Source: Peptoniphilus duerdenii ATCC BAA-1640
GTDB lineage: Bacteria; Bacillota; Clostridia; Tissierellales; Peptoniphilaceae
Length of the DNA: 64,000 bases
Reading direction: 5' to 3'
NCBI RefSeq assembly: GCF_000146345.1
Contig: NZ_GL397071.1
Coordinates: forward strand, 1,151,948 to 1,215,947
The notes under the pieces are model-generated. The model saw only the letters and a list, made by a program, of their open reading frames with translations. It was not told where the DNA came from and ran no database searches. This document shows positions 1-64,000 of the stretch, piece after piece (position 1 is the first letter of the stretch; each line of letters begins with the position of its first letter). A program made the translations under genes and the position numbers.

Positions 1-28
1 ATTTATAATTACATTTATAAATTTTAAA

Positions 29-310
29 ATGGATTTTATTTTAATTTTAAATTTACTTATAAGTATTATTTTGTACACGATTCTAATAGTCTACCTAATT
101 CTATTTACAAGGAATATGAACAGGGTAAATGGTCTGCAGATCACCATGATTATTTTTTCTATTATTATGAATTTAATCGCCATAGAATTGTATAGGCTTA
201 CGAATATGATAGAATTATATTTAATAGTTAAGGTATGTATTCTCATGCTATGCATAGGATATTTATCTATTAAAACGAATGGAGAAAGGATTGTAGTTAG
301 CTACTATTGA
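29..310 (+). CDS. small membrane protein upstream of a sensor kinase
   Basis: Encodes 93 residues, strongly hydrophobic, with about three predicted membrane segments (roughly residues 3-27, 37-53 and 64-80). I do not recognise the family. It ends one base before the histidine kinase gene begins, so the two are almost certainly co-transcribed and it may be an accessory membrane subunit of that sensor. That role is inferred from position only. No clear Shine-Dalgarno site is visible in the 28 bases before the ATG, and the true start could lie outside the window. Confidence 0.55.
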   Translation: MDFILILNLLISIILYTILIVYLILFTRNMNRVNGLQITMIIFSIIMNLIAIELYRLTNMIELYLIVKVCILMLCIGYLSIKTNGERIVVSYY

Positions 311-311
311 T

Positions 312-1478
312 ATGTATAAAAGATTAATTAGAATTTTAACTTTTCACATTTTAATAATTATATTTTGGGGAGTTCTCTTCAGCTTTGGAGATCTTACAGA
401 AAATTTGAAGATTGTTGAGCTTGCGTTTTACATGCTTATGGTTACGGCACTTGTGATTTTCTACACAGAAATCTCAAACAAGGATAAAACTTCTGTTGCA
501 AGTCTATTAAATATTATTTCTCTTGGGGCGATTGCTGCTATTCCAATTAAAGGGATAGAGTGCAAAATAATTCTAATCGCTATAAGTTTAATTTCAACTG
601 GGATCTATATTAAAAAATATTTTATATATAAAAATATAAAGGGCATAAATATCATTCCAATTTCTAATAACTCAGTCTCCATATTTGCGGTAGCAATGGG
701 AATTTTAATTGGAACTCTTGCATACTTATTTGACATCGACAGATTATCCATCGGAATTATTTACAATATTTTGATAATAGTATTTGAGATGCTACTTATA
801 TTTTCCATTAGAGAAAGAGAAAATAACTACGAAAAAATATACAAGATGTACTATCTCTCAGACTACATTTCCAAGGAAAGGGACGAATTTGCCAGGGTCA
901 TTCACGATGAAATCATCCAGGATATCTATGCTACCAAGAATTATCTTTCGCTAAAAGAGCCAAATATTCCTTTGACGAAGGAGGTACTCACAGACCTTGA
1001 GATTAAATCGAGAAAGCTTATGAAATTCTATCAATCGAATATTTTTGAAGGCGGAAGCATTGATATTTCTTTGGAAGAAGTGGTAGAAAATATAAAAAGT
1101 CTATATAGAGATAAAAATCTTGAAGTGAACATAGAAGTCTCTGATGAAATTAAGAGTCTAAAGGATGAAAATATAAAGAGGCTCATCCTCATAATCACAA
1201 GGGAGCTTGTAAACAATGTGTACAAACATTCCAATGGCTCTTATCTAAATTATAAAATATTTAAAAATGGAAAGGATATTTGTATAAATTTAGAAAGCAA
1301 CGGCGCAGTTTCAAAAGATATTTTAAATATAGAGAAATCAACTAGAGGAGTCATGGTTCTAAAACTTTTGGTAGAGTCTAACTCTGGAAAGATTAATTAT
1401 AATTTGGAAAAAGATTTGCTATCAACGACGGTTAAGCTGGAGGTGGAAGATGAAAATTCTATTGCTAGACGATCATAA
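312..1478 (+). CDS. sensor histidine kinase, NarL/LiaS type (HisKA_3)
   Basis: Membrane sensor kinase of 388 residues. The first ~170 residues are a multi-pass membrane domain. The DHp segment follows, with the HisKA_3 phospho-acceptor motif HDEIIQD (His198). The C-terminal HATPase domain has an N-box, ELVNNVYKHSNG, near residues 298-309 and a glycine motif STRGVMVL. The family autophosphorylates on the His and passes phosphate to a LuxR-type response regulator; that regulator is encoded immediately downstream and overlaps this gene by 29 bases. The signal is unknown. Multi-pass sensors of this kind often monitor envelope stress or quorum peptides, but nothing here decides between these. Confidence 0.88.
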   Translation: MYKRLIRILTFHILIIIFWGVLFSFGDLTENLKIVELAFYMLMVTALVIFYTEISNKDKTSVASLLNIISLGAIAAIPIKGIECKIILIAISLISTGIYIKKYFIYKNIKGINIIPISNNSVSIFAVAMGILIGTLAYLFDIDRLSIGIIYNILIIVFEMLLIFSIRERENNYEKIYKMYYLSDYISKERDEFARVIHDEIIQDIYATKNYLSLKEPNIPLTKEVLTDLEIKSRKLMKFYQSNIFEGGSIDISLEEVVENIKSLYRDKNLEVNIEVSDEIKSLKDENIKRLILIITRELVNNVYKHSNGSYLNYKIFKNGKDICINLESNGAVSKDILNIEKSTRGVMVLKLLVESNSGKINYNLEKDLLSTTVKLEVEDENSIARRS

Positions 1479-2040
1479 AATTCTAGGACAATCCATAAAG
1501 ATGCTCTTGGAAGAGGAGAGAGATGTTACCTGTGATTATATTTCATCTTCAGAAAATTTAATGGAAGCACTAGAAAATAGCTATGATATATTGCTTTTGG
1601 ATATAAACTTAAAGGCGGAAAAGACTGGGATTGATTTAGTAGAAGAAATCTTGAAGAGATATCCTAAGCAAAAGATAGTCGTATTAACATCATACGATTT
1701 GGTAAATTATAGAAAGATTGCCTTTGATCTTGGAGTAAAAGATTTTATAAATAAATCTGTAGAAGCAAGTGAACTAGTGAGTAGACTTAGGTCTGTAAAT
1801 GGTGGAGGAAAAATTAAAAATTCTCCACAAATTCTAGAAACACTAACGGAAAGAGAAGTAGAAGTCCTTAGAGAAATGATAAAGGGAGAAAATAAAAAGG
1901 ACATTGCCAAGAAACTATATATCAGTGAGAGAACTCTCTACAATCATATCTCAAATATCTACGAAAAACTCGGTGCGAAAAATATTGTAGAAGCATACAA
2001 TAGAGCCATGGAACTGGGATATATCGATCCAGTAATGTAA
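1450..2040 (+). CDS. response regulator, LuxR/NarL family
   Basis: Cytoplasmic regulator of 196 residues. The receiver domain (1-~115) shows the acidic pair D7/D8, the phospho-acceptor Asp51 in LLLDINL, and the conserved Thr and Lys (LTSYD, INKS). The LuxR-type helix-turn-helix occupies about residues 128-190 (LTEREVEVLREMIKGEN...ISERTLYNHISNIYEKLG). It partners the upstream sensor kinase, whose 3' end it overlaps; the ribosome site GGAGGTGG lies within the kinase gene just before the ATG. Regulated genes cannot be told from this window. Confidence 0.92.
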   Translation: MKILLLDDHKILGQSIKMLLEEERDVTCDYISSSENLMEALENSYDILLLDINLKAEKTGIDLVEEILKRYPKQKIVVLTSYDLVNYRKIAFDLGVKDFINKSVEASELVSRLRSVNGGGKIKNSPQILETLTEREVEVLREMIKGENKKDIAKKLYISERTLYNHISNIYEKLGAKNIVEAYNRAMELGYIDPVM

Positions 2041-2069
2041 AAAAAGAGCTACGAGAATAGCTCTTTTAT
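2040..2069. terminator. bidirectional hairpin terminator
   Basis: AAAAGAGCTA, a short loop, then TAGCTCTTTT. A-rich and T-rich flanks on both sides let it serve the response-regulator operon (+) and the convergent yaaA gene (-). Confidence 0.75.
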
Positions 2070-2785
2070 ATTGTCTTTATAAATGTAAATTTTGATTCTG
2101 TTGAGAGTTCTTCTGCAAATTTAAAGCCTTCCAGGTTGAAGTTTTTTAGATCTTCTAGGTTTTCGATTTTATTCCTGCAGATGTAGTTTAGCATAAGACC
2201 TCTCGATTTTTTAGAAATGGTGGAGTGGGATTTTAGTTTGCCATCCTTTTTTTCAAAGAAGTCGAAGTCGTAGATTTTAAATTTCTTTCTATCGATTAAA
2301 TTTGAAAATTCGTCGGAAGCTAGATTTAGAATAGTTTCTCCATCTTCAAATGCGCTATTAAATTCATCCTTCCAGAAATTTTTAAGACTTAGTCCATCGA
2401 CTTTAATTCCTATGTTCATGTCAAGACGATAGGGACGGACGAGTTTCTCTGGATTGATCGGTCCATAAAATGCTGAAAGGATGACGAGATGTTCGTCTAG
2501 GTAAGATTTTTCATCTGAATTTAGAGAATCTATGTCGAACTTCCTAAAGGCAAGTCCAGTATACATTTCGATGGCTCTGTAACTTTCTTCGATGTAGAAA
2601 TTATCTATATAATTTAAAACCTCATCTGCAACTTTGTCTGAAATTTTGTAGATGTTTTTTATTTCATCTTTATTTAAATTTTTAAGTTCTGATATTATTG
2701 TTTTTGTTTTATCCGAGTAGTTTGTAGCTTCTTTATAAGGACTTTGAAAGCTCATTTCTTTACTCGGTGAGAATATTATTTTCAT
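2066..2785 (-). CDS. yaaA: peroxide stress protein YaaA family (DUF328)
   Basis: 239 residues, the usual length for the YaaA/UPF0246 family. It begins with the family's N-terminal signature MKIIFSPSKEM and contains the conserved segment AFYGPINPEKLVRPYRLDM. E. coli YaaA lowers intracellular unincorporated iron and protects DNA during peroxide stress and binds DNA; the precise activity in anaerobes is not established. The start is supported by GGAGGTACCT just upstream on the minus strand. Single-gene unit, convergent with the two-component system. Confidence 0.88.
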   Translation of the reverse strand: MKIIFSPSKEMSFQSPYKEATNYSDKTKTIISELKNLNKDEIKNIYKISDKVADEVLNYIDNFYIEESYRAIEMYTGLAFRKFDIDSLNSDEKSYLDEHLVILSAFYGPINPEKLVRPYRLDMNIGIKVDGLSLKNFWKDEFNSAFEDGETILNLASDEFSNLIDRKKFKIYDFDFFEKKDGKLKSHSTISKKSRGLMLNYICRNKIENLEDLKNFNLEGFKFAEELSTESKFTFIKTI

Positions 2786-2851
2786 AGGTACCTCCTATAA
2801 TATTATAGCAAATGATATAATTTATTTAATACGATTATTTCGAGGTGGAAA

Positions 2852-3292
2852 ATGGCAAAATATTTAAGAGAAAAGCCTTCGAATTTTAAATTTAGCCTTC
2901 ATGATGCGAAGATTATAGATATTGATTATGATTATGGCGAAAATAGACTTACTTTTAAGACTCAAAGCGGTTTTATCGATGTAGAAAGAAACGAAATGGT
3001 GGACGGGGAGATCATTTTGGAAGGCGTGTCCTGGGATGATTCCTATGTCTACATCATGGAGTATAAAAATGTTCTAACTGGCAACGTGGGCAGCTTCGTT
3101 GGAGAGAAGATGTACCTGGGTGATTTTGTCGGTGCATTTGATTCTAAATTTGGAAGCTTCGATGTGATGAGCGAATATGATTCTTACATGACATATATGT
3201 TAAGTGGTTTTTTGAAGAGAGGAAGCGAAGAATTAGAGGCGAATATAGAGATTTTCTATAATGGAGATATTATTTATAATGTGAGAGGGTAA
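2852..3292 (+). CDS. hypothetical protein, 146 aa
   Basis: Start supported by GAGGTGG six bases before the ATG. The protein is acidic, soluble and probably all-beta, with alternating hydrophobic strands and no signal peptide or membrane segment. The opening FSLHDAKIIDIDYDYGENRL resembles the start of small DUF/immunity-like beta proteins (LHDs-I-xI patterns), but this is too weak to name. A TATAAT-like -10 box lies at 2815-2820. It stands alone between yaaA (divergent) and a GC-rich repeat. Confidence 0.6.
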   Translation: MAKYLREKPSNFKFSLHDAKIIDIDYDYGENRLTFKTQSGFIDVERNEMVDGEIILEGVSWDDSYVYIMEYKNVLTGNVGSFVGEKMYLGDFVGAFDSKFGSFDVMSEYDSYMTYMLSGFLKRGSEELEANIEIFYNGDIIYNVRG

Positions 3293-3308
3293 GTTTTTTT
3301 TAAAAAAC

Positions 3309-3397
3309 GCAGTTGGGAGGACTTGCTCTTCAGATGTTATACCCGTTCGACTTCAGAGCCTACGGCTCTTTCGCTCAGGGTGACTGTAGTTGGGAGA
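3309..3397. repeat. GC-rich dispersed-type repeat with hairpin
   Basis: An ~90-base block noticeably richer in G+C than the flanks. It is bounded by direct copies of AGTTGGGAG (3311-3319 and 3388-3396). The centre holds the near-perfect palindrome AGAGCC-TAC-GGCTCT (3355-3369), and further on GCTCAGGGTGAC. This layout is typical of small non-coding repeat elements that occur in many copies in a genome. Only one copy is seen here, so mobility is an inference. Confidence 0.5.
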
Positions 3398-3435
3398 TTT
3401 TTCGTAAATAATAATTATTAATCAAAGGGGTTTAT

Positions 3436-3840
3436 ATGAATATAATATTTAAAGAAGACTGCATTCCTGAAATGGATGCTATTTTAAAACTATATAATGA
3501 TGTTGGTTGGACTGCATACACCGACAATCCAGAAGAACTTTTGAATGGAATTAATCATTCTTTAAAAGTTTGGACTGTTTGGGATGGAGATTCCCTCATT
3601 GGTCTTGCCCGTGTGGTTGGAGATGGATACACCATCATCTACATCCAAGATATTTTAATTTTAAATAAATATCAAGGAAAGAAAATAGGCAGCAAACTTA
3701 TTAAGCTTATTTTAGAAGAATACAAAGATATTAGACAGGTGGTGCTTCTCACTGAAGACAGTGAAAAAACTATTGGATATTATACAAAGAATGGTCTTAC
3801 AGATGTGAGAGATTTAGAGTGCACCGCATTTGTAAAATAG
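3436..3840 (+). CDS. GNAT family N-acetyltransferase
   Basis: 134 residues. GNAT fold recognised from the beta4 strand and acetyl-CoA loop, IYIQDILILNKYQGKKIGS (the Q-x-x-G-x-G/K-like pyrophosphate loop), followed by a helix and the C-terminal ...TIGYYTKNGLTDV segment typical of the family's last strand pair. The substrate is unknown. It is followed after 9 bases by a small zinc-ribbon gene and probably co-transcribed with it. Ribosome site AAAGGGG upstream. Confidence 0.85.
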   Translation: MNIIFKEDCIPEMDAILKLYNDVGWTAYTDNPEELLNGINHSLKVWTVWDGDSLIGLARVVGDGYTIIYIQDILILNKYQGKKIGSKLIKLILEEYKDIRQVVLLTEDSEKTIGYYTKNGLTDVRDLECTAFVK

Positions 3841-3849
3841 GAGAACAAA

Positions 3850-4080
3850 ATGAAATGTTTAAACTGTAATAATGATATGATAAAGGGAACTGTGGAAGGA
3901 GTAGGCCAAGGCGCTGGATCTTTCTACGAGTTTACCTCAGATGAAGAGAAGAAAAAAACTGGAATAGTTGGTTTCTTTACGAGAGATACTGTTTCAATCT
4001 CAACCACAATAAGAGAGCAGGACGCTTGGTACTGTCCAAAATGTAAAAAGGTCTTGATGTGGATGGACACGGATAAATAA
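3850..4080 (+). CDS. small zinc-ribbon protein
   Basis: 76 residues with two cysteine knuckles, MKCLNCNND at the N terminus and WYCPKCKKV near the C terminus. Four Cys would hold one zinc ion. The spacer carries a GFFTRD segment and no other recognisable motif. The ATG lies 9 bases after the acetyltransferase stop with GGAGAAC in front, so the pair are likely one operon. Function unknown; similar short proteins are nucleic-acid or protein-binding accessory factors, which is inference only. Confidence 0.7.
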   Translation: MKCLNCNNDMIKGTVEGVGQGAGSFYEFTSDEEKKKTGIVGFFTRDTVSISTTIREQDAWYCPKCKKVLMWMDTDK

Positions 4081-4083
4081 AAT

Positions 4084-4121
4084 AAAAATACCATCGCTTA
4101 GTTAAACGGTGGTATTTTTTA
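4084..4121 (+). terminator. hairpin terminator
   Basis: AAAATACCA...TGGTATTTTTT with an extended GC-containing stem (CCATCG/CGGTGG with one wobble), followed by T6. It ends the acetyltransferase/zinc-ribbon unit. Confidence 0.75.
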
Positions 4122-4129
4122 TTTAGTAT

Positions 4130-4984
4130 TTAATTTTTATATTCATCTAGCTCGACTAATTTGTCATTTTCCATTATAAATGGATGGGAAGTGGTTTCAG
4201 ATTTGTAGTCTTTGTACTTATCGTAAAGATATTTAAAACAATCTTCTTTTGTAGCAAACTTGATAGCTTGATAAGGTTCTTGGAAACTTATTTTTTCAAT
4301 CCAAAGGTAGTGATCATTTCCTTTAGCGAGCACTCCAACGTGACCAATAAATAGTGAATCGTAATCCAAATCATCATGAATTACCACTGAAACCATGGAA
4401 ATATTATCGTTAAAATTTAAATTGAAATTGGATAGATGCTCTTCCATTTTCTTTCCATGAACTTTATAATCCTTGGTCTTTTCTGTCTTTATCTTGGAAA
4501 ATATACTATAGAAATTTTCTTTTTCAGCATCATTTAAGATTTTGCTATTATCAAGAGCACTCATATCGAAGGCTAAATCTTCGTTATCGTATGGGATATT
4601 TTTAGAACCGATACTATTTTTTAGAAGAACAAAAGTATTTATTCTACAATTTGTGCCAATAAACTCACCCTTTTTAGAAGTCCAAAGCTTATCTATCTTT
4701 TCAAAATCATATTCCGGATTTATTTCTGGCTTAAATTCTCCATGTAGGGATGTATTTTCGATTGTTTGATTATAATCTTCTACAAGAGAAGCGAACTGGT
4801 CCACATCTTCCTCTTTTAGATATTTTTTAATAGTTTCTGTAACTTCTCCTAAACTTTCTTTAGAACTCATGTTGGACATGGTAGTTTCCTTTGGATTTGC
4901 GTTATTTTCTGTTCTTACATCAGTTTTATTTCCACAGGACACAAGAAAGATTAAACAGGTAATTAATATAAGTATTTTTTTCAT
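4130..4984 (-). CDS. putative lipoprotein, 284 aa
   Basis: N-terminal lipoprotein signal MKKILILITCLIFLVSCGN: positive n-region, hydrophobic core and lipobox LVSC, so Cys17 should be lipidated and the protein anchored outside the membrane. A low-complexity Asn/Ser/Thr linker follows to about residue 45, then a soluble domain I do not recognise. Start backed by GGAGGAAAT upstream on the minus strand. It is transcribed toward the preceding zinc-ribbon gene and away from the MsrAB gene. Confidence 0.65.
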   Translation of the reverse strand: MKKILILITCLIFLVSCGNKTDVRTENNANPKETTMSNMSSKESLGEVTETIKKYLKEEDVDQFASLVEDYNQTIENTSLHGEFKPEINPEYDFEKIDKLWTSKKGEFIGTNCRINTFVLLKNSIGSKNIPYDNEDLAFDMSALDNSKILNDAEKENFYSIFSKIKTEKTKDYKVHGKKMEEHLSNFNLNFNDNISMVSVVIHDDLDYDSLFIGHVGVLAKGNDHYLWIEKISFQEPYQAIKFATKEDCFKYLYDKYKDYKSETTSHPFIMENDKLVELDEYKN

Positions 4985-5160
4985 ATTTCCTCCTACATTT
5001 ATTATATTTTATCAAAGTTAAATTCTCATGGTAGAAAATTTTATAAATTGTTCACGAATTGTTTAATTAACTATTCGATTTTTTAGTTTACTTCGGGTAA
5101 ATATTTTAAAACATTAATTTTCATTAAGAATAAAATAAATATTTGTAGAAGGAGAAAGAG

Positions 5161-6294
5161 ATGCGAAAGTCCATTATATTAATTATTTTTGCTTTGGTTT
5201 TATTCATGACTGGATGCACCAGTTTAGGTGAAAGCAAAGAAAGAACGAATGGCAAAGATATAATTAAAAAGATAAATGAGATAATAGAAAATGAAGAAGA
5301 GAAAAATATAGGCACTAATCCAAACGATGGAGTGGATTATAAAGATTCTGATTTAAAGACAATCTACTTGGCGGGAGGTTGTTTTTGGGGTTTAGATGCG
5401 TACATGGAAAGGATCTATGGAGTAGCTGATGTTGTAAGTGGTTATGCAAATGGCAAGACGGAGAACCCAACTTATGAAGATGTTTCTCATAAAAATACTG
5501 GTCATGCTGAAACTTTGGAAGTTAAATATGATCCTAGTAGATTAAGTCTCGATGAGCTTCTTAATTATTATTTAAAGGTAATTGATCCTACGAGTTTAAA
5601 TAAACAGGGAAATGACGAGGGAACTCAATATAGAACGGGAGTATATTTTACAGACGAAAAAGATAGGGAAATAATTGAGAAAAAGCTAGAAGATGAACAA
5701 GAAAAGTACAAGAATAAAATCGTTGTTGAAGTTAAGAAATTGGAAAATTTTTACAAGGCAGAGGAATATCACCAAGATTATTTAGACAAAAATCCTTACG
5801 GATACTGCCATGTTGATTTAAGAAAAGCAAATGAAATTATAATCGACAAGGATAAATATAAAAAGCCAACCGAGGAAATTTTAAAAAGAAGGCTAACGCA
5901 GCTTCAATATAATGTGACTCAAAATAGCGACACCGAACAACCTTTTTCTAATGAATATTGGGACAATGAAAAGAAAGGTATCTATGTAGATATAGTTACG
6001 GGAGAACCACTATTTGTTTCAACAGATAAATTTGAATCAGGTTGTGGTTGGCCTTCATTTTCAAAACCAATTTCTAAGGATGTTTTAAAGTATAGTAGCG
6101 ATAGCAGTCATAATATGGATAGAGTAGAAGTGAAAAGTCGCTCCGGAGATTCTCATTTAGGACATGTATTCGAAGACGGACCTAAAGAATCTGGTGGTCT
6201 AAGATTTTGCATAAATAGTGCAGCATTAAGATTTGTTCCATTGGAAGAAATGGACAAAGAAGGCTATGGATATTTAAAACATCTAGTTAAATAA
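5161..6294 (+). CDS. msrAB: secreted lipoprotein MsrA-MsrB fusion, peptide methionine sulfoxide reductase
   Basis: Repairs oxidised methionine (both S and R sulfoxides) in proteins outside the membrane. The N terminus is a lipoprotein signal with lipobox LFMTGC. MsrA follows with the catalytic motif GGCFWG (nucleotides ~5374-5391). MsrB is C-terminal, with [19 protein letters not shown] and the catalytic Cys in [13 protein letters not shown]. MsrB lacks the CxxC zinc knuckles of many homologues ([13 protein letters not shown] instead of a CxxC segment), the form known from Neisseria PilB. The paired Cys of SGCG and RFC can do the resolving chemistry. The 377-residue length fits a fusion without the PilB thioredoxin domain. 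Ribosome site AGGAGAAAG. Confidence 0.93.
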
Positions 6295-6306
6295 AAATTT
6301 GCAAAT

Positions 6307-6332
6307 AAAATCCCCTTAATTTAAGGGGATTA
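6307..6332. terminator. bidirectional hairpin terminator
   Basis: AATCCCCTTAA/TTAAGGGGATT, a perfect palindrome between two convergent genes, with A- and T-rich flanks on both sides. Confidence 0.8.
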
Positions 6333-6334
6333 TT

Positions 6335-7390
6335 TTAATTATATTTAGTTTCTCTTTCGTGAAGTACGTGGTGAATTTCATTCATATCCACATCTTCCAA
6401 AGTTTTATGCTTCCAATTCGGATTATTGTCCTTGTCAATTAAGACTGAGCGGATGCCTTCTTCAAAGTCGCCCCTCAAACTAGAGTCCAAGATATACATC
6501 CAATCTCTCTTAAGAGTTTCGACTCTGTCCCAATTTTCTCCAGCCTTTAGCTTTTCAAATTGTAGCGCCATGCTGTAAGGACATACCATCTCAAGTTCTT
6601 CTAAACATGCATTGGCAAACTCATCATCTTCATTTTCTTTAAGTGCACTTACTATTTCAAAGACCGTATCCTTGTCGTAGTACTTCTTTATATTTTCTTC
6701 GTTGAAGGAGAGATCTGTCTTTTTAGTTGGAAGGTCGTAATCTTTTAGCACATCTTTAAAAGCTGTTATTATTTCTTCTGTGGATTTATTCTCCCTTCCT
6801 AATTTGAAAAGTTCTTCCAATAGTTCATCTTTATTATTTTTTTCTACAAGGTAGTCTGTGATTCCAAGATGTTTTATGTCAGATGCAGAAATTATCTTTG
6901 AGTTTAGGGTTATATAGTTTGCAGTCGGTCTATCAATTTTAGATAGTACGGTTCCAACTCCTACATCTGGGACGATTCCAAGCTTGGTTTCTGGCATTGC
7001 AAATCTCACCGTTTCATCTGCAATTATTATATCTGAGTGCATTGAAAGTCCCACACCGCCACCCATGGAAACTCCGGTCCAAAATGTGATGGTTGGTTTC
7101 TTGGTGGTTGCTAGGAATAGATCTAGATCGTACTCCTTTGTAAAATAACTCATAAGACATTTTCTGTCCTTGCACTTTGAAAAAGATTCATATACTTCCT
7201 TTAAATCTCCTCCTGCGCAGAAATCTCTTCTATCTGAATTTAAAACGACAATCTTTACATCGTCATTATTTTCTAAATCTCTATAAATATTCAAAAGATC
7301 TTCGAGCATCTGTGATGAAAGGGCATTTAGACCTCCTTCTCTCGATAGAGTCACCACTGCGATGTGATCTTTTATATAATGTTTTATCAT
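6335..7390 (-). CDS. enoyl-CoA hydratase/isomerase family, 3-hydroxyisobutyryl-CoA hydrolase-like
   Basis: 351 residues, the length of HIBCH-type hydrolases rather than the ~260 of plain enoyl-CoA hydratases. The crotonase oxyanion-hole segments are present: DFCAGGDLKEVY near residue 58 and TGVSMGGGVGLS near residue 105. The catalytic Glu and Asp of the hydrolase subgroup are visible in FAMPETKLGIVPDVG (residues ~131-145). Family members release CoA from 3-hydroxyisobutyryl-CoA in valine breakdown, but in an anaerobe the substrate could be another 3-hydroxyacyl-CoA. Start backed by GGAGGAATTGG. Single gene, no valine-degradation neighbours. Confidence 0.82.
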   Translation of the reverse strand: MIKHYIKDHIAVVTLSREGGLNALSSQMLEDLLNIYRDLENNDDVKIVVLNSDRRDFCAGGDLKEVYESFSKCKDRKCLMSYFTKEYDLDLFLATTKKPTITFWTGVSMGGGVGLSMHSDIIIADETVRFAMPETKLGIVPDVGVGTVLSKIDRPTANYITLNSKIISASDIKHLGITDYLVEKNNKDELLEELFKLGRENKSTEEIITAFKDVLKDYDLPTKKTDLSFNEENIKKYYDKDTVFEIVSALKENEDDEFANACLEELEMVCPYSMALQFEKLKAGENWDRVETLKRDWMYILDSSLRGDFEEGIRSVLIDKDNNPNWKHKTLEDVDMNEIHHVLHERETKYN

Positions 7391-7456
7391 CCAATTCCTC
7401 CTAAATCCTGTTTATTCTTTGTTATTATACCCAATTTGATATTTGTTTTTATAATT

Positions 7457-7486
7457 TTGCTACTTAAAATAAATCTATGTTAAAAT
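7457..7486 (+). promoter_or_regulatory. promoter giving a near-leaderless transcript
   Basis: TTGCTA at 7457-7462, an 18-base gap and TAAAAT at 7481-7486. The ATG of the next gene begins only 6 bases after the -10 box, and no Shine-Dalgarno site fits between them. Confidence 0.5.
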
Positions 7487-7492
7487 GTACTT

Positions 7493-7894
7493 ATGAAAGA
7501 ATCATTATTTAAAGAAAAAGTTTTTAAAATTGGAGATTTAATCGTAATCATATCTATCGTTTTAATTGCTTTTGTAATATTATTTTCAACTAGAAAGGGA
7601 GCTTTCGTTGAAGGTTCTACAATAAACATAAAGGTAAATGGAAAGGTTGTAAAAACCATCAAGGTGGATGGCAATATGGAAGGCAAGGTTGAACATATTC
7701 ACACTGAGTTTGGGGACAATGAAATTATGTTTACAAAGCATGGAGTTAAGATGGTTGAATCAGATTGCAAGGACAAACTATGTATGAAGATGGGCGAGAT
7801 CACTTCTAAGGGAGAGTCAATAGTATGTCTTCCAAATAGATTAGTTATTGAGATTGAGCCTGGAGAAGACGGATTGGATGTGTTGTTACATTGA
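7493..7894 (+). CDS. NusG domain II-containing protein
   Basis: 133 residues: one N-terminal membrane helix (residues ~13-36), then a compact beta domain of the NusG_II family, with the family's Cys pair in SDCKDKLCMKMGEI and the closing IVCLPNRLVIEI. Exported small proteins of this family commonly precede a Gx transporter gene, as here: the next gene begins inside this gene's stop codon (TTG at 7891). Role unknown; the pairing suggests a membrane-associated partner. Confidence 0.82.
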   Translation: MKESLFKEKVFKIGDLIVIISIVLIAFVILFSTRKGAFVEGSTINIKVNGKVVKTIKVDGNMEGKVEHIHTEFGDNEIMFTKHGVKMVESDCKDKLCMKMGEITSKGESIVCLPNRLVIEIEPGEDGLDVLLH

Positions 7895-8409
7895 AAGAGA
7901 CAAAAAGATTATTATTCATATCACTTTTAGTGGCGCTAGGAATAGTGCTCGGAACATTTGAATCACAAATTCCACTTCCTATTCCGGTACCAGGGGCGAA
8001 ACTTGGACTATCAAACATGGTGGTTTTGGTAGCTATATATACGCTAGGTTACAGAGAAGGATTTTTAATTATGATTTTTAAATCCATCATGCTCATGCTT
8101 GTAACTGGTGCAGTAAGTGCATTTATATTTTCTGCAAATGGGGCACTTTTTTCATCCGTTGCGATGATTCTCTCCCACAAATATCTTAGAAAGTACCTAA
8201 GTCCAATCGGAGTTTCTGAAATCGGATCTGCATTTCACAACTTCGGTCAGATTGTAGCTGCGATATTTATTTTAAAGAGCAAGACACTTATTTCATATCT
8301 TCCATACTTACTTTTGATGGGGATATTTACAGGATATTTTGTAGGTCTTGCAAGTTACTATATTTCAAAAAATGTTTCAAAACATAAGGAGATAAGATGG
8401 AGAAATTAA
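7891..8409 (+). CDS. Gx transporter family protein (heptaprenyl diphosphate synthase component I-like, COG4769)
   Basis: 172 residues, five or six membrane helices and an N-terminal FESQIPLPIPVPGAKLGLSN segment typical of Gx/ECF-type S-component proteins. These are sometimes annotated as heptaprenyl diphosphate synthase component I, but the sequence is a membrane protein, more like a small-molecule uptake component. Starts with TTG at 7891, overlapping the stop of the upstream gene by four bases (TTGA), so translation is coupled. Substrate unknown. Confidence 0.8.
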   Translation: MKETKRLLFISLLVALGIVLGTFESQIPLPIPVPGAKLGLSNMVVLVAIYTLGYREGFLIMIFKSIMLMLVTGAVSAFIFSANGALFSSVAMILSHKYLRKYLSPIGVSEIGSAFHNFGQIVAAIFILKSKTLISYLPYLLLMGIFTGYFVGLASYYISKNVSKHKEIRWRN

Positions 8410-8978
8410 TACTCGCTTCCACTTCGCCGAGAAGAATAGAAATTTTAAAAGATGAGTTTGAAATCGAAACAGTGAAACCACAGATTGAAGAGAAGATTGG
8501 ATTTGTAGAAGATCCTATTTCCAACTGCATATCTCTCGCCTTTGAAAAAGCTGCGTCAGTAGCTGAGGATTATACAAATGAAACTATTTTGTCTGCAGAT
8601 ACAATAGTGGTACTAGATGACAAAGTTCTCGGTAAGCCAAAGAATAGGGAAGATGCTTTCAAAATGTTGAGGTCTCTTTCTGGCAGGGAACATAGAGTCA
8701 TAACTGCATTTGCAATTATAAATTTGGATAGAAAAATAAAGTATACTGACTACGTTTCAAGTTCTGTAACTTTTAAAGATTTAAGTGACTCTGATATCGA
8801 TGAATATTTAAATACCGGTGAATACGTAGACAAGGCTGGCTCCTATGGCATTCAAGGAATAGGAAAAGTCTTAGTTTCTCACTACGAAGGAAGTTTTCTA
8901 AATATAGTTGGGCTACCACTAGAAGAAGTTAAATCTGTAATCAAAAAGATAGATGAGGGAAGATTAAATGGAATTTAA
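8397..8978 (+). CDS. maf: Maf-like nucleotide pyrophosphatase
   Basis: 193 residues, full Maf length. Signature motifs: LILASTSPRRIEIL at the N terminus, SADTIVVLDDKVLGKP, and GREHRVITAFAI. The C-terminal DKAGSYGIQGIGKVLV completes the active site. Maf proteins hydrolyse dTTP/UTP and modified pyrimidine triphosphates to monophosphates, cleaning the nucleotide pool, and are linked to septum arrest in Bacillus. ATG preceded by AAGGAG; overlaps its neighbours by about 11-13 bases on both sides within the operon. Confidence 0.93.
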   Translation: MEKLILASTSPRRIEILKDEFEIETVKPQIEEKIGFVEDPISNCISLAFEKAASVAEDYTNETILSADTIVVLDDKVLGKPKNREDAFKMLRSLSGREHRVITAFAIINLDRKIKYTDYVSSSVTFKDLSDSDIDEYLNTGEYVDKAGSYGIQGIGKVLVSHYEGSFLNIVGLPLEEVKSVIKKIDEGRLNGI

Positions 8979-9705
8979 TGAGAGTTTAAAAAATTTAGAA
9001 AAAATTGAAAAGGTTGATGTGGCTAAGAAAACCATCAAGGATCTTCCAATAGAAGATCGTCCACAGGAAAAACTATTTGCGGAAGGAGAAGCATCTCTTT
9101 CCAATGCAGAGTTAATCGCCCTTATAATTAGGACTGGCACGAAAGAAGAAACTGCTGTGGAACTTTGTCAAAAACTTTTAAATGCCTATGGTGGAATCGG
9201 TGAGCTTACGAAACTTCGTCCATCGGATATCATGAAGATCAAGGGGTTTGGACCTAGCAAGGCTGCTATGGTATCTGCAGCTCTTGAACTAGCAAGACGA
9301 ATATCTACAGTTTCTAAATTTGAAAAACTCCTTCTAAATAATCCAATGGCAATCTATGAATTTCTAAGCCCGCAGATGAGCCATCTTCCATACGAATCAT
9401 TCCGTGTACTTTCACTTGATACAAAGAAATGTCTCATAAAATCTAGTGAAATTTCTAAAGGAACATTGGATGCGACTGTGGTCCATCCGAGGGAAGTATT
9501 TAGAGAAGCTATCGAAGTAAATGCACATTCAATCATCATAAGCCACAATCATCCATCGGGAGATCCTGTTCCTTCTCAAAAGGATAGAGATATCACAAAC
9601 ATACTTTTAAAAGCTGGAGATATTTTAAACATAGAACTTGTGGATCATATTGTAATCGGAAGAGGAAAGTACTTCAGTTTTAGAGAAGAGGGGATTTTAT
9701 TTTGA
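8968..9705 (+). CDS. radC: RadC family JAB-domain protein
   Basis: 245 residues. The N-terminal helix-hairpin-helix region (...LTKLRPSDIMKIKGFGPSKAAMVSAALELARR) is followed by a JAB/MPN metalloprotease-like domain with SHNHPSGDPVPSQKD. The His-x-His and Asp zinc ligands and an upstream Glu are all present. Named after a DNA repair locus in E. coli, but its biochemical role is unresolved. Commonly found next to maf in Firmicutes, as here. Confidence 0.92.
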   Translation: MEFNESLKNLEKIEKVDVAKKTIKDLPIEDRPQEKLFAEGEASLSNAELIALIIRTGTKEETAVELCQKLLNAYGGIGELTKLRPSDIMKIKGFGPSKAAMVSAALELARRISTVSKFEKLLLNNPMAIYEFLSPQMSHLPYESFRVLSLDTKKCLIKSSEISKGTLDATVVHPREVFREAIEVNAHSIIISHNHPSGDPVPSQKDRDITNILLKAGDILNIELVDHIVIGRGKYFSFREEGILF

Positions 9706-10739
9706 TTTACATTGACTCAAAATCTGAACAAATTTTTATATATAGAGATAGGCTCGAAGAAATATTTGAATTTGGAGAGAAAAATATCCTAGATAATATT
9801 TATTTGGGAAGGGTAGTGGAATACAATTCGTCCCTAGAAGCCTACTTCGTGGATATTGGAAGGACCAAGGTCTATCTCAAGAAGAGTGACTCTGGTCCTT
9901 TAAATATAGGTAGTAAGACTCTCCTACAGATAAGTAAAATGACAGAAGATAAATTTCCAAAGGCGGTGGTGGACTTCACCATTCCGGGAAGGTACATGGT
10001 TAAAATAGGAGGAGAAAATAAATTTTCTAAGAAATTATCCAAAGAAGAAGTAGAAGATTTAAAGAAATATAGTTTTGAAGGAGTGCTCTTTAGAACGGAA
10101 GCTAAATCTGCCACAGAAGAAGAACTTTTAAATGAATATGAAAAAATTAACTCCATCTACAATATGGTAGGTTATGAAAAAGATTTTGAACCTGCACCTA
10201 GACTTTTATACAGAAGAGATGTGGTGGATGAAGTGGTAGGTCGCTATGACGAAGACATCATAACAAACGACAGAGAAATCTACAAAAAATATAAAAATAA
10301 TTACAAAATCGAATATGACAAGAATTTTGAAATCAAGTATTCGAAGATTTATCTCGATTATTTAAAATTATTTGAAGAAAAAGTTGAACTGAAATCCGGT
10401 GGAAATATCGTAATAGAAGACACCACAGCCTTAACAGTCATAGATGTAAATTCTGATAAAAATTGGGATACTAGCATGAAAAATTTAGCTTTATCGACCA
10501 ACAGAGAAGCCATAGAAGAGATTATGTGGCAAGTAAAACTTAGAAATATCTCTGGAATAATCATTGTTGATTTTATAAATATGAAGGACCAAAAAGATAG
10601 GGAAAAGATTCTAAACTTTGCGAAAAAATTAAATAGCACAATGAATCTAAAACTTAGCATCCACGGATTTACAAAACTGGGATTACTCGAAATTTCTAGA
10701 CAGAACATGGGAGAAAGAAGAAAGTTCGATGAAGTATAA
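9702..10739 (+). CDS. rng: ribonuclease E/G family protein, short form
   Basis: 345 residues beginning with TTG inside the radC stop codon (TTGA). The N-terminal S1 RNA-binding domain has IYLGRVVEYNSSLEAYFVDIG. The metal-binding catalytic Asp pair typical of RNase E/G is present in TALTVIDVNSD and GIIIVDFINM, and the family's GFTKLGLLEISRQ follows. The protein stops right after that segment. It therefore lacks the CPxC 'Zn-link' and the small C-terminal domain that hold E. coli RNase E/G dimers together, being ~140 residues shorter than E. coli RNase G. Predicted to cleave rRNA precursors and mRNA. Confidence 0.85.
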   Translation: MIYIDSKSEQIFIYRDRLEEIFEFGEKNILDNIYLGRVVEYNSSLEAYFVDIGRTKVYLKKSDSGPLNIGSKTLLQISKMTEDKFPKAVVDFTIPGRYMVKIGGENKFSKKLSKEEVEDLKKYSFEGVLFRTEAKSATEEELLNEYEKINSIYNMVGYEKDFEPAPRLLYRRDVVDEVVGRYDEDIITNDREIYKKYKNNYKIEYDKNFEIKYSKIYLDYLKLFEEKVELKSGGNIVIEDTTALTVIDVNSDKNWDTSMKNLALSTNREAIEEIMWQVKLRNISGIIIVDFINMKDQKDREKILNFAKKLNSTMNLKLSIHGFTKLGLLEISRQNMGERRKFDEV

Positions 10740-11787
10740 AAAAATTGTAAAGGCTAAATTTATAAGAAAACTCAATCGTTTTACGGCGGAAGTGGAATTA
10801 GATGGAGAGATAAAACTCGCCCATCTTCCGACCACTGCAAGACTGAGAGAACTTTTGATTCCGAAAGCGACCTGCTACTTGGAGGAAGCTACAAATAAAA
10901 ATAGAAAGACTCCCTACACAATTACATCCATAGTTAAAAATGGTGAGATTTTAAATATTGTCTCCACAGTTGCCAATGATTTGGTCTATAACTCCATAGT
11001 AAATGGAGAAATCCTAAGCAATTTAAAGATAAAAGACTTGAAGAAGGAAGTTAAATTTTCTCATTCTAGATTTGACATGGGATTTACGACAGAAGATGGG
11101 AAAGAAGGATTTATAGAGGTAAAATCTGTAAATTTAAAGAGAAATAATATCGCTATGTTTCCGGGCTCACCGACACAAAGGGGAAGAAAACATCTAAAAG
11201 AGCTATCTCATGCGAAAAGAGAAGGAAAGATTGCTGTCCTTGTCATAGTAGTACTTTTTGAAGAGATGGACTACTTCACTGCAAATATTGCAACGGATCC
11301 GGAATGGTCAAAGGAGCTCTTAAATTCAATCGGTGAAGGTGTAGAAATATATGCTTACAACTCCAAGGTAAAAGAAGATTCGATAGAGATAAAAGAAGAA
11401 GTGAAAGTAGATCTAGGATATTCAATAGAAAAAGGCGATGAAAAAAATAAATTTCTATTTAAAAAAGATGAAGATGTCCTAGGAAGTTTTAAACTTACAA
11501 AAGTAAAAGAGGCTTTAGAAAATAATTTTACAAGAAATGAAGCTGAAGATTATCTACTACTCTCAGAAGTAGAAATATTAGATAAATCTGAAAAATCAGT
11601 TGAACTTGTGATTTCATTTGTAGAACAGTTAACTTCAGATAAGAAACTCGATATTTTAAAGATTGAAACAAAAGAAAATGATAGAGATAAATTTTTAGAA
11701 AAAATACTTATAAAAATCGGATATGAAGAATTAAATTTAAAGGATAATAGTAGCAGAAAAATATTTAAAAAATTTGTCGATAAATAG
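10729..11787 (+). CDS. sfsA: SfsA family nuclease with C-terminal extension
   Basis: The first ~230 residues match SfsA: HLPTTARLRELLIPKA, FIEVKSVNL (the catalytic E-x-K of the PD-(D/E)XK-like fold) and FPGSPTQRGRKHLKEL. SfsA has been described as a sugar-fermentation regulator and as a DNA/RNA-binding nuclease. The family is usually ~230 residues; here 120 more follow after a charged linker. The extra domain (residues ~255-352) has a strand-helix pattern and a closing KIGYEELNL that resemble a degenerate GNAT C terminus; that reading is tentative. Overlaps the RNase G gene by 11 bases. Confidence 0.85.
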   Translation: MKYKKIVKAKFIRKLNRFTAEVELDGEIKLAHLPTTARLRELLIPKATCYLEEATNKNRKTPYTITSIVKNGEILNIVSTVANDLVYNSIVNGEILSNLKIKDLKKEVKFSHSRFDMGFTTEDGKEGFIEVKSVNLKRNNIAMFPGSPTQRGRKHLKELSHAKREGKIAVLVIVVLFEEMDYFTANIATDPEWSKELLNSIGEGVEIYAYNSKVKEDSIEIKEEVKVDLGYSIEKGDEKNKFLFKKDEDVLGSFKLTKVKEALENNFTRNEAEDYLLLSEVEILDKSEKSVELVISFVEQLTSDKKLDILKIETKENDRDKFLEKILIKIGYEELNLKDNSSRKIFKKFVDK

Positions 11788-11801
11788 ATTATCGTTTACT
11801 A

Positions 11802-11829
11802 TTGACTTTAATTCTCAATATGATACTAT
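11802..11829 (+). promoter_or_regulatory. sigma-A-type promoter of the TetR gene
   Basis: TTGACT (11802-11807), a 16-base gap and TACTAT (11824-11829). The flanking TCTCAATAT (11813-11821) and ATATGTTGAGA further down form an inverted repeat that could be the TetR protein's own operator; the operator idea is inference. Confidence 0.5.
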
Positions 11830-11863
11830 ATTAAATAGAAGAATATGTTGAGAGGAGAATGGT

Positions 11864-12433
11864 ATGAAAGACGAAATAACTGAATCTATAATAGAATGTG
11901 GAAAAAATGAATTTCTTGAAAATGGATTTGAAAAAGCATCTTTACAAGAAATTTGTAAAAAATCAAATATAACTACTGGAGCATTTTATAGAAGATTTAA
12001 ATCCAAGACCGACCTCTTCGAAACTATCGTATCTCCGTCAGTACTCTCAGTTAAGAATTTGGTTTCATCTCCAAACGATGATGTGCCAACCTTTATAAGA
12101 AAAGTTTTGAATGGCAATCAAGATGAGGACACACTACTTAACTTCTTTGAACACAGAGATAATATTATTCTTTTATTAAATGCTGCAGAAGGCACAAAGT
12201 ACGCGGAATTTTTCCATAATGTAGCTAAATCTATGTCAGATGTTGCTTATAAATACCTATCTTCAATGGAAGAAGCACATGAAATATCAGAAGAAGAACT
12301 ACATATCTTTATGTCTAGCTACTTACAAGCTATATTTGAAGCGGTAGTACACGCACAAAATAAAGACGAATACAGAACTTATGTAGAAAATCTAAATAAA
12401 TTTTATAATTGGGAAAAGATTTTAACAGACTAA
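11864..12433 (+). CDS. TetR/AcrR family transcriptional regulator
   Basis: 189 residues. The N-terminal helix-turn-helix (residues ~22-45) reads ASLQEICKKSNITTGAFYRR followed by FKSKTDLF, the classic TetR signature. The remainder is an all-helical ligand-binding/dimer domain. Ribosome site GAGAGGAG before the ATG. No efflux pump lies next to it; the following gene is gpmA with its own ribosome site. Ligand unknown. Confidence 0.88.
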   Translation: MKDEITESIIECGKNEFLENGFEKASLQEICKKSNITTGAFYRRFKSKTDLFETIVSPSVLSVKNLVSSPNDDVPTFIRKVLNGNQDEDTLLNFFEHRDNIILLLNAAEGTKYAEFFHNVAKSMSDVAYKYLSSMEEAHEISEEELHIFMSSYLQAIFEAVVHAQNKDEYRTYVENLNKFYNWEKILTD

Positions 12434-12490
12434 CTTTGACAAGCCTATTTTAATATGTCAAAATGAAACTAGAATATTTTGGAGGTCAAA

Positions 12491-13174
12491 ATGAAGTTAG
12501 TATTATTAAGACATGGACAAAGCGAGTGGAACAAACTAAATCTATTCACTGGATGGAAAGATGTAGATCTTTCAGAAAAAGGAGTAGAAGAAGCTAAATC
12601 TGCAGGAAGAAAATTAAAAGAAGCTGGTATCGAATTTGATATCGCCTACACTTCATACTTAAAAAGAGCCATAAAGACATTAAATATCGCTCTTGAAGAG
12701 ATGGATAGTCTCTATATAGAAACTGTTAAAACCTGGAGATTAAACGAAAGACATTACGGCGCACTACAAGGACTAAATAAAAAAGAAACAGCAGAAAAAT
12801 ACGGTGATGAGCAAGTGCATATCTGGAGAAGGTCTTTTGATATAGCACCACCACTTATGGACAAAGACGATGAAAATTCAGCTCACAGGGATAAAAAATA
12901 CAGAGATTTTCCACAAGATGTAATCCCAGATGGAGAAAGTCTAAAGCTAACTTTGGAGAGAACATTGCCATTTTTTATGGATGAGATTGGACCAAGTTTA
13001 ATCGCTGGCAAAAATGTGCTAGTGGCAGCCCACGGCAATAGTTTAAGATCCATCACAAAATACATTGAAAATATCTCCGACGAAGAGATAACTTCTGTTG
13101 AAATCGCGACAGGAGAACCAATCGTATATACACTAGATGAAAATTTAAAAATAATAAAAAAAGAAATTCTATAA
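12491..13174 (+). CDS. gpmA: 2,3-bisphosphoglycerate-dependent phosphoglycerate mutase
   Basis: Interconverts 3- and 2-phosphoglycerate in glycolysis. 227 residues, the normal length. Catalytic phospho-His in [12 protein letters not shown] (His8), substrate segment [13 protein letters not shown] with the acid Glu, and the second catalytic His in [10 protein letters not shown]. An upstream in-frame TTG exists, but GGAGG at 12481-12485 sits ideally before the ATG at 12491, so that start is chosen. Confidence 0.95.
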
Positions 13175-13185
13175 TATAAAATATA

Positions 13186-13217
13186 AACCAAAGGTAAATT
13201 TATCTTTGGTTTTTTAT
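13186..13217 (+). terminator. hairpin terminator of gpmA
   Basis: AACCAAAGGTAAA...ATCTTTGGTTTTTTAT: an 8-base AACCAAAG/CTTTGGTT stem followed by T6. Confidence 0.8.
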
Positions 13218-13306
13218 TTGGAAAGACATGAATTTTTAGAAAAGCATAAATTTAATATAATAACTAAAGTATCGTAAAATTCCTTTAAATCATTTCTTTT
13301 CTGTAT

Positions 13307-13312
13307 TATAAT
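13307..13312 (+). promoter_or_regulatory. -10 box close to the PAP2 start codon
   Basis: TATAAT at 13307-13312 with the ATG at 13320, leaving 7 bases; TTTAAA at 13284-13289 is a possible -35 box. No Shine-Dalgarno site is present, suggesting a leaderless mRNA. Confidence 0.5.
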
Positions 13313-13319
13313 AAAAGTA

Positions 13320-13847
13320 ATGGGTAAATTTATAAAAAAGTTCGATTCTCTTATTATAGAGATGCTTAACAAGAAGATTAAATGTTCCTTCTTGGACATT
13401 TTCTTTAAAAATTTTACAAACATATGTGGTCCAGTATTTCTAACGATAATGACGGCTTTACTAATACTTATTTCTAGTACGAGAAATATGGGACTTCAGC
13501 TTGGGTCAATGCTCATTATAAACGGAATCGTGGTCCATATAATAAAGATCATAAGGAAGAGACCGAGACCCTACTGGGTAGATGAATTTATAAATACTTT
13601 GGGAATAGATCTAAATGATTATTCATTTCCATCTGGCCATACCAATGCAGCTTTTACAATATTTTTTGTACTTAAAAGCATATTTCCACAGTATCTATAT
13701 ATTTTTCTAATCTTTGCAATCCTTATGGCGATTTCAAGAGTGTATCTCGGAGTTCACTATCCAACGGACACGGTGGCAGGAGCATTCGTATCTTGGATAC
13801 TATACTTAATTCTATATGAGAAAATCAGAATCTTTATCGGAGGTTAA
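13320..13847 (+). CDS. PAP2 family lipid phosphatase
   Basis: 175 residues with several membrane helices. The three acid-phosphatase motifs are complete: KIIRKRPRP, FPSGHTNAAF and SRVYLGVHYPTDTVAG. Members dephosphorylate undecaprenyl diphosphate or phosphatidic-type lipids at the outer membrane face; undecaprenyl diphosphate recycling for cell wall synthesis is the likeliest role. A nitroreductase gene starts one base after its stop, with the ribosome site inside this gene's last codons. Confidence 0.88.
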   Translation: MGKFIKKFDSLIIEMLNKKIKCSFLDIFFKNFTNICGPVFLTIMTALLILISSTRNMGLQLGSMLIINGIVVHIIKIIRKRPRPYWVDEFINTLGIDLNDYSFPSGHTNAAFTIFFVLKSIFPQYLYIFLIFAILMAISRVYLGVHYPTDTVAGAFVSWILYLILYEKIRIFIGG

Positions 13848-13848
13848 T

Positions 13849-14631
13849 ATGTTACTTACAAACTTTTTAGAAAAGAGAAAATCAGTTAGAAACTTCACAG
13901 ACAAATCAGCTGACAGCGCAACTTTAGACAAAGTAAAATCAATAATCAAAAATTCAGAAGAAGAAAATTACATTCTTTTTGAAAATGGAAAGATCATCGC
14001 TAAGGGATTAGAAGGCAAGGCTGGATACAATAACACAATGATCGTTGCTCCACACTATATCGGTCTTTCTGTAAATGGAAGTACTGATGAAGATAGACTA
14101 AAGACTGGATACTATCTTGAAAAGATAAACACAGAACTTATAAGACTAGGTCTATCAACATGCTGGATCACAGTAGATAATGTAGATGATGCAACTTCAA
14201 AATCTGTTTTTGGAGAAGAAGGAGCTCACATCTCTTACCTAATCGCATTTGGATATCCAAAAGCTAGAAAACTTTTCGATCCTAAGACTCAAAGCGAAAG
14301 AAAACCTGTATCAGAAATAGTTTTCGTAGACGATTTCAACCATCCTGCAACAGCAGAAGATTTGGAACAATACGGAATTTTAAATATTATGTCTACAATT
14401 AGGTATGCGCCTAACTACATGAATTTACAACCATGGAGATTTTTAATAAAAGAATCTGCTATGGAACTTTTCATGGAAGAAAAATACGACAAAACTAAGA
14501 CACTAGTTGACTGTGGTGTAATAATGTATTACTTCGAAGAGCTTATGAAAGCTATGGGAAGAAAATCTACTTGGAATATAAAATTAGAAGAAGCTGAAGG
14601 TATGCTTAAAATAGCTACATTTACTATGTAA
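13849..14631 (+). CDS. nitroreductase family protein (TM1586-type)
   Basis: About 260 residues. The start at 13849 is chosen because GGAGGT (13839-13844) lies just before it; an upstream in-frame start inside the PAP2 gene has no such site. N-terminal FLEKRKSVRNFTD is the FMN/phosphate-binding opening of nitroreductases. The chain contains two half-repeats, the second with RYAPNYMNLQPWRFLI, the arrangement of the 'putative TM nitroreductase' group. Predicted FMN-dependent NAD(P)H oxidoreductase with unknown acceptor. Confidence 0.82.
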   Translation: MLLTNFLEKRKSVRNFTDKSADSATLDKVKSIIKNSEEENYILFENGKIIAKGLEGKAGYNNTMIVAPHYIGLSVNGSTDEDRLKTGYYLEKINTELIRLGLSTCWITVDNVDDATSKSVFGEEGAHISYLIAFGYPKARKLFDPKTQSERKPVSEIVFVDDFNHPATAEDLEQYGILNIMSTIRYAPNYMNLQPWRFLIKESAMELFMEEKYDKTKTLVDCGVIMYYFEELMKAMGRKSTWNIKLEEAEGMLKIATFTM

Positions 14632-14633
14632 TT

Positions 14634-14660
14634 AAAGAGACTTTATGTCTCTTTTTTTTG
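14634..14660 (+). terminator. hairpin terminator of nitroreductase gene
   Basis: AAAGAGACTTTATGTCTCTTTTTTTT: AAAGAGAC/GTCTCTTT stem, four-base loop and a T-run. Confidence 0.8.
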
Positions 14661-14709
14661 TAATAAAAATTTTAAGAAATTATTTTTTTACATCTGGTGA
14701 AAAATTCTA

Positions 14710-14738
14710 TTGACATGGTAATTTCTTATTGGTATTAT
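14710..14738 (+). promoter_or_regulatory. strong sigma-A promoter of the purine operon
   Basis: TTGACA (14710-14715), exactly 17 bases, TATTAT (14733-14738). Transcription should start around 14745, just before the riboswitch. Confidence 0.85.
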
Positions 14739-14747
14739 TGCATTAGA

Positions 14748-14889
14748 AAGTGCTCAAGAAATTTGAGCGAAAGAGTGCCTAGGGATCCGTACTATGTAAA
14801 GGACCAAGCGGCACAGTGCTATGCACTACACCGAAGGGACAAAAGCCCAGGAGGATAGGTTTCGCTGACCTATCTTTCTGGGCTCTTTT
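14748..14889 (+). ncRNA. ykkC-class riboswitch (PRPP-type, subtype 2b) with terminator
   Basis: Contains the ykkC landmarks GTGCCTAGGGATCCG (14775-14789), GGACC...GGCAC (14801-14814), the ACACCGAAGGGACAAAAGCCC block (14827-14847) and AGGAGG. An added 5' hairpin, GCTCA...TGAGC (14752-14768), is the extra P0 helix that distinguishes PRPP and ppGpp sensors from guanidine-I sensors. The downstream purine genes argue for PRPP. The 3' side of the aptamer (GCCCAGGAGGATAGGT) can pair with ACCTATCTTTCTGGGC, followed by TCTTTT (to ~14889), to form an intrinsic terminator. Ligand binding should therefore favour the aptamer and read-through. Confidence 0.85.
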
Positions 14890-14914
14890 AATGAAAAATT
14901 TTAAGGAGTGTATT

Positions 14915-15598
14915 ATGAAAACAATTTACGAAGGTAAGACAAAAAACGTTCTAGAATCAGAAGATGGAAAGATATTTTTAAAATTCAAAGATACCATGAC
15001 TGGCACAGATGGTGTATTTGATACAGGCGGAAATGAAGTAGCCGGATCTATCGAAGGAGCAGGTAGCGAATGCTTAAAAGTTTCCAAATTCTTCTTTGAA
15101 AAACTTCGTGAAAAAAATGTAAAGAGCCACTATGTTGACTCAGATTTAGAAAACAACTTAATGGAAGTTGAACCTATTACAATCTTTGGAAAGGGACTTG
15201 AAGTTATCACTAGATTTGTAGCAGTAGGATCATTTATAAGAAGATACGGAAGCTACATTGAAGAAGGAGCATCACTTCCAGGATACACAGAGATAACATT
15301 AAAAGATGATGATAGAAATGACCCACTAATCACAAAAGAAGGACTCGTAGATCTAAACATCTTAACAGCAGAAGAATATGACGAAATCGTAAGACAAAAT
15401 CTTGAAAATGCAAAGATCATAAGAGACATTCTTGAAGAAAAAGGACTTAAACTTTATGACATCAAACTAGAATACGGAAGAAGAAAAGAAAACGGAGAAA
15501 TAATTTTAATTGACGAAGTAAGTGGTGGAAACATGAGAGCATACAAAGATGGCAAGTACATCGAACCACTTGAACTTTCTAAATATCTAGGTATTTAA
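14915..15598 (+). CDS. purC: SAICAR synthetase
   Basis: Phosphoribosylaminoimidazole-succinocarboxamide synthase, joining aspartate to CAIR in purine synthesis. 227 residues. It begins IYEGKTKNV (ATP loop), with VITRFVAVGSFIRRYG and LIDEVSGGNMRAYKDG, the family signature near the C terminus. The open frame extends back through the riboswitch, but AAGGAG at 14903-14908 marks the ATG at 14915. First gene of purC-E-F-M-N-H. Confidence 0.95.
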   Translation: MKTIYEGKTKNVLESEDGKIFLKFKDTMTGTDGVFDTGGNEVAGSIEGAGSECLKVSKFFFEKLREKNVKSHYVDSDLENNLMEVEPITIFGKGLEVITRFVAVGSFIRRYGSYIEEGASLPGYTEITLKDDDRNDPLITKEGLVDLNILTAEEYDEIVRQNLENAKIIRDILEEKGLKLYDIKLEYGRRKENGEIILIDEVSGGNMRAYKDGKYIEPLELSKYLGI

Positions 15599-15621
15599 TT
15601 TATTAAAAGAACGGAGAAAGA

Positions 15622-16098
15622 ATGAGAGTTTCAGTTATTATGGGTTCTATTTCTGACAAAGAAATAGCTGACAAAGTAGTTAAGAAATTAAAATCATTTG
15701 ATATAGAAACAGAAGTTAAAGTAATCTCTGCTCACAGAGCTACTAAGCTTCTTGAAGAATATGTAAAATCTGCAGAAGAAGAATCAAAGGTATTCATAGG
15801 AATCGCAGGAAAAGCTGCTCATCTAAGCGGAGTTATTGCTGCCATGACCACAAGACCTGTAATTGGAATCCCAGTTAAAAGTTCTACTTTAGGTGGACTT
15901 GAAGCACTACTATCCACAGTAGAAATGCCTAGTGGAGTACCAGTAGCAACAGTTGCTATAAATGGCGGAGAAAATGCTGCTATACTAGCTGCAGAAATCC
16001 TAGCAGTTTCAGATGAAAATTTAAGAAACAAACTTAAACAAATGAAACTAGATATGGAAAAAAAGATTAAAGAAACTGAATATGTTTACGAGGATTAA
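15622..16098 (+). CDS. purE: N5-carboxyaminoimidazole ribonucleotide mutase
   Basis: 158 residues. VIMGSISDKEIADK at the N terminus and ISAHRATKLLEEY form the substrate pocket; AGKAAHLSGVIAAMTTRPVIGIP and STVEMPSGVPVATV complete the PurE fold. Converts the carboxylated AIR intermediate to CAIR; the partner purK is not in this window. Ribosome site GGAGAAAG before the ATG. The purF gene follows after three bases. Confidence 0.94.
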   Translation: MRVSVIMGSISDKEIADKVVKKLKSFDIETEVKVISAHRATKLLEEYVKSAEEESKVFIGIAGKAAHLSGVIAAMTTRPVIGIPVKSSTLGGLEALLSTVEMPSGVPVATVAINGGENAAILAAEILAVSDENLRNKLKQMKLDMEKKIKETEYVYED

Positions 16099-16101
16099 AA
16101 T

Positions 16102-17394
16102 TTGAGCGCAATATTTGGAGTTTTTTCTCAAAGAAAAAATAAAAATGTATTTTTAAGAATTTATGCCGGTCTCTATGCCCTTCAACACAGAGGGCAAGAG
16201 GCTATGGGCATCTGTCTAATCGAAAATGAAAAGATATCTGAGATTAAGGGAAGAGGATTAGTATCTGACAATATAAAACACGACAATAAGAATAGCATCG
16301 GAGGATACGCAGGAATTGGTCACGTTAAATACGAATACTCTGACGATGATATAACTACCCTACCTATGCCTTGGCAATACTATCCAGATGGCAAGGACCA
16401 AGTAATAATCGCAGTAGACGGTAAATTCTTAGACGATAGAGATGTAGAAGAGATAGCTGGAGTTTTAAACGGACCAATCGAAAAAATTCCAGAATATATT
16501 CTAAACCTTAAGGGAGCATATTCAATTATCTTTGCAAAAAAAGATATGATGATTGCAATAAGAGATCCCCATGGAATAAAACCACTTTCAATGGGTAAGG
16601 TTGATTCAGAAATAATATTCTCAACAGAAACCTGCGGAATCACAGGTTCAGATGCAGAAGTAGTAAGAGATCTTCAACCTGGAGAAATAGTAGTAGTTAC
16701 AAAGGACGAAGTGAAATCACTAAGAGCGGGAAACTTCACAGCAACTCCATGCGTCTTTGACTTCGTGTACACAGCAAGACCAGATTCATTTATAAATGGA
16801 ACGAGTGTATATAGATCAAGAATAAAAATGGGCATGGAACTCTTTGAAGAAGCTCCAGTAGAAGCTGATATTGTAGTGGGATCACCAGACTCTGGTATGA
16901 TTTCAGCACTTGGATTTGCGAGAGCTTCAGGAATAAGTTACGAAAAGGCAATAGTTAGAAATAGATATATTGGAAGGACATTTATACTTCCATCAGATGA
17001 AATGAGAAAAAAAGGCGTGAAGATGAAATTATCGCCTATTAGATCACTTATTGATGGTAAGAGAGTTGTCCTTGTTGATGACTCAATAGTAAGAGGTAAC
17101 ACTATAAAACACGTCATCGAAATACTAAAAGATTCTGGAGCAAAAGAAATTCATGTTAGGATTGCAAGTCCACCAGTTATTAGATCAGAATCTCTTACAT
17201 TCGATGTGCCAAGCCCAGAAAAATTGATAGCAAACGGAAAAACTGTAGAAGATATACGCGAATATATAGGAGCAGATTCCCTTGCATACTTAAGTCTAGA
17301 CGGACTAAATAAAGCCTGTGGCAATGGTAAGTTCTATGAAAGATGTTTTGGTGGATATGATCCATTTGAAGAAGGAGATGAAGATGTCAATTAA
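16102..17394 (+). CDS. purF: PurF-like amidophosphoribosyltransferase with a degenerate glutaminase site
   Basis: 430 residues, first step of purine synthesis (PRPP to phosphoribosylamine). TTG start at 16102, immediately after the in-frame purE stop, so no longer N terminus is possible. The Ntn-type glutaminase half is recognisable (LYALQHRGQEAMGI), but its catalytic residues are changed. The essential N-terminal Cys is Ser2, the Arg of the RYxT segment is Lys76, and the conserved NG is D106-G107. The Asp-bearing SDTE segment is missing. The phosphoribosyltransferase half is intact (VVLVDDSIVRGNT, residues 322-334). Cys ligands of the Bacillus-type [4Fe-4S] cluster are mostly absent. Likely uses free ammonia. 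Confidence 0.88.
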   Translation: MSAIFGVFSQRKNKNVFLRIYAGLYALQHRGQEAMGICLIENEKISEIKGRGLVSDNIKHDNKNSIGGYAGIGHVKYEYSDDDITTLPMPWQYYPDGKDQVIIAVDGKFLDDRDVEEIAGVLNGPIEKIPEYILNLKGAYSIIFAKKDMMIAIRDPHGIKPLSMGKVDSEIIFSTETCGITGSDAEVVRDLQPGEIVVVTKDEVKSLRAGNFTATPCVFDFVYTARPDSFINGTSVYRSRIKMGMELFEEAPVEADIVVGSPDSGMISALGFARASGISYEKAIVRNRYIGRTFILPSDEMRKKGVKMKLSPIRSLIDGKRVVLVDDSIVRGNTIKHVIEILKDSGAKEIHVRIASPPVIRSESLTFDVPSPEKLIANGKTVEDIREYIGADSLAYLSLDGLNKACGNGKFYERCFGGYDPFEEGDEDVN

Positions 17395-18409
17395 TTACAA
17401 AGATTCTGGCGTAGATGTTGAAGCTGGAGCAAAGGAAGTAAAACTTATAAAAGGTATGGTAGAAGCGACCCATGGGAAGGAAGTTCTATCATCAATAGGT
17501 GGATTTTCTGGGCTATTCAGTCTAGAAAGTATGGACTATAAAAATCCGGTACTAGTTTCTGGAACAGATGGGGTAGGTACCAAGGTTATCATTGCTCAAA
17601 GCATGGATATTAATGACACAGTTGGGATAGACTGTGTTGCTATGTGTGTGAATGATATACTTTGCCAAGGTGCAAAACCATTATTTTTCTTGGATTATAT
17701 TGGAACTGCAAAGCTTGAACCTCATAGAATGGCAGAAATTGTAAAAGGTGTGACAGAAGGTTGTAAGATTTCAAATATGGCACTAATCGGTGGTGAAACT
17801 GCAGAGATGCCAGGAGTTTATCATGGAGAGGACTATGATTTAGCTGGATTTGCTGTTGGAATCGTGGATAAAGATAAAATCATCGATGGTTCTACAATCG
17901 AAAAGGGAGATATAATATTTGGTCTTTCATCTTCTGGAATACATTCAAATGGATATTCATTAGTTAGAAAGATAGTCTCTGAAAGATCAGGACATGAATT
18001 AACAGATAAGGTAGAAGGTTTAGAAAAATCTCTTGGGGAGACACTTCTAACACCTACTAGAATCTATGTAAGAGAAATGTTAGACCTAATGGCAAAAGTT
18101 GATGTCAAAGGCGCTTGTCATATAACTGGCGGCGGATACTATGAAAATATACCTAGAATGATGCCAAAGGGACTGACAGCAAGTATAGATGTAACAAATG
18201 TAAAGATTCCATATATCTTTGAACTTTTAAAGAAATGGGGAAATCTTGAACTAAGAGAAATGTATAGCACATTTAATATGGGTCTTGGAATGGTATTTGT
18301 AGTTAAAGAATCTGATAGAGAAAAGGTGCTTCAACATTTCAAAGATTACGACTCTATCTACGAAATCGGAAAAGTTGTAGATGGCGATGAAATTGAACTC
18401 AAATATTAA
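17384..18409 (+). CDS. purM: phosphoribosylformylglycinamidine cyclo-ligase (AIR synthetase)
   Basis: 341 residues, the exact family length when started at the ATG 17384 (GGAG 8 bases upstream, within purF); an earlier in-frame ATG would add 22 unrelated residues. Motifs: MSINYKDSGVDVEAG (N-terminal signature), SGTDGVGTKV, GAKPLFFLDYI and GGETAEMPGVY. Closes the imidazole ring using ATP. Overlaps purF by 11 bases and purN by about 29. Confidence 0.95.
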   Translation: MSINYKDSGVDVEAGAKEVKLIKGMVEATHGKEVLSSIGGFSGLFSLESMDYKNPVLVSGTDGVGTKVIIAQSMDINDTVGIDCVAMCVNDILCQGAKPLFFLDYIGTAKLEPHRMAEIVKGVTEGCKISNMALIGGETAEMPGVYHGEDYDLAGFAVGIVDKDKIIDGSTIEKGDIIFGLSSSGIHSNGYSLVRKIVSERSGHELTDKVEGLEKSLGETLLTPTRIYVREMLDLMAKVDVKGACHITGGGYYENIPRMMPKGLTASIDVTNVKIPYIFELLKKWGNLELREMYSTFNMGLGMVFVVKESDREKVLQHFKDYDSIYEIGKVVDGDEIELKY

Positions 18410-19004
18410 AGTAGCTGTCCTAGTTTCTGGTTCAGGCTCAAATCTTCAAGCAATAATAGATGCTTCGAAAAATGATAGAGATTTCGGAGCTGAAGTTGTA
18501 CTTGTAATCTCAAATAGAGAAAAGGCATATGGACTAAAACGGGCAGAGTTAGAAAACATAGACCACTTCTGCATTAAAGACAATGAAGAAGTACTTAAAA
18601 AATTAAAAGAATACGAAGTAGATTTAGTAGTCTTGGCTGGATATTTAAAGATAATTCCAGAAAGCATAATAGACGAATTTCCAAATAGAATTATAAATAT
18701 ACATCCATCGCTAATACCATCTTTTTGTGGAATGGGCTACTATGGAATAAAAGTCCATGAAGCTGCCATAGAAAGAGGCGTAAAGGTAAGTGGTTGCACC
18801 ACCCATTTTGTAAATAAAATGGCGGATGCAGGTCCAATTATCTTGCAAAAGGTAGTGGATGTAGATTTTTCCTATGATGCGGATAGATTACAACAAGAAA
18901 TTTTAAAGGAAGAACATAAAATTCTACCAGAATCCATAAAATTATTCGCCCACGGAAAGCTAGAAGTAGTAGGAAATAGAGTAAAAATAAGGAGTAATAA
19001 TTGA
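18381..19004 (+). CDS. purN: glycinamide ribonucleotide formyltransferase
   Basis: 207 residues. N-terminal AVLVSGSGSNLQAIID binds GAR phosphate. The catalytic Asn-His-Asp set is in INIHPSLIPSFCG and TTHFVNKMADAGPIILQ. Adds the formyl group from 10-formyl-tetrahydrofolate. The start could be ATG 18381 or 18387, both inside purM; neither has a strong ribosome site, so it probably relies on coupling to purM translation. Confidence 0.93.
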   Translation: MAMKLNSNIKVAVLVSGSGSNLQAIIDASKNDRDFGAEVVLVISNREKAYGLKRAELENIDHFCIKDNEEVLKKLKEYEVDLVVLAGYLKIIPESIIDEFPNRIINIHPSLIPSFCGMGYYGIKVHEAAIERGVKVSGCTTHFVNKMADAGPIILQKVVDVDFSYDADRLQQEILKEEHKILPESIKLFAHGKLEVVGNRVKIRSNN

Positions 19005-20521
19005 TGCGTGCACTAATTTCAGTATATGACAAAGAAGGAATCGTAGAATTTGCAACCGAGCTTGAAAAACTTGGCTACGAAATAGTAAGTACAGGTGGAA
19101 CATACAAAAAATTAAAGGATAGCGGTTTAAAAGTAATAGAAATTGATGAAGTTACAAAATTTCCAGAAATTTTAAACGGAAGAGTTAAGACGCTAAACCC
19201 TCTTATCCATGGAGCAATCCTCTATAAGAGAGATAATGAAGAACACGTAAAGACTGTAAATGAACATAACATTACATCCATAGATATAGTTGTAAACTCA
19301 CTATATCCATTTGAAGAATGCCTAAAGAGAGGCGCTTCTCACGATGAAATGATTGAAAATATAGATATCGGTGGACCATCTATGATTAGATCCGCTGCAA
19401 AAAACTACAAAGACGTACTAATCGTAACTAATAGAAATCAATATGACGAAGTACTTAAGAGATTAAAAGAAAATAACTGCGACGAAGAATTTAGATTCTC
19501 CCTTGCAAAGGAAGCTTTTAATCTAACTGCAAGATACGACAGTCTAATCGCTGGATACTTCAATTCATTCGGCGAAAAAGAAGAATTTGAAAAGATACTT
19601 GAACCTAGGTATGTTTTGAAAGAAGTCCTAAGATATGGAGAAAATCCACATCAAAAGGCAGCTTTCTATGAAGAAGAAAATATAGACAAAGTTGAATATA
19701 AAGTTCTCCATGGAAAACAAATTTCCTACAACAATCTAAACGATATGTACGGAGCAATAAAAGCTCTTAAAAACTTCGGAGATATTCCAACTGCAATTGC
19801 AGTTAAGCACACCAACCCATGTGGAATGGGCACCGGTTCTACTTTGGCAGAAGCGTTTAGAAAAGCATACGAATGTGACGACGAAAGTATATTCGGGGGA
19901 ATCATCGCTCTAAATAGAGAAGTAGATCTAGAAACTGCAGAGATGCTTTCAAAAATCTTCCTAGAAATCGTAGTGGCACCATCATTTGCAAAAGATGCCT
20001 ACGAACTTTTGGCTAAGAAGAAAAATATCAGACTTATCGAAATGCCAAGAATCAACGATTTTGAAATAAAGATGTCTGTTAAAGAAGTTTTAAATGGACT
20101 TATCGTTCAAGAGTATGATAATGTTGATTTAGATGAAGATAAACTTGAAGTAGTGACTAAGAGAAAACCTACAGAAGAAGAAATGAAGGAACTTAGATTT
20201 GCTTGGACTGCTGTTAAAGCAAGTGCATCAAACTCTGTTGTTGTAGCTAAAAATGGTGGAACACTTGGAATTGGTCAAGGTCAAACCAAGAGATCTTGGG
20301 CAGTTGAAGAAGCTCTTGAAAGAGCAGGAGATAAGATCGAAGGAGCAGTGTTTGCATCAGATGGATTCTTCTTTAAAGATACCATGGAACTTTTAAATAA
20401 ATACGGCATCAAGGCTATAATAGAGCCAGGTGGATCTGTAAAAGACCCTGAAGTCATTGAATTTGCAGATGCTCATGATATGTCAGTAGTCTTTACTCAT
20501 ATCAGACATTTTAGACACTAA
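19004..20521 (+). CDS. purH: bifunctional AICAR transformylase / IMP cyclohydrolase
   Basis: 505 residues, final two steps to IMP. N-terminal IMP cyclohydrolase domain (RALISVYDKEGIVEFA, STGGTYKKL, LHPLIHGAIL-like NPLIHGAILYKR). C-terminal transformylase has AVKHTNPCGMGTG with the KH catalytic pair, and ends MSVVFTHIRHFRH. ATG at 19004 overlaps the purN stop; a TTG three bases earlier is an equal alternative; ribosome site GGAG at 18991-18994. Last gene of the cluster: purD, purL, purB and purA are not here. Confidence 0.95.
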   Translation: MRALISVYDKEGIVEFATELEKLGYEIVSTGGTYKKLKDSGLKVIEIDEVTKFPEILNGRVKTLNPLIHGAILYKRDNEEHVKTVNEHNITSIDIVVNSLYPFEECLKRGASHDEMIENIDIGGPSMIRSAAKNYKDVLIVTNRNQYDEVLKRLKENNCDEEFRFSLAKEAFNLTARYDSLIAGYFNSFGEKEEFEKILEPRYVLKEVLRYGENPHQKAAFYEEENIDKVEYKVLHGKQISYNNLNDMYGAIKALKNFGDIPTAIAVKHTNPCGMGTGSTLAEAFRKAYECDDESIFGGIIALNREVDLETAEMLSKIFLEIVVAPSFAKDAYELLAKKKNIRLIEMPRINDFEIKMSVKEVLNGLIVQEYDNVDLDEDKLEVVTKRKPTEEEMKELRFAWTAVKASASNSVVVAKNGGTLGIGQGQTKRSWAVEEALERAGDKIEGAVFASDGFFFKDTMELLNKYGIKAIIEPGGSVKDPEVIEFADAHDMSVVFTHIRHFRH

Positions 20522-20552
20522 AAATAAATTTAAAAAAATTTTAAAAATAGTG

Positions 20553-20581
20553 TTGACAAAATTTTAAATAGCCCGTACAAT
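20553..20581 (+). promoter_or_regulatory. sigma-A promoter of the metNIQ leader
   Basis: TTGACA (20553-20558), 17 bases, TACAAT (20576-20581). It sits just upstream of the T-box leader. Confidence 0.85.
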
Positions 20582-20590
20582 AAAAAACAA

Positions 20591-20643
20591 GTTCAAAAAA
20601 CGAACTTAAAAAACAAACTTAAAAAACAAACTTAAAAACTACA
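20591..20643 (+). repeat. four imperfect 13-base tandem repeats in the T-box leader
   Basis: Units close to ACTTAAAAAACAA repeat with 13-base period, the first as GTTCAAAAAACGA and the last diverging to ACTTAAAAACTAC. They lie between the promoter and stem I of the T-box. Probably an unstructured spacer produced by slippage. Confidence 0.6.
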
Positions 20644-20898
20644 AGACAGGAAGAGTAAAAAGAATTTTAGTCTTTACAGAGAAGCTACATTTTGGTGAGA
20701 GTGGCGAGATGAGATCTTTTGAACATGATCCTTGATGGGGTGGTTCGATATTTAGAATCACACGGGAACTCCCGTTACAGAGTTAGTGTATGATGGTACA
20801 TGAAGTGGCATTATTATTTATTATTGTAATGCAATTAAGGTGGTAACGCGGATTATTTCGCCCTTTTTATCCTAACGGATGGAAAGGGCGTTTTTTTT
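20644..20898 (+). ncRNA. T-box leader, methionine (AUG) specifier
   Basis: Stem I elements GAGAGTGG and GAACATGATC are visible, with the AUG specifier at 20725-20727. The T-box sequence AAGGTGGTAACGCGG (20837-20851) pairs with the uncharged tRNA acceptor end. A terminator follows: CGCCCTTTTTATCC/GGATGGAAAGGGCG and an eight-T run (20859-20898). Uncharged tRNA-Met should prevent termination and turn on the methionine uptake genes downstream. The specifier agrees with those genes. Confidence 0.9.
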
Positions 20899-20915
20899 AT
20901 TTTACAGGAGGCAAA

Positions 20916-21959
20916 ATGATAGAAATTAAAAATGTAAGTGTAGCATTTGAAAATAAAAACAAAGTGGTACACGCACTTAGAAATGTATCTCTTGATATAA
21001 AAGAAAAAGAGATATTTGGAATTGTTGGTTACTCTGGAGCTGGAAAATCAACCTTGGTAAGATGTATAAATCTTCTTACCAGACCAGATTCTGGAGAAAT
21101 ATATATAAAGGGAGAGGATATAACAAAATTATCAGAAAAAGAACTTAGAAAAAAGAGAATGAAGATAGGAATGATTTTTCAACATTTTAATCTGTTCTCA
21201 ACAAGAACAATATTTGAAAATGTATACTATCCTTTAAAACATTCGAAATTAAAAGAGAGTGAGAGAATTAAAAAAGTAGAATCGCTTTTGAAATTAGTTG
21301 ACATCTATGAAAAGAGGGATGAGTACCCTAGCAAACTCTCAGGTGGTCAAAGACAGAGGGTGGCAATAGCAAGAGCCCTTGCAAATGACCCTGACATACT
21401 TCTTTGTGATGAATCTACTTCAGCTCTAGATCCACAAAACACTTCTCAAATTTTAAAACTTTTAAAGAGACTTAACGAAGAACTTGGGCTGACCATCGTA
21501 ATCATAACCCACGAAATGCAAGTGGTTAAATCCATTTGTACCAAGTGTGCGGTGATGGAAGATGGAAATATTGTAGAGAGCAAGAGCGTGTTAGAAATCT
21601 TTTCAAACCCAGAACACAGACTTACGAGAGAATTTATTGAAAGCACAATCCAATCAGAAGAAGTATTAGAAACTCTAAAGAACAACAAGGACGTTGTAGT
21701 GACGGACAAATCCAAACTAGTAAGACTAGATTATACAGGAGATTCCACACTGGAACCTATAATCCTTGAGCTTTACAAAAAGTTTGACGTGGTCACTTCG
21801 ATCCTTTGGGGAAATGTAGAATTTATACAGGATACACCACTTGGAGTTTTGATAGTGATATTAAAGGGAGATTGTAAAAATATTTTAAAGTCCTTCGAAT
21901 ACATGAGGGAAAAAAATATTAGGGTAACTGAACTTAAACTGGAGGAAGAAAATGAGTGA
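20916..21959 (+). CDS. metN: methionine ABC transporter, ATP-binding protein
   Basis: 347 residues. Walker A GYSGAGKST, ABC signature LSGGQRQRVAIARAL, Walker B ILLCDESTSALD and the switch His in IITHEM. The C-terminal ~90 residues form the NIL domain, which binds methionine and inhibits transport when the cell is replete. Drives uptake of methionine through MetI with substrate delivered by MetQ. Ribosome site CAGGAGG; overlaps metI by 8 bases. Confidence 0.95.
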   Translation: MIEIKNVSVAFENKNKVVHALRNVSLDIKEKEIFGIVGYSGAGKSTLVRCINLLTRPDSGEIYIKGEDITKLSEKELRKKRMKIGMIFQHFNLFSTRTIFENVYYPLKHSKLKESERIKKVESLLKLVDIYEKRDEYPSKLSGGQRQRVAIARALANDPDILLCDESTSALDPQNTSQILKLLKRLNEELGLTIVIITHEMQVVKSICTKCAVMEDGNIVESKSVLEIFSNPEHRLTREFIESTIQSEEVLETLKNNKDVVVTDKSKLVRLDYTGDSTLEPIILELYKKFDVVTSILWGNVEFIQDTPLGVLIVILKGDCKNILKSFEYMREKNIRVTELKLEEENE

Positions 21960-22620
21960 ATTTTTTAAGAATGCGATAGCGATTAAAGGTGATTTTTTAC
22001 CTGCAACATTAGAAACAATTTATATGGTATTTTTTACTTCGATATTTGCAGGTATAGTAGGACTAGCACTTGGAATAGTGCTTGTAACTACGAAGGAAGG
22101 CGGAATACTTGAAAACAAGGTTTTAAATTCAATCCTAGATAAATTTATAAACCTACTTCGTGCGGTGCCATTTATAATTATTTTGGCAGTGGTTGCTCCA
22201 CTTACAAGTGCCATTGTCGGCACGAGGATCGGAGCGACAGCAGCGATAGTTCCACTTTTCTTTGGAGCATTTCCATTCTATGCAAAACAAGTTGAATCAG
22301 CTCTATCTTCTATAGACAAAGGTCTTATAGAAGCGGCAGTTTCAATGGGAGATAGTCCTTTTAATGTGATCACCAGAGTCTATTTAAGAGAAGGACTTCA
22401 AAATTTAGTAAGAGTTTCTGCTCTTACCATGATATCTTTAATCGGATTAAGTGCAATGGCAGGAGCTATTGGAGCGCAAGACTTAGGTAAGCTTGCAATA
22501 GCAACCGGTTACAATAGATTTCAAGATGACGTAGTAATAGTATCGATGGTTCTTATACTAATACTTGTGTATTTTGTACAAGGAATATCAAATTTAGCAA
22601 TCAAAAAATTAGAAAGATGA
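21952..22620 (+). CDS. metI: methionine ABC transporter, permease
   Basis: 222 residues, about five membrane helices. The cytoplasmic EAA loop EAAVSMGDSPFNVITRVYLRE contacts MetN; LRAVPFIIILAVVAPL is typical of MetI. Forms the membrane channel as a dimer. Translation is coupled to metN. Confidence 0.94.
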   Translation: MSEFFKNAIAIKGDFLPATLETIYMVFFTSIFAGIVGLALGIVLVTTKEGGILENKVLNSILDKFINLLRAVPFIIILAVVAPLTSAIVGTRIGATAAIVPLFFGAFPFYAKQVESALSSIDKGLIEAAVSMGDSPFNVITRVYLREGLQNLVRVSALTMISLIGLSAMAGAIGAQDLGKLAIATGYNRFQDDVVIVSMVLILILVYFVQGISNLAIKKLER

Positions 22621-22629
22621 GGTATTAAA

Positions 22630-23463
22630 ATGAAAAAAACAATTAAATTTTTAGCAGTAGCAGCATTAGCAGTAGTATTAACAGCATGTGGTTCAAAGGA
22701 CACCGCAAAGAAAGTAGATGAAAAAGTAGGAATAGATCGTCCAGTTAAGATAGGAGTAGTAGGAACTAAATCAGACACTTGGAATTTCGTAATTAAAAAA
22801 CTTGAAAAAGAAGGAATAAAGGCTGAACTAGTAGAATTCACAGACTACAATCAACCAAACGTAGCACTTCTAGCAGGAGATATCGACCTAAACTCATTCC
22901 AACATCAAAACTTCCTAGATCACTTCAACGAAGATAAGAAATCAAACATAGTTTCAATAGGAAAAACACAGCTTGCACCACTTGGAATCTATTCAAATAA
23001 AATAAAAGACGTAAGTGAACTAAAAGAAGGAGACAAGATTGCAATCCCAGATGACGTTTCCAACCAAGCAAGAGCAATATTCTTACTTCAAACTGCAGGA
23101 CTTATAAAAGTTGACGGTAAACCTGGAGATCCAGTAACACCAAAAAACATTATAGAAAATTCAAAGAATCTAGAAATAATACCAATGGACGCATCACAAA
23201 CAGCAAGAGCATTAGATGACGTAGCAGCATCTTGTATAAATAATGGAGTTGCAACTGACGCAGGATATACTCCATCAAAGGATTCAATATTCCTAGAACC
23301 TGTAGATGAAAATTCAATACCATATATAAATATCATAGCAGCAAGACCAGAAGATAAGGACAACGAAATATTTAAGAAAATTGTAGCAGCATACCAATCT
23401 GACGACACTGAAGAAGTAATCAAAAAAGAAAGTAAAGGATCTTCAATAGCAGCTTGGAAATAA
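22630..23463 (+). CDS. metQ: methionine-binding lipoprotein (NlpA family)
   Basis: 277 residues. Lipoprotein signal MKKTIKFLAVAALAVVLTACGS with lipobox LTAC. Mature NlpA/MetQ domain: KIGVVGTKSDTWNF, DIDLNSFQHQNFLDHF, ISIGKT-like SIGKTQLAPLGIYSNK and KIAIPDDVSNQARA. Captures methionine (or a derivative) outside the membrane and passes it to MetNI. Third gene of the T-box operon. Confidence 0.95.
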   Translation: MKKTIKFLAVAALAVVLTACGSKDTAKKVDEKVGIDRPVKIGVVGTKSDTWNFVIKKLEKEGIKAELVEFTDYNQPNVALLAGDIDLNSFQHQNFLDHFNEDKKSNIVSIGKTQLAPLGIYSNKIKDVSELKEGDKIAIPDDVSNQARAIFLLQTAGLIKVDGKPGDPVTPKNIIENSKNLEIIPMDASQTARALDDVAASCINNGVATDAGYTPSKDSIFLEPVDENSIPYINIIAARPEDKDNEIFKKIVAAYQSDDTEEVIKKESKGSSIAAWK

Positions 23464-23481
23464 TAAACTGGAGGAAAAAAG

Positions 23482-24720
23482 ATGATTTCAAAAGAAGTTT
23501 TAGATTTAAAAGACTATGTAGTAGAAACTAGAAGATATCTTCACAAAAATCCGGAAGTATCACTAAAAGAATATAAGACATCTGCATTTATAAAAGGTGA
23601 ACTAGACAAACTTGACATCGAATATGTAAATGTAGGAGAGACTGGAATATTGGCAACCATAAAAGGAAAGCATGAAGGTCCAACAGTATTCTTAAGAGCA
23701 GATATGGATGCCCTTCCACTTCAAGATAAAATTGAAAAGGATTATAGATCTATAAACGAAGGTGTGTCCCACGGATGTGGACATGACGCCCATGTGGCGG
23801 GACTTCTTGCAACTGCTAAGATTATTGCAAAGAGAAAAGATGAAATAAAAGGAACAGTTAAGCTCTGTTTCCAAGCAGCAGAAGAGATAGGTAGAGGAGC
23901 AAAAGAATTTGTAAAAGCTGGACATCTAAAAGATGTGGACTATGCATTCGGAATCCATGTTGCAAGTTCCCTACCTGTTGGTAAAGTTGCCGTAGTTCCA
24001 GGAGCGATAAATGCCTCCTGCGATATATTTAAAATCCATGTCAAAGGAGAAAGTGCTCATGGATCTAGACCAGACCTTGGAAAGGATGCTCTTCTTGCAG
24101 CAGCATCTATAGCCGTTGAACTACAAAATATAGTTTCAAGAAGGGTAAGTCCACTAGATAGCGTCGTGCTTACATTAGGTAAATTAAACGCAGGCACAGC
24201 TTATAACATCATCGCAAATGATGGTTATATAGAAGGAACTCTAAGGACACTTGACCAAAATATAAGAGAAAAAATCTTAAAGAAGATTGAACTTATTTCC
24301 AAAAATATTGCAGAAGTCCATGACTGTGAAGCAGAGTTTGAAAACTACAACGCAGCATCCATACTTAAAAATGATGAAAAACTCACAGAAGAAGTACAAA
24401 AAATCGCAAAGAAGATACTCGGCACAGAAAATGTAATCACAGCTGGCAAACCATCTCTAGGAGCAGAGGATTTCTCAGAATTTACAAACTTAGTTAAGGG
24501 AACATTTATAAATGTGGGCACATCAAGTTGTGACGCTACCTCCTATCCTCACCACCATGAAAACTTTGATCTAGATGAAGAAGGAATCCTCTATGGGGTG
24601 GAATTATTTAAAAATATTTTAGAAAAATATTCATTAAAAGAAAATAAAATTGATCTAGAAAAATTTGGCACAAATAAAAAATCAAAAAATAAAAATAAAT
24701 CTTTAGCAGGAATTTGGTAA
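23482..24720 (+). CDS. M20 family amidohydrolase
   Basis: 412 residues. Zinc-ligand motifs of the M20D group: FLRADMDALPLQ, SHGCGHDAHVAGLL, QAAEEIGRGAKEFV, AFGIHVAS and, near the C terminus, YPHHHENFDLDE. The family removes acyl groups from N-acyl amino acids. Its place as the last gene of a methionine-controlled uptake operon suggests it releases methionine from an imported N-acyl or peptide-like derivative; that substrate is inferred. Lys/Asn-rich tail of ~25 residues. Confidence 0.9.
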   Translation: MISKEVLDLKDYVVETRRYLHKNPEVSLKEYKTSAFIKGELDKLDIEYVNVGETGILATIKGKHEGPTVFLRADMDALPLQDKIEKDYRSINEGVSHGCGHDAHVAGLLATAKIIAKRKDEIKGTVKLCFQAAEEIGRGAKEFVKAGHLKDVDYAFGIHVASSLPVGKVAVVPGAINASCDIFKIHVKGESAHGSRPDLGKDALLAAASIAVELQNIVSRRVSPLDSVVLTLGKLNAGTAYNIIANDGYIEGTLRTLDQNIREKILKKIELISKNIAEVHDCEAEFENYNAASILKNDEKLTEEVQKIAKKILGTENVITAGKPSLGAEDFSEFTNLVKGTFINVGTSSCDATSYPHHHENFDLDEEGILYGVELFKNILEKYSLKENKIDLEKFGTNKKSKNKNKSLAGIW

Positions 24721-24730
24721 AATTTAAAAA

Positions 24731-24806
24731 CCTCCAATAATTATTGTTACAAAATGGAAAATTCATAATTTTAAAAAATTATAATATGTTACAATAATTA
24801 TGGAGG
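24731..24806 (+). promoter_or_regulatory. long inverted repeat that can mask the nth ribosome site
   Basis: Left arm CCTCCAATAATTATTGTTAC (24731-24750) and right arm GTTACAATAATTATGGAGG (24788-24806) are complementary apart from one bulge and one mismatch. The right arm contains the GGAGG ribosome site of nth. A possible TATAAT (24780-24785) lies in the loop. Read-through RNA from the metNIQ operon would fold this hairpin, whereas a transcript starting in the loop would not. Confidence 0.6.
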
Positions 24807-24810
24807 TATT

Positions 24811-25443
24811 ATGAGAATTTTAAGTAAGAAAAAAACAGCTGAAGTAATAGAAATACTAAATAAAACATATCCAGATGCAAAGTGCGAATTAAACTATTCG
24901 ACTCCATTTGAACTTTTGGTAGCAACCATTCTCTCTGCCCAATGCACGGATGTGAGAGTAAATATGGTGACTAAAGAATTATTTAAAAAGTACAATACCC
25001 CACAGCAATTCGAAGAACTTGGAGCAACTTCGATAGAACCACTGGTAAAAACTTGCGGCTTCTACAGAAATAAAGCCAGATCCATCTATGGGGCATCGAA
25101 GATGATCATAGATGAATACGGTGGCGAAGTTCCAAATACCATAGAAGAACTTGTGAAACTTCCAGGAGTAGGGAAGAAGACAGCAAATGTAGTTGCGTCA
25201 AACTGTTTTGGCATACCTGCAATAGCGGTTGACACCCATGTGTTTAGGGTTACAAATAGAATTGGAATCGTAAATGAAAAAACTCCAGAGAAGACAGAAG
25301 AAGCACTTATGAAGAGAATAGATAAAAATATGTGGACAAAGGCTCATCATCTAATAATTTTCCATGGGAGAAGAAGATGCATGGCTAGGAATCCAGATTG
25401 TGGACTTTGTGAGGTGAGAGAGTATTGCAACTGGATAAAGTAA
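24811..25443 (+). CDS. nth: endonuclease III (DNA glycosylase/AP lyase)
   Basis: 210 residues. Removes oxidised pyrimidines and nicks abasic sites in base excision repair. Helix-hairpin-helix LVKLPGVGKKTANVV carries the catalytic Lys, the catalytic Asp is in AIAVDTHVFRVTNR, and the C-terminal [4Fe-4S] ligands are C-x6-C-x2-C-x5-C (CMARNPDCGLCEVREYC). ATG preceded by GGAGG. Confidence 0.96.
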   Translation: MRILSKKKTAEVIEILNKTYPDAKCELNYSTPFELLVATILSAQCTDVRVNMVTKELFKKYNTPQQFEELGATSIEPLVKTCGFYRNKARSIYGASKMIIDEYGGEVPNTIEELVKLPGVGKKTANVVASNCFGIPAIAVDTHVFRVTNRIGIVNEKTPEKTEEALMKRIDKNMWTKAHHLIIFHGRRRCMARNPDCGLCEVREYCNWIK

Positions 25444-26906
25444 AAAAAGCGGTATATATAACTATAACTGTACTAATCCTTTCCATATTAATATTTAGTT
25501 ACTACTATTCAGTTAAAGACTCCGGAAAAATATATAGTGGAGTAAAAGTAGACTCCATAAATGTATCTGGACTTACCTGTGAGGAAGCTGAGAAACTAGT
25601 AACTGAAAAGACCAATGAGAAAAAATCAAAAAAGATTGAATTTAAATTAGGAGATTTGACTTACTCAAGAACGCTTGGAGAACTTGGATTTGACAAAGAA
25701 ATAAAAGACGCAATAAAAGAAGCGTTCTATGTAGGAAGAAGCGAAAATAAAATCGCAAACTTCTTCAGGATAATCTCACTTCCAATAGCGAATAAAAATA
25801 TAGAATCTAAAACTATAATATCTGATGAAAAAGTACAAGAATCCATAAATTACTTAGTAGATAAAGTCTATATAAAATCAGAAAATGCAAAAGTAGAAAA
25901 TATAGATGGAAAATTTGTAAAATCAAAAGAAGTAGTAGGAAGATATCTGGACGCATCAAATCTAAAAGAAGAGATTAAAAATTCCATAGGCAAGGTTGAC
26001 ACAGTTGAAATAAAAGCTTTGCCTATACTACCCGAAGTAAAATCCGAATTCTTCGATGGAATCGACGCAGTGTTAGGAAGTTTTATAACGGATTTTCACA
26101 GATCAGAAGACAATAGAAAGTTCAATATAGAACTAGGAGCAAGTAAAATATCCAATATATTTGTAGCGCCTGAACAAGAAATATCGTTCAATGACACCAT
26201 CGGAGAGATGAATGAAGCAGGTGGATTTAAAGCTGCAGGAGTCATAGTAAATGGAGAGTTCGACAGAGGTTGGGGCGGAGGAATCTGCCAAGTATCAACA
26301 ACCCTCTACAACGCCCTCGTAAGGTCTGACATAGAAATATTAGAAAGATCCAACCACTCCCGTCCAATAGGATATGTGGAAAGAGGAGCAGACGCAGCAG
26401 TGGCACCAGGATATAAAGATTTAAAATTCAAAAATAACTTAAAACATAAAATATATATAGACTCAAAAATCGTAGATGACAAAATAGAATTTATAATTTA
26501 TGGAAACAGTAGCGACAAAGAATTCGACATAGACCTAATTACTAAATTTGTAAGTGAAAAAACACCAGAAACCATAACTAAGTACTCAGATCAAATTCCA
26601 GAAGGAGAAGTACAAGTTGAATCCCAAGGCAACAAAGGCTACGATTACTCATCATTCAAAGAATATAAAAAGAATGGAGAAGTAGTAAAAGTAGAAAAAT
26701 ATCTAAGCTCACACTACATACCAAAAAATAGGGTAGTAGTAATAGGACAGGGAAAAGCAAAATCAAAAGATTCTGAAGAAAAGTCAAAGAAAAAGGAAAG
26801 CAAAAAAGATAACAAAAAGGAAAGCAAAAAAGATAACAAAAAGGGAAGTAAAAAAGAAAATAAAAAAGAAACTAAGAGTAAAAAATCAAAGAAAGAAAAA
26901 AGATAA
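25425..26906 (+). CDS. VanW family protein with G5-like domain
   Basis: 493 residues; TTG start at 25425 within nth, with GAGGTGAG 7-9 bases upstream. One N-terminal membrane helix (~7-28), a putative peptidoglycan-binding domain (~40-215), the VanW domain with RGWGGGICQVSTTLYNAL and NHSRPIGYVERG (~280-345), then a G5-like beta domain. It ends in ~45 residues of Lys/Glu/Ser repeats (KKESKKDN units), probably a wall-binding or flexible tail. Surface protein, role in cell-wall biology inferred from family; VanW's own activity is unknown. Confidence 0.85.
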   Translation: MQLDKVKKAVYITITVLILSILIFSYYYSVKDSGKIYSGVKVDSINVSGLTCEEAEKLVTEKTNEKKSKKIEFKLGDLTYSRTLGELGFDKEIKDAIKEAFYVGRSENKIANFFRIISLPIANKNIESKTIISDEKVQESINYLVDKVYIKSENAKVENIDGKFVKSKEVVGRYLDASNLKEEIKNSIGKVDTVEIKALPILPEVKSEFFDGIDAVLGSFITDFHRSEDNRKFNIELGASKISNIFVAPEQEISFNDTIGEMNEAGGFKAAGVIVNGEFDRGWGGGICQVSTTLYNALVRSDIEILERSNHSRPIGYVERGADAAVAPGYKDLKFKNNLKHKIYIDSKIVDDKIEFIIYGNSSDKEFDIDLITKFVSEKTPETITKYSDQIPEGEVQVESQGNKGYDYSSFKEYKKNGEVVKVEKYLSSHYIPKNRVVVIGQGKAKSKDSEEKSKKKESKKDNKKESKKDNKKGSKKENKKETKSKKSKKEKR

Positions 26907-26918
26907 AGATTTTACGCT

Positions 26919-26945
26919 AAAGCACCGATAAGGTGCTTTTTTATT
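26919..26945 (+). terminator. hairpin terminator after the VanW gene
   Basis: AAAGCACCGATAAGGTGCTTTTTTAT: AAGCACC/GGTGCTT stem with a four-base loop and T6. Confidence 0.8.
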
Positions 26946-27057
26946 GTAAAGCCTTCCAGGATTTCCTTTCTCTTAAATACTTCCAATATGTCTAAAGGTG
27001 CTTTTAAAGAGGAGACTGAAATTTTGCATTACAACCTCCGCATACTTTAAGTTTCAT
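26925..27057 (-). pseudogene. remnant of a small CGGCN-motif protein
   Basis: On the minus strand, an ATG at 27057 is preceded by AGAGGTG and opens a frame reading MKLKVCGGCNAKFQ before stopping at 27004. One frame over, coding-like sequence continues (LKAPLDILEVFKRKEILEGF) for a further ~30 codons into the terminator. This looks like a small gene broken by a frameshift or deletion. Small proteins opening MKxKVCGGCN occur in selenium- and Stickland-metabolising clostridia as far as I recall, and the next gene is a selenouridine synthase. The family link is tentative. Confidence 0.4.
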
Positions 27058-27108
27058 AATTTCACCTCTACATTTAATAAAATACTTTAAAAAATTTTTT
27101 AAAACAAC

Positions 27109-27114
27109 TATAAT
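27109..27114 (+). promoter_or_regulatory. -10 box close to the mnmH start codon
   Basis: TATAAT at 27109-27114, with ATG 6 bases later at 27121 and no Shine-Dalgarno site. The -35 region is only A/T-rich. Suggests a leaderless transcript. Confidence 0.45.
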
Positions 27115-27120
27115 AAATTT

Positions 27121-28140
27121 ATGTTTAAAGCGACAGATTATGAAGAAATTTTAAAATTTAAAAATCCTATTTTTATTGATTTGCGAAGTGAAGGAGAGTT
27201 TGAAGACGGGACAATTTTAGGGGCAATATCCATGCCCATACTTTCAAATGAGGAGAGAAAAATTGTGGGTACTCTCTATGCATCAGGAGATGTAAAGGGA
27301 GCAAAGGAAAAAGGTGTGGAGTTTTTTGCACCCAAGCTTACGGATTACTATAAGCGCATTTCCCAAATGGAAGAAGATCATGAAGTTGTCCTATTTTGTT
27401 CTAGGGGAGGCTTTCGCTCTACTGCACTTTTTAATCTCTTAAAGACCTTGGGACACAATGTCTACAAGCTAAATTACGGATACAAGTCATATAGAAAATA
27501 TGTCCTTAACTTTATGGAAACCTTTAAAGATTACAAGTATGTGGTCCTTAAAGGCTACACTGGCTGTGGCAAGACGGAAATTTTAAAAGAGCTAAGGAAA
27601 AGGGGAGAGAATGTCCTTGATCTTGAAGGCCTTGCAAGACACAGAGGCTCCCTTTTTGGAGGAGTAGGCATGGGATTTCAGCCTTCTCAAAAGACCTTTG
27701 AGTCGGAGCTTATGGAAAGCTTTAAAAGTTTTAAACCAGGTCCGGTCTTTGTAGAAGGAGAGTCACCACGCATAGGAAGCATAAATCTTCCTTCGGAACT
27801 TATAAAGGCTATGGCTAAGACGGATAAAGTTTTTTTAATTGAGGACACAATTGAAAGAAGAACAGAGCGAATTAAGTCCGACTATTTAAATGACTATGGC
27901 TTGGAGAAAAAAGAAGAGATTATCTCAGCACTTGAAAATTTAAAGAGATATATAAGTGTAAAGAGATACGAAAATTATTTGAAGTTGGTGGATGAAGAAA
28001 ACTTCGATCTTATAATTAAAGACTTGATGATAAAATACTATGACGCCAATTACTCTATAAATAAGGACAAAATTTTTTATAAAATTTTAAATGAAGATAT
28101 TAAAAAATCCTGTGACACAATACTTAATACCTTAAAATAA
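27121..28140 (+). CDS. mnmH: tRNA 2-selenouridine synthase
   Basis: 339 residues. The N-terminal rhodanese domain has the catalytic Cys in VVLFCSRGGFRSTALF; the C-terminal P-loop domain has LKGYTGCGKTEIL. The enzyme geranylates 2-thiouridine and replaces its sulfur with selenium at the wobble base of tRNA-Lys/Glu/Gln, using selenophosphate. selD and the Sec-insertion genes are not in this window. Residues SEGEFEDGTILGAISMPIL are characteristic of MnmH rather than simple sulfurtransferases. Confidence 0.93.
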   Translation: MFKATDYEEILKFKNPIFIDLRSEGEFEDGTILGAISMPILSNEERKIVGTLYASGDVKGAKEKGVEFFAPKLTDYYKRISQMEEDHEVVLFCSRGGFRSTALFNLLKTLGHNVYKLNYGYKSYRKYVLNFMETFKDYKYVVLKGYTGCGKTEILKELRKRGENVLDLEGLARHRGSLFGGVGMGFQPSQKTFESELMESFKSFKPGPVFVEGESPRIGSINLPSELIKAMAKTDKVFLIEDTIERRTERIKSDYLNDYGLEKKEEIISALENLKRYISVKRYENYLKLVDEENFDLIIKDLMIKYYDANYSINKDKIFYKILNEDIKKSCDTILNTLK

Positions 28141-28164
28141 AAGCATCAGAAAAGGTGCTTTTTT
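28141..28164 (+). terminator. hairpin terminator of mnmH
   Basis: AAGCATC-AGAAAA-GGTGCTT followed by a T-run; seven paired positions including one G-T wobble. Confidence 0.8.
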
Positions 28165-28221
28165 TTCGAATAAAATTTTGGTGATAAGTTTTATTATGAA
28201 ATAAATTTAAAACAAAAAAAT

Positions 28222-28245
28222 AAAAAACCGATACAATCGTATCGG
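28222..28245 (-). terminator. terminator of tRNA-Leu
   Basis: CCGATAC-AATC-GTATCGG (28228-28245) with six A's on its left, which are U's in the minus-strand RNA. Lies immediately downstream of the tRNA. Confidence 0.8.
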
Positions 28246-28252
28246 TATTAAT

Positions 28253-28339
28253 TGGTGCGGAAAAGGGGACTTGAACCCCTACGCGAATAGTCGCACATGC
28301 CCCTCAAACATGCCTGTCTGCCAATTCCAGCACTTCCGC
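28253..28339 (-). tRNA. tRNA-Leu (anticodon GAG)
   Basis: 87 bases including an encoded CCA. Read on the minus strand, the acceptor stem is GCGGAAG/CTTTTCCGC-type pairing. The anticodon stem CATGT/GCATG encloses the loop TTGAGGG, giving anticodon GAG (Leu, CUC/CUU codons). A long variable arm, GCGA-CTAT-TCGC, marks a class II tRNA, and the T-loop is GGTTCAAGTCC. Confidence 0.93.
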
Positions 28340-28394
28340 AAAACATCTTATTTAGTTTACCACTTTTGAATTATTTTTTCAACTAAAATAAAAA

Positions 28395-28413
28395 ATCTCC
28401 CACCAGGGGAGAT
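28395..28413 (-). terminator. terminator of the PBP / small ORF unit
   Basis: ATCTCCC-ACCAG-GGGAGAT-type hairpin with an A-run on its left, i.e. a U-run in the minus-strand transcript. Confidence 0.75.
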
Positions 28414-28419
28414 CTATAA

Positions 28420-28542
28420 TTAATTTTTTCTCTTTTTTATTCTTCTTGCTGCGAAAAAGATATTCTTTACATTTTTCATTGGAACTTTTCTAAAATGTTT
28501 TAGAGCTTTATATGCTAAGAATATCATTTTTAATTTTCTCAT
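28420..28542 (-). CDS. 40-residue basic peptide coupled to the PBP gene
   Basis: Short frame whose ATG overlaps the TGA stop of the PBP gene (ATGA at 28539-28542), with AGAGGTAG just upstream inside the PBP gene. The product starts MRKLKMIFLAYKALKHFRK and ends in a Lys/Arg cluster (RRIKKRKN); about 15 of 40 residues are Lys, Arg or His. It has amphipathic helix character. The ribosome site, overlap and following terminator argue that it is a real gene. Function unknown; binding to the membrane or nucleic acid is possible. Confidence 0.65.
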   Translation of the reverse strand: MRKLKMIFLAYKALKHFRKVPMKNVKNIFFAARRIKKRKN

Positions 28543-31330
28543 CTTCTACCTCTTTTCTTGTGGTGCATGTACCAATCTTCGTCATGAACGTTGCAGTAAA
28601 GGGATGGCACATATTGATAGTCATCCGGGTATATGCCTCCGTGATCTTTTGAATTGTATGGTGGATTTCTTTTGAACAGTATCTTTAGTTCTACATCTTC
28701 TTTTGGACAGTATTCTCCTGCGAGTCTGCCTGAAGAGTTGCAGATTAGAAGTTTTACATGTCCATCGCAGTATTCTGTAGGCACATTTGTCGCTTCAAAA
28801 CTTTCTAAGTATCCATCCTGTGCTTCTTCACAGAGTTTTGTACCGAGCTTTCCAGATTTTTCACAGATAAATTTCTTAACTATTCCATCAGGTGTTTTGA
28901 ATTTGTCTGGCAATTCTCCATCTTGAGCAATCTTTTCTATTTCTTTGTAGAAATTTATAAGATAATCTTTGTCTACATTTACTTCTATTTTTGGTGAGTC
29001 GGCTCCAAACCATGTAGTGATTACGTAGTCGTTTGTAAATCCACTTAGCCACATATCGCTTCTATCTTTATTGATACCCATCATCGCTCCTTGGTCATAC
29101 TTTCTAGCCATAGGTTTTAGTTCACCACGGGTGACATTTGTCCTTAGTGCATCTCTAAGCAGATGACCAATGGTTTCTTTGTAAATTCTCTTACCTTTTG
29201 GGTTTGAATTGTCGATTAAGGATTCACCATTACTATCTATGATTTTAATTATTGATGTAGGTTTCTTGTAGTCACCGAGCCTTGCTACGGTTAAGTACGC
29301 ATTAGTCATATCAAAAGGTGAGAAGCCGTAGTGCAAGTTGCCGAGTCCTAGTCCGTCTAGTGTTTCGTCATTTTTGTTTGGATCTTCTGTCGAGGTTATG
29401 AACCTATCATTTTCATTTATAAGTCCGATTAGTTTTAGAGTTTCTACAGATTTTTTAAATCCAACTTCTTTAAGTATTTTAACTGCTGCCACGTTGGAAT
29501 TATTTTCTAGTGCAAGCCTTCTTGTGAGAAGTCCCTTGTATCCGGGATATTCATTGGATGGCCACATATTGCCATCTACAAACATCGGCACATCGTCTAC
29601 CACGTCTGAAAGTCTATCTCCTTTAAGTAGAGATGCTAAGTACACAGAGAATGGTTTCAAAAGACTTCCAGGATTTCTTGTGCTGTCATAAGCTCTATTA
29701 AATATTTTTTGATTTTTAGATTTTGTATCAAGCCCGCCTACGATTGCTCTAATATATCCGGTTTGCACATCGGTTATAAGAGATGCAGATTCCGGTTGAG
29801 TTATAGGGTTTCTATCTGCATTTATAAATTCATTTGAAATTATTAGATTGTCATCTACAATTTTGTAAAATGTCGGATTGTCTTTTAAAAATGCGTGATC
29901 TATAACGATATAATCCTTTTGATTTTTAAATGAATTCTCCGGCACCTTTATCTCTTGAATACTATATGTTACAAGGGATTTGTCGCTGAATTTATAGGTG
30001 TCTACTATGTCGATTTTCTTATCTACTCTTAAAAAATTCTTGTTTATTGAAAGGTCATTGGACTTTGAAATAGAATAGTCTTCCTTAGATAATTTTAGAT
30101 TGAAATTTTCATCGAAATACTTGTCGTGATTTAGATACACTAAATTTCCTGCAGAGTCGATGATATTTTCGTTTGCGTCTATATTTATGGAAAGTCCAAT
30201 GCTTTCTCCGCCACTTTCTATATATGTCTTTAGATTTTCGTATACATTTTCTAGCTGATTTTGTTTTAACTTGTCAATGGAACTTATGATGTGGTAACCA
30301 TTGGTAAGCAGTTTGTATTCAGCTTCATCTGCAGAGACATTGTAGAGTTTCATAAGCTCTCTCGTCGCCTGAGCCTTTATAAAGTCGGTGGAATAACTGC
30401 TCATTTGGTGGTATTTTTTAATACCTGGCTTGATCGAGCCAACTATATCGAAATCTAACGCCTCTTTATATTCTGCTTCAGTTATCTTTCCAAGGTCCAA
30501 CATTTTTTTAAGAACTATTTTCTGTCTTTCAAAAGCTTTGTCATTTAGAACTATGTTGTATTCTATTCCGTCTATTACAGTAGTTCCCACTAATTTATTC
30601 TTATCCTTGTCAAAATTATCTACAGTGAGCCTCTTAACTGGAGGATATTCAACAGGTGATTTTGCAATTCCTGCCAAGAGGGCAGCTTGAGCAAGGTTTA
30701 TATCTTTTGCATGTTTAGAAAAATATGATTGGGAGGCAGCTTCAACTCCGAATGCTCCTTGTCCAAGGTCGATTCTATTTAAATACCCTTCCAAAATTTC
30801 TGGTTTAGATAAAACAGATTCAACTCGAAGTGCAAGATATGCTTCTCTTATCTTTCTAGTGAGAGTCTTTTCGTTTGTTAAGTAAACATTCTTAACCAGT
30901 TGTTGGGTGATGGTTGAACCACCACGCACTAGATTTCTACTCTTTATATTTGTTAATGTCGCCCCTGCAATAGATTTTAAATCTATGCCGTGGTGAGTAT
31001 AAAACCTTTGGTCTTCTATGGATACAAATGCATCTTGCAGCACTTTTGGAATTTCATCTATGGATAGAATGGTTCTATACTGTCTCGCATCAATCTTTTC
31101 TAGGAGTTCGCCCTTTTCATCATAGATATATGAGGTCTGTTCGAAACTCGAAGACAGATTTTTCAAATTGGTAGGAGGGGATTTCTTTATAATTGAATAA
31201 AAAACAGTAGCAAAAATAGTACCTATAGTTATAAGTAGTATAAGTATAGATAGAATTATTACTTTTATTTTTCTTTTTTATTTAAATCTTTAAAATTAAA
31301 TTTAAAATCTAAGTTTAAATTGAAATTCAT
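28539..31330 (-). CDS. class A penicillin-binding protein (PBP1A-like), apparent -1 frameshift near N terminus
   Basis: Bifunctional peptidoglycan synthase. The uninterrupted frame runs from ~31277 down and has one membrane helix, then a glycosyltransferase-51 domain (EDQRFYTHHG with the catalytic Glu, RGGSTITQQLVKN) and a transpeptidase domain. That frame has no ATG before the helix. A good start (ATG 31330, GGGAGGTAA upstream) opens a 21-codon frame, MNFNLNLDFKFNF..., that must shift by -1 within 31277-31265, a run of A6-G-A5, to join it. In the transpeptidase, the SxxK motif is present (GSLLKPF), but the SxN position reads NSN and the KTG position reads MMG. The first uninterrupted initiation codon would be TTG at 31166, without the membrane helix. 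Confidence 0.8.
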
Positions 31331-31464
31331 TTCTTACCTCCCAAATTCATTATAGCATTAAGAAATCGTTTTGTCTTTTTCAATATTGTATTAAACAGAG
31401 GACTTTCACCATCTTTTATATAAAATTTCAAAATCTATAAAATGATAAAATTAAAATTTTATTG

Positions 31465-31470
31465 TATAAT
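31465..31470 (+). promoter_or_regulatory. -10 box of hflX, leaderless
   Basis: TATAAT at 31465-31470 lies six bases before the ATG at 31477, placing the transcription start at or near the A of the start codon; ATGATA at 31442-31447 is a plausible -35 box. No ribosome site. Confidence 0.6.
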
Positions 31471-31476
31471 GACTTT

Positions 31477-32739
31477 ATGGAATACATTGAAAATTTAAAG
31501 AAAAAAGAAAAAGTTATACTTGTCGGCACAGACCTTGGAGCACTTCCAAATTCACTTAGTTCATCCATGGAAGAACTTAGGGAACTTGTTGAAGCTGATG
31601 GCGGGGAAGTGATGGGAGTGGTCACTCAAAATATTGAGAAGTTCAGCCCAAAATTTCTAATCGGCTCGGGAAAAGTAAATGAGATTAAAGAAATCGCAAA
31701 AAATATGGAAGTTGAAACCATTATTTTCAACGACGAGCTGACAGGGATTCAACTTAGAAACTTGGAAAAAGAATTAAAATTAAAAATTGTAGATAGAACC
31801 AACTTGATTTTGGATATTTTTGCCCTTCGTGCCAACACCTATGAAGGTAAACTGCAAGTGCTACTTGCAAAGAGGGAATACGAAATGCCAAGACTACTCG
31901 GTATAAAGGGTTGGTCCAGAACCGGTGGAGGAATCGGAACTCGTGGTCCTGGGGAACAAATTATAGAAACAGATAGAAGAAGACTCCAAAGAGAAATCGA
32001 CTCCATTCGTGACAAATTAAAAGTTGCAGAAAAAAATAGAGAGACTAGATCCAAGAGAAGAATGGAATCTCGACTTCCAATCGTGTCCTTGGTGGGATAT
32101 ACCAACGCAGGAAAGAGTACGATCTTAAATAGAATTAAAAATTCTAACAGTAGAGAAGTATTCGTAAAAAATATGCTCTTTGCAACCCTAGATCCAAATT
32201 CAAGGAAGTCAAAACTTTTAAATGGAAGAGATTTTATAATTTCCGATACGGTTGGATTCGTATCAAAACTTCCGACGAAACTTATAGAAGCATTTAAATC
32301 CACCTTGGAAGAGATAAGAGGTTCTGATTTAATCGTCCATGTTATGGATGCATCTTCATCGGACATAGAAATTCAGTACAAGACCACAATGAATATTCTA
32401 AAAGACATAGGGGTTATGGATGTTCCAATCTTAACTGTATATAACAAGATGGATAGAGCAGAGCTTGAAGATATAATCCTACCTCAAGTGGATGGAGATT
32501 ATATATTTATATCTGCTAAGCATGATGAAAATATGGACAAACTGCTAAATGCTATCGAAAAATGTTTGAATATAAAGTATCAAGAAGTTTCACTTCTATT
32601 TCCATATAGCAAGACAGATGTGCTTGATAGATTTTTAAGTGGCGTAGAAGCTATATCTGTGGAATATTTAGCTGAAGGCACCAAGGTAAGAGCCATACTA
32701 AACGAAAATGAAATCAGAGAGTACGGTGAATTTTTATGA
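31477..32739 (+). CDS. hflX: ribosome-associated GTPase HflX
   Basis: About 420 residues. The N-terminal HflX domain (GGEVMGVVTQNIEKFSPKFLIGSGKVNEI) and a coiled linker with GGIGTRGPGEQIIETDRRR precede the GTPase domain: G1 GYTNAGKST, G3 DTVGF, G4 NKMD. Splits or rescues stalled 70S ribosomes during stress. The start at 31477 is preferred to the TTG at 31462 because the latter lies in the promoter -10 box. Overlaps the next gene by four bases (ATGA). Confidence 0.94.
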   Translation: MEYIENLKKKEKVILVGTDLGALPNSLSSSMEELRELVEADGGEVMGVVTQNIEKFSPKFLIGSGKVNEIKEIAKNMEVETIIFNDELTGIQLRNLEKELKLKIVDRTNLILDIFALRANTYEGKLQVLLAKREYEMPRLLGIKGWSRTGGGIGTRGPGEQIIETDRRRLQREIDSIRDKLKVAEKNRETRSKRRMESRLPIVSLVGYTNAGKSTILNRIKNSNSREVFVKNMLFATLDPNSRKSKLLNGRDFIISDTVGFVSKLPTKLIEAFKSTLEEIRGSDLIVHVMDASSSDIEIQYKTTMNILKDIGVMDVPILTVYNKMDRAELEDIILPQVDGDYIFISAKHDENMDKLLNAIEKCLNIKYQEVSLLFPYSKTDVLDRFLSGVEAISVEYLAEGTKVRAILNENEIREYGEFL

Positions 32740-33380
32740 TGTACTATTCAATGCTCGGGGAATCTACCGGAGAATTTATTGAAAAAAAATCTAGATTTAT
32801 TGGATTTATAAAAAGAGTTGAAACGGAAGAAGAGGCTTTGGAGTTTATAGATGAAAAAAAGTCCAAGTACTACGACGCAACTCACAATACTTACGCCTAT
32901 ATAATCGGAGAGAAAAAGAATATTCAAAGATACTCCGATGATGGTGAGCCAAGTGGAACTGCAGGAGTGCCAATGCTTGAAGTTTTAAAAAAAGAAGACA
33001 TGACCAATGTGGTGACGGTGGTTACGAGATACTTTGGAGGAGTTCTTCTAGGAGCAGGAGGACTTGTAAGAGCATATACAAAGGGAGTAGTAGAAGCGAT
33101 AAATGGTGGCACAAAAGTGCTTATAAAATCCATGAACCGAACGAAATTCACCTACGACTACACCGCCCACGGAGCGATTACAAACTATCTTATAACAAAT
33201 GGGTATAAAGTAATAGAAGAAAATTATACAGACATGGTCAGCGTCACCATCGATGTGGACCCAGAGGATAAAAAGATATTTGACGATATGAATGACATGA
33301 CCAGTGGAAGTGTAGAAATAAAGAGTTTGGGAGAGGTAATCCTTCCAACTGTAGATGGAAAGATATTATACGAGGTGTAA
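32736..33380 (+). CDS. YigZ/IMPACT family protein (UPF0029)
   Basis: 214 residues. The N-terminal UPF0029 domain has FIEKKSRFIGFI, ATHNTYAYIIG, RYSDDGEPSGTAGVPML and VVTRYFGGVLLGAGGLVRAY, all highly typical of YigZ. The C-terminal half is the smaller DUF1949 alpha/beta domain. Relatives interact with the translation machinery (eukaryotic IMPACT), but the bacterial role is unsettled. Coupled to hflX, so a joint ribosome-related role is plausible. Confidence 0.9.
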   Translation: MMYYSMLGESTGEFIEKKSRFIGFIKRVETEEEALEFIDEKKSKYYDATHNTYAYIIGEKKNIQRYSDDGEPSGTAGVPMLEVLKKEDMTNVVTVVTRYFGGVLLGAGGLVRAYTKGVVEAINGGTKVLIKSMNRTKFTYDYTAHGAITNYLITNGYKVIEENYTDMVSVTIDVDPEDKKIFDDMNDMTSGSVEIKSLGEVILPTVDGKILYEV

Positions 33381-33381
33381 A

Positions 33382-33765
33382 ATGGATAAATTAAATAAAA
33401 TGGTAGAGCAAAAAAATTGGGCAGTAGTTGGAGCAAGATCTGACGAGTCCACCTTTGGATACAAGATTCCAATGAGGATGCTAGAACATGGTTACAATGT
33501 CTACATGGTAAATCCAAAGCTTGATGAAATTGAAGGCAATAGAGTCTATAAAAAACTTTCTGATATTGAAGAGAAGATAGACGTGGTAGATGTGGTAGTA
33601 AATCCTAAAGTAGCCATTTCAGTTCTAGATGAAGCTAAGGCTATGGGAATAGAAAATATATTTTTCCAACCTGGAACTTACACAGATGAAACTTTGGAAT
33701 ACGCAGACAAACTCGGACTAAATTATGTAACAAATTGTATCTATAAAATCTTGGGGGCAAAATGA
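33382..33765 (+). CDS. CoA-binding domain protein
   Basis: About 127 residues, a stand-alone CoA_binding (Rossmann) domain: NWAVVGARSDESTFGYKI, YNVYMVNPKLDEIEG, VDVVDVVVNP and FFQPGTYTDE. The start at 33382 is chosen because CGAGGTG lies just upstream; an earlier in-frame start has none. Possibly binds CoA or a nucleotide in redox-dependent fashion; the function of the single-domain family is unknown. Overlaps nadE by four bases. Confidence 0.85.
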   Translation: MDKLNKMVEQKNWAVVGARSDESTFGYKIPMRMLEHGYNVYMVNPKLDEIEGNRVYKKLSDIEEKIDVVDVVVNPKVAISVLDEAKAMGIENIFFQPGTYTDETLEYADKLGLNYVTNCIYKILGAK

Positions 33766-34487
33766 TTAAGAGAATAGAAGATTTCGAGAAAAAGATAGAT
33801 GAAAAAGTAAATTATATAAAAAGATCAGTTGAAGAAGCTGGACTTAAAGGAGTGGTCTTTGGACTTTCGGGAGGACTTGACTCTGCAGTGGTGGCGGCAC
33901 TTTGCAAGAGAGCGTTTAAAGATGATGCTCTAGGAATAATCATGCCAATCCACTCAGCACCACAGGACGAAGAAGACGCTAGACTCGTAGCAGAAAATAC
34001 GGGAATAAATCTAAAAAAAGTAGACTTAACTAAGACCTTTGATGCATTTATGGAATCGGTAGATGAAACCAATGTAGAAATGAGCATCCACAATGTGAAA
34101 CCTCGCCTAAGGATGACCACCCTTTATTATTACGCGCAAAGTAAATCCTACATGGTAGTTGGAAGTTCAAACTATTCTGAATACTACACAGGATATTTTA
34201 CGAAACATGGAGATTCTGGAGCAGATATATTTCCGATAGTTGATCTACTGAAAACAGATCTATTTGAAATGGCAAAATACTTGGGACTTCCAGAAAAAAT
34301 TATAGACAAGAAACCATCAGCAGGACTATTTGAAGGACAAACCGACGAAGATGAAATGGGCTTTACCTATGAAGAGCTAGATGGATATATTATGAAGGAA
34401 ATCAAACTAGATGAAAAGAAGAAAGAGCTTATAGATAGACTTCACAGAATTAATAAACACAAGATGACGATCTTAAAAGAAGAATAA
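33762..34487 (+). CDS. nadE: NAD+ synthetase, ammonia-dependent
   Basis: 241 residues. The N-type ATP pyrophosphatase loop GLSGGLDSAVVAALCKR is followed by SNYSEYYTGYFTKHGDSGADIFPI, which binds deamido-NAD. Length and lack of a nitrilase (glutamine amidohydrolase) domain show it uses free ammonia. Last gene of the hflX operon. Confidence 0.94.
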   Translation: MIKRIEDFEKKIDEKVNYIKRSVEEAGLKGVVFGLSGGLDSAVVAALCKRAFKDDALGIIMPIHSAPQDEEDARLVAENTGINLKKVDLTKTFDAFMESVDETNVEMSIHNVKPRLRMTTLYYYAQSKSYMVVGSSNYSEYYTGYFTKHGDSGADIFPIVDLLKTDLFEMAKYLGLPEKIIDKKPSAGLFEGQTDEDEMGFTYEELDGYIMKEIKLDEKKKELIDRLHRINKHKMTILKEE

Positions 34488-34519
34488 ATGGAAATCAACC
34501 AAAATTTAATGGGATAAAA

Positions 34520-34545
34520 AACTGGCAGCTGAAGCTGCCTTTTTA
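34520..34545 (+). terminator. hairpin terminator of nadE
   Basis: GGCAGC-TGAA-GCTGCC followed by T5. Confidence 0.8.
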
Positions 34546-34636
34546 TTTGCAAGAAATCTTATCTTGTTAAATAATTTTTATCGATAAAAATTACAAGAAA
34601 CAATATGTGATTAAATATTAAAAACCCTATCGAAAC

Positions 34637-34694
34637 TTGTAAAAAAATTATTCTGGTGTTATTATATAAACATAGAACACCCCTAGGGGGGTGT
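34637..34694 (+). promoter_or_regulatory. copper-responsive promoter and CsoR-type operator
   Basis: TTGTAA (34637-34642), 17 bases, TATTAT (34660-34665). Just downstream is the palindrome ACACCCCTAGGGGGGTGT (34677-34694), the C-tract/G-tract form recognised by CsoR repressors. Its position around and after the expected start site suits repression relieved by Cu(I). The csoR gene is the last gene of the same operon. Confidence 0.85.
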
Positions 34695-34704
34695 AGGAGG
34701 TACT

Positions 34705-37458
34705 ATGGAAAAGAAATATGATGTCAGAGGCATGACTTGCTCGGCATGTGTCGCCAATGTAACCAAGGCTGTAGAAAGGCTTGATGGTGTAAGCACTGCC
34801 AACGTCAACCTCATGACCAACTCGATGAAGGTAAATTTTGACGAAAACAAAATAAATGATGAAGAAATTATAAAAGCTGTGGAAAAAATTGGCTATGGAG
34901 CAAGCCCGGCTGGAGAAAAAATAAAAAATGAAGCTGGTCCAGTGGATGACAGGGAGAGAGCCCTAAAGCATAGGCTAATCTCTTCTAGTATCTTTATGCT
35001 CATCCTCATGTATATTGCTATGGGTCACATGGTTCACTTGCCAACTCCAAGGATCTTTCATGGAAGAGAAGGGGCGGTTATCTTTGCCTTTTCACAATTT
35101 CTATTGGCTCTTCCAGTTGTATTTATAAACAGGGACTTTTACATCTCTGGATTTAAGGGACTTAAGAACAAGGCTCCTAACATGGATAGCCTTGTTGCTA
35201 TTGGTTCTCTTGCAGCTCTTATCTATGGAATCTTTGCCATTTACATGATGGCATATGGATTTGGTCAAGGGGACATGGAACTTGTTGATGCTTACAGGCA
35301 CAATCTCTACTTTGAGTCTTCAGCAATGATATTGACTCTTATAACTGTTGGGAAATACTTGGAAGAAAAATCCAAGAACAAGACAAGGTCATCTCTTGCA
35401 AAGTTAATGGACCTTGCTCCAAAAATGGCGACAGTTATTGAAGATGGCAAGGAAGTTGTAAAAAATATAGAAGATGTAAGAGTTGGAGATATTTTAATTG
35501 TAAGGCCTGGCGAATCTGTGGCAGTTGACGGTAAGGTAATTGAAGGTGCATCATCTCTTGATGAATCAGCAGTGACTGGTGAGTCAATCCCAGTCCAAAA
35601 GTCTGTGGGCGACAGGGTAATCTCTGCGTCTATAAACACAACAGGGTCCTTTAAGTTCAAGGCAGAAAAGGTTGGGGAAGACACAACAATTTCTCAAATT
35701 ATAAAATTAGTTGACGAGGCCAACCAGTCCAAGGCTCCTATTGCCAAGCTGGCAGATAAAATTGCTGGAGTATTTGTGCCAACAGTTTTGATTATTTCTG
35801 CAATAACTTTTGGAGTTTGGATGTATCTTGGTTATGGATTTGAAAATGCACTTAACTTTGCAATTTCTGTTTTGGTTATCTCTTGTCCTTGTGCATTGGG
35901 ACTTGCAACACCAGTTTCAATAATGGTTGCAACAGGCAAGTCTGCAGATTTTGGACTTCTATTTAAGAATGCAGAAGTTTTGGAAAATCTCCACAAGATT
36001 GATGTAATCGTAATGGATAAGACAGGGACAATCACTGAAGGCAAACCAATCCTAACAGATGTTGTTACAGACTTAGACGAAGATGAATTTTTAAAAATTG
36101 CTGGGTCTCTAGAAAAAAATTCTCAGCACCCACTAGCTTCTGCAATATTAAATTATGCTGAAGAAAAAAATATAGGCTTAGAAGAAATCACTAACTTCAA
36201 TTCAGTTAGCGGCAGGGGCCTAAATGGAGAGATCGCTGGAAATAAGTATTTTGCTGGAAATCTTGAATACATGCTAGAAGAAAAAATTGACCTAAAGGGC
36301 TTTAAGGCAAAGGCAGAAGAACTGGCAGGAGAGGGGAAAACTTCTATGTACTTTGCAAATGAAAATGAAGTCATGGGAATAATCTCAGTAAAGGACCTTC
36401 CTAAGAAGTCGTCAAGGGATGCAATTAAACTCCTAAGAGACATGGGAAAGATTATTATTATGCTAACTGGAGACAATGAAAAAACTGCAGAAGCAATTGC
36501 TGGAGAAATTGGAGTTGATGAAACTCTCGCAGGTCTTTTACCTCAAGATAAGAATAAGGAAATCGACAAAATTCAAAAATCTGGCAAGAAGGTTTTAATG
36601 ATTGGGGACGGAATCAACGATGCTCCATCCCTTGCCAAGGCAGACATAGGCATGGCAATAGGTCATGGAACAGATGTGGCAATTGAGTCATCAGACGTGG
36701 TCCTAATGAGGTCCGACCTCTTAGATGTGGTTTCTGCCCTTGAACTTTCCAAGGCTACAATAAAAAACATCAAGGAAAATTTATTCTGGGCATTTTTCTA
36801 CAACACACTTGGCATTCCACTAGCTGCAGGACTTTTGTTCCCAGCCTTTGGGATAAAACTTTCCCCAATGTTTGCAGCCTTTGCAATGAGTTTGTCATCA
36901 GTCTTTGTTGTAAACAATGCCTTGAGACTTAGAAGATTTAAGCCAAGGGGACTTAAATCTTCTCTAAATAAAAATGAACCCATAAGTGAAAAAGAAAACG
37001 CAAAAGAGGAAAATCTTAAAGAAAAAAATGAAAAAACAACTAAAATAAAGGTAGAAGGCATGATGTGTGGCCACTGCGAGAAGAGAGTTTCCGATGCTCT
37101 AGAAAAAACTGGCAAGGCGAAAAATATTGTGGCAAGCCATGAAAATTCTTCTGTAGAATTTATAGACCAAGGTCTAAGTCCAGAAGAAATAAAAAATGCT
37201 ATTGAAGATGCAGGTTATAAAATTATTAAAAATAAAGGAGAAGATAGTATGGAAAAGATTTTAAAAGTAGAAGGAATGTCTTGTAATCACTGTGTGGCAT
37301 CAGTAAAAAAGGCTCTTGAAGGAATTGACGGAGTAAGAGAAGCTGATGTAAGGCTTGAAGACAAAAGTGCAAGGGTAGAACTTGACAAAGATCTTGCTGA
37401 TGAAGCACTTGTTAAGGCAGTTGAAGATGCAGGCTACTCTGCAAAAATTGAAAAATGA
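34705..37458 (+). CDS. copA: copper-exporting P1B ATPase fused to CopZ-like domains
   Basis: 917 residues. N-terminal heavy-metal domain (GMTCSAC, Cys12/15), about eight membrane helices, the Cu(I)-site SCPCAL (394-396), phosphorylation motif DKTGT (Asp438), TGDN and GDGINDAPSLA. After the last helices come a Lys/Glu-rich linker and two more heavy-metal domains (GMMCGHC, Cys788/791; GMSCNHC, Cys860/863), an unusual C-terminal placement. The last domain has its own start signal inside the gene (see separate entry). Exports Cu(I) across the membrane. The gene uses AGG, AAG and GGG-type codons more than its neighbours, so recent transfer is possible. Confidence 0.93.
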   Translation: MEKKYDVRGMTCSACVANVTKAVERLDGVSTANVNLMTNSMKVNFDENKINDEEIIKAVEKIGYGASPAGEKIKNEAGPVDDRERALKHRLISSSIFMLILMYIAMGHMVHLPTPRIFHGREGAVIFAFSQFLLALPVVFINRDFYISGFKGLKNKAPNMDSLVAIGSLAALIYGIFAIYMMAYGFGQGDMELVDAYRHNLYFESSAMILTLITVGKYLEEKSKNKTRSSLAKLMDLAPKMATVIEDGKEVVKNIEDVRVGDILIVRPGESVAVDGKVIEGASSLDESAVTGESIPVQKSVGDRVISASINTTGSFKFKAEKVGEDTTISQIIKLVDEANQSKAPIAKLADKIAGVFVPTVLIISAITFGVWMYLGYGFENALNFAISVLVISCPCALGLATPVSIMVATGKSADFGLLFKNAEVLENLHKIDVIVMDKTGTITEGKPILTDVVTDLDEDEFLKIAGSLEKNSQHPLASAILNYAEEKNIGLEEITNFNSVSGRGLNGEIAGNKYFAGNLEYMLEEKIDLKGFKAKAEELAGEGKTSMYFANENEVMGIISVKDLPKKSSRDAIKLLRDMGKIIIMLTGDNEKTAEAIAGEIGVDETLAGLLPQDKNKEIDKIQKSGKKVLMIGDGINDAPSLAKADIGMAIGHGTDVAIESSDVVLMRSDLLDVVSALELSKATIKNIKENLFWAFFYNTLGIPLAAGLLFPAFGIKLSPMFAAFAMSLSSVFVVNNALRLRRFKPRGLKSSLNKNEPISEKENAKEENLKEKNEKTTKIKVEGMMCGHCEKRVSDALEKTGKAKNIVASHENSSVEFIDQGLSPEEIKNAIEDAGYKIIKNKGEDSMEKILKVEGMSCNHCVASVKKALEGIDGVREADVRLEDKSARVELDKDLADEALVKAVEDAGYSAKIEK
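37249..37458 (+). CDS. copZ: internal start: free CopZ copper chaperone
   Basis: Within copA and in the same frame, ATG at 37249 (codon 849) is preceded by AAAGGAG (37234-37240) with 8-base spacing, an ideal ribosome site. It would give a 69-residue protein, MEKILKVEGMSCNHC..., of exactly CopZ length with the CxxC Cu(I) site. CopZ carries Cu(I) to CopA and to CsoR. The best explanation is a once-separate copZ gene whose upstream stop was lost, leaving both a fusion and a free form. Expression from this site is an inference. Confidence 0.55.
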   Translation: MEKILKVEGMSCNHCVASVKKALEGIDGVREADVRLEDKSARVELDKDLADEALVKAVEDAGYSAKIEK

Positions 37459-37724
37459 GAGCAGACAAGGAAGTCCAACTTAGAAAATTAAAAACTGTCA
37501 GGGGACAAATTGATGGACTTATAAAAATGGTGGAGGAGAACAGGTACTGCCTAGATATCTCCAACCAACTCATGGCATCAATCTCAATCCTTAAAAACAT
37601 AAACAAGGATGTTCTGACAGCCCACCTAAGAGGTTGCGTTAAGGATTCCTACTCTAAGAGCCAGGAAGAAATTGACGAGAAAATCGAAGAAATGAACACA
37701 ATTATAAATAAGTTGTCAAAATAG
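37455..37724 (+). CDS. csoR: copper-sensing transcriptional repressor CsoR
   Basis: 89 residues, all-helical DUF156 family. The Cu(I) ligands of true CsoR are present as Cys (NRYCLDISNQ), then His and Cys (TAHLRGCV). N-terminal KLKTVRGQIDGLIKMVEE is the family signature and binds DNA. ATGA overlap with copA. It should bind the palindrome at 34677-34694 and release it on Cu(I) binding, giving autoregulation. Confidence 0.93.
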   Translation: MRADKEVQLRKLKTVRGQIDGLIKMVEENRYCLDISNQLMASISILKNINKDVLTAHLRGCVKDSYSKSQEEIDEKIEEMNTIINKLSK

Positions 37725-37750
37725 GTGGGATATGAAATTAAAAAAATAAT

Positions 37751-37795
37751 GATAACACCCTTTTACTGGATGATCAGTAGGAGGGTATTTTTTAT
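37751..37795 (+). terminator. hairpin terminator of the copper operon
   Basis: ACCCTTTTACTG...CAGTAGGAGGGT, a stem with several G-T wobbles around ATGAT, followed by T6. The next ~130 bases up to 37926 show no gene or clear signal. Confidence 0.7.
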
Positions 37796-37926
37796 ATAGA
37801 TAATATCATAACAAGTGCAACATAAATAAACTCATAGCTAAAAAGCCATGCGTATTTTTGGTTGCTTTTGTTATTTTAGATTTGATATTTTAATTAGCGG
37901 TCATGTGTTCATTTTACATAAAGAAA

Positions 37927-37949
37927 GAGACTCGAATTAACGAGTCTCC
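37927..37949 (-). terminator. terminator of arcA
   Basis: GAGACTCG-AATTA-ACGAGTCTC-type hairpin, preceded on the plus strand by an A/T run that becomes the U-rich tail in the minus-strand transcript. Confidence 0.75.
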
Positions 37950-37973
37950 CAAATAATTTGCATAGCCAATTTA

Positions 37974-39194
37974 TTATGCTCTTTCTCTATAAATAGGCAT
38001 TGACATACATCTTGGGCCCCCTCTACCTCTAGAAAGTTCCCCTGACTTCATAATGTGAAGTGTAACACCGTGATCTCTAAGAATTTGGTTTGTAACAACG
38101 TTTCTATCGTAAACAACTACTTCTCTTGGTGCGATAGCTAAAGTATTGTATCCATCTGACCATTGTTCACGAGAAGCATCTAGTAGTCCACCAGAACCTT
38201 GACGAATAAGGTCAACCTTATCAAGGTGAAGGTTCTTTAGAAGCACTTCTTCGATATCAGAAGATTCTTCTTCAGTGTGTAGGTTCTTGCCGTCAAATGT
38301 AATTCCGAAACAAGTTAGAGAATCTTCGATTTCTGGGTGAACGGTAAATAAATCTCTATCCACCATTGTAAATACTGTATCTAGGTGCATGAAGGCACGT
38401 TTCTTCGGAATTGAAAGGACAAGAATCTTTTTAAATCCAGTTTCTTCTCTTAGAACTCTCTTAGCAAATTGTTCGATTGCACGGGCAGAAGTTCTTTCAG
38501 AAGTACCTACAGCTATAAGTTCATCGCTTAGCACTAGGATGTCTCCGCCTTCGATTGATGCTGGAAGTTCTCTATTGTAGTGAAGATCTTCGTCTTTTAT
38601 TTTAAAGTCGTTGTGATATTTGAAAATATACTTGCCAAATAATGTTTCGCGTCTTCTAGTTTCGCTCCACATATGGTTTAGAGAAACGCTGTGACCTATA
38701 AGAGAGAATGGGTCTCTAGTGAAGTATAGGTTTGGCATTGGTTTTGTAACGAAAAATTCATCCTTCTCGATTATTTCTGGAAGGGAAGTCTTCTTGTAAT
38801 CAGGAAGATCAGATTTTCTAATTCCTCCCATCATTTTAAGAACGAGTTCCTTATTTTCCATATTTTGGAAAAGTTCTTTTAAGATTTCTTTTTCTCTGTC
38901 AACTTGGATGTCAGATTCTTTTAAGAATTCGTCTATACAAGCTTCTTTGATTCCTGAATCTGTAAGTGACTCTGCTGCTAAATCTTCTAAATAATAAACT
39001 TCGCATCCATTGTCTCTTAAGATTTGTGCAAAGTAATCATGTTCTTCGACTGCAGCATCTAGAAATGGAATTTCGTCGAATAAAAGTTCACCTAGTTGAT
39101 CTGGAGCGAGGTTTGTAAGCTCGTGACCAGGTCTATGAAGAATAACTTTTTTTAATTTTTCAATCTCTGAGTAAACATTAATATTTTTGTTCAT
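37974..39194 (-). CDS. arcA: arginine deiminase
   Basis: Hydrolyses arginine to citrulline and ammonia. 406 residues from the ATG at 39194, which has AAAGGAGAAC upstream; a TTG 15 bases earlier lies in that ribosome site and is rejected. Guanidino-group modifying fold: LKKVILHRPGHEL at the N terminus, MPNLYFTRDPF, SIEGGDILVL, MHLDTVFTMVD with the catalytic His, and the catalytic Cys in the C-terminal GGPRCMSMPIYRE. Its own unit: a terminator separates it from the upstream minus-strand genes. arcC and arcD are not in this window. Confidence 0.96.
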   Translation of the reverse strand: MNKNINVYSEIEKLKKVILHRPGHELTNLAPDQLGELLFDEIPFLDAAVEEHDYFAQILRDNGCEVYYLEDLAAESLTDSGIKEACIDEFLKESDIQVDREKEILKELFQNMENKELVLKMMGGIRKSDLPDYKKTSLPEIIEKDEFFVTKPMPNLYFTRDPFSLIGHSVSLNHMWSETRRRETLFGKYIFKYHNDFKIKDEDLHYNRELPASIEGGDILVLSDELIAVGTSERTSARAIEQFAKRVLREETGFKKILVLSIPKKRAFMHLDTVFTMVDRDLFTVHPEIEDSLTCFGITFDGKNLHTEEESSDIEEVLLKNLHLDKVDLIRQGSGGLLDASREQWSDGYNTLAIAPREVVVYDRNVVTNQILRDHGVTLHIMKSGELSRGRGGPRCMSMPIYRERA

Positions 39195-39269
39195 AAGTTC
39201 TCCTTTCAACTAACTTAATTTTAGATTAAATTAAATTTATTTTTTTGTCAACATGACAAGAATTTAAAA

Positions 39270-39298
39270 AAAAGACCTCTGATAACAGAAGTCTTTCT
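39270..39298 (-). terminator. terminator of the tandem ornithine-cyclodeaminase-family genes
   Basis: AAGACCTCTG...CAGAAGTCTT with A8 on the left, i.e. U8 in the minus-strand RNA. Lies 4 bases after the stop of the second paralogue and before arcA. Confidence 0.8.
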
Positions 39299-39301
39299 AA
39301 T

Positions 39302-40396
39302 TTAACTATTCAAAGCTCTATCTATGTTTCTTATGAAGTCTTGTACATTAGTAACCATTGAAACAGCTGTTAGAGTTCCTCTGTCGGAAAGTTTGTTTAC
39401 AGCGAATTCTTGAATATCAACTGTATACATGTAAACAGGTCTTATCACTCCGTCAAACTCATTGTAAGATGGGGTCATGTTTCCAGTTGCTATTGTGTAA
39501 AGAATAGCTGAAAGCATTATGATTGTTGAGGTACGTCTAGCGTGGGTCCTCATCTTGTTTTGAGCTTCGTAAACATTATCGATAGTTTCTGGTAGTGCTA
39601 ATCTATCTCTAATTGTACCAGCCATTACTACTTCAGTGCCACATTCTATGGCAGCCTTCATGAAACCGTCCTTTACAAGACCAGATTCAACAAGAGCTTT
39701 AGTTGAGCCATATTTTCTTGCGAGATTTATAGTTTCATATAGGTTTACTGTAGTATTTTGTTCGTGAACGAAATGTTCTTGTCCCCAAGTGGTTCCGTAG
39801 ATTCCGCGTTCTAAGTCGAAGGCAGCAGTTTCTGTACCACAGAAGATTGCTTGAACATATCCGTTTCTAATAAGTCTTTCAAGAGCAAGTCTTGCATCTT
39901 CATCAAGGGCGATTGCAGAACCGATAATCATAGTTACATATCCGTTGTTTGCTTTTTCGTGACGAAGAACATCGTAAAGTGTATCGTAGTCAACGGAGAA
40001 GGCAGTTTCTCTTGATCTTCCAGCTCTAAAAGCAAAAGTATCAAGCTCTTCAGACTCTTCTAAGAATCCGCCGGTCCACATGTAGATCCCTTCAGAACCA
40101 TCTTCGGTTCGTCCGATTACAACCTTGTCACCTTTTTTTAGATTTCTAAATTCTACAATGTTAACGGATTCTTCACCAGGTGTGTCGTTTGCAACACAGA
40201 CAGTATCCATTCTAGACTGGGTAGCTAAAATCCATTTGCCATTTATTTTAAAATATTCTGGATAAACAGAAAGTGCGTGGTAATGTCTTGGGCTTATGCC
40301 ATCTACTTTAACTTCTTCTAAATGAACATTAGGTGCATTTTTTAGAAATTCTTGTTCGAAATCTGGATGATGGTACTTAGGCATTTGAAAATCCAT
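39302..40396 (-). CDS. TIGR00300 / ornithine cyclodeaminase-family protein, divergent subunit
   Basis: 364 residues. Shares colinear blocks with the adjacent paralogue: GRTEDGSEGIYMW, AGTIRDRLALPET, VIRPVYMYTVDIQEFAVNKL and MVTNVQDFIRNIDRAL. These are landmarks of the family also found as the C-terminal part of cyanobacterial AgrE/ArgZ and in archaeal ornithine cyclodeaminase, which converts ornithine to proline and ammonia. The family's strong AGSIRDDGPLPEV block is altered here (RLALPET), so this copy may be a non-catalytic or regulatory partner. The ATG abuts the stop of the upstream paralogue. A role in ornithine disposal is inferred from the arginine genes around it. Confidence 0.7.
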   Translation of the reverse strand: MDFQMPKYHHPDFEQEFLKNAPNVHLEEVKVDGISPRHYHALSVYPEYFKINGKWILATQSRMDTVCVANDTPGEESVNIVEFRNLKKGDKVVIGRTEDGSEGIYMWTGGFLEESEELDTFAFRAGRSRETAFSVDYDTLYDVLRHEKANNGYVTMIIGSAIALDEDARLALERLIRNGYVQAIFCGTETAAFDLERGIYGTTWGQEHFVHEQNTTVNLYETINLARKYGSTKALVESGLVKDGFMKAAIECGTEVVMAGTIRDRLALPETIDNVYEAQNKMRTHARRTSTIIMLSAILYTIATGNMTPSYNEFDGVIRPVYMYTVDIQEFAVNKLSDRGTLTAVSMVTNVQDFIRNIDRALNS

Positions 40397-41571
40397 TATA
40401 GCAATCCTCCTTCTTCATTTTCTCTTCTTTTATTTTCTAGTTCAACGTATTCTTCTTCAGGAAGCTCCATTTCATTTGCAAATGTCTTGTCAGCCGGAGT
40501 AACAAGAGCACGTTCTAGATTTACAACGAAGTCTTGTACGTTTGTAATCATAGGAACGAAGGCAATATTTTCTCTAGCATGAGCCATTTTGTTTGCTACG
40601 TTTTCTGTAACGTCGATTCCGTACATATATACAGGAGTAATATCTCCGTTTTCTCTAATTCTATAACTTGAAGCAAGATTTGCTGCAGCTAAGTTGTGAA
40701 GCATAGTAGCAAGTCCTATTATAAGAGTTGCTTTGTCAAGATGCTCTTTCATGTGGGTTAGACCTTCTGTTGTGTTTCCATATACTTCAGGAAGAGGTCC
40801 ATCATCTCTAATGGATCCAGCAAGTACAAAAGGTACGTCCATTTGTGAAAGTGTCTTTATGATACCATCTTTTACATTTCCTTCAGCAATGAATTTTTTA
40901 ATAGATCCAGCAGATCTAACTTCGTTTAGAAGGTCAAGGTGATTGTAGTGTCCGTTAGGTACGTTTTGTTGAGTGTAGATATTTTGTCCAAGGGCAGTGC
41001 CTAAGAATCCACCTTCAAGATCGTGGGTTGCCATTGCATTACCAGCCATTAAGCAGTTGATGTATCCAGCTTCAGCTAAGTGGTTTAATGCAACTCTTGT
41101 ATCGTGGTCAAATACCACTGAAGGTCCAAGAACCCATACGATGTATCCGCCGTTATCTCTTTCGTATTCCATTTGTTCGAAAAGGAATTTATAATCTCTT
41201 GAAAAAGAAGTTTCAACGGCTTGACCAGGTTCAGAATATACTGATTTAGGGAAACCTTCTTTATATACTAGTACACCATTAGAACCGTCTTTAGTTCTTC
41301 CGGTTACGACTTGTTCACCTTTTTTAAGATCTCTAATTTCTTTTATAAGGATGTCACCATCTTTAAGAACTGCAACGCAGTTAAGTGAGTTATGTTCTGG
41401 TAGTAACCATTCTCCATCTACTTTGTAGAATGTTGGTAGGTGAGTTGTAAGATAAAAATTATCTGGCGCAACTCCATCTTTTTCTACTTCAGCAACAGTT
41501 ATATTTTTTGCATTTTTATAAGCCTCATTTGAAAAATCAGGCTTTTCAAATATTGGTAAATGAAATTTCAT
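40396..41571 (-). CDS. TIGR00300 / ornithine cyclodeaminase-family protein, canonical subunit
   Basis: 391 residues. Retains the family's consensus AGSIRDDGPLPEVY and GYIVWVLGPSVVFDHDTR, with TPVYMYGIDVTENVANKMAH and ITNVQDFVVNLERAL toward the end. A Glu-rich C-terminal tail of ~25 residues follows. First gene of a two-gene unit with its divergent paralogue; start preceded by GAGGAGGCAGT. Likely acts on ornithine made from arginine by the deiminase and carbamoyltransferase nearby, perhaps producing proline as an electron acceptor for Stickland fermentation. The pathway placement is inference; the family is recognised from conserved blocks. Confidence 0.72.
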   Translation of the reverse strand: MKFHLPIFEKPDFSNEAYKNAKNITVAEVEKDGVAPDNFYLTTHLPTFYKVDGEWLLPEHNSLNCVAVLKDGDILIKEIRDLKKGEQVVTGRTKDGSNGVLVYKEGFPKSVYSEPGQAVETSFSRDYKFLFEQMEYERDNGGYIVWVLGPSVVFDHDTRVALNHLAEAGYINCLMAGNAMATHDLEGGFLGTALGQNIYTQQNVPNGHYNHLDLLNEVRSAGSIKKFIAEGNVKDGIIKTLSQMDVPFVLAGSIRDDGPLPEVYGNTTEGLTHMKEHLDKATLIIGLATMLHNLAAANLASSYRIRENGDITPVYMYGIDVTENVANKMAHARENIAFVPMITNVQDFVVNLERALVTPADKTFANEMELPEEEYVELENKRRENEEGGLL

Positions 41572-41731
41572 ACTGCCTCCTCATAGTATTTATGGTTATA
41601 GTTTATCATAATTAAAATATTATAGAGATTTTATTTATTGTTACACTTGTAAGAAAACAAGTGATTTAGCCATACAGCTTTAAATTATTCAATCTAATAC
41701 AATTATATAATTAGATTTTATCCAATGAAAA

Positions 41732-42970
41732 CTATTTGAGACTTTCTAAATTTCTAAACTCTCCAGGATTTACTTTCATAAATTTTATAAAGTTACGAGA
41801 AAATGTTTTGCTAGAGTTGTATCCAACTTCCAAAGCTATTTCTATAATCGGTTTTTCTGTCTCTATTAAAAGTTCAGCAGCTCTCTTAATTCTAAGGTTG
41901 TTTAAAAAGTTTGAGAAGTTCATCTCAACAAGGTAGGAGAGTGCTTCATTTATAGCTGGAGGAGTAAGATCAAACATTTTGGAAATATTGCCGATGTGTA
42001 GATTTTTGGCGTAGTTTTTATAGATGTATTTAACCATATTTCCCGTGTTTTCATCGTGTTTAATGTGAGTTATATTATTTATATTTTGGTAGGAATCTTT
42101 GAATTTTTTGGTTCCAATACCCTTTTGATCTTTAAACACTCTTGAAAGGTGAGCGGCGTCTGTGTAATTTAAAATATCTGCAATCTCATCTAAAGTTAAA
42201 TCGGTATAGAGTAAAAAGTAGATTACTTTATTTAACTTCATCTCTTGAAGAAGATCATAGAACCCAAGTCCGGTTAAAGAATAGATATATCTAGAGATGG
42301 AAGATTCACTCATACAGAATATTTTGCTCATTTCTTCCAATGTAATCTTTCTCTTTGAATTTAGATACATGTATTGGAAAATCTCTTCTGATGGAAGTGG
42401 TGAATAGTCTTTGTGTTCGTGTTTCTTTTCAGGAATATTTCTAAGGTATAAAACTATTAATTCGGCAAGTTTTGAAATCATATAGATGGAAGAGTATTCC
42501 GCTTGTTCAGAAACCACCATTGAACGAATACCTACTTCATCTCTTATATCTTCAAATATGGTTCTCATTTTTTTAAGTTCAATTTCATTTGGAACTACGA
42601 AATTATTATTATAAAGAAGAGAAATCATATCTATATTTTCGTTGCTGACATTTAAAGTTTTCTTTATAACTTCGTTTAAAACTTCAAATGAATAGACTAA
42701 CAAGTAGTAGCTAAGTGGTTTTGTAATCTCTACAATTTCAGAAATTTGCCAAGGTAGTAGTGCTATGATGACACCAGGGCGAAGATCAAACTCTCTATCT
42801 AGAACTTTTATCTTTCCTTCACCTTCTAATATATATAAAAACCTAGATTCTTTATGTAAGAGTGGAGTAGTTTTTGTGTAGTCAACTTCTACATCGAAAC
42901 TTATAATATCTCCTTCTTTATCTTGTCTATTAAATGTTTTTTGAATTTCGATTTTTCTATTCTTATTCAT
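41732..42970 (-). CDS. transcriptional regulator with two AraC-type DNA-binding domains
   Basis: 412 residues. The N-terminal cupin-like sensing domain (ESRFLYILEGEGKIKVLDREFDLRPGVIIALLP) and a helical linker precede two AraC domains. The first (~205-300) has ITLEEMSKIFCMSESSISRYIY and LTLDEIADILNYTDAAHLSRVFK. The second (~315-408) has LHIGNISKMFDLTPPAINEAL and PIIEIALEVGYNSSKTFSRNFIKFMKVNPGEFR. AraC proteins normally carry one such domain. ATG at 42970 has TTTGGAGG upstream. Its position between the tandem genes and arcB points to control of arginine/ornithine catabolism. Confidence 0.88.
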   Translation of the reverse strand: MNKNRKIEIQKTFNRQDKEGDIISFDVEVDYTKTTPLLHKESRFLYILEGEGKIKVLDREFDLRPGVIIALLPWQISEIVEITKPLSYYLLVYSFEVLNEVIKKTLNVSNENIDMISLLYNNNFVVPNEIELKKMRTIFEDIRDEVGIRSMVVSEQAEYSSIYMISKLAELIVLYLRNIPEKKHEHKDYSPLPSEEIFQYMYLNSKRKITLEEMSKIFCMSESSISRYIYSLTGLGFYDLLQEMKLNKVIYFLLYTDLTLDEIADILNYTDAAHLSRVFKDQKGIGTKKFKDSYQNINNITHIKHDENTGNMVKYIYKNYAKNLHIGNISKMFDLTPPAINEALSYLVEMNFSNFLNNLRIKRAAELLIETEKPIIEIALEVGYNSSKTFSRNFIKFMKVNPGEFRNLESLK

Positions 42971-43190
42971 CGTAACCTCCAAAATAATTATAACATACTA
43001 AGTAGCTCTCTAAGGAATATAAAATAGTTGGTATAATCTAAAATTTATTAAGAAACAGGAAATATTTTCATTGTATAATCAATTTAAAACAAAAATAATA
43101 AATGAAAATGTCCTTTCGAATATATATGATTATTGTAAAATGTAGATGTAGAAATACGTTAAAAATTTTTAAAATAAAAGGAGAGTTACT

Positions 43191-44183
43191 ATGCCAAAGA
43201 ATTTTAGAGGTAAGAATTACTTAAAACTTATTGATTTTACATCTGAAGATATGAGATATCTTCTTGATCTTGCAAAAGAATTTAAATCACTTAAGAGAGC
43301 AGGCGTTCCACATAAATACCTAGAAGGAAAAAACATCGTTTTATTATTTGAAAAGACTTCAACTAGAACTCGTTGTTCATTCGAAGTTGCAGGTTATGAC
43401 CTAGGAATGGGAGTTACTTACCTAGATCCACAAGGATCTCAAATGGGACATAAAGAATCTATAAAAGATACTGCAAGAGTACTTGGAAGAATGTACGACG
43501 GTATCGAATACAGAGGATTTAAACAATCAGTAGTTGAAGAACTTGCAGAATATGCAGGAGTTCCAGTATGGAATGGTCTTACTGATGAATGGCATCCAAC
43601 ACAAATGCTTGCTGACCTTTTAACTATCGAAGAACACTTTGGACACTTAAAAGGACTTAAATTTGTATACATGGGAGATGCTAGAAACAACGTAGCAAAC
43701 TCTCTTATGATCGCTTGTGCAAAAATGGGCATAAACTTCGTTGCATGTGCACCAGAAGAACTATTCCCAGAAGCACATCTAGTTGAAATGGCTAGAGAAA
43801 TTGCAAAAGAAAACTTCTGCACAGTAGAACTTATCTCTGATGTAAAAGAAGGAACTAAGAATGCAGACGTTCTATACACTGATATCTGGGTATCAATGGG
43901 TGAACCAGCTGAAATCTGGAAGCACAGAATTGATCTTCTTCACAAATACCAAATCAATAAAGAAGTTATGAACAATGCAAACGAAAAAGCAATCTTCTTA
44001 CACTGCCTACCATCTTTCCACGACACTGAAACAAAAGTTGGTAAAGATATTGAAGAAAAATTTGGTCTAAAGGAAATGGAAGTTTCAAACGAAGTATTTG
44101 AATCTAGACAATCTCTTGTATTTGACCAAGCAGAAAATAGAATGCACACAATTAAAGCTATCGTGTACGCAACTCTTTGCTAA
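43191..44183 (+). CDS. arcB: ornithine carbamoyltransferase
   Basis: 330 residues. Carbamoyl-phosphate site [16 protein letters not shown], ornithine site segment HCLPSFHD, and GGLT-like [19 protein letters not shown] with the conserved HPTQ. In this context it probably runs catabolically, splitting citrulline into ornithine and carbamoyl phosphate. The sequence alone cannot separate the arcB and argF roles. Divergent from the AraC-type regulator, with GGAGAG before the ATG. Terminator-like hairpins follow at 44188-44208 and 44297-44325. Confidence 0.94.
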
Positions 44184-44296
44184 TAAAATCCTTCCACTTG
44201 GAAGGATACATAATGATTTAATTTAAAGATACTAAAAGATGCTATCTTTTTAATTAAAAACCATTTTGTAAATGGGTAAAATCTTATAAAATTTCC

Positions 44297-44326
44297 GGCT
44301 TCAATGTAAAGCCGGTCTTTTTCTTA
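44297..44326 (+). terminator. hairpin terminator
   Basis: CCGGCTT-CAATGTA-AAGCCGG followed by TCTTTTT. Lies between arcB and the membrane protein gene. Confidence 0.8.
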
Positions 44327-44371
44327 ATAGTATTAATTTACAACGTTAACTTACAACGTCAAGGAGGAAAT

Positions 44372-45526
44372 TTGGAAAAGAATAAAAATAAATCCCTATT
44401 TAAAAATGAAGTTGGCTTAGAGGCTATAATATTTATTGCAGCATTCATGGCTTTCTTCTGCTACATGGGAAGCATTATGGGCGGCACCAATATGATTAAG
44501 ACGATGATGTCCACAGGATTCGATCTTCTTATGAACGTATGCTTTTATCTTATGGCGGTTGCTGTACTTGCAGGTGGTGTCAGTGGTCTGTTTTCAGAAT
44601 TTGGAGTTATTGCACTTATAAATAAAGTTCTTTCAAAAGTAATGGGACCACTTTATGATCTACCGGGAGCAAGTTCTCTAGGAATGTTAAACTGTTACAT
44701 GTCTGACAATCCAGCCATCCTTACTCTTGCTCATGATGATAACTTTAGACAATACTTTAAAAAATATCAAATGCCAGCTCTTACAAATTTAGGAACTGCA
44801 TTTGGAATGGGTCTAATCGTTACTACAACTATGATGGGTTTCAAAGTTGAAGGAGCTATAACAGCAGCTCTTGTAGGAAATGTTGGAGCGATTATAGGCT
44901 CTATAGTTTCTGTAAGACTTATGATGAGACATACTAAAAAATATTATGGAACAGTAGACAAGGTTGAGACCACTCTTTCCGATCCGATTCCAGAGGGAAT
45001 GAGAAGGGTAAGAGAAGGTAGCATCGGTTCAAGATTTATCCAATCCCTTCTTGATGGAGGTAAAGTTGGAGTGGACATGGGAGTTTCAATAATCCCTGGT
45101 GTAGTCTTGATCTGTACGTTGGTAATCATGCTTACCAATGGAGTTGGTGAAGCTGGTGTGTATGACGGTTCAGCGAACCAAGGTATTGCTATTCTTCCTG
45201 TAATCGGAGAGAAGCTAAACGTAATTTTAAAACCTCTCTTTGGTTTTTCAAGTCCGCAAGCTATTGCAGTTCCTATTACAGCTCTTGGAAGTTCCGGTGC
45301 TGCTATCGGAATGGTGTCTGAAATGGTTAACAAAAATCTTGTAACACCTAATGACATTGCAGTATTTACTTCTATATGTATGTGTTGGAGTGGATATCTA
45401 TCTACTCACATCGCAATGATGGATGCTCTTGGAACAAAAGAAATGACAGGTAATGCCATACTATGCCACACTATTGGTGGAATTTGTGCAGGAATCGCAT
45501 CACATTTAATAATGTTGATCTTTTAG
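44372..45526 (+). CDS. CD0519/CD1768-like membrane protein, nucleoside-recognition (Gate) type
   Basis: 384 residues with about eight to ten membrane helices. TTG start preceded by AAGGAGGAAA. The N-terminal half has MGGTNMIKTMMSTGFDLLMNV and ASSLGMLNCYMSDNPAILTLA. The C-terminal half has the Gate-domain segment GVSIIPGVVLICTLVIML and ITALGSSGAAIGMVSEMV. The family is thought to comprise transporters or their accessory units. Being next to arginine deiminase genes with no arcD nearby, it could move arginine, ornithine or a related compound; this is inference. Confidence 0.72.
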   Translation: MEKNKNKSLFKNEVGLEAIIFIAAFMAFFCYMGSIMGGTNMIKTMMSTGFDLLMNVCFYLMAVAVLAGGVSGLFSEFGVIALINKVLSKVMGPLYDLPGASSLGMLNCYMSDNPAILTLAHDDNFRQYFKKYQMPALTNLGTAFGMGLIVTTTMMGFKVEGAITAALVGNVGAIIGSIVSVRLMMRHTKKYYGTVDKVETTLSDPIPEGMRRVREGSIGSRFIQSLLDGGKVGVDMGVSIIPGVVLICTLVIMLTNGVGEAGVYDGSANQGIAILPVIGEKLNVILKPLFGFSSPQAIAVPITALGSSGAAIGMVSEMVNKNLVTPNDIAVFTSICMCWSGYLSTHIAMMDALGTKEMTGNAILCHTIGGICAGIASHLIMLIF

Positions 45527-45529
45527 TTA

Positions 45530-45558
45530 TAGGGGGCAGTTGCTCCCTTATTTTTTTT
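45530..45558 (+). terminator. hairpin terminator
   Basis: AGGGGGCA-GT-TGCTCCCT followed by a T-run, immediately after the membrane-protein stop codon. Confidence 0.65.
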
Positions 45559-45569
45559 GAGGTGATTAT

Positions 45570-48029
45570 ATGAATCCAGAAAAATTTTCAAGACAGGTTG
45601 TAAATATCTTTAAAGATGCACAGAATTTAGCTGTGAGATATGAAAATGCAGAGATAACAGATCTTCATCTTTCCCTTGCAATACTTCGTACCAATGGTCT
45701 TTCTCTTTTGGAAACACTTCTTGAAATGGGTGTGGATTTAAAAGAATATGAAAATAGAGTCGTAGAAGCTATTGAGAAGCTTAGAAGTTCAAAAGGTTTG
45801 ACGAAGCTTTATTACTCTCGTCCATACCAAAGGATAATCGTAAACTCTGAAGAAATTTCTAGAAATCAATATGAATCTTTTGTAAATGTAAACTCACTAT
45901 ACCTTGCCATACTTAGGGAAGATAAGACCGTTTCAAAGGAGATTGCAAATAGTTATGGGCTGACCTATGAGGTTATGAAATCTAAATTCCTAGAGGAATT
46001 TACGAAGAAGAAACTTGGGAACATTTCATCAGAAAATTTAAAATATCTTCTAAAGTTCGGAAGAAATCTCACTGAGGAAGCAAAAGAAGGAAAAATCGAT
46101 CCAATCATAGGTAGAGATGAAGAGACTTCAAATGTCATAAGAGTTCTTTCTAGAAGAATAAAAAATAATCCTGTTCTAATCGGTGAAGCAGGTGTCGGCA
46201 AAACTGCTGTGGTAGAAGGACTTGTTTTAAGGATTGCAACTGGAGATGTACCGGAAACTTTAAGAGATAAGGTTGTGTTCTCTCTCGATATGACATCTGT
46301 CCTTGCAGGGGCGAAATTTCGAGGTGACTTTGAAGAGAGATTAAAAAAAGTTTTGGATATAGTTAAATTTTCCGACGGGCAAATAATTCTATTTATAGAT
46401 GAACTCCACAACATAATTGGAAGTGGAACTAATGGTGCCATGGATACGTCAAATATTTTAAAACCGATGCTTGCAAGGGGAGAAATACTAACCATTGGTG
46501 CTACAACCACGAGAGAGTACAGAAAGTATATTGAAACAGACTCTGCACTTGAAAGAAGATTTCAAAAGATTTTGATTGAAGAGCCTTCAGAAGATGGAGC
46601 CATTTCAATTCTAAGGGGAATTAAAAAGAAGTACGAATCTCATCACAAATTAAATATCAAAGATTCGGCGATAGTATCAGCGGTTAAACTTTCCAATAGA
46701 TATATTAATGACAGATATCTACCGGACAAAGCAATCGATTTAATAGATGAAGCGAGCTCCATGGTGAGGATGGAAATAGATTCAGTTCCTCAGGAGATAG
46801 ATGAATTAAATCGTGAACTCATAAGACTTGAGACAGAAAAAGTCGCTCTAGAGATAGAAAAAGATATTAGAAGTAGCAATAGACTTCAAAAGCTAGAAGA
46901 AGAGATCGAAGAAAAAAGAAAAGCTTACGATGAGAAGAAAGAACTTTGGAAGAAAGAACTAGAAAGACTAGATGATATTTCTAAAGAAACTTCAAGCTTG
47001 GAACTTTTAAATAAGAATATTGAATCTGCAAAAGAGTCACATGATTTTGAAAAATTAAAACAGTTCTCAGTAGAATTTGACACAAGAGAAAAACATCTTG
47101 AAGGGCTTAAAAGCACAAAACCTTATTATCCAATTAAAGATGAAGTTACAGAATCAGAAATATTAGAAGTACTATCTAAAAGCACAGGAATTTCTATAAC
47201 AACATTAAATAAAAAAGAATCTGAAAAGATTAAATCACTTAAATCCGAAATAGAGAGAACCTTCATCGGTCAAGAGAGTGCAGTAAACGAAGTTGTAAAT
47301 TCAGTTATAAGAGCAAAATCCGGTCTATTTAAAAGGAATAAACCAATCTCATACTTGGTTTCAGGTCCAAGAGGAACGGGCAAGACCTACCTAGCGGAAG
47401 TGCTTTCTGAAAAATTATATGAAGAGAGCGGATCAGTTTTAAGTTTTGAAATGAGTGAGTACACTGATAAAAGTTCAGTTACAAAACTGATTGGAGCGCC
47501 TCCAGGATATGTTGGACACGAACTTGGTGGAATCTTGACAGAGACCATAAGGACGAAACCTTATTCAATATTATTATTTGAAGATATTGAACTTGCAAAC
47601 GCGGAAGTGCTTGGAATTATTTATCAAATCATCGACGAAGGCAAAATAAGAGATAATAAGGGAAGGTCCATAGACTTTAAAAACACCATAGTATTTTTAA
47701 CTACGAGGGAAGAGCCAAATCCTGAAGCTATGAGCCATGTTGACGATACTCTTACCCTATCAGAATTTAATTTAGATGAACTTGCAAAGATATTGGAACT
47801 TAGATTAAATGAAATCAAACTCGAACTAGAAGATCAAGCGATATTCTTGGAGTGGGATTTAAATTTAAAAGATATAATAAAGAGATTTGGAATAAAATCA
47901 ACGAAAGACATCCAAAGAAGTATCGAAGAAATACTCATGACAGAAATAGCAAATCTATCCTTGGATGGAAATATAAAACAAGGAAGCACGATTTTGGTGC
48001 AATCGGACTTTACAGTAACTATAAAATAA
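45570..48029 (+). CDS. divergent ClpA/ClpB-family AAA+ ATPase with degenerate second ring
   Basis: 819 residues. The N-terminal Clp_N repeat region is followed by an intact D1 ring: GEAGVGKTAVVEG, ILFIDELHNIIG, TTREYRKYIE, LERRFQKI. A short coiled middle domain (~400-540) comes next. D2 keeps a Walker A variant, GPRGTGKT (599-606), and GAPPGYVGHE. Its Walker B reads LLFEDIE (671-672, acidic pair swapped), sensor-1 Asn is Arg713, and the PEFLNR arginine-finger segment is missing. It probably unfolds or disaggregates proteins with D1 as the motor. Not a normal ClpB, and distinct from the clpC gene 4 kb downstream. Confidence 0.85.
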   Translation: MNPEKFSRQVVNIFKDAQNLAVRYENAEITDLHLSLAILRTNGLSLLETLLEMGVDLKEYENRVVEAIEKLRSSKGLTKLYYSRPYQRIIVNSEEISRNQYESFVNVNSLYLAILREDKTVSKEIANSYGLTYEVMKSKFLEEFTKKKLGNISSENLKYLLKFGRNLTEEAKEGKIDPIIGRDEETSNVIRVLSRRIKNNPVLIGEAGVGKTAVVEGLVLRIATGDVPETLRDKVVFSLDMTSVLAGAKFRGDFEERLKKVLDIVKFSDGQIILFIDELHNIIGSGTNGAMDTSNILKPMLARGEILTIGATTTREYRKYIETDSALERRFQKILIEEPSEDGAISILRGIKKKYESHHKLNIKDSAIVSAVKLSNRYINDRYLPDKAIDLIDEASSMVRMEIDSVPQEIDELNRELIRLETEKVALEIEKDIRSSNRLQKLEEEIEEKRKAYDEKKELWKKELERLDDISKETSSLELLNKNIESAKESHDFEKLKQFSVEFDTREKHLEGLKSTKPYYPIKDEVTESEILEVLSKSTGISITTLNKKESEKIKSLKSEIERTFIGQESAVNEVVNSVIRAKSGLFKRNKPISYLVSGPRGTGKTYLAEVLSEKLYEESGSVLSFEMSEYTDKSSVTKLIGAPPGYVGHELGGILTETIRTKPYSILLFEDIELANAEVLGIIYQIIDEGKIRDNKGRSIDFKNTIVFLTTREEPNPEAMSHVDDTLTLSEFNLDELAKILELRLNEIKLELEDQAIFLEWDLNLKDIIKRFGIKSTKDIQRSIEEILMTEIANLSLDGNIKQGSTILVQSDFTVTIK

Positions 48030-48031
48030 AA

Positions 48032-48068
48032 ATAAGCGACTAGAGTACAAAACTTTAGTCGCTTTTTA
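48032..48068. terminator. bidirectional terminator
   Basis: AAGCGACTA...TAGTCGCTT with A-rich and T-rich flanks, between convergent genes. Confidence 0.8.
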
Positions 48069-48076
48069 TGTGTAAA

Positions 48077-48409
48077 TTAAATTTCTTCGTAAAAATCTTT
48101 TTCTTCTTTATCTTTCTCGTATTCCTTATCGTGAAAAAGTAGAATAAATGGGAAGAAAAATCCAAGTCCCATAAATAGTTTTGAAAATGTAAGCACAGAT
48201 AAAGGGGTATTCTCAACAAGATCATATAGATGGTTCCATGACCAAGGAAATAAAATATAGCAAATGACAATATAGATTGAAATAACTAAGTATATTCCTG
48301 TGAATGGATCAACTTTAAAAAACTCTGTCATCAAAAAATAATATGCAAGTAAGTATACTAAACCTACAAAGTAGGATAGAAAGATGTAAATTCCACCTAT
48401 TTTTTTCAT
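48077..48409 (-). CDS. small membrane protein, 110 aa
   Basis: Start ATG 48409 (AAGGTG upstream; a GTG nine bases earlier sits in that site). Three hydrophobic segments: residues ~4-26, ~36-56 and ~72-92. A short charged tail (HDKEYEKDKEEKDFYEEI) follows. I do not recognise the family. Stands alone between the Clp ATPase and hydrogenase genes. Confidence 0.55.
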   Translation of the reverse strand: MKKIGGIYIFLSYFVGLVYLLAYYFLMTEFFKVDPFTGIYLVISIYIVICYILFPWSWNHLYDLVENTPLSVLTFSKLFMGLGFFFPFILLFHDKEYEKDKEEKDFYEEI

Positions 48410-48536
48410 TAAAATCACCTTAAATAATTATAACAGAAATATTTTGATTTTAAAAATACAAGAGAAGGTTCACTGTGTTATCAATCATAGAAAAGAAAAA
48501 AATTCTCTGCTATAATGATAAGGTAGGAGGTATAAA

Positions 48537-48815
48537 ATGAAAGTTACAGTTTGTATGGGATCTAGATGCACAATGATGGGTGCAAATCAGATCTATGATC
48601 AATTGGAATACATAGCCAACGAGCTCTGCGGACCAGAGTCAGAACTCTGCAGCTCAAAAAATTTAGAATTAAATATTAGTAAATGTTTAAATCTATGCAA
48701 AGGAGAAAATGAAAGAAAGGCACCGATTGTGGTAATCGATGACGAAATAGTATATAACGCAACTCCACAAGTGGTAAGTGAAAAAGTTATGGAAGCATTG
48801 AGGCAAGATATATGA
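48537..48815 (+). CDS. thioredoxin-like [2Fe-2S] ferredoxin (NuoE/HydC-type)
   Basis: 92 residues. Four Cys spaced for a [2Fe-2S] cluster in the thioredoxin-like ferredoxin fold: VCMGSRC near residues 6-11, and SKCLNLCKG near residues 49-53. Start preceded by AGGAGGT. Overlaps the hydrogenase gene by four bases, so it is very likely an electron-transfer subunit or shuttle for that hydrogenase. Confidence 0.85.
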   Translation: MKVTVCMGSRCTMMGANQIYDQLEYIANELCGPESELCSSKNLELNISKCLNLCKGENERKAPIVVIDDEIVYNATPQVVSEKVMEALRQDI

Positions 48816-50317
48816 AAGAAAGTTATTCGAGGATAGTTGATATTAGACGTAGAGTCTTTGCAGAGGTTGCAAGGATCGCCTACAACGACTTGGATACAAG
48901 TAATTTTGAAGATGCAAGCTACAGACTTTTCCCAGGAGAGGTTGCTCAATTTAGAGAATCAATGTTTAGAGAAAGAGCCATTGCCGATGAGAGAATAAGA
49001 CTTGCTCTTGGCCTTCCAATAAGAAATATCGGAGTGTATAAAAAAATCACCGATGGATTTGACAAGATTGATATTGATACCAACGCTTACGAAAAACCAC
49101 TTGTAAATGTAATTAAATTTGCGTGTGAATCATGCCCTACTAGGACTATCTATGTAACGGATAACTGTAGAAGATGTATGGCGCACCCTTGTACCAACGT
49201 ATGTCCTGTAAATGCAGTTAAGATTGGTAAACATCGTGCAGAAATCGATCATGACAAATGCGTAAAATGTGGAAGATGTAAAGATACATGTCCATACCAT
49301 GCGATAGTCGATTTTGATAGACCATGTAGTGCTGCATGTGGAGTAGGTGCGATAGGCTCCGATGAATACAATAGAGCAGAAATCGATCAAGACAAGTGTG
49401 TTGCCTGCGGAAGATGTATTTCTGAATGTCCTTTCGGAGCGATTGCAGACAAGTCACAGATATATCAAGTAATAAAAGCTATAAAGGCTGGTAAGAAATT
49501 ATATGCGGCGGTAGCACCATCATTTATTGGACAGTTTGGACTAAGTACAACTCCAAAACAAGTTTTCGAAGCTATAAAAGAGCTTGGCTTTAAAGATGTA
49601 ATTGAAGTTGGTTTGGGCGCAGACCTTACGACTTTACACGAAGCCCATGAATATTTGGAAAGAGTTCCAGAAAAAATTCCTTTTATGGGAACTTCATGTT
49701 GTTATAGCTGGTCGCTTATGATTAAAAATATGTTCCCAGAACTTAAAGAACAAATCTCTGACTCAGGTTCACCAATGAGGTACACTGCAGAATATATTAA
49801 AAATATCGATCCAGAAGCGGTGGTTGTGTTTATAGGTCCATGTACTTCGAAAAAATTAGAAGCGCTGGATACAAATATAAAATCTTCGGTGGATTTTGTG
49901 CTTACATTTGAAGAATTAATGGGAATGTTCGTTGCAAAAGATGTAGAACCTATGGACATTGAAATAGAAGATGACGTAGAAGATTCATCCGCACTAGGTA
50001 GAGGTTATCCAGTAGCAGGAGGAGTAGCAGCAGCGGTTAAGAAAGTGGCTGAAGAAATAGACCCAAGTAGAGAAATACTAATCGAAGGTGCAAATTCACT
50101 TTCCGAATGTGTAAAGATGCTAAAGGTAGCAAAAGCTGGAAGAAAAAATGGATACTTGTTAGAAGGAATGGCGTGTCCTGGTGGATGTATAGCAGGAGTT
50201 GGAACTATTCAATCTACAACAAGAGTTAAGAAAAATGTGGATCAATTTATGAAAAATTCTAAGTACAAAGATCCATTTGAAAATGAAAATATAAAAGGTT
50301 ACAAATTTGAGGATTAA
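48812..50317 (+). CDS. [FeFe] hydrogenase, ferredoxin-rich (group B-like)
   Basis: 501 residues. The N-terminal region has three [4Fe-4S]-type cysteine sets (CRRCMAHPCTNVCP, CVKCGRCKDTCP, CVACGRCISECP). The H-cluster motifs follow: L1 GTSCCYSW (Tyr where most active-type A enzymes have Pro), L2 FIGPCTSKKLE and L3 LEGMACPGGCIAGVG. It reduces protons to H2 or oxidises H2, balancing redox during fermentation. Directly coupled to the small [2Fe-2S] protein. Maturases HydEFG are not in the window. Confidence 0.88.
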   Translation: MKESYSRIVDIRRRVFAEVARIAYNDLDTSNFEDASYRLFPGEVAQFRESMFRERAIADERIRLALGLPIRNIGVYKKITDGFDKIDIDTNAYEKPLVNVIKFACESCPTRTIYVTDNCRRCMAHPCTNVCPVNAVKIGKHRAEIDHDKCVKCGRCKDTCPYHAIVDFDRPCSAACGVGAIGSDEYNRAEIDQDKCVACGRCISECPFGAIADKSQIYQVIKAIKAGKKLYAAVAPSFIGQFGLSTTPKQVFEAIKELGFKDVIEVGLGADLTTLHEAHEYLERVPEKIPFMGTSCCYSWSLMIKNMFPELKEQISDSGSPMRYTAEYIKNIDPEAVVVFIGPCTSKKLEALDTNIKSSVDFVLTFEELMGMFVAKDVEPMDIEIEDDVEDSSALGRGYPVAGGVAAAVKKVAEEIDPSREILIEGANSLSECVKMLKVAKAGRKNGYLLEGMACPGGCIAGVGTIQSTTRVKKNVDQFMKNSKYKDPFENENIKGYKFED

Positions 50318-50348
50318 TCTGTTGAATATTCAACAGATTTTTTTTAGA
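50316..50348 (+). terminator. hairpin terminator of the hydrogenase unit
   Basis: AATCTGTTGAA-TATTC-AACAGATT followed by T8, right at the gene end. Confidence 0.8.
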
Positions 50349-50446
50349 TTTTATGCAAGTAAAATTTTATTAGATTGACGAAAAAATTTTTTTCTATAAA
50401 ATAAATTTTAAATTAAGATTAAAAATATTTATAAAAATATTTCTAA

Positions 50447-50557
50447 TGTCAAAGAATGTCAAGAAACTGTTTACAATCTATACTAATTTGTGTTAATATG
50501 AAATTAATTAAAGGAGAAAAGAAATTTTTTTAAAGATAAATGTCAAAGAATGTCAAA
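50447..50557 (+). promoter_or_regulatory. two CtsR operators and promoter of the ctsR operon
   Basis: TGTCAAA-GAA-TGTCAAG (50447-50463) and TGTCAAA-GAA-TGTCAAA (50541-50557) are two heptad direct repeats with the 3-base spacing of the CtsR site. A promoter fits between them: TTTACA (50470-50475), 18 bases, TAATAT (50494-50499). The second operator reaches the AAAGGTG ribosome site of ctsR. This is typical autoregulation of the heat-stress operon. Confidence 0.85.
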
Positions 50558-50566
50558 GGTGATTAG

Positions 50567-51034
50567 ATGGCAAAGATTTCAAATAATATAGAGGAGTTTT
50601 TACTACAACTTTTAGAGGAAGAAGAGGGCTCATTGGAGATACAAAGATCCATAATCGCAAAGAAGTTTGATTGCGCCCCTTCTCAAATAAACTATGTGCT
50701 TACTACAAGATTTACTCCATTTAAAGGATTCTATGTTGAATCTCGTCGTGGTGGCGGAGGCTTCATAAGGATTACTAAACTTACAATAACTGAATATGGA
50801 AGAAAGAGAGAAAATCTATTCAATGAAATTGGAGATTCTATAACTTTAGAAAAAGCACATGATATCGTGGAAGCCCTCTATGAAATGGGAAAAATAGATG
50901 ATGATGAAAAGAATTTAATCCTTGTATCCATTTCCAACAGATCTCTAAATAAAATTAGAGAAGGAAAAAATGAGGTAAGGGCAGATATTCTTAAAAATAT
51001 GATTGTATATGTACTGGGAGGGAAAGAGAAATGA
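50567..51034 (+). CDS. ctsR: CtsR, repressor of class III stress genes
   Basis: 155 residues. N-terminal winged helix with VLTTRFTPFKGFYVESRRGGGGFIRI; the RGGGG wing is the heat-sensing, DNA-minor-groove-binding glycine loop. A C-terminal helical dimer domain follows. Represses clp genes through the TGTCAAA repeats just upstream. First gene of ctsR-mcsA-mcsB-clpC-radA. Confidence 0.95.
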   Translation: MAKISNNIEEFLLQLLEEEEGSLEIQRSIIAKKFDCAPSQINYVLTTRFTPFKGFYVESRRGGGGFIRITKLTITEYGRKRENLFNEIGDSITLEKAHDIVEALYEMGKIDDDEKNLILVSISNRSLNKIREGKNEVRADILKNMIVYVLGGKEK

Positions 51035-51525
51035 TCTGTGATAATTGTAAAAAAAGAGAATCGGTTATTTCTTTTACAAAGGTAGAGAACAACGAAGTGA
51101 CTGAGATCCATCTCTGCAAGGAATGCGCAGCGAAGAAATTCAAAGGCAATTTCCTTATGATTGATGGGTTTAAGGATTTGTTTAAAGAAATATTTAATGT
51201 TGAAGAAGAAACTATAGATGAAGAAAAGACCTGCAGATTTTGCGGAAGAAAGATAAGAGAAGTGCTTAAGACTTCTGATCTTGGATGCATCCATTGCTAC
51301 GATGAATTTAGAGACGAAATAAATAATTTCTTACAAAACTATCAGCTTTCATCTGTGCACAAGGGTAAGATTCCAGTTTCTAGTCCAACGGATTTAAAAG
51401 TTGGCAGAAAGATTCTTGATTTAAAAGATAAGTTGCAAGAGGCTCTAATACTTGAAAATTATGAAGAGGCAGCGATCTTAAGAGATGAAATAAAAGATTT
51501 GGAAGTGAAGAATGATACTTTATAA
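51031..51525 (+). CDS. mcsA: McsA, zinc-binding activator protein with UVR motif
   Basis: 164 residues. Two zinc knuckle regions, CDNCKKRE...HLCKECAAKKF and CRFCGRK...GCIHCYDEF, then a C-terminal UVR motif (LKDKLQEALILENYEEAAILRDEIKDLE). In Bacillus it activates the McsB arginine kinase and links it to ClpC. ATGA overlap with ctsR. Confidence 0.93.
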   Translation: MICDNCKKRESVISFTKVENNEVTEIHLCKECAAKKFKGNFLMIDGFKDLFKEIFNVEEETIDEEKTCRFCGRKIREVLKTSDLGCIHCYDEFRDEINNFLQNYQLSSVHKGKIPVSSPTDLKVGRKILDLKDKLQEALILENYEEAAILRDEIKDLEVKNDTL

Positions 51526-52468
51526 TGCAATTAGGATTCACAGAAATGTAGAAGGTAAAAACTTCACATCCACAATAGATAACTTAGATGCAACAGAACT
51601 TGCAAATAAAATTGCAGAATCTCTCCCAAGCTTTCGTCATAAGAGACTAAAAGAACTTACAACCTATGAGCTACTAAAACTAAAGGAAGAGTTTACCACG
51701 AGTCCAAATCTTCTAAATCATGGAGAGTTCTCTTCCTATCTTGAAGATGAAGATATAAAGATTTTTCTAATGGGAGAAGATCACATGGTCATAACCACCA
51801 TGGGCAAGGAAAATTTGCTAGAAGGATATAGAAAACTATCCAGACTTGACGATGAAATATCTTCAAAGATTAACTATGCTTTCGATAAGGATTTTGGATA
51901 TCTTACTACAGATCCTTCAATTGTAGGTACAGGGCTCCAAGCCTTTGTAGTGATTTCACTTCCTGCGACAAAGTATTTTGGAATAAAAAATATTTCCAAA
52001 TCCATAAACAGGATGGGATATAGACTGGAACCATTTAAAGTAAATAATTCTAGTTTAAATAATATTTTTGTACTAAAAAATATGGTCACTATCGGCGAAT
52101 CGGAGCTAACTATAATAAATAAAATTACAAGTATTTCAAAAGAAATAGAAAGAATTGAATTAGATAATAGAAAAAAACTCTATCTCGATGACATTGCTGT
52201 TTTAGAAGACATGGTGAACAGGTCCTATGGAATACTTCGAAACGCAAGAATTTTGAAATTAGATGAGATGATAGATAATTTAACTATTTTAGATTTGGGA
52301 GTATCTCTCTCAATTATAAAAAAGAATGGAAATAGAAATTTAATAAAAAGCATAGATTCACTTACAAATGGAGCAATTCAACACGACAGAAAACAGATTT
52401 TAGATGGCAAATCACTAGATATTGTAAGGGCGAATCTAGTTAGAAAAATGATGAAGGAGGAATTTTAG
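51512..52468 (+). CDS. mcsB: McsB-like protein, predicted pseudokinase
   Basis: 318 residues versus ~355 for active McsB. The fold is clear (NAIRIHRN for SSRIRLARN; YAFDKDFGYLTTDPSIVGTGLQA; SYGILRNARIL; LGVSLSIIK; and a C-terminal phosphoarginine-binding-type helix, DIVRANLVRKMM). The catalytic residues are lost. The ATP-contacting Arg of SSRIR is Ala, NEEDHIR reads GEDHMV, the reactive Cys is Asp134 and the Arg of GTGLRA is Gln143. The RGxYGE loop with the catalytic Glu is absent. Probably kept as an adaptor between McsA, CtsR and ClpC rather than as an arginine kinase. Overlaps mcsA by 14 bases. Confidence 0.88.
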   Translation: MILYNAIRIHRNVEGKNFTSTIDNLDATELANKIAESLPSFRHKRLKELTTYELLKLKEEFTTSPNLLNHGEFSSYLEDEDIKIFLMGEDHMVITTMGKENLLEGYRKLSRLDDEISSKINYAFDKDFGYLTTDPSIVGTGLQAFVVISLPATKYFGIKNISKSINRMGYRLEPFKVNNSSLNNIFVLKNMVTIGESELTIINKITSISKEIERIELDNRKKLYLDDIAVLEDMVNRSYGILRNARILKLDEMIDNLTILDLGVSLSIIKKNGNRNLIKSIDSLTNGAIQHDRKQILDGKSLDIVRANLVRKMMKEEF

Positions 52469-54927
52469 TGGCGATTTTTGATAATTTTTCAGAACCGGCA
52501 AAAAGGGCGATGCTACTTGCTCAAAGAGAAGCAAGGATAAGCGGCCAATCATATATAGGCTCGGAACACTTGTTACTTGGAATTATAAAAGAAACTTCTG
52601 GAGCTGGATCTAGTATTCTTTACCAAGTTGGAATCACCTATGATCTTGCGAAACAAGAACTAGATTCTATAGTTTCAGCCAACTCTTCAGGAGAAAATCT
52701 AGGACCACTTAACTATACACCTAGAACGAAAAGAATAATTGACCTATCCTACGAGGCAGCAAGGGTTATGAACTCAAAACTTGTAGGTACAGAACATATT
52801 CTTCTTGCTATTTTAAAAGAAGGACAGGGAATAGCTGTCATGATTTTGAGAAATCTTGGCATAGATACAGAATCTCTCGAAGCATCTATTATGAGAGCAC
52901 TAAATGGAAACCCAAACCAAGGCAAGAAAGAAAATAAAAAAGAAGATTCTCCAGTTGGAGAGTGGACCATTGACCTAAACGAAAGGGCGAAGGAAGGAAA
53001 AATCGATCCAATCATAGGAAGGGCAGAAGAAATCGAAAGAATTATCCAAGTTCTTCTTAGAAGAAAGAAAAATAATCCTGTTCTAATCGGTGATCCAGGA
53101 GTAGGCAAGACAGCAATAGTAGAAGGTCTAGCAGCGAGAATCGTCGAAGGAGAAGTGCCTGATGTCATAAAGGACAAGAGAATTTTGACTTTGGATGTAA
53201 GCTCATTAATAGCAGGGGCTAAGTATAGAGGAGACTTTGAAGAGAGACTTAGGACCGTAATCGAAGAAGCGACAAGAGATAGCAGCATAATTTTATTTAT
53301 TGATGAGATGCATGTCATCATGGGAGCTGGCGGAGCAGAAGGAGCAATGGATGCATCCAATATTCTAAAACCTGCATTGGCAAGGGGAGAAATTAGAATA
53401 ATCGGTGCAACAACCACCAAGGAATATAGAAAGCACATAGAAAAAGACCCAGCCTTCGAAAGAAGACTTGTGGCGATAAATGTAAAAGAACCGACAGAAG
53501 AAGAATCCATAGAGATTATAAAAGGTTTAAAGGCTGCCTATGAAGATCATCATATGGTAAATATTTCTGACGAAATTATAAAATCTGCGGTAGTTTTATC
53601 CAACAGATATATAAACGACAGATATCTCCCTGATAAAGCCATAGATCTAATCGATGAAGCTGCATCTAAGGTGAGAATAAAAAATATAAAGACTCCAAGA
53701 TTCGTTAAAACTTTTGAAGAAAAGTTGGAGGACATAGAAGCGGAAAAGGCAAAGGCAATCTACGAACAGGACTATGAAAAGGCTGCAAGGCTAAGAGACG
53801 AAGAATCCTCAATAAGAGAATCCTTTGAGCTTAAGAAAGAAGAATATAAAAACAATAGAGAAAAACCAGATGTTCCAGTAGAAATCATAGAAGAAATAGT
53901 TTCTTCCTGGTCTGGAGTTCCAGTTACAAAACTAACTACAGAAGAAAACACAAAACTAAGAGAGTTGGATAATAATCTTAGAAGATCTGTAAAGGGACAA
54001 GATGAGGCAATCATAAGCCTATCCAAAGCAATTAAAAGAGCAAGAGTTGGACTAAAAGATAAAAATAGACCGATAGGATCATTTATCTTTGTAGGACCAA
54101 CTGGAGTTGGTAAGACCTATCTATCCAAGAAGCTCGCAGAAGAAGTATTTGGAAATGAATCCAACATGATTCGTATCGACATGTCAGAATACATGGAAAA
54201 ACATTCTGTAAGTAGACTCGTTGGATCACCTCCGGGATACGTTGGTCACGAAGAAGGTGGACAACTAACAGAAATCGTAAGAAGCAATCCATACTCTGTA
54301 ATACTCTTCGATGAAATTGAAAAGGCTCATCCAGATGTGTTTAACATTCTCTTACAAATTTTGGACGATGGAATTTTGACCGATTCTCAAGGAAGGACAG
54401 TTTCATTTAAAGATACAATCATCATCATGACTTCAAACGCAGGTGCAACTCTTCTTAAGAATAAATCAAGTCTTGGATTTGGAACTAGCACCAAAGCAAG
54501 AGAAGAAACAGAATACGAAAAGATGAAAAATATTATAAATGAAGAACTAAAGAAGACCTTTAGACCAGAATTTTTGAACAGGGTTGACGATATAATCGTG
54601 TTTAAAGAATTGGGCAAGCCAGAAATCAAGGACATCGTAAGAATTATGCTCGATGAACTTAAAGAGAGGGTAAAGGATCTAGAACTTGATCTTAAATTTA
54701 CAGAAGACGTTGTAAATTATATTTCTGAAGTTGGTTTCGATAAAGAATATGGAGCAAGACCAATTGCAAGATCTATAAGAACCAATATCGAAGACGTGCT
54801 TGCGGATAAATTTGTAAATGGAGAGATCGAAAGAGGAGATTCTGTAACCGTTTATAAGAATGGAGAAACCCTTGTAATTCGCAGGAATAAAATTAAAAAT
54901 AAGGTAGTAGAAAATGTACAAGTGTAG
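52468..54927 (+). CDS. clpC: ATP-dependent Clp protease ATP-binding subunit ClpC
   Basis: 819 residues. GTG start with AAGGAGG. Clp_N repeats (ARISGQSYIGSEHLLLGIIK), D1 (GDPGVGKTAIVEG, ILFIDEMHVIMGAG), a middle domain containing a UVR motif (IYEQDYEKAARLRDEE), and D2 with GPTGVGKTYL, ILFDEIEKAHP, MTSNAGA and FRPEFLNRVDD. Unfolds substrates for ClpP. All motor residues are intact, in contrast to the divergent relative upstream. Confidence 0.95.
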   Translation: MAIFDNFSEPAKRAMLLAQREARISGQSYIGSEHLLLGIIKETSGAGSSILYQVGITYDLAKQELDSIVSANSSGENLGPLNYTPRTKRIIDLSYEAARVMNSKLVGTEHILLAILKEGQGIAVMILRNLGIDTESLEASIMRALNGNPNQGKKENKKEDSPVGEWTIDLNERAKEGKIDPIIGRAEEIERIIQVLLRRKKNNPVLIGDPGVGKTAIVEGLAARIVEGEVPDVIKDKRILTLDVSSLIAGAKYRGDFEERLRTVIEEATRDSSIILFIDEMHVIMGAGGAEGAMDASNILKPALARGEIRIIGATTTKEYRKHIEKDPAFERRLVAINVKEPTEEESIEIIKGLKAAYEDHHMVNISDEIIKSAVVLSNRYINDRYLPDKAIDLIDEAASKVRIKNIKTPRFVKTFEEKLEDIEAEKAKAIYEQDYEKAARLRDEESSIRESFELKKEEYKNNREKPDVPVEIIEEIVSSWSGVPVTKLTTEENTKLRELDNNLRRSVKGQDEAIISLSKAIKRARVGLKDKNRPIGSFIFVGPTGVGKTYLSKKLAEEVFGNESNMIRIDMSEYMEKHSVSRLVGSPPGYVGHEEGGQLTEIVRSNPYSVILFDEIEKAHPDVFNILLQILDDGILTDSQGRTVSFKDTIIIMTSNAGATLLKNKSSLGFGTSTKAREETEYEKMKNIINEELKKTFRPEFLNRVDDIIVFKELGKPEIKDIVRIMLDELKERVKDLELDLKFTEDVVNYISEVGFDKEYGARPIARSIRTNIEDVLADKFVNGEIERGDSVTVYKNGETLVIRRNKIKNKVVENVQV

Positions 54928-56263
54928 TGAATGTGGATATACTTCTCCTGGATTTTTAGGAAAATGTCCTGAGTGCGGTGCCTGGGGCTCAATGGAAGAG
55001 ACCAAGGAGGAGAAGAAAACAAAATCCGTATCAAAGACAGAAATCTTTAAATCCAAAGGCTCAAAACCTTTAAAAGATGTGGAAGCATTAGAAGGCGAGA
55101 GAATCCTCACGGGAGTTTCTGAGTTTGATAGAGTAATGGGCGGGGGAATTTTAAAAGATTCCCTCACCATTTTAACTGCAAGACCAGGAGCAGGTAAGTC
55201 AACCCTTCTTCTTCAAGTTTCAAATATATTGGCCTCAAAAGGAAAAAAAGTGCTCTACGCATCTGGAGAAGAATCTGCAAGTCAAATAAGACAGAGGGCG
55301 AAGAGAATCGTAGAAAATATTTCTGATAATCTCTTTGTAATCTCAACTAATAACCTTGTGGATGTGCTAGATGAAGTGGAGAGTTTGGACTGCGACTTTG
55401 TAATCGTCGATTCAATACAGACTTTTATCATCCCAAATATCGAATCGAGGGCAGGTTCACCGACACAGATAATGGAATCAATTCACATGCTAATGAATAT
55501 GGCGAAGAACGAAAGTAGACCAAGGGCAGTCTTTATAGTCGGACAGATGACGAAGGAAGATTCACTTGCGGGAGTGAGATCTCTAGAACACGCGGTGGAC
55601 ACAGTGCTTTTATTATCAGGAGAAACCTATGAAGAGTTAAGGATACTTTCCACAACTAAGAATAGATATGGAAGCACAGGAGAGATGGGATTTTTCAAAA
55701 TGGATGAAAAAGGTCTCACCTCTATCGACAATCCTTCAGAATACTTCATGACAGAAAGAGATAATGGAAGAAATGTTCCAGGTTCAGCACTATCTGTAAC
55801 GAGGGAAGGTACAAGACCAATCATACTAGAAGTAGAATCATTGGTATCAAAATCATTTATGCCATATCCGTCAAGAGTTTCAGAACATCTTAGAAAGGAA
55901 CAACTTTTTACACTAATATCAATCCTTGAAGAGAGAGGGGAAGTTCCAATGATGGATAAAAACGTGGTTGTTAAAACTACTGGAGGGATAAAACTTCAAG
56001 ATACCGCATCCAATTTATCGGTTATTGTAAGCATCTATTCAAGTCTTGTAGGTAAGCCAGTAAAAGCATCAAGCGTTTTTATTGCAGACGTAGGACTTAC
56101 TGGAGAACTAAAAGTTTGTCCGTCCATAGATGTAAGAATCTCCGAAGCAAGACGCATGGGCTTTAAACATATTTACGTTCCGAAAAATATTAAACAAGAA
56201 TCGAAAGATTTAGTAAAATTAAATCACATAATGGAAGTTTTGAAACATTCAATAGAAGAGTAA
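54914..56263 (+). CDS. radA: DNA repair protein RadA (Sms)
   Basis: 449 residues. N-terminal zinc finger YKCSECGYTSPGFLGKCPECG, RecA-like core with Walker A ARPGAGKST, the RadA-specific KNRYGSTGEMGFF, and a C-terminal Lon-protease-like domain (VADVGLTGELKVCPSID). It drives branch migration in recombination. Overlaps clpC by 14 bases, the classic clpC-radA arrangement. Confidence 0.95.
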   Translation: MYKCSECGYTSPGFLGKCPECGAWGSMEETKEEKKTKSVSKTEIFKSKGSKPLKDVEALEGERILTGVSEFDRVMGGGILKDSLTILTARPGAGKSTLLLQVSNILASKGKKVLYASGEESASQIRQRAKRIVENISDNLFVISTNNLVDVLDEVESLDCDFVIVDSIQTFIIPNIESRAGSPTQIMESIHMLMNMAKNESRPRAVFIVGQMTKEDSLAGVRSLEHAVDTVLLLSGETYEELRILSTTKNRYGSTGEMGFFKMDEKGLTSIDNPSEYFMTERDNGRNVPGSALSVTREGTRPIILEVESLVSKSFMPYPSRVSEHLRKEQLFTLISILEERGEVPMMDKNVVVKTTGGIKLQDTASNLSVIVSIYSSLVGKPVKASSVFIADVGLTGELKVCPSIDVRISEARRMGFKHIYVPKNIKQESKDLVKLNHIMEVLKHSIEE

Positions 56264-56288
56264 CCAAGGGCAACCTTGGTTTTTATAT
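56262..56288 (+). terminator. hairpin terminator of the ctsR-radA operon
   Basis: AACCAAGG-GCAA-CCTTGGTT followed by TTTA. The ~210 bases after it are very A/T-rich without an obvious gene. Confidence 0.75.
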
Positions 56289-56501
56289 TGCAATTAAAAT
56301 TTCTTTAAAATTTCTTAATTAGTAGGGTACTTTCAATATGTTATAATGAAATTATAAGAAGTATGAGCTTTGCAAAAAAATATTTAAACAATCTTTAGAA
56401 GAAATCTAAAAAATTATTGAGTTTGAATAATTATTCTAATATTATTAACTTTATTTTCATATATTTATGCTAAAGTAGTACCATACTTATAGGAGAAGAT
56501 T

Positions 56502-57128
56502 ATGTTTAAAAAAATTTTTAATTTATCAAATAAAAAATCAAATACACTTATAACCATAGATAGACAATACGGATCCAAGGGCGATTTAATTGCCCAGAAG
56601 CTTGCAACTAGACTTGAAGCAGAATATTTTGATGAAAATATAATTGAGCTTAAGACTTTGGAAACTCAGGTAGATTTAAGTTCTGTGTCCAAGGATGATT
56701 CATTTTTAAAAGGAACTGTCTATGATCTATATAGGGAGAATGATTCCTATTCAGAAGAAGATATGATGATCTCTGACGCAAGATTTTTGGCAGAGGCTAA
56801 AACCATAAGAGATATTGCAAAGAGCAGAAATGCTATTATCCTAGGCAAGTGCGCAGGATATGTACTTAGAGATTACAAACCACTTAATATATTTATAGCG
56901 GCAGACTTTGAGGATAGAGTAAAAAATATTATGGATCAGATGAGCTATGATGAAGAAAGGGCCACTAGTAAGATAAAGAAGATGGATATGAGGCGTATTA
57001 ATCACTACGAAAGATTTACAAAGGGCAACTTTGGACAAGCATCAGAATATGACTTCACAATCAACACCTCTAAGTTTTCTGTGGATGAAATAGTAAACAT
57101 AATCATAAGTCTAAAAAATAATTATTAA
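56502..57128 (+). CDS. cytidylate kinase-like family protein
   Basis: 208 residues. TLITIDRQYGSKGDLIAQKLA matches the nucleotide-binding opening of the Cytidylate_kin2 family (GSxG loop instead of a canonical P-loop). The rest is helical: RNAIILGKCAGYVLRD and RVKNIMDQMSYDEERATSKIKKMDMRR are typical of the family's lid region. Substrate not known; true CMP kinase is a separate gene in most genomes. Monocistronic, ending at the hairpin at 57158-57192. Confidence 0.82.
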   Translation: MFKKIFNLSNKKSNTLITIDRQYGSKGDLIAQKLATRLEAEYFDENIIELKTLETQVDLSSVSKDDSFLKGTVYDLYRENDSYSEEDMMISDARFLAEAKTIRDIAKSRNAIILGKCAGYVLRDYKPLNIFIAADFEDRVKNIMDQMSYDEERATSKIKKMDMRRINHYERFTKGNFGQASEYDFTINTSKFSVDEIVNIIISLKNNY

Positions 57129-57157
57129 ATAGATTAGAAATATAATTTCTGAATAAA

Positions 57158-57192
57158 TAAAAAATCCCCTTAAAATAATAAGGGGATTTTCT
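57158..57192. terminator. bidirectional terminator
   Basis: AAAATCCCCTT-AAAATAAT-AAGGGGATTTT between convergent genes. Confidence 0.8.
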
Positions 57193-57233
57193 TGTTTTAA
57201 AACTTTAAAAAATATTAAATTATAATTAAAAAT

Positions 57234-57764
57234 TTAATTTTTAGCTTTTAAAAATTTTTCAAATTTTGGGTAGATGATTGCTAGTACTGCACATGTAAGC
57301 ACTAGTTCTGGACCCATGTAGGTTACGTTGTAGATGAATGAATAATAGTATGGATTCATTCCTTCTGGTGCGTAGATATACCAAACGAACGCTCCTGAGA
57401 TAAATACAGAAATAAATCTTAAGAAAATTGCAAGAGCAGCACCCATTGTGGCTTTTACTCTATCTCCTCTTATAGCACCTGCGAATCCTAAAACTCCAAA
57501 TCCAACTAAGTAATCAAAGATTATAGATAGTGGATGTAGAGAAAATCCTCCACTTAGTAAGAATTTTAGAACTCCAAAAGTTGTACTTGCTAGAAGTCCG
57601 TTCTTAAATCCCCATTTTTGTGAATAGAGAATAAGCGGTAACATTGCAAGTGCGGTAACTGAACCGCCTTGTGGCATCCTCCAGATTTTAATATAATCTA
57701 GAACGATACTTAGTGCGATGAAGATTCCACCTTCAACGATTCTTAATAAATTTGATCTTTTCAT
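57234..57764 (-). CDS. thiT: thiamine ECF transporter S component ThiT
   Basis: 176 residues, about six membrane helices. The signature IWRMPQGGSVTALAMLPLI, with the Gly and Thr residues that line the thiamine pocket, and YNVTYMGPELVLTC near the C terminus are typical of ThiT. Works with the shared ECF module (EcfA1/A2/T), not encoded here. A TPP riboswitch directly precedes it, which confirms the substrate class. Confidence 0.95.
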   Translation of the reverse strand: MKRSNLLRIVEGGIFIALSIVLDYIKIWRMPQGGSVTALAMLPLILYSQKWGFKNGLLASTTFGVLKFLLSGGFSLHPLSIIFDYLVGFGVLGFAGAIRGDRVKATMGAALAIFLRFISVFISGAFVWYIYAPEGMNPYYYSFIYNVTYMGPELVLTCAVLAIIYPKFEKFLKAKN

Positions 57765-57767
57765 TTT

Positions 57768-57866
57768 TCCTCCTCTTATTAAGAGGGGACCTGTTCGCTA
57801 CGCCGGCATTACCCGGATCAGCTCTAGGGTCGGAATTAAATCCCTCTCAGCGATGGCTCCCCTTAA
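57768..57866 (-). ncRNA. TPP riboswitch controlling thiT
   Basis: On the minus strand: GGGGAGCCATCGCTGAGAGGG, then GCTGATCCGGGTAATGCCGGCGTAGCGA, the two conserved THI-element halves (CTGAGA and the CTGATC...GGCGTAG block). Immediately after, CCTCTTA-A-TAAGAGG can pair and overlaps the GAGGAGG ribosome site of thiT (57768-57776). There is no terminator, so control is probably at translation. Confidence 0.92.
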
Positions 57867-57873
57867 AATATAT

Positions 57874-58116
57874 TTAATACTCACTTATGGAATAGAAATG
57901 TTCTCCATCTCCATCCATAAAAGTAGGTATTCCAATTTTATTATTTTTTTTGATCTCATCGAAATATGGATCAGAATCTCTATATTTTAAAAATTCTTTT
58001 AAATTTTTCATAGAGCTTGTAATATCTACAATTCTAACTTCTTCATTTAGTTTCTTTGCGTACTCAACTGCAGGTGGGCAATGAGGGCAAAGGCTTGAGA
58101 TAAAAAGTGTCTTCAT
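57874..58116 (-). CDS. glutaredoxin/thioredoxin-like small protein
   Basis: 80 residues. Redox-active CPHC near residue 10 (MKTLFISSLCPHCPPAVEY), a thioredoxin-fold strand with NKIGIPTFMDGDGE carrying the cis-Pro, and a short C-terminal helix. Likely reduces a disulfide or glutathione-type mixed disulfide; the physiological partner is unknown. Precedes the TPP riboswitch and thiT on the same strand. Confidence 0.8.
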   Translation of the reverse strand: MKTLFISSLCPHCPPAVEYAKKLNEEVRIVDITSSMKNLKEFLKYRDSDPYFDEIKKNNKIGIPTFMDGDGEHFYSISEY

Positions 58117-58344
58117 TTTACTTTCTCCTCTATATTTTGTAAGTGATAAAAAATATTAAATTTATTTCACTAATTTCTATAATAACACTAAAAATTATTT
58201 ATGTACAGTAGAGGGGTTTCATTTATAATCTTATAAATTTTGAAAAATAGCAGCTCATGTGTTAAAATAAAGACTTAGGTAATAATTACATAGATAATTT
58301 GAAAAATATTCACAGATGTGAAACTAATTATAAAGAGGTGACTG

Positions 58345-59340
58345 ATGAAGAAACTTATAAAAGTTTTCTTTGTTTTAGTAGTGCTGTCATTGTCAGGATT
58401 ACTAATATTTTTATATGCAACTAAGCCAGGAATTGCCAAGATAGGCGTGGATAAACTTAAAAGGCAGACGGAAGAAAAAGAAAAACAAAAAAATATTTTC
58501 GACAATAAAAAGAGGATAAACATACTCTTACTTGGTGCAACGAGCACTTCTACTCTTGCAAATCCAGAGTCAAAAGAGAGAGGTCAATCTGATACAATCA
58601 TGCTTATCTCTATTGACGCTATAGAAAATAAGGTACAAGTTTTATCAATACCTAGAGATTCATGGGTCAAGATAAAAGGTCATGGCGAGAGAAAAATAAA
58701 TGATGCATACGTACTTGGAGATGTTCCTCTAGCTGTAGATACTATCGAAAATTTACTTGATACATACATTGATCACTATGTGGTAGTTAAGTATGATATC
58801 ATCGAACAACTTGTAGATGCACTAGGTGGAGTGGATATCGAGTGGAATAGACCTGATTACAAGTACGAAGACAACTGGATCTATCCGCCTCTTAAGATTG
58901 ATTTAAAGAGAGGTACAAATCACTTAAATGGTAGAGAAACTGTTGCCTATTTAAGAGCAAGAAAGGCTTATAGGGATTCTGACCTTGGAAGAATAGATGC
59001 TCAACAAGGTTTCCTTATGCAAATATTCAAGGAGTTAAAATCTCCAAGCACCATTCTATTAGTTCCAAAACTTTTGGAAATGGCTGTTAACAATGTGGAA
59101 ACTGATTTAAGTTACGGTGATATTGCATATCTTGCAACCTGGGGACTTAAATTAAATAGCCCCGATATTAGAATGGATAAAATAACTGGTGACTTTGTTA
59201 AGAAGACTCAAAGCGGTGTTCAGGTAGATGTTATAGATCTATACAAGACCCAAGCAATTAAAAAACTTCACGAGTTTCCATTTAATTTTGTGATGCCTGA
59301 TAGGACACAAGAAATGGAAAGCATAACTGTAGGTAATTAA
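58345..59340 (+). CDS. LytR-CpsA-Psr (LCP) family protein
   Basis: 331 residues. N-terminal membrane anchor (~5-25), then the LCP domain: INILLLGATSTST, GQSDTIMLISIDAIENKVQVLSIPRDSWVKI (the Arg and Asp that bind polyprenyl diphosphate), KINDAYVLG, and YLRARKAYRDSDLGRIDAQQ. It transfers wall polymers such as teichoic acid or capsule onto peptidoglycan. Ribosome site GAGGTG. Not in an operon with polymer genes here. Confidence 0.92.
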   Translation: MKKLIKVFFVLVVLSLSGLLIFLYATKPGIAKIGVDKLKRQTEEKEKQKNIFDNKKRINILLLGATSTSTLANPESKERGQSDTIMLISIDAIENKVQVLSIPRDSWVKIKGHGERKINDAYVLGDVPLAVDTIENLLDTYIDHYVVVKYDIIEQLVDALGGVDIEWNRPDYKYEDNWIYPPLKIDLKRGTNHLNGRETVAYLRARKAYRDSDLGRIDAQQGFLMQIFKELKSPSTILLVPKLLEMAVNNVETDLSYGDIAYLATWGLKLNSPDIRMDKITGDFVKKTQSGVQVDVIDLYKTQAIKKLHEFPFNFVMPDRTQEMESITVGN

Positions 59341-59369
59341 ATTTAATATAAATATTTTTAAAATTTACC

Positions 59370-59398
59370 TTGACATTACTTTCTCTATGATGTAAACT
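59370..59398 (+). promoter_or_regulatory. sigma-A promoter of the pyr operon
   Basis: TTGACA (59370-59375), 17 bases, TAAACT (59393-59398). The short leader to the ATG at 59440 holds AGGAGG but no visible PyrR attenuator. Confidence 0.7.
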
Positions 59399-59439
59399 TC
59401 TTAAGAACAAAAAAGAAGATACATTTTAGGAGGATAATA

Positions 59440-60354
59440 ATGGTTAGGAATTTGATTGAACCTCGTGATTTCACAACTGAAGAGTTAAGTAGACTTTTTG
59501 ATCTGGCTGATGACATTATTTCAAACCCACGTAAGTACATGGATGTTTGTAAAGGATATGTCTTAGCCAGTCTTTTTTTTGAGCCTTCAACTAGAACCAG
59601 ACTTTCATTCGAAACTGCAATGAATAGACTCGGTGGTAGAGTAGTAGGTTTCTCAGATGCAAAAGTTTCTTCAACTTCAAAGGGAGAATCACTAGTAGAT
59701 ACTCTAAGAACTGTAGAAAACTACGCGGATATCTGTGCGATGAGACATCCTAAGGACGGGGCAGCACTACTTGCTACCAAGTACTTAAAAACTATGCCAA
59801 TTATAAACGCTGGAGATGGAGCCCATAACCATCCAACTCAAACTTTAACAGACTTACTTACTATAAGACATTATAAAGGAAGATTTGACAACTTAAAGAT
59901 AGGATTCTGCGGCGACTTAAAATTCGGTAGAACCATCCACTCACTTGTAAGGGCGATGAACAGATATGACAATGTAAAATTTGTATTCATAAGCCCAGAA
60001 GAATTAAAGATGCCTAAGATTTTTAAAAGTGAACTACCAGAAAATTCTTATACTGAAACAGATGACTTAGAAGGAAGCATAAAGGACCTAGACATCCTAT
60101 ACATGAGTAGAGTTCAAAAGGAAAGATTTGTTTCAGAAGAAGAATATGTAAGATTAAAAGATTTCTTCATACTTAACAAAGAAAAACTAGACCTAGCTAA
60201 GAAGGATATGATCGTTATGCATCCTCTACCAAGGGTAAATGAAATTTCATACGATGTAGATGATGATGAAAGAGCAGTATACTTCCAACAAGCAAAATTC
60301 GGAATGTACGTAAGAATGGCACTTATAATGACACTTCTAGGATTGGAGGCATAA
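59440..60354 (+). CDS. pyrB: aspartate carbamoyltransferase catalytic chain
   Basis: 304 residues. Carbamoyl-phosphate site [21 protein letters not shown] and the aspartate-side loop, together with [12 protein letters not shown] and [10 protein letters not shown]. First committed step of pyrimidine synthesis. Two bases later begins pyrI, so the enzyme is the regulated pyrB/pyrI holoenzyme type. Confidence 0.95.
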
Positions 60355-60355
60355 A

Positions 60356-60787
60356 ATGATAAATGTATCAAAGATTAAAAAAGGAATCGTACTAGACCAT
60401 ATAGTTGCAGGGGATGGAATCAAACTTTTCAACGCGCTTAAACTAAACGAAGTTGAAGACCCTGTAGTTCTTATGCAAGGAATAAGATCAACTTCCATGG
60501 GAAAGAAAGATCTTATAAAGATAGAAACAGATTTTAAACTTGACTTCACAGTACTAGGACTTATAGCACCACACACCACTGTAAACATTATCGAAGACGG
60601 AGCAAGGGTAGACAAGATTAGAATGGAACTTCCAGAAGAGGTAGAAGGAGTAATCCATTGCAAGAACCCTAGATGTATTACTAACGACCAAAAAGTAGAA
60701 GAACACAAATTCTACTTAGTTGACAGGGAAACCAAAGAGTACAGATGCGAATATTGTGACTCTATAACACAATTTGAAGAAATATGA
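60356..60787 (+). CDS. pyrI: aspartate carbamoyltransferase regulatory chain
   Basis: 143 residues. N-terminal allosteric nucleotide-binding domain (KIKKGIVLDHIVAGDGIKLF) and the C-terminal zinc domain with four Cys (CKNPRCI...YRCEYCDS) that contacts the catalytic chain. Allows feedback control by CTP/UTP and activation by ATP. Presence in a Firmicute is known among clostridia-like anaerobes but not bacilli. Confidence 0.95.
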   Translation: MINVSKIKKGIVLDHIVAGDGIKLFNALKLNEVEDPVVLMQGIRSTSMGKKDLIKIETDFKLDFTVLGLIAPHTTVNIIEDGARVDKIRMELPEEVEGVIHCKNPRCITNDQKVEEHKFYLVDRETKEYRCEYCDSITQFEEI

Positions 60788-61494
60788 TCTGCAAAGTATT
60801 AAAAAATATAGATATTGACGACAGATACTTTTTTTTAAAGACAGACTTTGAAGTTGAACCCAAAGCTGGACAGTTCTACATGCTTAGATCCTGGGAAAAT
60901 TATCCGACATTATCCAGACCAATTTCCATTTACAATGCAGAAGACGGACTTGAGTTTCTAGTTGAAGAAAGAGGAGTTGGAACGAACCTTCTAAGAAATT
61001 TAAAAGAAGGAGACTTAATAAAAGTTTACGGACCATACGGAAATTCATTTGATATAGATGTGGACAAGGTGGCACTCGTCGGTGGAGGAGTGGGAACAGC
61101 TCCAATGTATTTAACTGCAAAGAAAATAAAAGAAAAAAATAGAGATGCAAAAGTAAAACTCTACCTTGGACTTGATGAAGTTACTAAACTTGACGAGATG
61201 TTCTACGACTTAGAAAAATTGGGAGTGGAAATCTTTGTTAAAAGAGGTGGATTTATAACTGATATCATCGACTTCAAAGAAGAAAAATTAATCTACGCCT
61301 GCGGACCAGAGGCTATGCTTGAAAATATAACTAAGCTCTCTCTAAAAGAAAATTCTACCTGCTATGTATCCCTTGATACGAAGATGGCATGTGGAGTGGG
61401 AGCCTGCCTTGGATGTACTTGCAAGACAAAGAACGGAAACAAAAGAACTTGCAAAGAAGGACCAATATTCTTAGGAAGTGATATTTATGAATAG
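60784..61494 (+). CDS. pyrK: dihydroorotate dehydrogenase electron-transfer subunit
   Basis: 236 residues. FAD-binding segment YPTLSRPISIYNAE, NAD-binding GGGVGTAPMYLTAKKI and a C-terminal [2Fe-2S] set, CGVGACLGCTCKT and TCKEGPIF. With PyrD forms the NAD-linked class 1B enzyme. ATGA overlap with pyrI. Confidence 0.94.
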   Translation: MICKVLKNIDIDDRYFFLKTDFEVEPKAGQFYMLRSWENYPTLSRPISIYNAEDGLEFLVEERGVGTNLLRNLKEGDLIKVYGPYGNSFDIDVDKVALVGGGVGTAPMYLTAKKIKEKNRDAKVKLYLGLDEVTKLDEMFYDLEKLGVEIFVKRGGFITDIIDFKEEKLIYACGPEAMLENITKLSLKENSTCYVSLDTKMACGVGACLGCTCKTKNGNKRTCKEGPIFLGSDIYE

Positions 61495-62386
61495 ACTTGA
61501 AACAGAATTTTTGGGAGTAAAATTTAAAAATCCTCTAGTAGGTGCTTCCGGAACGTACGGTTATGGCGAAGATTACAAGGATTACTATCCAGTAGATTTA
61601 ATCGGTGGTATCTCATCAAAAGGAGTCACTTTCAATCCAAAGCCAGGCAATAGTGGAATCAGACTTCAAGAGACACCATCTGGACTTCTAAATAGTATTG
61701 GACTTGAAAATCCTGGTATTCATGAATTTGTTAAACACGAATTAAAAGATATGACAAACCTAGGTCCAAGAATCTTTGTAAACTTAGGTTCAAATACCTT
61801 GGATGAGTATTTAAAATCAGCTGAGATATTAAACGATTATGAATTTGATTTCATAGAGCTAAACATTTCCTGCCCGAATGTAAAAGAAGGAGGAATGGCT
61901 TTTGGAATCAAGTGCGAATCATCAGAGATGATAACTAGAAAGATAAAAGAAATTTCTAAACATAAAATTGTCGTGAAACTCTCTCCAAACGCAGAAAATA
62001 TAGTGGAAAATGCACTTGCAGTTGAAGAGGGTGGAGCAGATGGAATCTCCCTCGTAAATACATTCTTAGGCATGGCGATAGATTTAGAAAAAAGAAAACC
62101 AGTCTTTGACAATGTATATGCAGGACTTTCAGGACCGGCGATAAAACCGATAGCCCTTAGAATGGTGCACCAAGTTGCCCATGCAGTTGATATACCTGTA
62201 ATGGCAATTGGAGGAGTAGCAGGATATAGGGACGTACTAGAATTTATAATGGCTGGGGCAAAACTTGTGCAAGTTGGCACATATAATTTTATGAATCCTT
62301 ATGGAGTTAAAGAAATCCTAGAAGATTTAGAAAAATATCTAGAAAAAAATAACACCACGATAAAAGATATATACAAAATAATTTAA
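61487..62386 (+). CDS. pyrD: dihydroorotate dehydrogenase, class 1B catalytic subunit
   Basis: 299 residues from ATG 61487 (AGGAAG upstream; a GTG nine bases earlier is less likely). FMN/substrate motifs: NPLVGASGTYGYGEDY, NISCPNVKEGGMAFG with the catalytic Cys, VVKLSPN, and GGVAGYRDVLEFIMAGAKLVQVGT. Oxidises dihydroorotate to orotate, electrons leaving via PyrK to NAD. Overlaps pyrK by 8 bases. pyrC, E and F are not here. Confidence 0.95.
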   Translation: MNRLETEFLGVKFKNPLVGASGTYGYGEDYKDYYPVDLIGGISSKGVTFNPKPGNSGIRLQETPSGLLNSIGLENPGIHEFVKHELKDMTNLGPRIFVNLGSNTLDEYLKSAEILNDYEFDFIELNISCPNVKEGGMAFGIKCESSEMITRKIKEISKHKIVVKLSPNAENIVENALAVEEGGADGISLVNTFLGMAIDLEKRKPVFDNVYAGLSGPAIKPIALRMVHQVAHAVDIPVMAIGGVAGYRDVLEFIMAGAKLVQVGTYNFMNPYGVKEILEDLEKYLEKNNTTIKDIYKII

Positions 62387-62395
62387 CAAAAACAA

Positions 62396-62424
62396 AAACA
62401 CACTGGATTTTCAGTGTGTTTTTA
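62396..62424 (+). terminator. hairpin terminator of the pyr operon
   Basis: AACACACTG-GATTT-TCAGTGTGTT followed by a T-run. Confidence 0.8.
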
Positions 62425-62442
62425 TATTCCATAGATTTAAAC

Positions 62443-62466
62443 AAAAAAGAGAGGCATAACCTCTCT
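62443..62466 (-). terminator. terminator of the coiled-coil protein gene
   Basis: AGAGAGG-CATAA-CCTCTCT with A6 to its left, U6 in the minus-strand RNA. Confidence 0.8.
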
Positions 62467-62473
62467 TATAATT

Positions 62474-63595
62474 TTATTTGTCTAGTTTTGCTTCTAAAGC
62501 TGCAATCTTATCTTTAAGAGCTTGAACTTCTGCTTTAAGTGAATCTACTTCGCTCTTACGAGAAACTTCTGTAAGTTCTCTATACTCTTTCATCATCTTT
62601 TCAGCATCTTCTTTAAAAATGCTTACAGCTTCAAGAGTCTTTTCAACAAGTTTGTTTACTTGTTCTTGATCTTTAAGCTTGTCCATGTTTTTCTTATAGA
62701 TATTGCTTAGATACTTATAGAAATCTTCAAATGATCTGTTTTCTTTAAGTTCATTGAAGTCTTTCTTCATATCTTCAATAGTGCTTTCAGTTGCTTCCTT
62801 TAGAATTTTGTAGATAGCGTCATTGTAGTCGCCTAGTTTTTTAGCATAATCTACATATTCTTTGAGATATTTTCTTTGGAGTTTAACTATTTCTTTTGTA
62901 GATTCAGAGCTATCTAAATTTTCAACAGCATTAAGAGAAAGATTCATCCTACTATCCATATCTTCTAGGAATTTAACTACTAAAGCAGGTCTTGATTTCA
63001 TAGCTTCAAGATAGTAATCTTTCATATCTGCACCTGAGAATTCCCAAGGGTTTAGGATTTCTTTGAAAGCAGCACCTTTAGTATCAGCATCATCAAGAGA
63101 TTTTTCAAATTCTTTCTTAAGTGCTTCTGGCATAAGTTTAAATACATTTTCTTTTAAATATGAAATTGAAAGATCTTTGTATTTTTCAAGTGACTTTTCG
63201 AAGTTTTCTTTCGCAAGTTCAGGAGCTTTGTAGATATCTTTGTAAAGATCATAAGCTCTCATATAGGAATCAAAACTATCTCTATACATTTTGGAAAACT
63301 CTTCTGGACTCTTTAGATATTCGTTGAAATCAAATGCATTCATATTTAATAGGTTTTCAACATATCTGTCGTAGTAGTCACCAAGCATTGGATTAATAGC
63401 CTTTAAGTTTTCTTTTACCTTTTCCTTGTCAAAGTACTTGTTTACGAAATCTTCTTGGAACTTCTTGGTATTTTCCATATAAGACTTCATAAAATTCCCA
63501 TCTAGAAATTGGTTTTCGTTTGTAAAGAAACTGAGACCCATTTTTTCTAACATCTCACTTTGTTTTTTGAATAAATCTTCATAAAAGTTGTTCAT
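62474..63595 (-). CDS. helical coiled-coil protein, 373 aa, possibly PHA synthase subunit E-like
   Basis: Start ATG 63595 chosen because GGGGGT precedes it. Almost entirely alpha-helical, rich in Lys, Glu, Tyr and Phe, with no signal peptide or membrane helix, and ends in a heptad coiled coil (SEVDSLKAEVQALKDKIAAL). The overall build (N-terminal NNFYEDLFKKQSEMLEKMG, a central domain with NPWEFSG, a terminal coiled coil) resembles PhaE/phasin-like proteins associated with polyester granules. No phaC is in the window, so that identity is weak. Monocistronic. Confidence 0.5.
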   Translation of the reverse strand: MNNFYEDLFKKQSEMLEKMGLSFFTNENQFLDGNFMKSYMENTKKFQEDFVNKYFDKEKVKENLKAINPMLGDYYDRYVENLLNMNAFDFNEYLKSPEEFSKMYRDSFDSYMRAYDLYKDIYKAPELAKENFEKSLEKYKDLSISYLKENVFKLMPEALKKEFEKSLDDADTKGAAFKEILNPWEFSGADMKDYYLEAMKSRPALVVKFLEDMDSRMNLSLNAVENLDSSESTKEIVKLQRKYLKEYVDYAKKLGDYNDAIYKILKEATESTIEDMKKDFNELKENRSFEDFYKYLSNIYKKNMDKLKDQEQVNKLVEKTLEAVSIFKEDAEKMMKEYRELTEVSRKSEVDSLKAEVQALKDKIAALEAKLDK

Positions 63596-63665
63596 AGTTA
63601 CCCCCTTTTCTTCCATATATTTATATTCTACCACATTAGTATATGAATGTCATTTAAATAAAAAA

Positions 63666-63688
63666 ATATGCAAGGTTTCCCTTGCACA
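63666..63688 (-). terminator. terminator of the gene at the right edge
   Basis: TGCAAGG-GTTTCC-type hairpin (TGCAAGG...CCTTGCA) with an A-run to its left, i.e. U-rich on the minus strand. Confidence 0.7.
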
Positions 63689-63783
63689 CTTTATATTTTT
63701 AAAAAAAAGAATGAGATAGTTATATTTTAACATATTAATACGATTATTCAATACCATATCAAATAATTTTAAAAAATATTTTT

Positions 63784-63999
63784 TTACATTAAGTCGCTAA
63801 AAATATCGAAACTATATTCGGAATCGTCGGACATATCTTCTACTTCATTTTCTTCATCAAGAATAAGATCCAAATTTTCAAAATTTTCATTTATACTTTC
63901 TATGGACAAAATATTATTTAGATAATCTTTGCCGATCCATTCGATAGTTTCATCGTACTTAGAATCATCTGGATTATTTAAAATATTTACAATTTCCAT
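63784..63999 (-). CDS. C-terminal part of a plasmid pRiA4b ORF-3-like protein (probably truncated by window edge)
   Basis: 71 residues visible. The segment MEIVNILNNPDDSKYDETIEWIGKDY, then SIESINENFENL resembles the end of pRiA4b ORF-3/IS1096 passenger-type proteins (their ...NPxxxEYxExLEWLGxDFDPxxFDxxxxN pattern), followed by a very acidic tail (LDEENEVEDMSDDSEYS). The ATG at the extreme edge has no visible ribosome site, so this is probably an internal Met and the gene continues beyond the window. Function of the family is unknown. Confidence 0.5.
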   Translation of the reverse strand: MEIVNILNNPDDSKYDETIEWIGKDYLNNILSIESINENFENLDLILDEENEVEDMSDDSEYSFDIFSDLM

Positions 64000-64000
64000 A

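Follow-up and report, generated by a model that had tools for sequence, protein, structure and literature searches.

The purF gene in the window (the whole stretch of 64,000 nucleotides of Peptoniphilus duerdenii DNA that was analyzed) encodes an amidophosphoribosyltransferase-family protein with a decommissioned glutaminase domain, and we infer, with a probability of roughly 85%, that this protein is a working PurF that forms phosphoribosylamine from PRPP and free ammonia rather than from PRPP and the glutamine amide; no activity data are available. Purine synthesis otherwise opens with a textbook glutamine reaction. The initial annotation had proposed the same ammonia-dependent synthesis, an inference that was supported by the loss of the glutaminase site, the intact PRT half, the finding of a sole PurF, and the placement of the gene in a pur cluster. 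Of the known activities of PurF, ammonia-dependent phosphoribosylamine synthesis is the one left to a protein that has kept its PRT site but not its glutaminase site. As an account of one enzyme, however, this reading was too narrow: the loss spans much of the family and in some members reaches PurL, GuaA, and PyrG.

Residues and predicted fold of the window PurF

The gene (16102..17394, + strand) is an open reading frame of 430 amino acids with a TTG start. The TAA stop codon of purE (16096-16098) lies in frame with purF and is followed by the single codon AAT and then by the TTG; thus, the protein begins Met-Ser-Ala-Ile-Phe-Gly, and no space remains for an upstream in-frame start or Cys. The earlier statement that the TTG directly follows an in-frame stop missed this one codon, but its consequence, a fixed N terminus, held. 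A misread N terminus was ruled out, as the in-frame TAA fixes the start and relatives carry the same Ser, and a sequencing error at Ser2 was excluded because Ser is found again at the nucleophile position in dozens of PurF relatives. The protein passed the TIGR01134 model narrowly (354.9 bits, cut-off 350), with the best-matching stretch in the C-terminal part from residue 132, and Pfam models detected the PRT domain over its cut-off along with a marginal piece of class II glutaminase (GATase_7, 26.3 versus 25 bits, residues 108-177). When the 2.1-Mb window genome (15 contigs, stated to be 100% complete) was searched with TIGR01134 for a second, intact purF, as the initial annotation had advised, only this PurF (in two pieces of a single frame) and a 634-aa GlmS were obtained.

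The alterations that had been claimed for the glutamine site were all present. Ser2 (codon AGC, 16105..16107, + strand) occupies the position of the Cys1 nucleophile, Lys76 (16327..16329, + strand) stands where 54 of the 54 Cys1/Asn101 PurFs read have Arg in the motif GHVRY, and Asp106-Gly107 (16417..16422, + strand) replaces the oxyanion Asn-Gly pair. The catalytic-Asp loop that should follow is deleted: the KGAY motif is separated from the (D/N)G pair by 30 residues, versus 52 in a Cys-type relative (L012), a shortfall of about 22 residues around the place of the usual catalytic Asp. We take the numbering Arg73, Asn101, and Asp127 used here to be that of E. coli PurF; counted directly, a further Cys-type relative (L019) has R73, N102, and D127. 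The PRPP-binding loop VVLVDDSIVRGNT (residues 322-334; 17065..17103, + strand) is intact, as had been stated, and its DDSIVRG core is common to every row of the PurF alignment.

An AlphaFold2 model of the window PurF was built from the window protein together with 38 loci of named genomes. This model (mean pLDDT 89.1) had solved PurFs as its closest structures (Z 40.9-44.5), with 1ao0 giving a Z of 44.5 and an rmsd of 2.5 over 413 residues. The alignments to 1ao0, 1gph, and 1ecb all open with residue 2 of the model paired to residue 1 of the solved chain, which places Ser2 at the nucleophile position; as predicted by this model, the two-domain PurF fold is kept, with Ser where the nucleophile belongs. 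The window PurF shares its whole fold, PRT half, PRPP loop, and pur neighborhood with the enzymes of E. coli (1ecb/1ecf) and B. subtilis (1ao0/1gph), but differs from them in having no Cys nucleophile, Asp for Asn, Lys for Arg, and a deleted Asp loop. It meets the criteria for the PurF family (TIGR01134 score, fold and PRPP loop, and pur neighbors) and meets none of those for a glutamine-dependent PRPP amidotransferase (EC 2.4.2.14), namely the N-terminal Cys, the oxyanion Asn-Gly, the glutamine-loop Arg, and the Asp loop. Because TIGR01134 passes the protein even though its glutamine-site residues are gone, routine annotation hides the change. Also among the structural matches of the model was beta-lactam synthetase (1jgt, 1mb9), which has the class II amidotransferase fold in a domain that is no longer a glutaminase; whereas that enzyme carries out a new reaction, the window PurF probably catalyzes the original one with another nitrogen donor.

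In the alignment with 38 other PurFs, four further positions (217, 363, 412, and 415) are Cys in 38, 37, 37, and 37 of them, respectively. Two of the four are lost in the window PurF, which keeps Cys217 and Cys415 and has Glu363 and Tyr412. We presume that these positions are perhaps the Fe-S ligands of B. subtilis PurF; if so, the Fe-S cluster of the B. subtilis-type enzyme has probably been lost in the window protein.

Purine cluster and possible ammonia supply

The window purF lies in a cluster ordered purC-like, purE, purF, purM, purN, and purH, all on the + strand: purC-like (14816..15598; TIGR00081 95.5 bits, cut-off 189.9, domain from about residue 35 of the open reading frame), purE (15622..16098; TIGR01162 192.4 bits), purM (17384..18409; ATG start, overlapping the end of purF; TIGR00878 444.8 bits), purN (18381..19004; TIGR00639 188.4 bits), and purH (19001..20521; TIGR00355 574 bits). 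The purC-like protein, at half its family cut-off, is a divergent SAICAR synthetase. Elsewhere in the genome, beyond the window, a single gene fuses purD with purL and encodes a protein of 1627 aa (L203:1859-6739, equivalent to G000:C1:382858-387738; TIGR00877 448 bits, TIGR01857 1538.6 bits). Fifteen of the genomes searched have PurL frames of 1629-1675 aa, and the purD-purL fusion may be widespread in a portion of the family.

For the proposed release of ammonia from arginine and ornithine, the enzymes were confirmed at the level of family models. An arginine deiminase gene (37974..39209, - strand) scored 490.3 bits with NF002381, over the cut-off, and 488.4 bits with TIGR01078, slightly below the cut-off of 489.1; adjoining it are tandem genes for two putative nickel-pincer-nucleotide-dependent ornithine cyclodeaminases (39302..41571, - strand; NF052526 447.3 and 445.3 bits, cut-off 440). 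All three are possible ammonia sources. The window also carries ornithine carbamoyltransferase and aspartate carbamoyltransferase (59440-60354). In the window genome the glutamine synthetase domain PF00120 was not found (it was matched in 14 of 14 control genomes), there was no CarA-type glutaminase among the three PF00117 matches, and no carbamoyl-phosphate synthetase large subunit exceeded its cut-off (best 28.9 bits); carbamoyl phosphate may be derived from the arginine deiminase route in this organism. The catalytic Cys is kept in GlmS (read in this genome only), PurL, GuaA, and PyrG, so the organism seems still to use glutamine elsewhere, and a whole-cell end of glutamine use was ruled out.

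Catalysis with NH3, the route that ammonia takes, and its supply by amino-acid fermentation are all inferred for the window PurF. Free ammonia would join PRPP at the PRT site to yield phosphoribosylamine, arriving either through the remnant domain or directly, and fermentation by way of arginine deiminase and the ornithine cyclodeaminases could supply enough of it to make glutamine hydrolysis superfluous. Should the family indeed run on ammonia, metabolic models, auxotrophy predictions, and expectations for glutamine-analogue inhibitors would change. Ammonia-rich habitats are documented within the Peptoniphilaceae: Microaceticoccus formicicus came from a high-ammonia digester (PMC12079837), and Miniphocaeibacter halophilus is called ammonium-tolerant in a title in the reference list of that paper.

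Precedents exist in part. In E. coli PurF, substitution of Ala or Ser for the Cys leaves no detectable activity with glutamine, but ammonia can still be used as donor (Mei and Zalkin 1989, cited by Brown et al. 2011, PMC3261824); the predicted outcome for the window PurF is the same, with ammonia and not glutamine as donor, but the engineered enzyme retains the rest of its glutaminase site. The same paper describes crenarchaeal PurF', a PurF-like protein without Cys (often Ala or Val) encoded near purine genes, and the PurF-like Mlab_0150 of Methanocorpusculum labreanum with Ser for Cys, each a second copy beside a Cys-bearing PurF. The window PurF matches PurF' in lacking Cys, but has no Cys-bearing companion by TIGR01134; it is the sole PurF found, has Asp101, and belongs to a type that extends across much of a bacterial family. 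Single-domain NadE naturally uses free ammonia where its relatives use glutamine, a trait described as likely ancestral (PMC3376133), whereas the window PurF would have come to use ammonia secondarily, by losing a glutaminase site that it once had. Although these archaeal second copies and the ammonia use of NadE were already known, among the matches listed in a search of the open-licence literature (subscription papers lay outside it) we found neither a description of a Cys-less PurF as the only copy in a bacterium nor an account of glutaminase sites being lost jointly across PurF, PurL, GuaA, and PyrG.

PurF among the relatives

The survey covered 61 genomes (that of the window and 60 relatives) and 130 genomes of the family, in which 141 PurF loci were read; 138 were usable after three fragments (L058, L140, and L151) were dropped. 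Ser together with Asp at position 101 was seen in 58 of the 138 rows, and Ser was by far the commonest replacement of Cys1; other relatives have Gly, Ala, or Val. Among the 71 Cys-less PurFs (five divergent MGxFF sequences excluded), position 101 is Asp in 61, Asn in 7, Ser in 2, and Glu in 1, versus Asn in 54 and Asp in 8 of the 62 with Cys1. Within the family, six of the 130 genomes gave no match and 111 had a readable PurF, or 106 without the divergent ones; 66 of these (23 genera) lack Cys1 and 40 (12 genera) retain it, with certain genera containing both types. Some divergent or partial matches (G112, G116, and G122-G125) stand outside these counts. When named GTDB genomes were compared, their 80 nearest PurFs were Cys/Asn in 77 cases and Ser/Asp in 3, the latter from Miniphocaeibacter massiliensis (Peptoniphilaceae), a Tepidimicrobium MAG (Tissierellales), and a MAG labeled Anaerolineaceae. 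Across the class, 285 of 291 genomes gave a match; among the best-scoring matches listed, nearly all start at model position 1 (no residues were read) and a second copy in one genome (G413) starts at position 3.

A tree of the PRT part alone was built from 130 rows and 217 columns, without the divergent MGxFF sequences (L059-L062 and L152) and three second copies (L040, L046, and L050); it is a quick tree in which some long branches meet. The best tree required nine changes of the Cys state and seven of the Asn state, and the well-supported branches alone force five changes for the Ser/Asp class and four for Cys/Asn. Parsimony is blind to loss versus regain, but repeated regain of the full site is unlikely. 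Asp101 with Cys1 retained occurs at two places on the tree. Of eight species in genus g3, seven carry the Cys/Asp combination and the other carries Ser/Asp, and a Cys/Asp sequence (L016) is sister to a Ser/Asp sequence (L014) with a support of 88, which suggests that the change of Asn101 to Asp preceded the loss of Cys in that genus. After correction for kinship, the Cys1 and Asn101 states gave 3.3 concordant and 0.0 opposite of six pairs, too few for significance.

Within-genus comparisons yielded median dN/dS values of 0.116 (PRT) and 0.160 (GATase) for 87 pairs of Ser/Asp PurFs, with maxima of 0.649 and 0.884, versus 0.048 and 0.055 for 67 Cys/Asn pairs. The Ser/Asp figure is inflated by two Ser/Asp sublineages in genus g25, dS exceeds 1 in many pairs, and no pair comes from the genus of the window. 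As judged from these sequence comparisons, both halves of the Ser/Asp PurFs are under purifying selection that is somewhat relaxed. Medians well under 1 argue that the remnant glutaminase domain is kept for something; by inference, this could be folding, an ammonia path, or regulation.

These results bear on other explanations of the window PurF. Other amidotransferases commonly have their glutaminase as a separate subunit, and the window genome retains glutamine-using enzymes with intact Cys, so a dedicated glutaminase might dock on PurF and keep glutamine as the donor in the cell. We consider this improbable: the PF00117 matches are only GuaA, PyrG, and a 255-aa putative C26-type hydrolase, PF13507 matches only the PurL domain (families such as PF04960 lay outside the search), and no additional gene intervenes between purE, purF, and purM. 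It is scarcely credible that the N-terminal Ser is itself a working nucleophile and that the changed site goes on hydrolyzing glutamine or a different amide. Ntn hydrolases that act on other amides through Ser1 do exist, and the prevalence of Ser among the replacements would fit such a role, but the oxyanion Asn has become Asp, the short forms have lost the Asp loop, the same position is Gly, Ala, or Val in other relatives, and the Cys-to-Ser variant of the E. coli enzyme was without detectable glutamine activity (PMC3261824).

The gene could also be decaying or merely regulatory, with purines obtained by salvage. The larger dN/dS medians of the Ser/Asp pairs and the family members without a PurF over threshold point that way, yet the gene keeps an open reading frame and an intact PRPP loop, the genome carries purC, purE, purM, purN, purH, purD, and purL (purB and purK were outside the search), and medians far below 1 in both halves are unlike those of pseudogenes; this explanation is very doubtful. 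We retain ammonia-dependent synthesis of phosphoribosylamine as the preferred reading.

Two other PurF groups were observed. The MGxFF sequences, which are PurF-like and very divergent with no Cys and no NG pair, occur in genera g7, g15, g24, and g35 as the best PurF match of those genomes. A lineage from five g25 species and from g20 (L127-L130, L132, and L057) has Val for Cys, keeps Asn, and has Trp for Arg in the motif GALWYSS; it is another route to loss of the glutaminase site.

Glutaminase sites of PurL, GuaA, and PyrG

The glutaminase of PurL/PurQ has another fold (class I, Cys-His-Glu) that is unrelated to that of PurF. Of the 56 genomes read, 14 have another residue in place of its nucleophile Cys (G002, G013, G017, G019, G027, G028, G029, G030, G034, G037, G039, G041, G056, and G057), a PurL broken by stops (G025) being excluded. 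All 14 have a Cys-less PurF, and none of the 29 Cys-PurF genomes has lost the PurL Cys. For the 52 genomes with an alignable PurF (4 divergent and 5 PurF-less genomes were left out of the association tables, and states were scored by hand), the PurL Cys was lost in 14 and kept in 9 with Cys-less PurF, compared to 0 and 29 with Cys PurF (Fisher p 4.6e-7, kinship ignored); within the family, the loss was found in 9 of 18 versus 0 of 10 (p 0.0098, kinship ignored). Kinship-corrected pairs (3.1 concordant and 0.0 opposite of five) went in the right direction but were too few for significance.

The GuaA glutaminase was lost in 12 of 22 Cys-less versus 4 of 29 Cys-PurF genomes (p 0.0027) and, within the family, in 8 of 17 versus 0 of 10 (p 0.012), kinship being ignored in both tests. 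The losses take the form of an absent glutaminase domain (open reading frames of 316-336 aa), absence of most of it (418-436 aa), or replacement of the Cys only. In the scoring, a GuaA with an odd motif (G026) was counted as intact, a genome with no GuaA over the cut-off (G027) was dropped, and two (G004 and G051) were scored by the length of the reading frame. The four Cys-PurF genomes of the order with a lost GuaA glutaminase (G044, G051, G060, and G048, the last with Asp101) make the PurF-GuaA link weaker. In two of them (G060 and G044; loci L254 and L255), a GuaA without its glutaminase domain occurs beside a normal Cys PurF.

PyrG residues were read for 13 relatives, all with Cys-less PurF, and for the window genome; Cys-PurF genomes contributed full-length scores only, without a residue control. 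The PyrG Cys was lost in 4 of the 13 relatives (G017, G027, G029, and G034), all of which have also lost the PurL Cys, and the second PyrG copy of G013 lacks it too. Across the group, glutamine sites seem to have been given up stepwise, with PurF preceding PurL and, in the genomes read, PyrG the last to go; the genome of the window stands early in this retirement. The natural series from Cys/Asn through Cys/Asp and Ser/Asp to the shortened domain, and then to PurL, GuaA, and PyrG, lets the retirement of an ammonia-channeling domain be followed.

A stepwise retirement of glutamine sites in amino-acid-fermenting anaerobes would fit a broader, tentative proposal. In the Tissierellales, and above all in the Peptoniphilaceae (including Miniphocaeibacter), purine synthesis may have switched on several occasions from glutamine to free ammonia, with ammonia-rich cells retiring the sites of PurF, PurL, GuaA, and finally PyrG, which represent two unrelated glutaminase folds; the recurrent change of Asn101 to Asp, in two lineages with Cys still present, might not be decay but a gain in which the carboxylate captures ammonium where the old channel opens. 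Taken jointly, we would sooner expect some part of this proposal to fail than all of it to hold.

Loss of glutamine synthetase was considered as a cause and rejected. The raw counts were suggestive, with PF00120 absent from 17 of 23 Cys-less versus 3 of 29 Cys genomes (p 3.1e-6) and, within the family, from 40 of 66 versus 7 of 40 (p 1.7e-5), kinship again being ignored. The association failed correction for kinship, as neither a GuaA-synthetase tree (2.1 concordant and 0.0 opposite of five pairs) nor the PurF tree (0.8 agreeing and 0.7 opposing of four pairs) gave significance, and 26 of the 66 Cys-less family members have the gene.

In both M. massiliensis (L304) and the Tepidimicrobium MAG (L316), a purL encoding Gly in place of the nucleophile Cys lies two genes upstream of the Ser/Asp purF, in the order purL, purE, purF, purM, purN, purH, and purD; purL and purF were assigned by family model and the other genes were read from their N termini.
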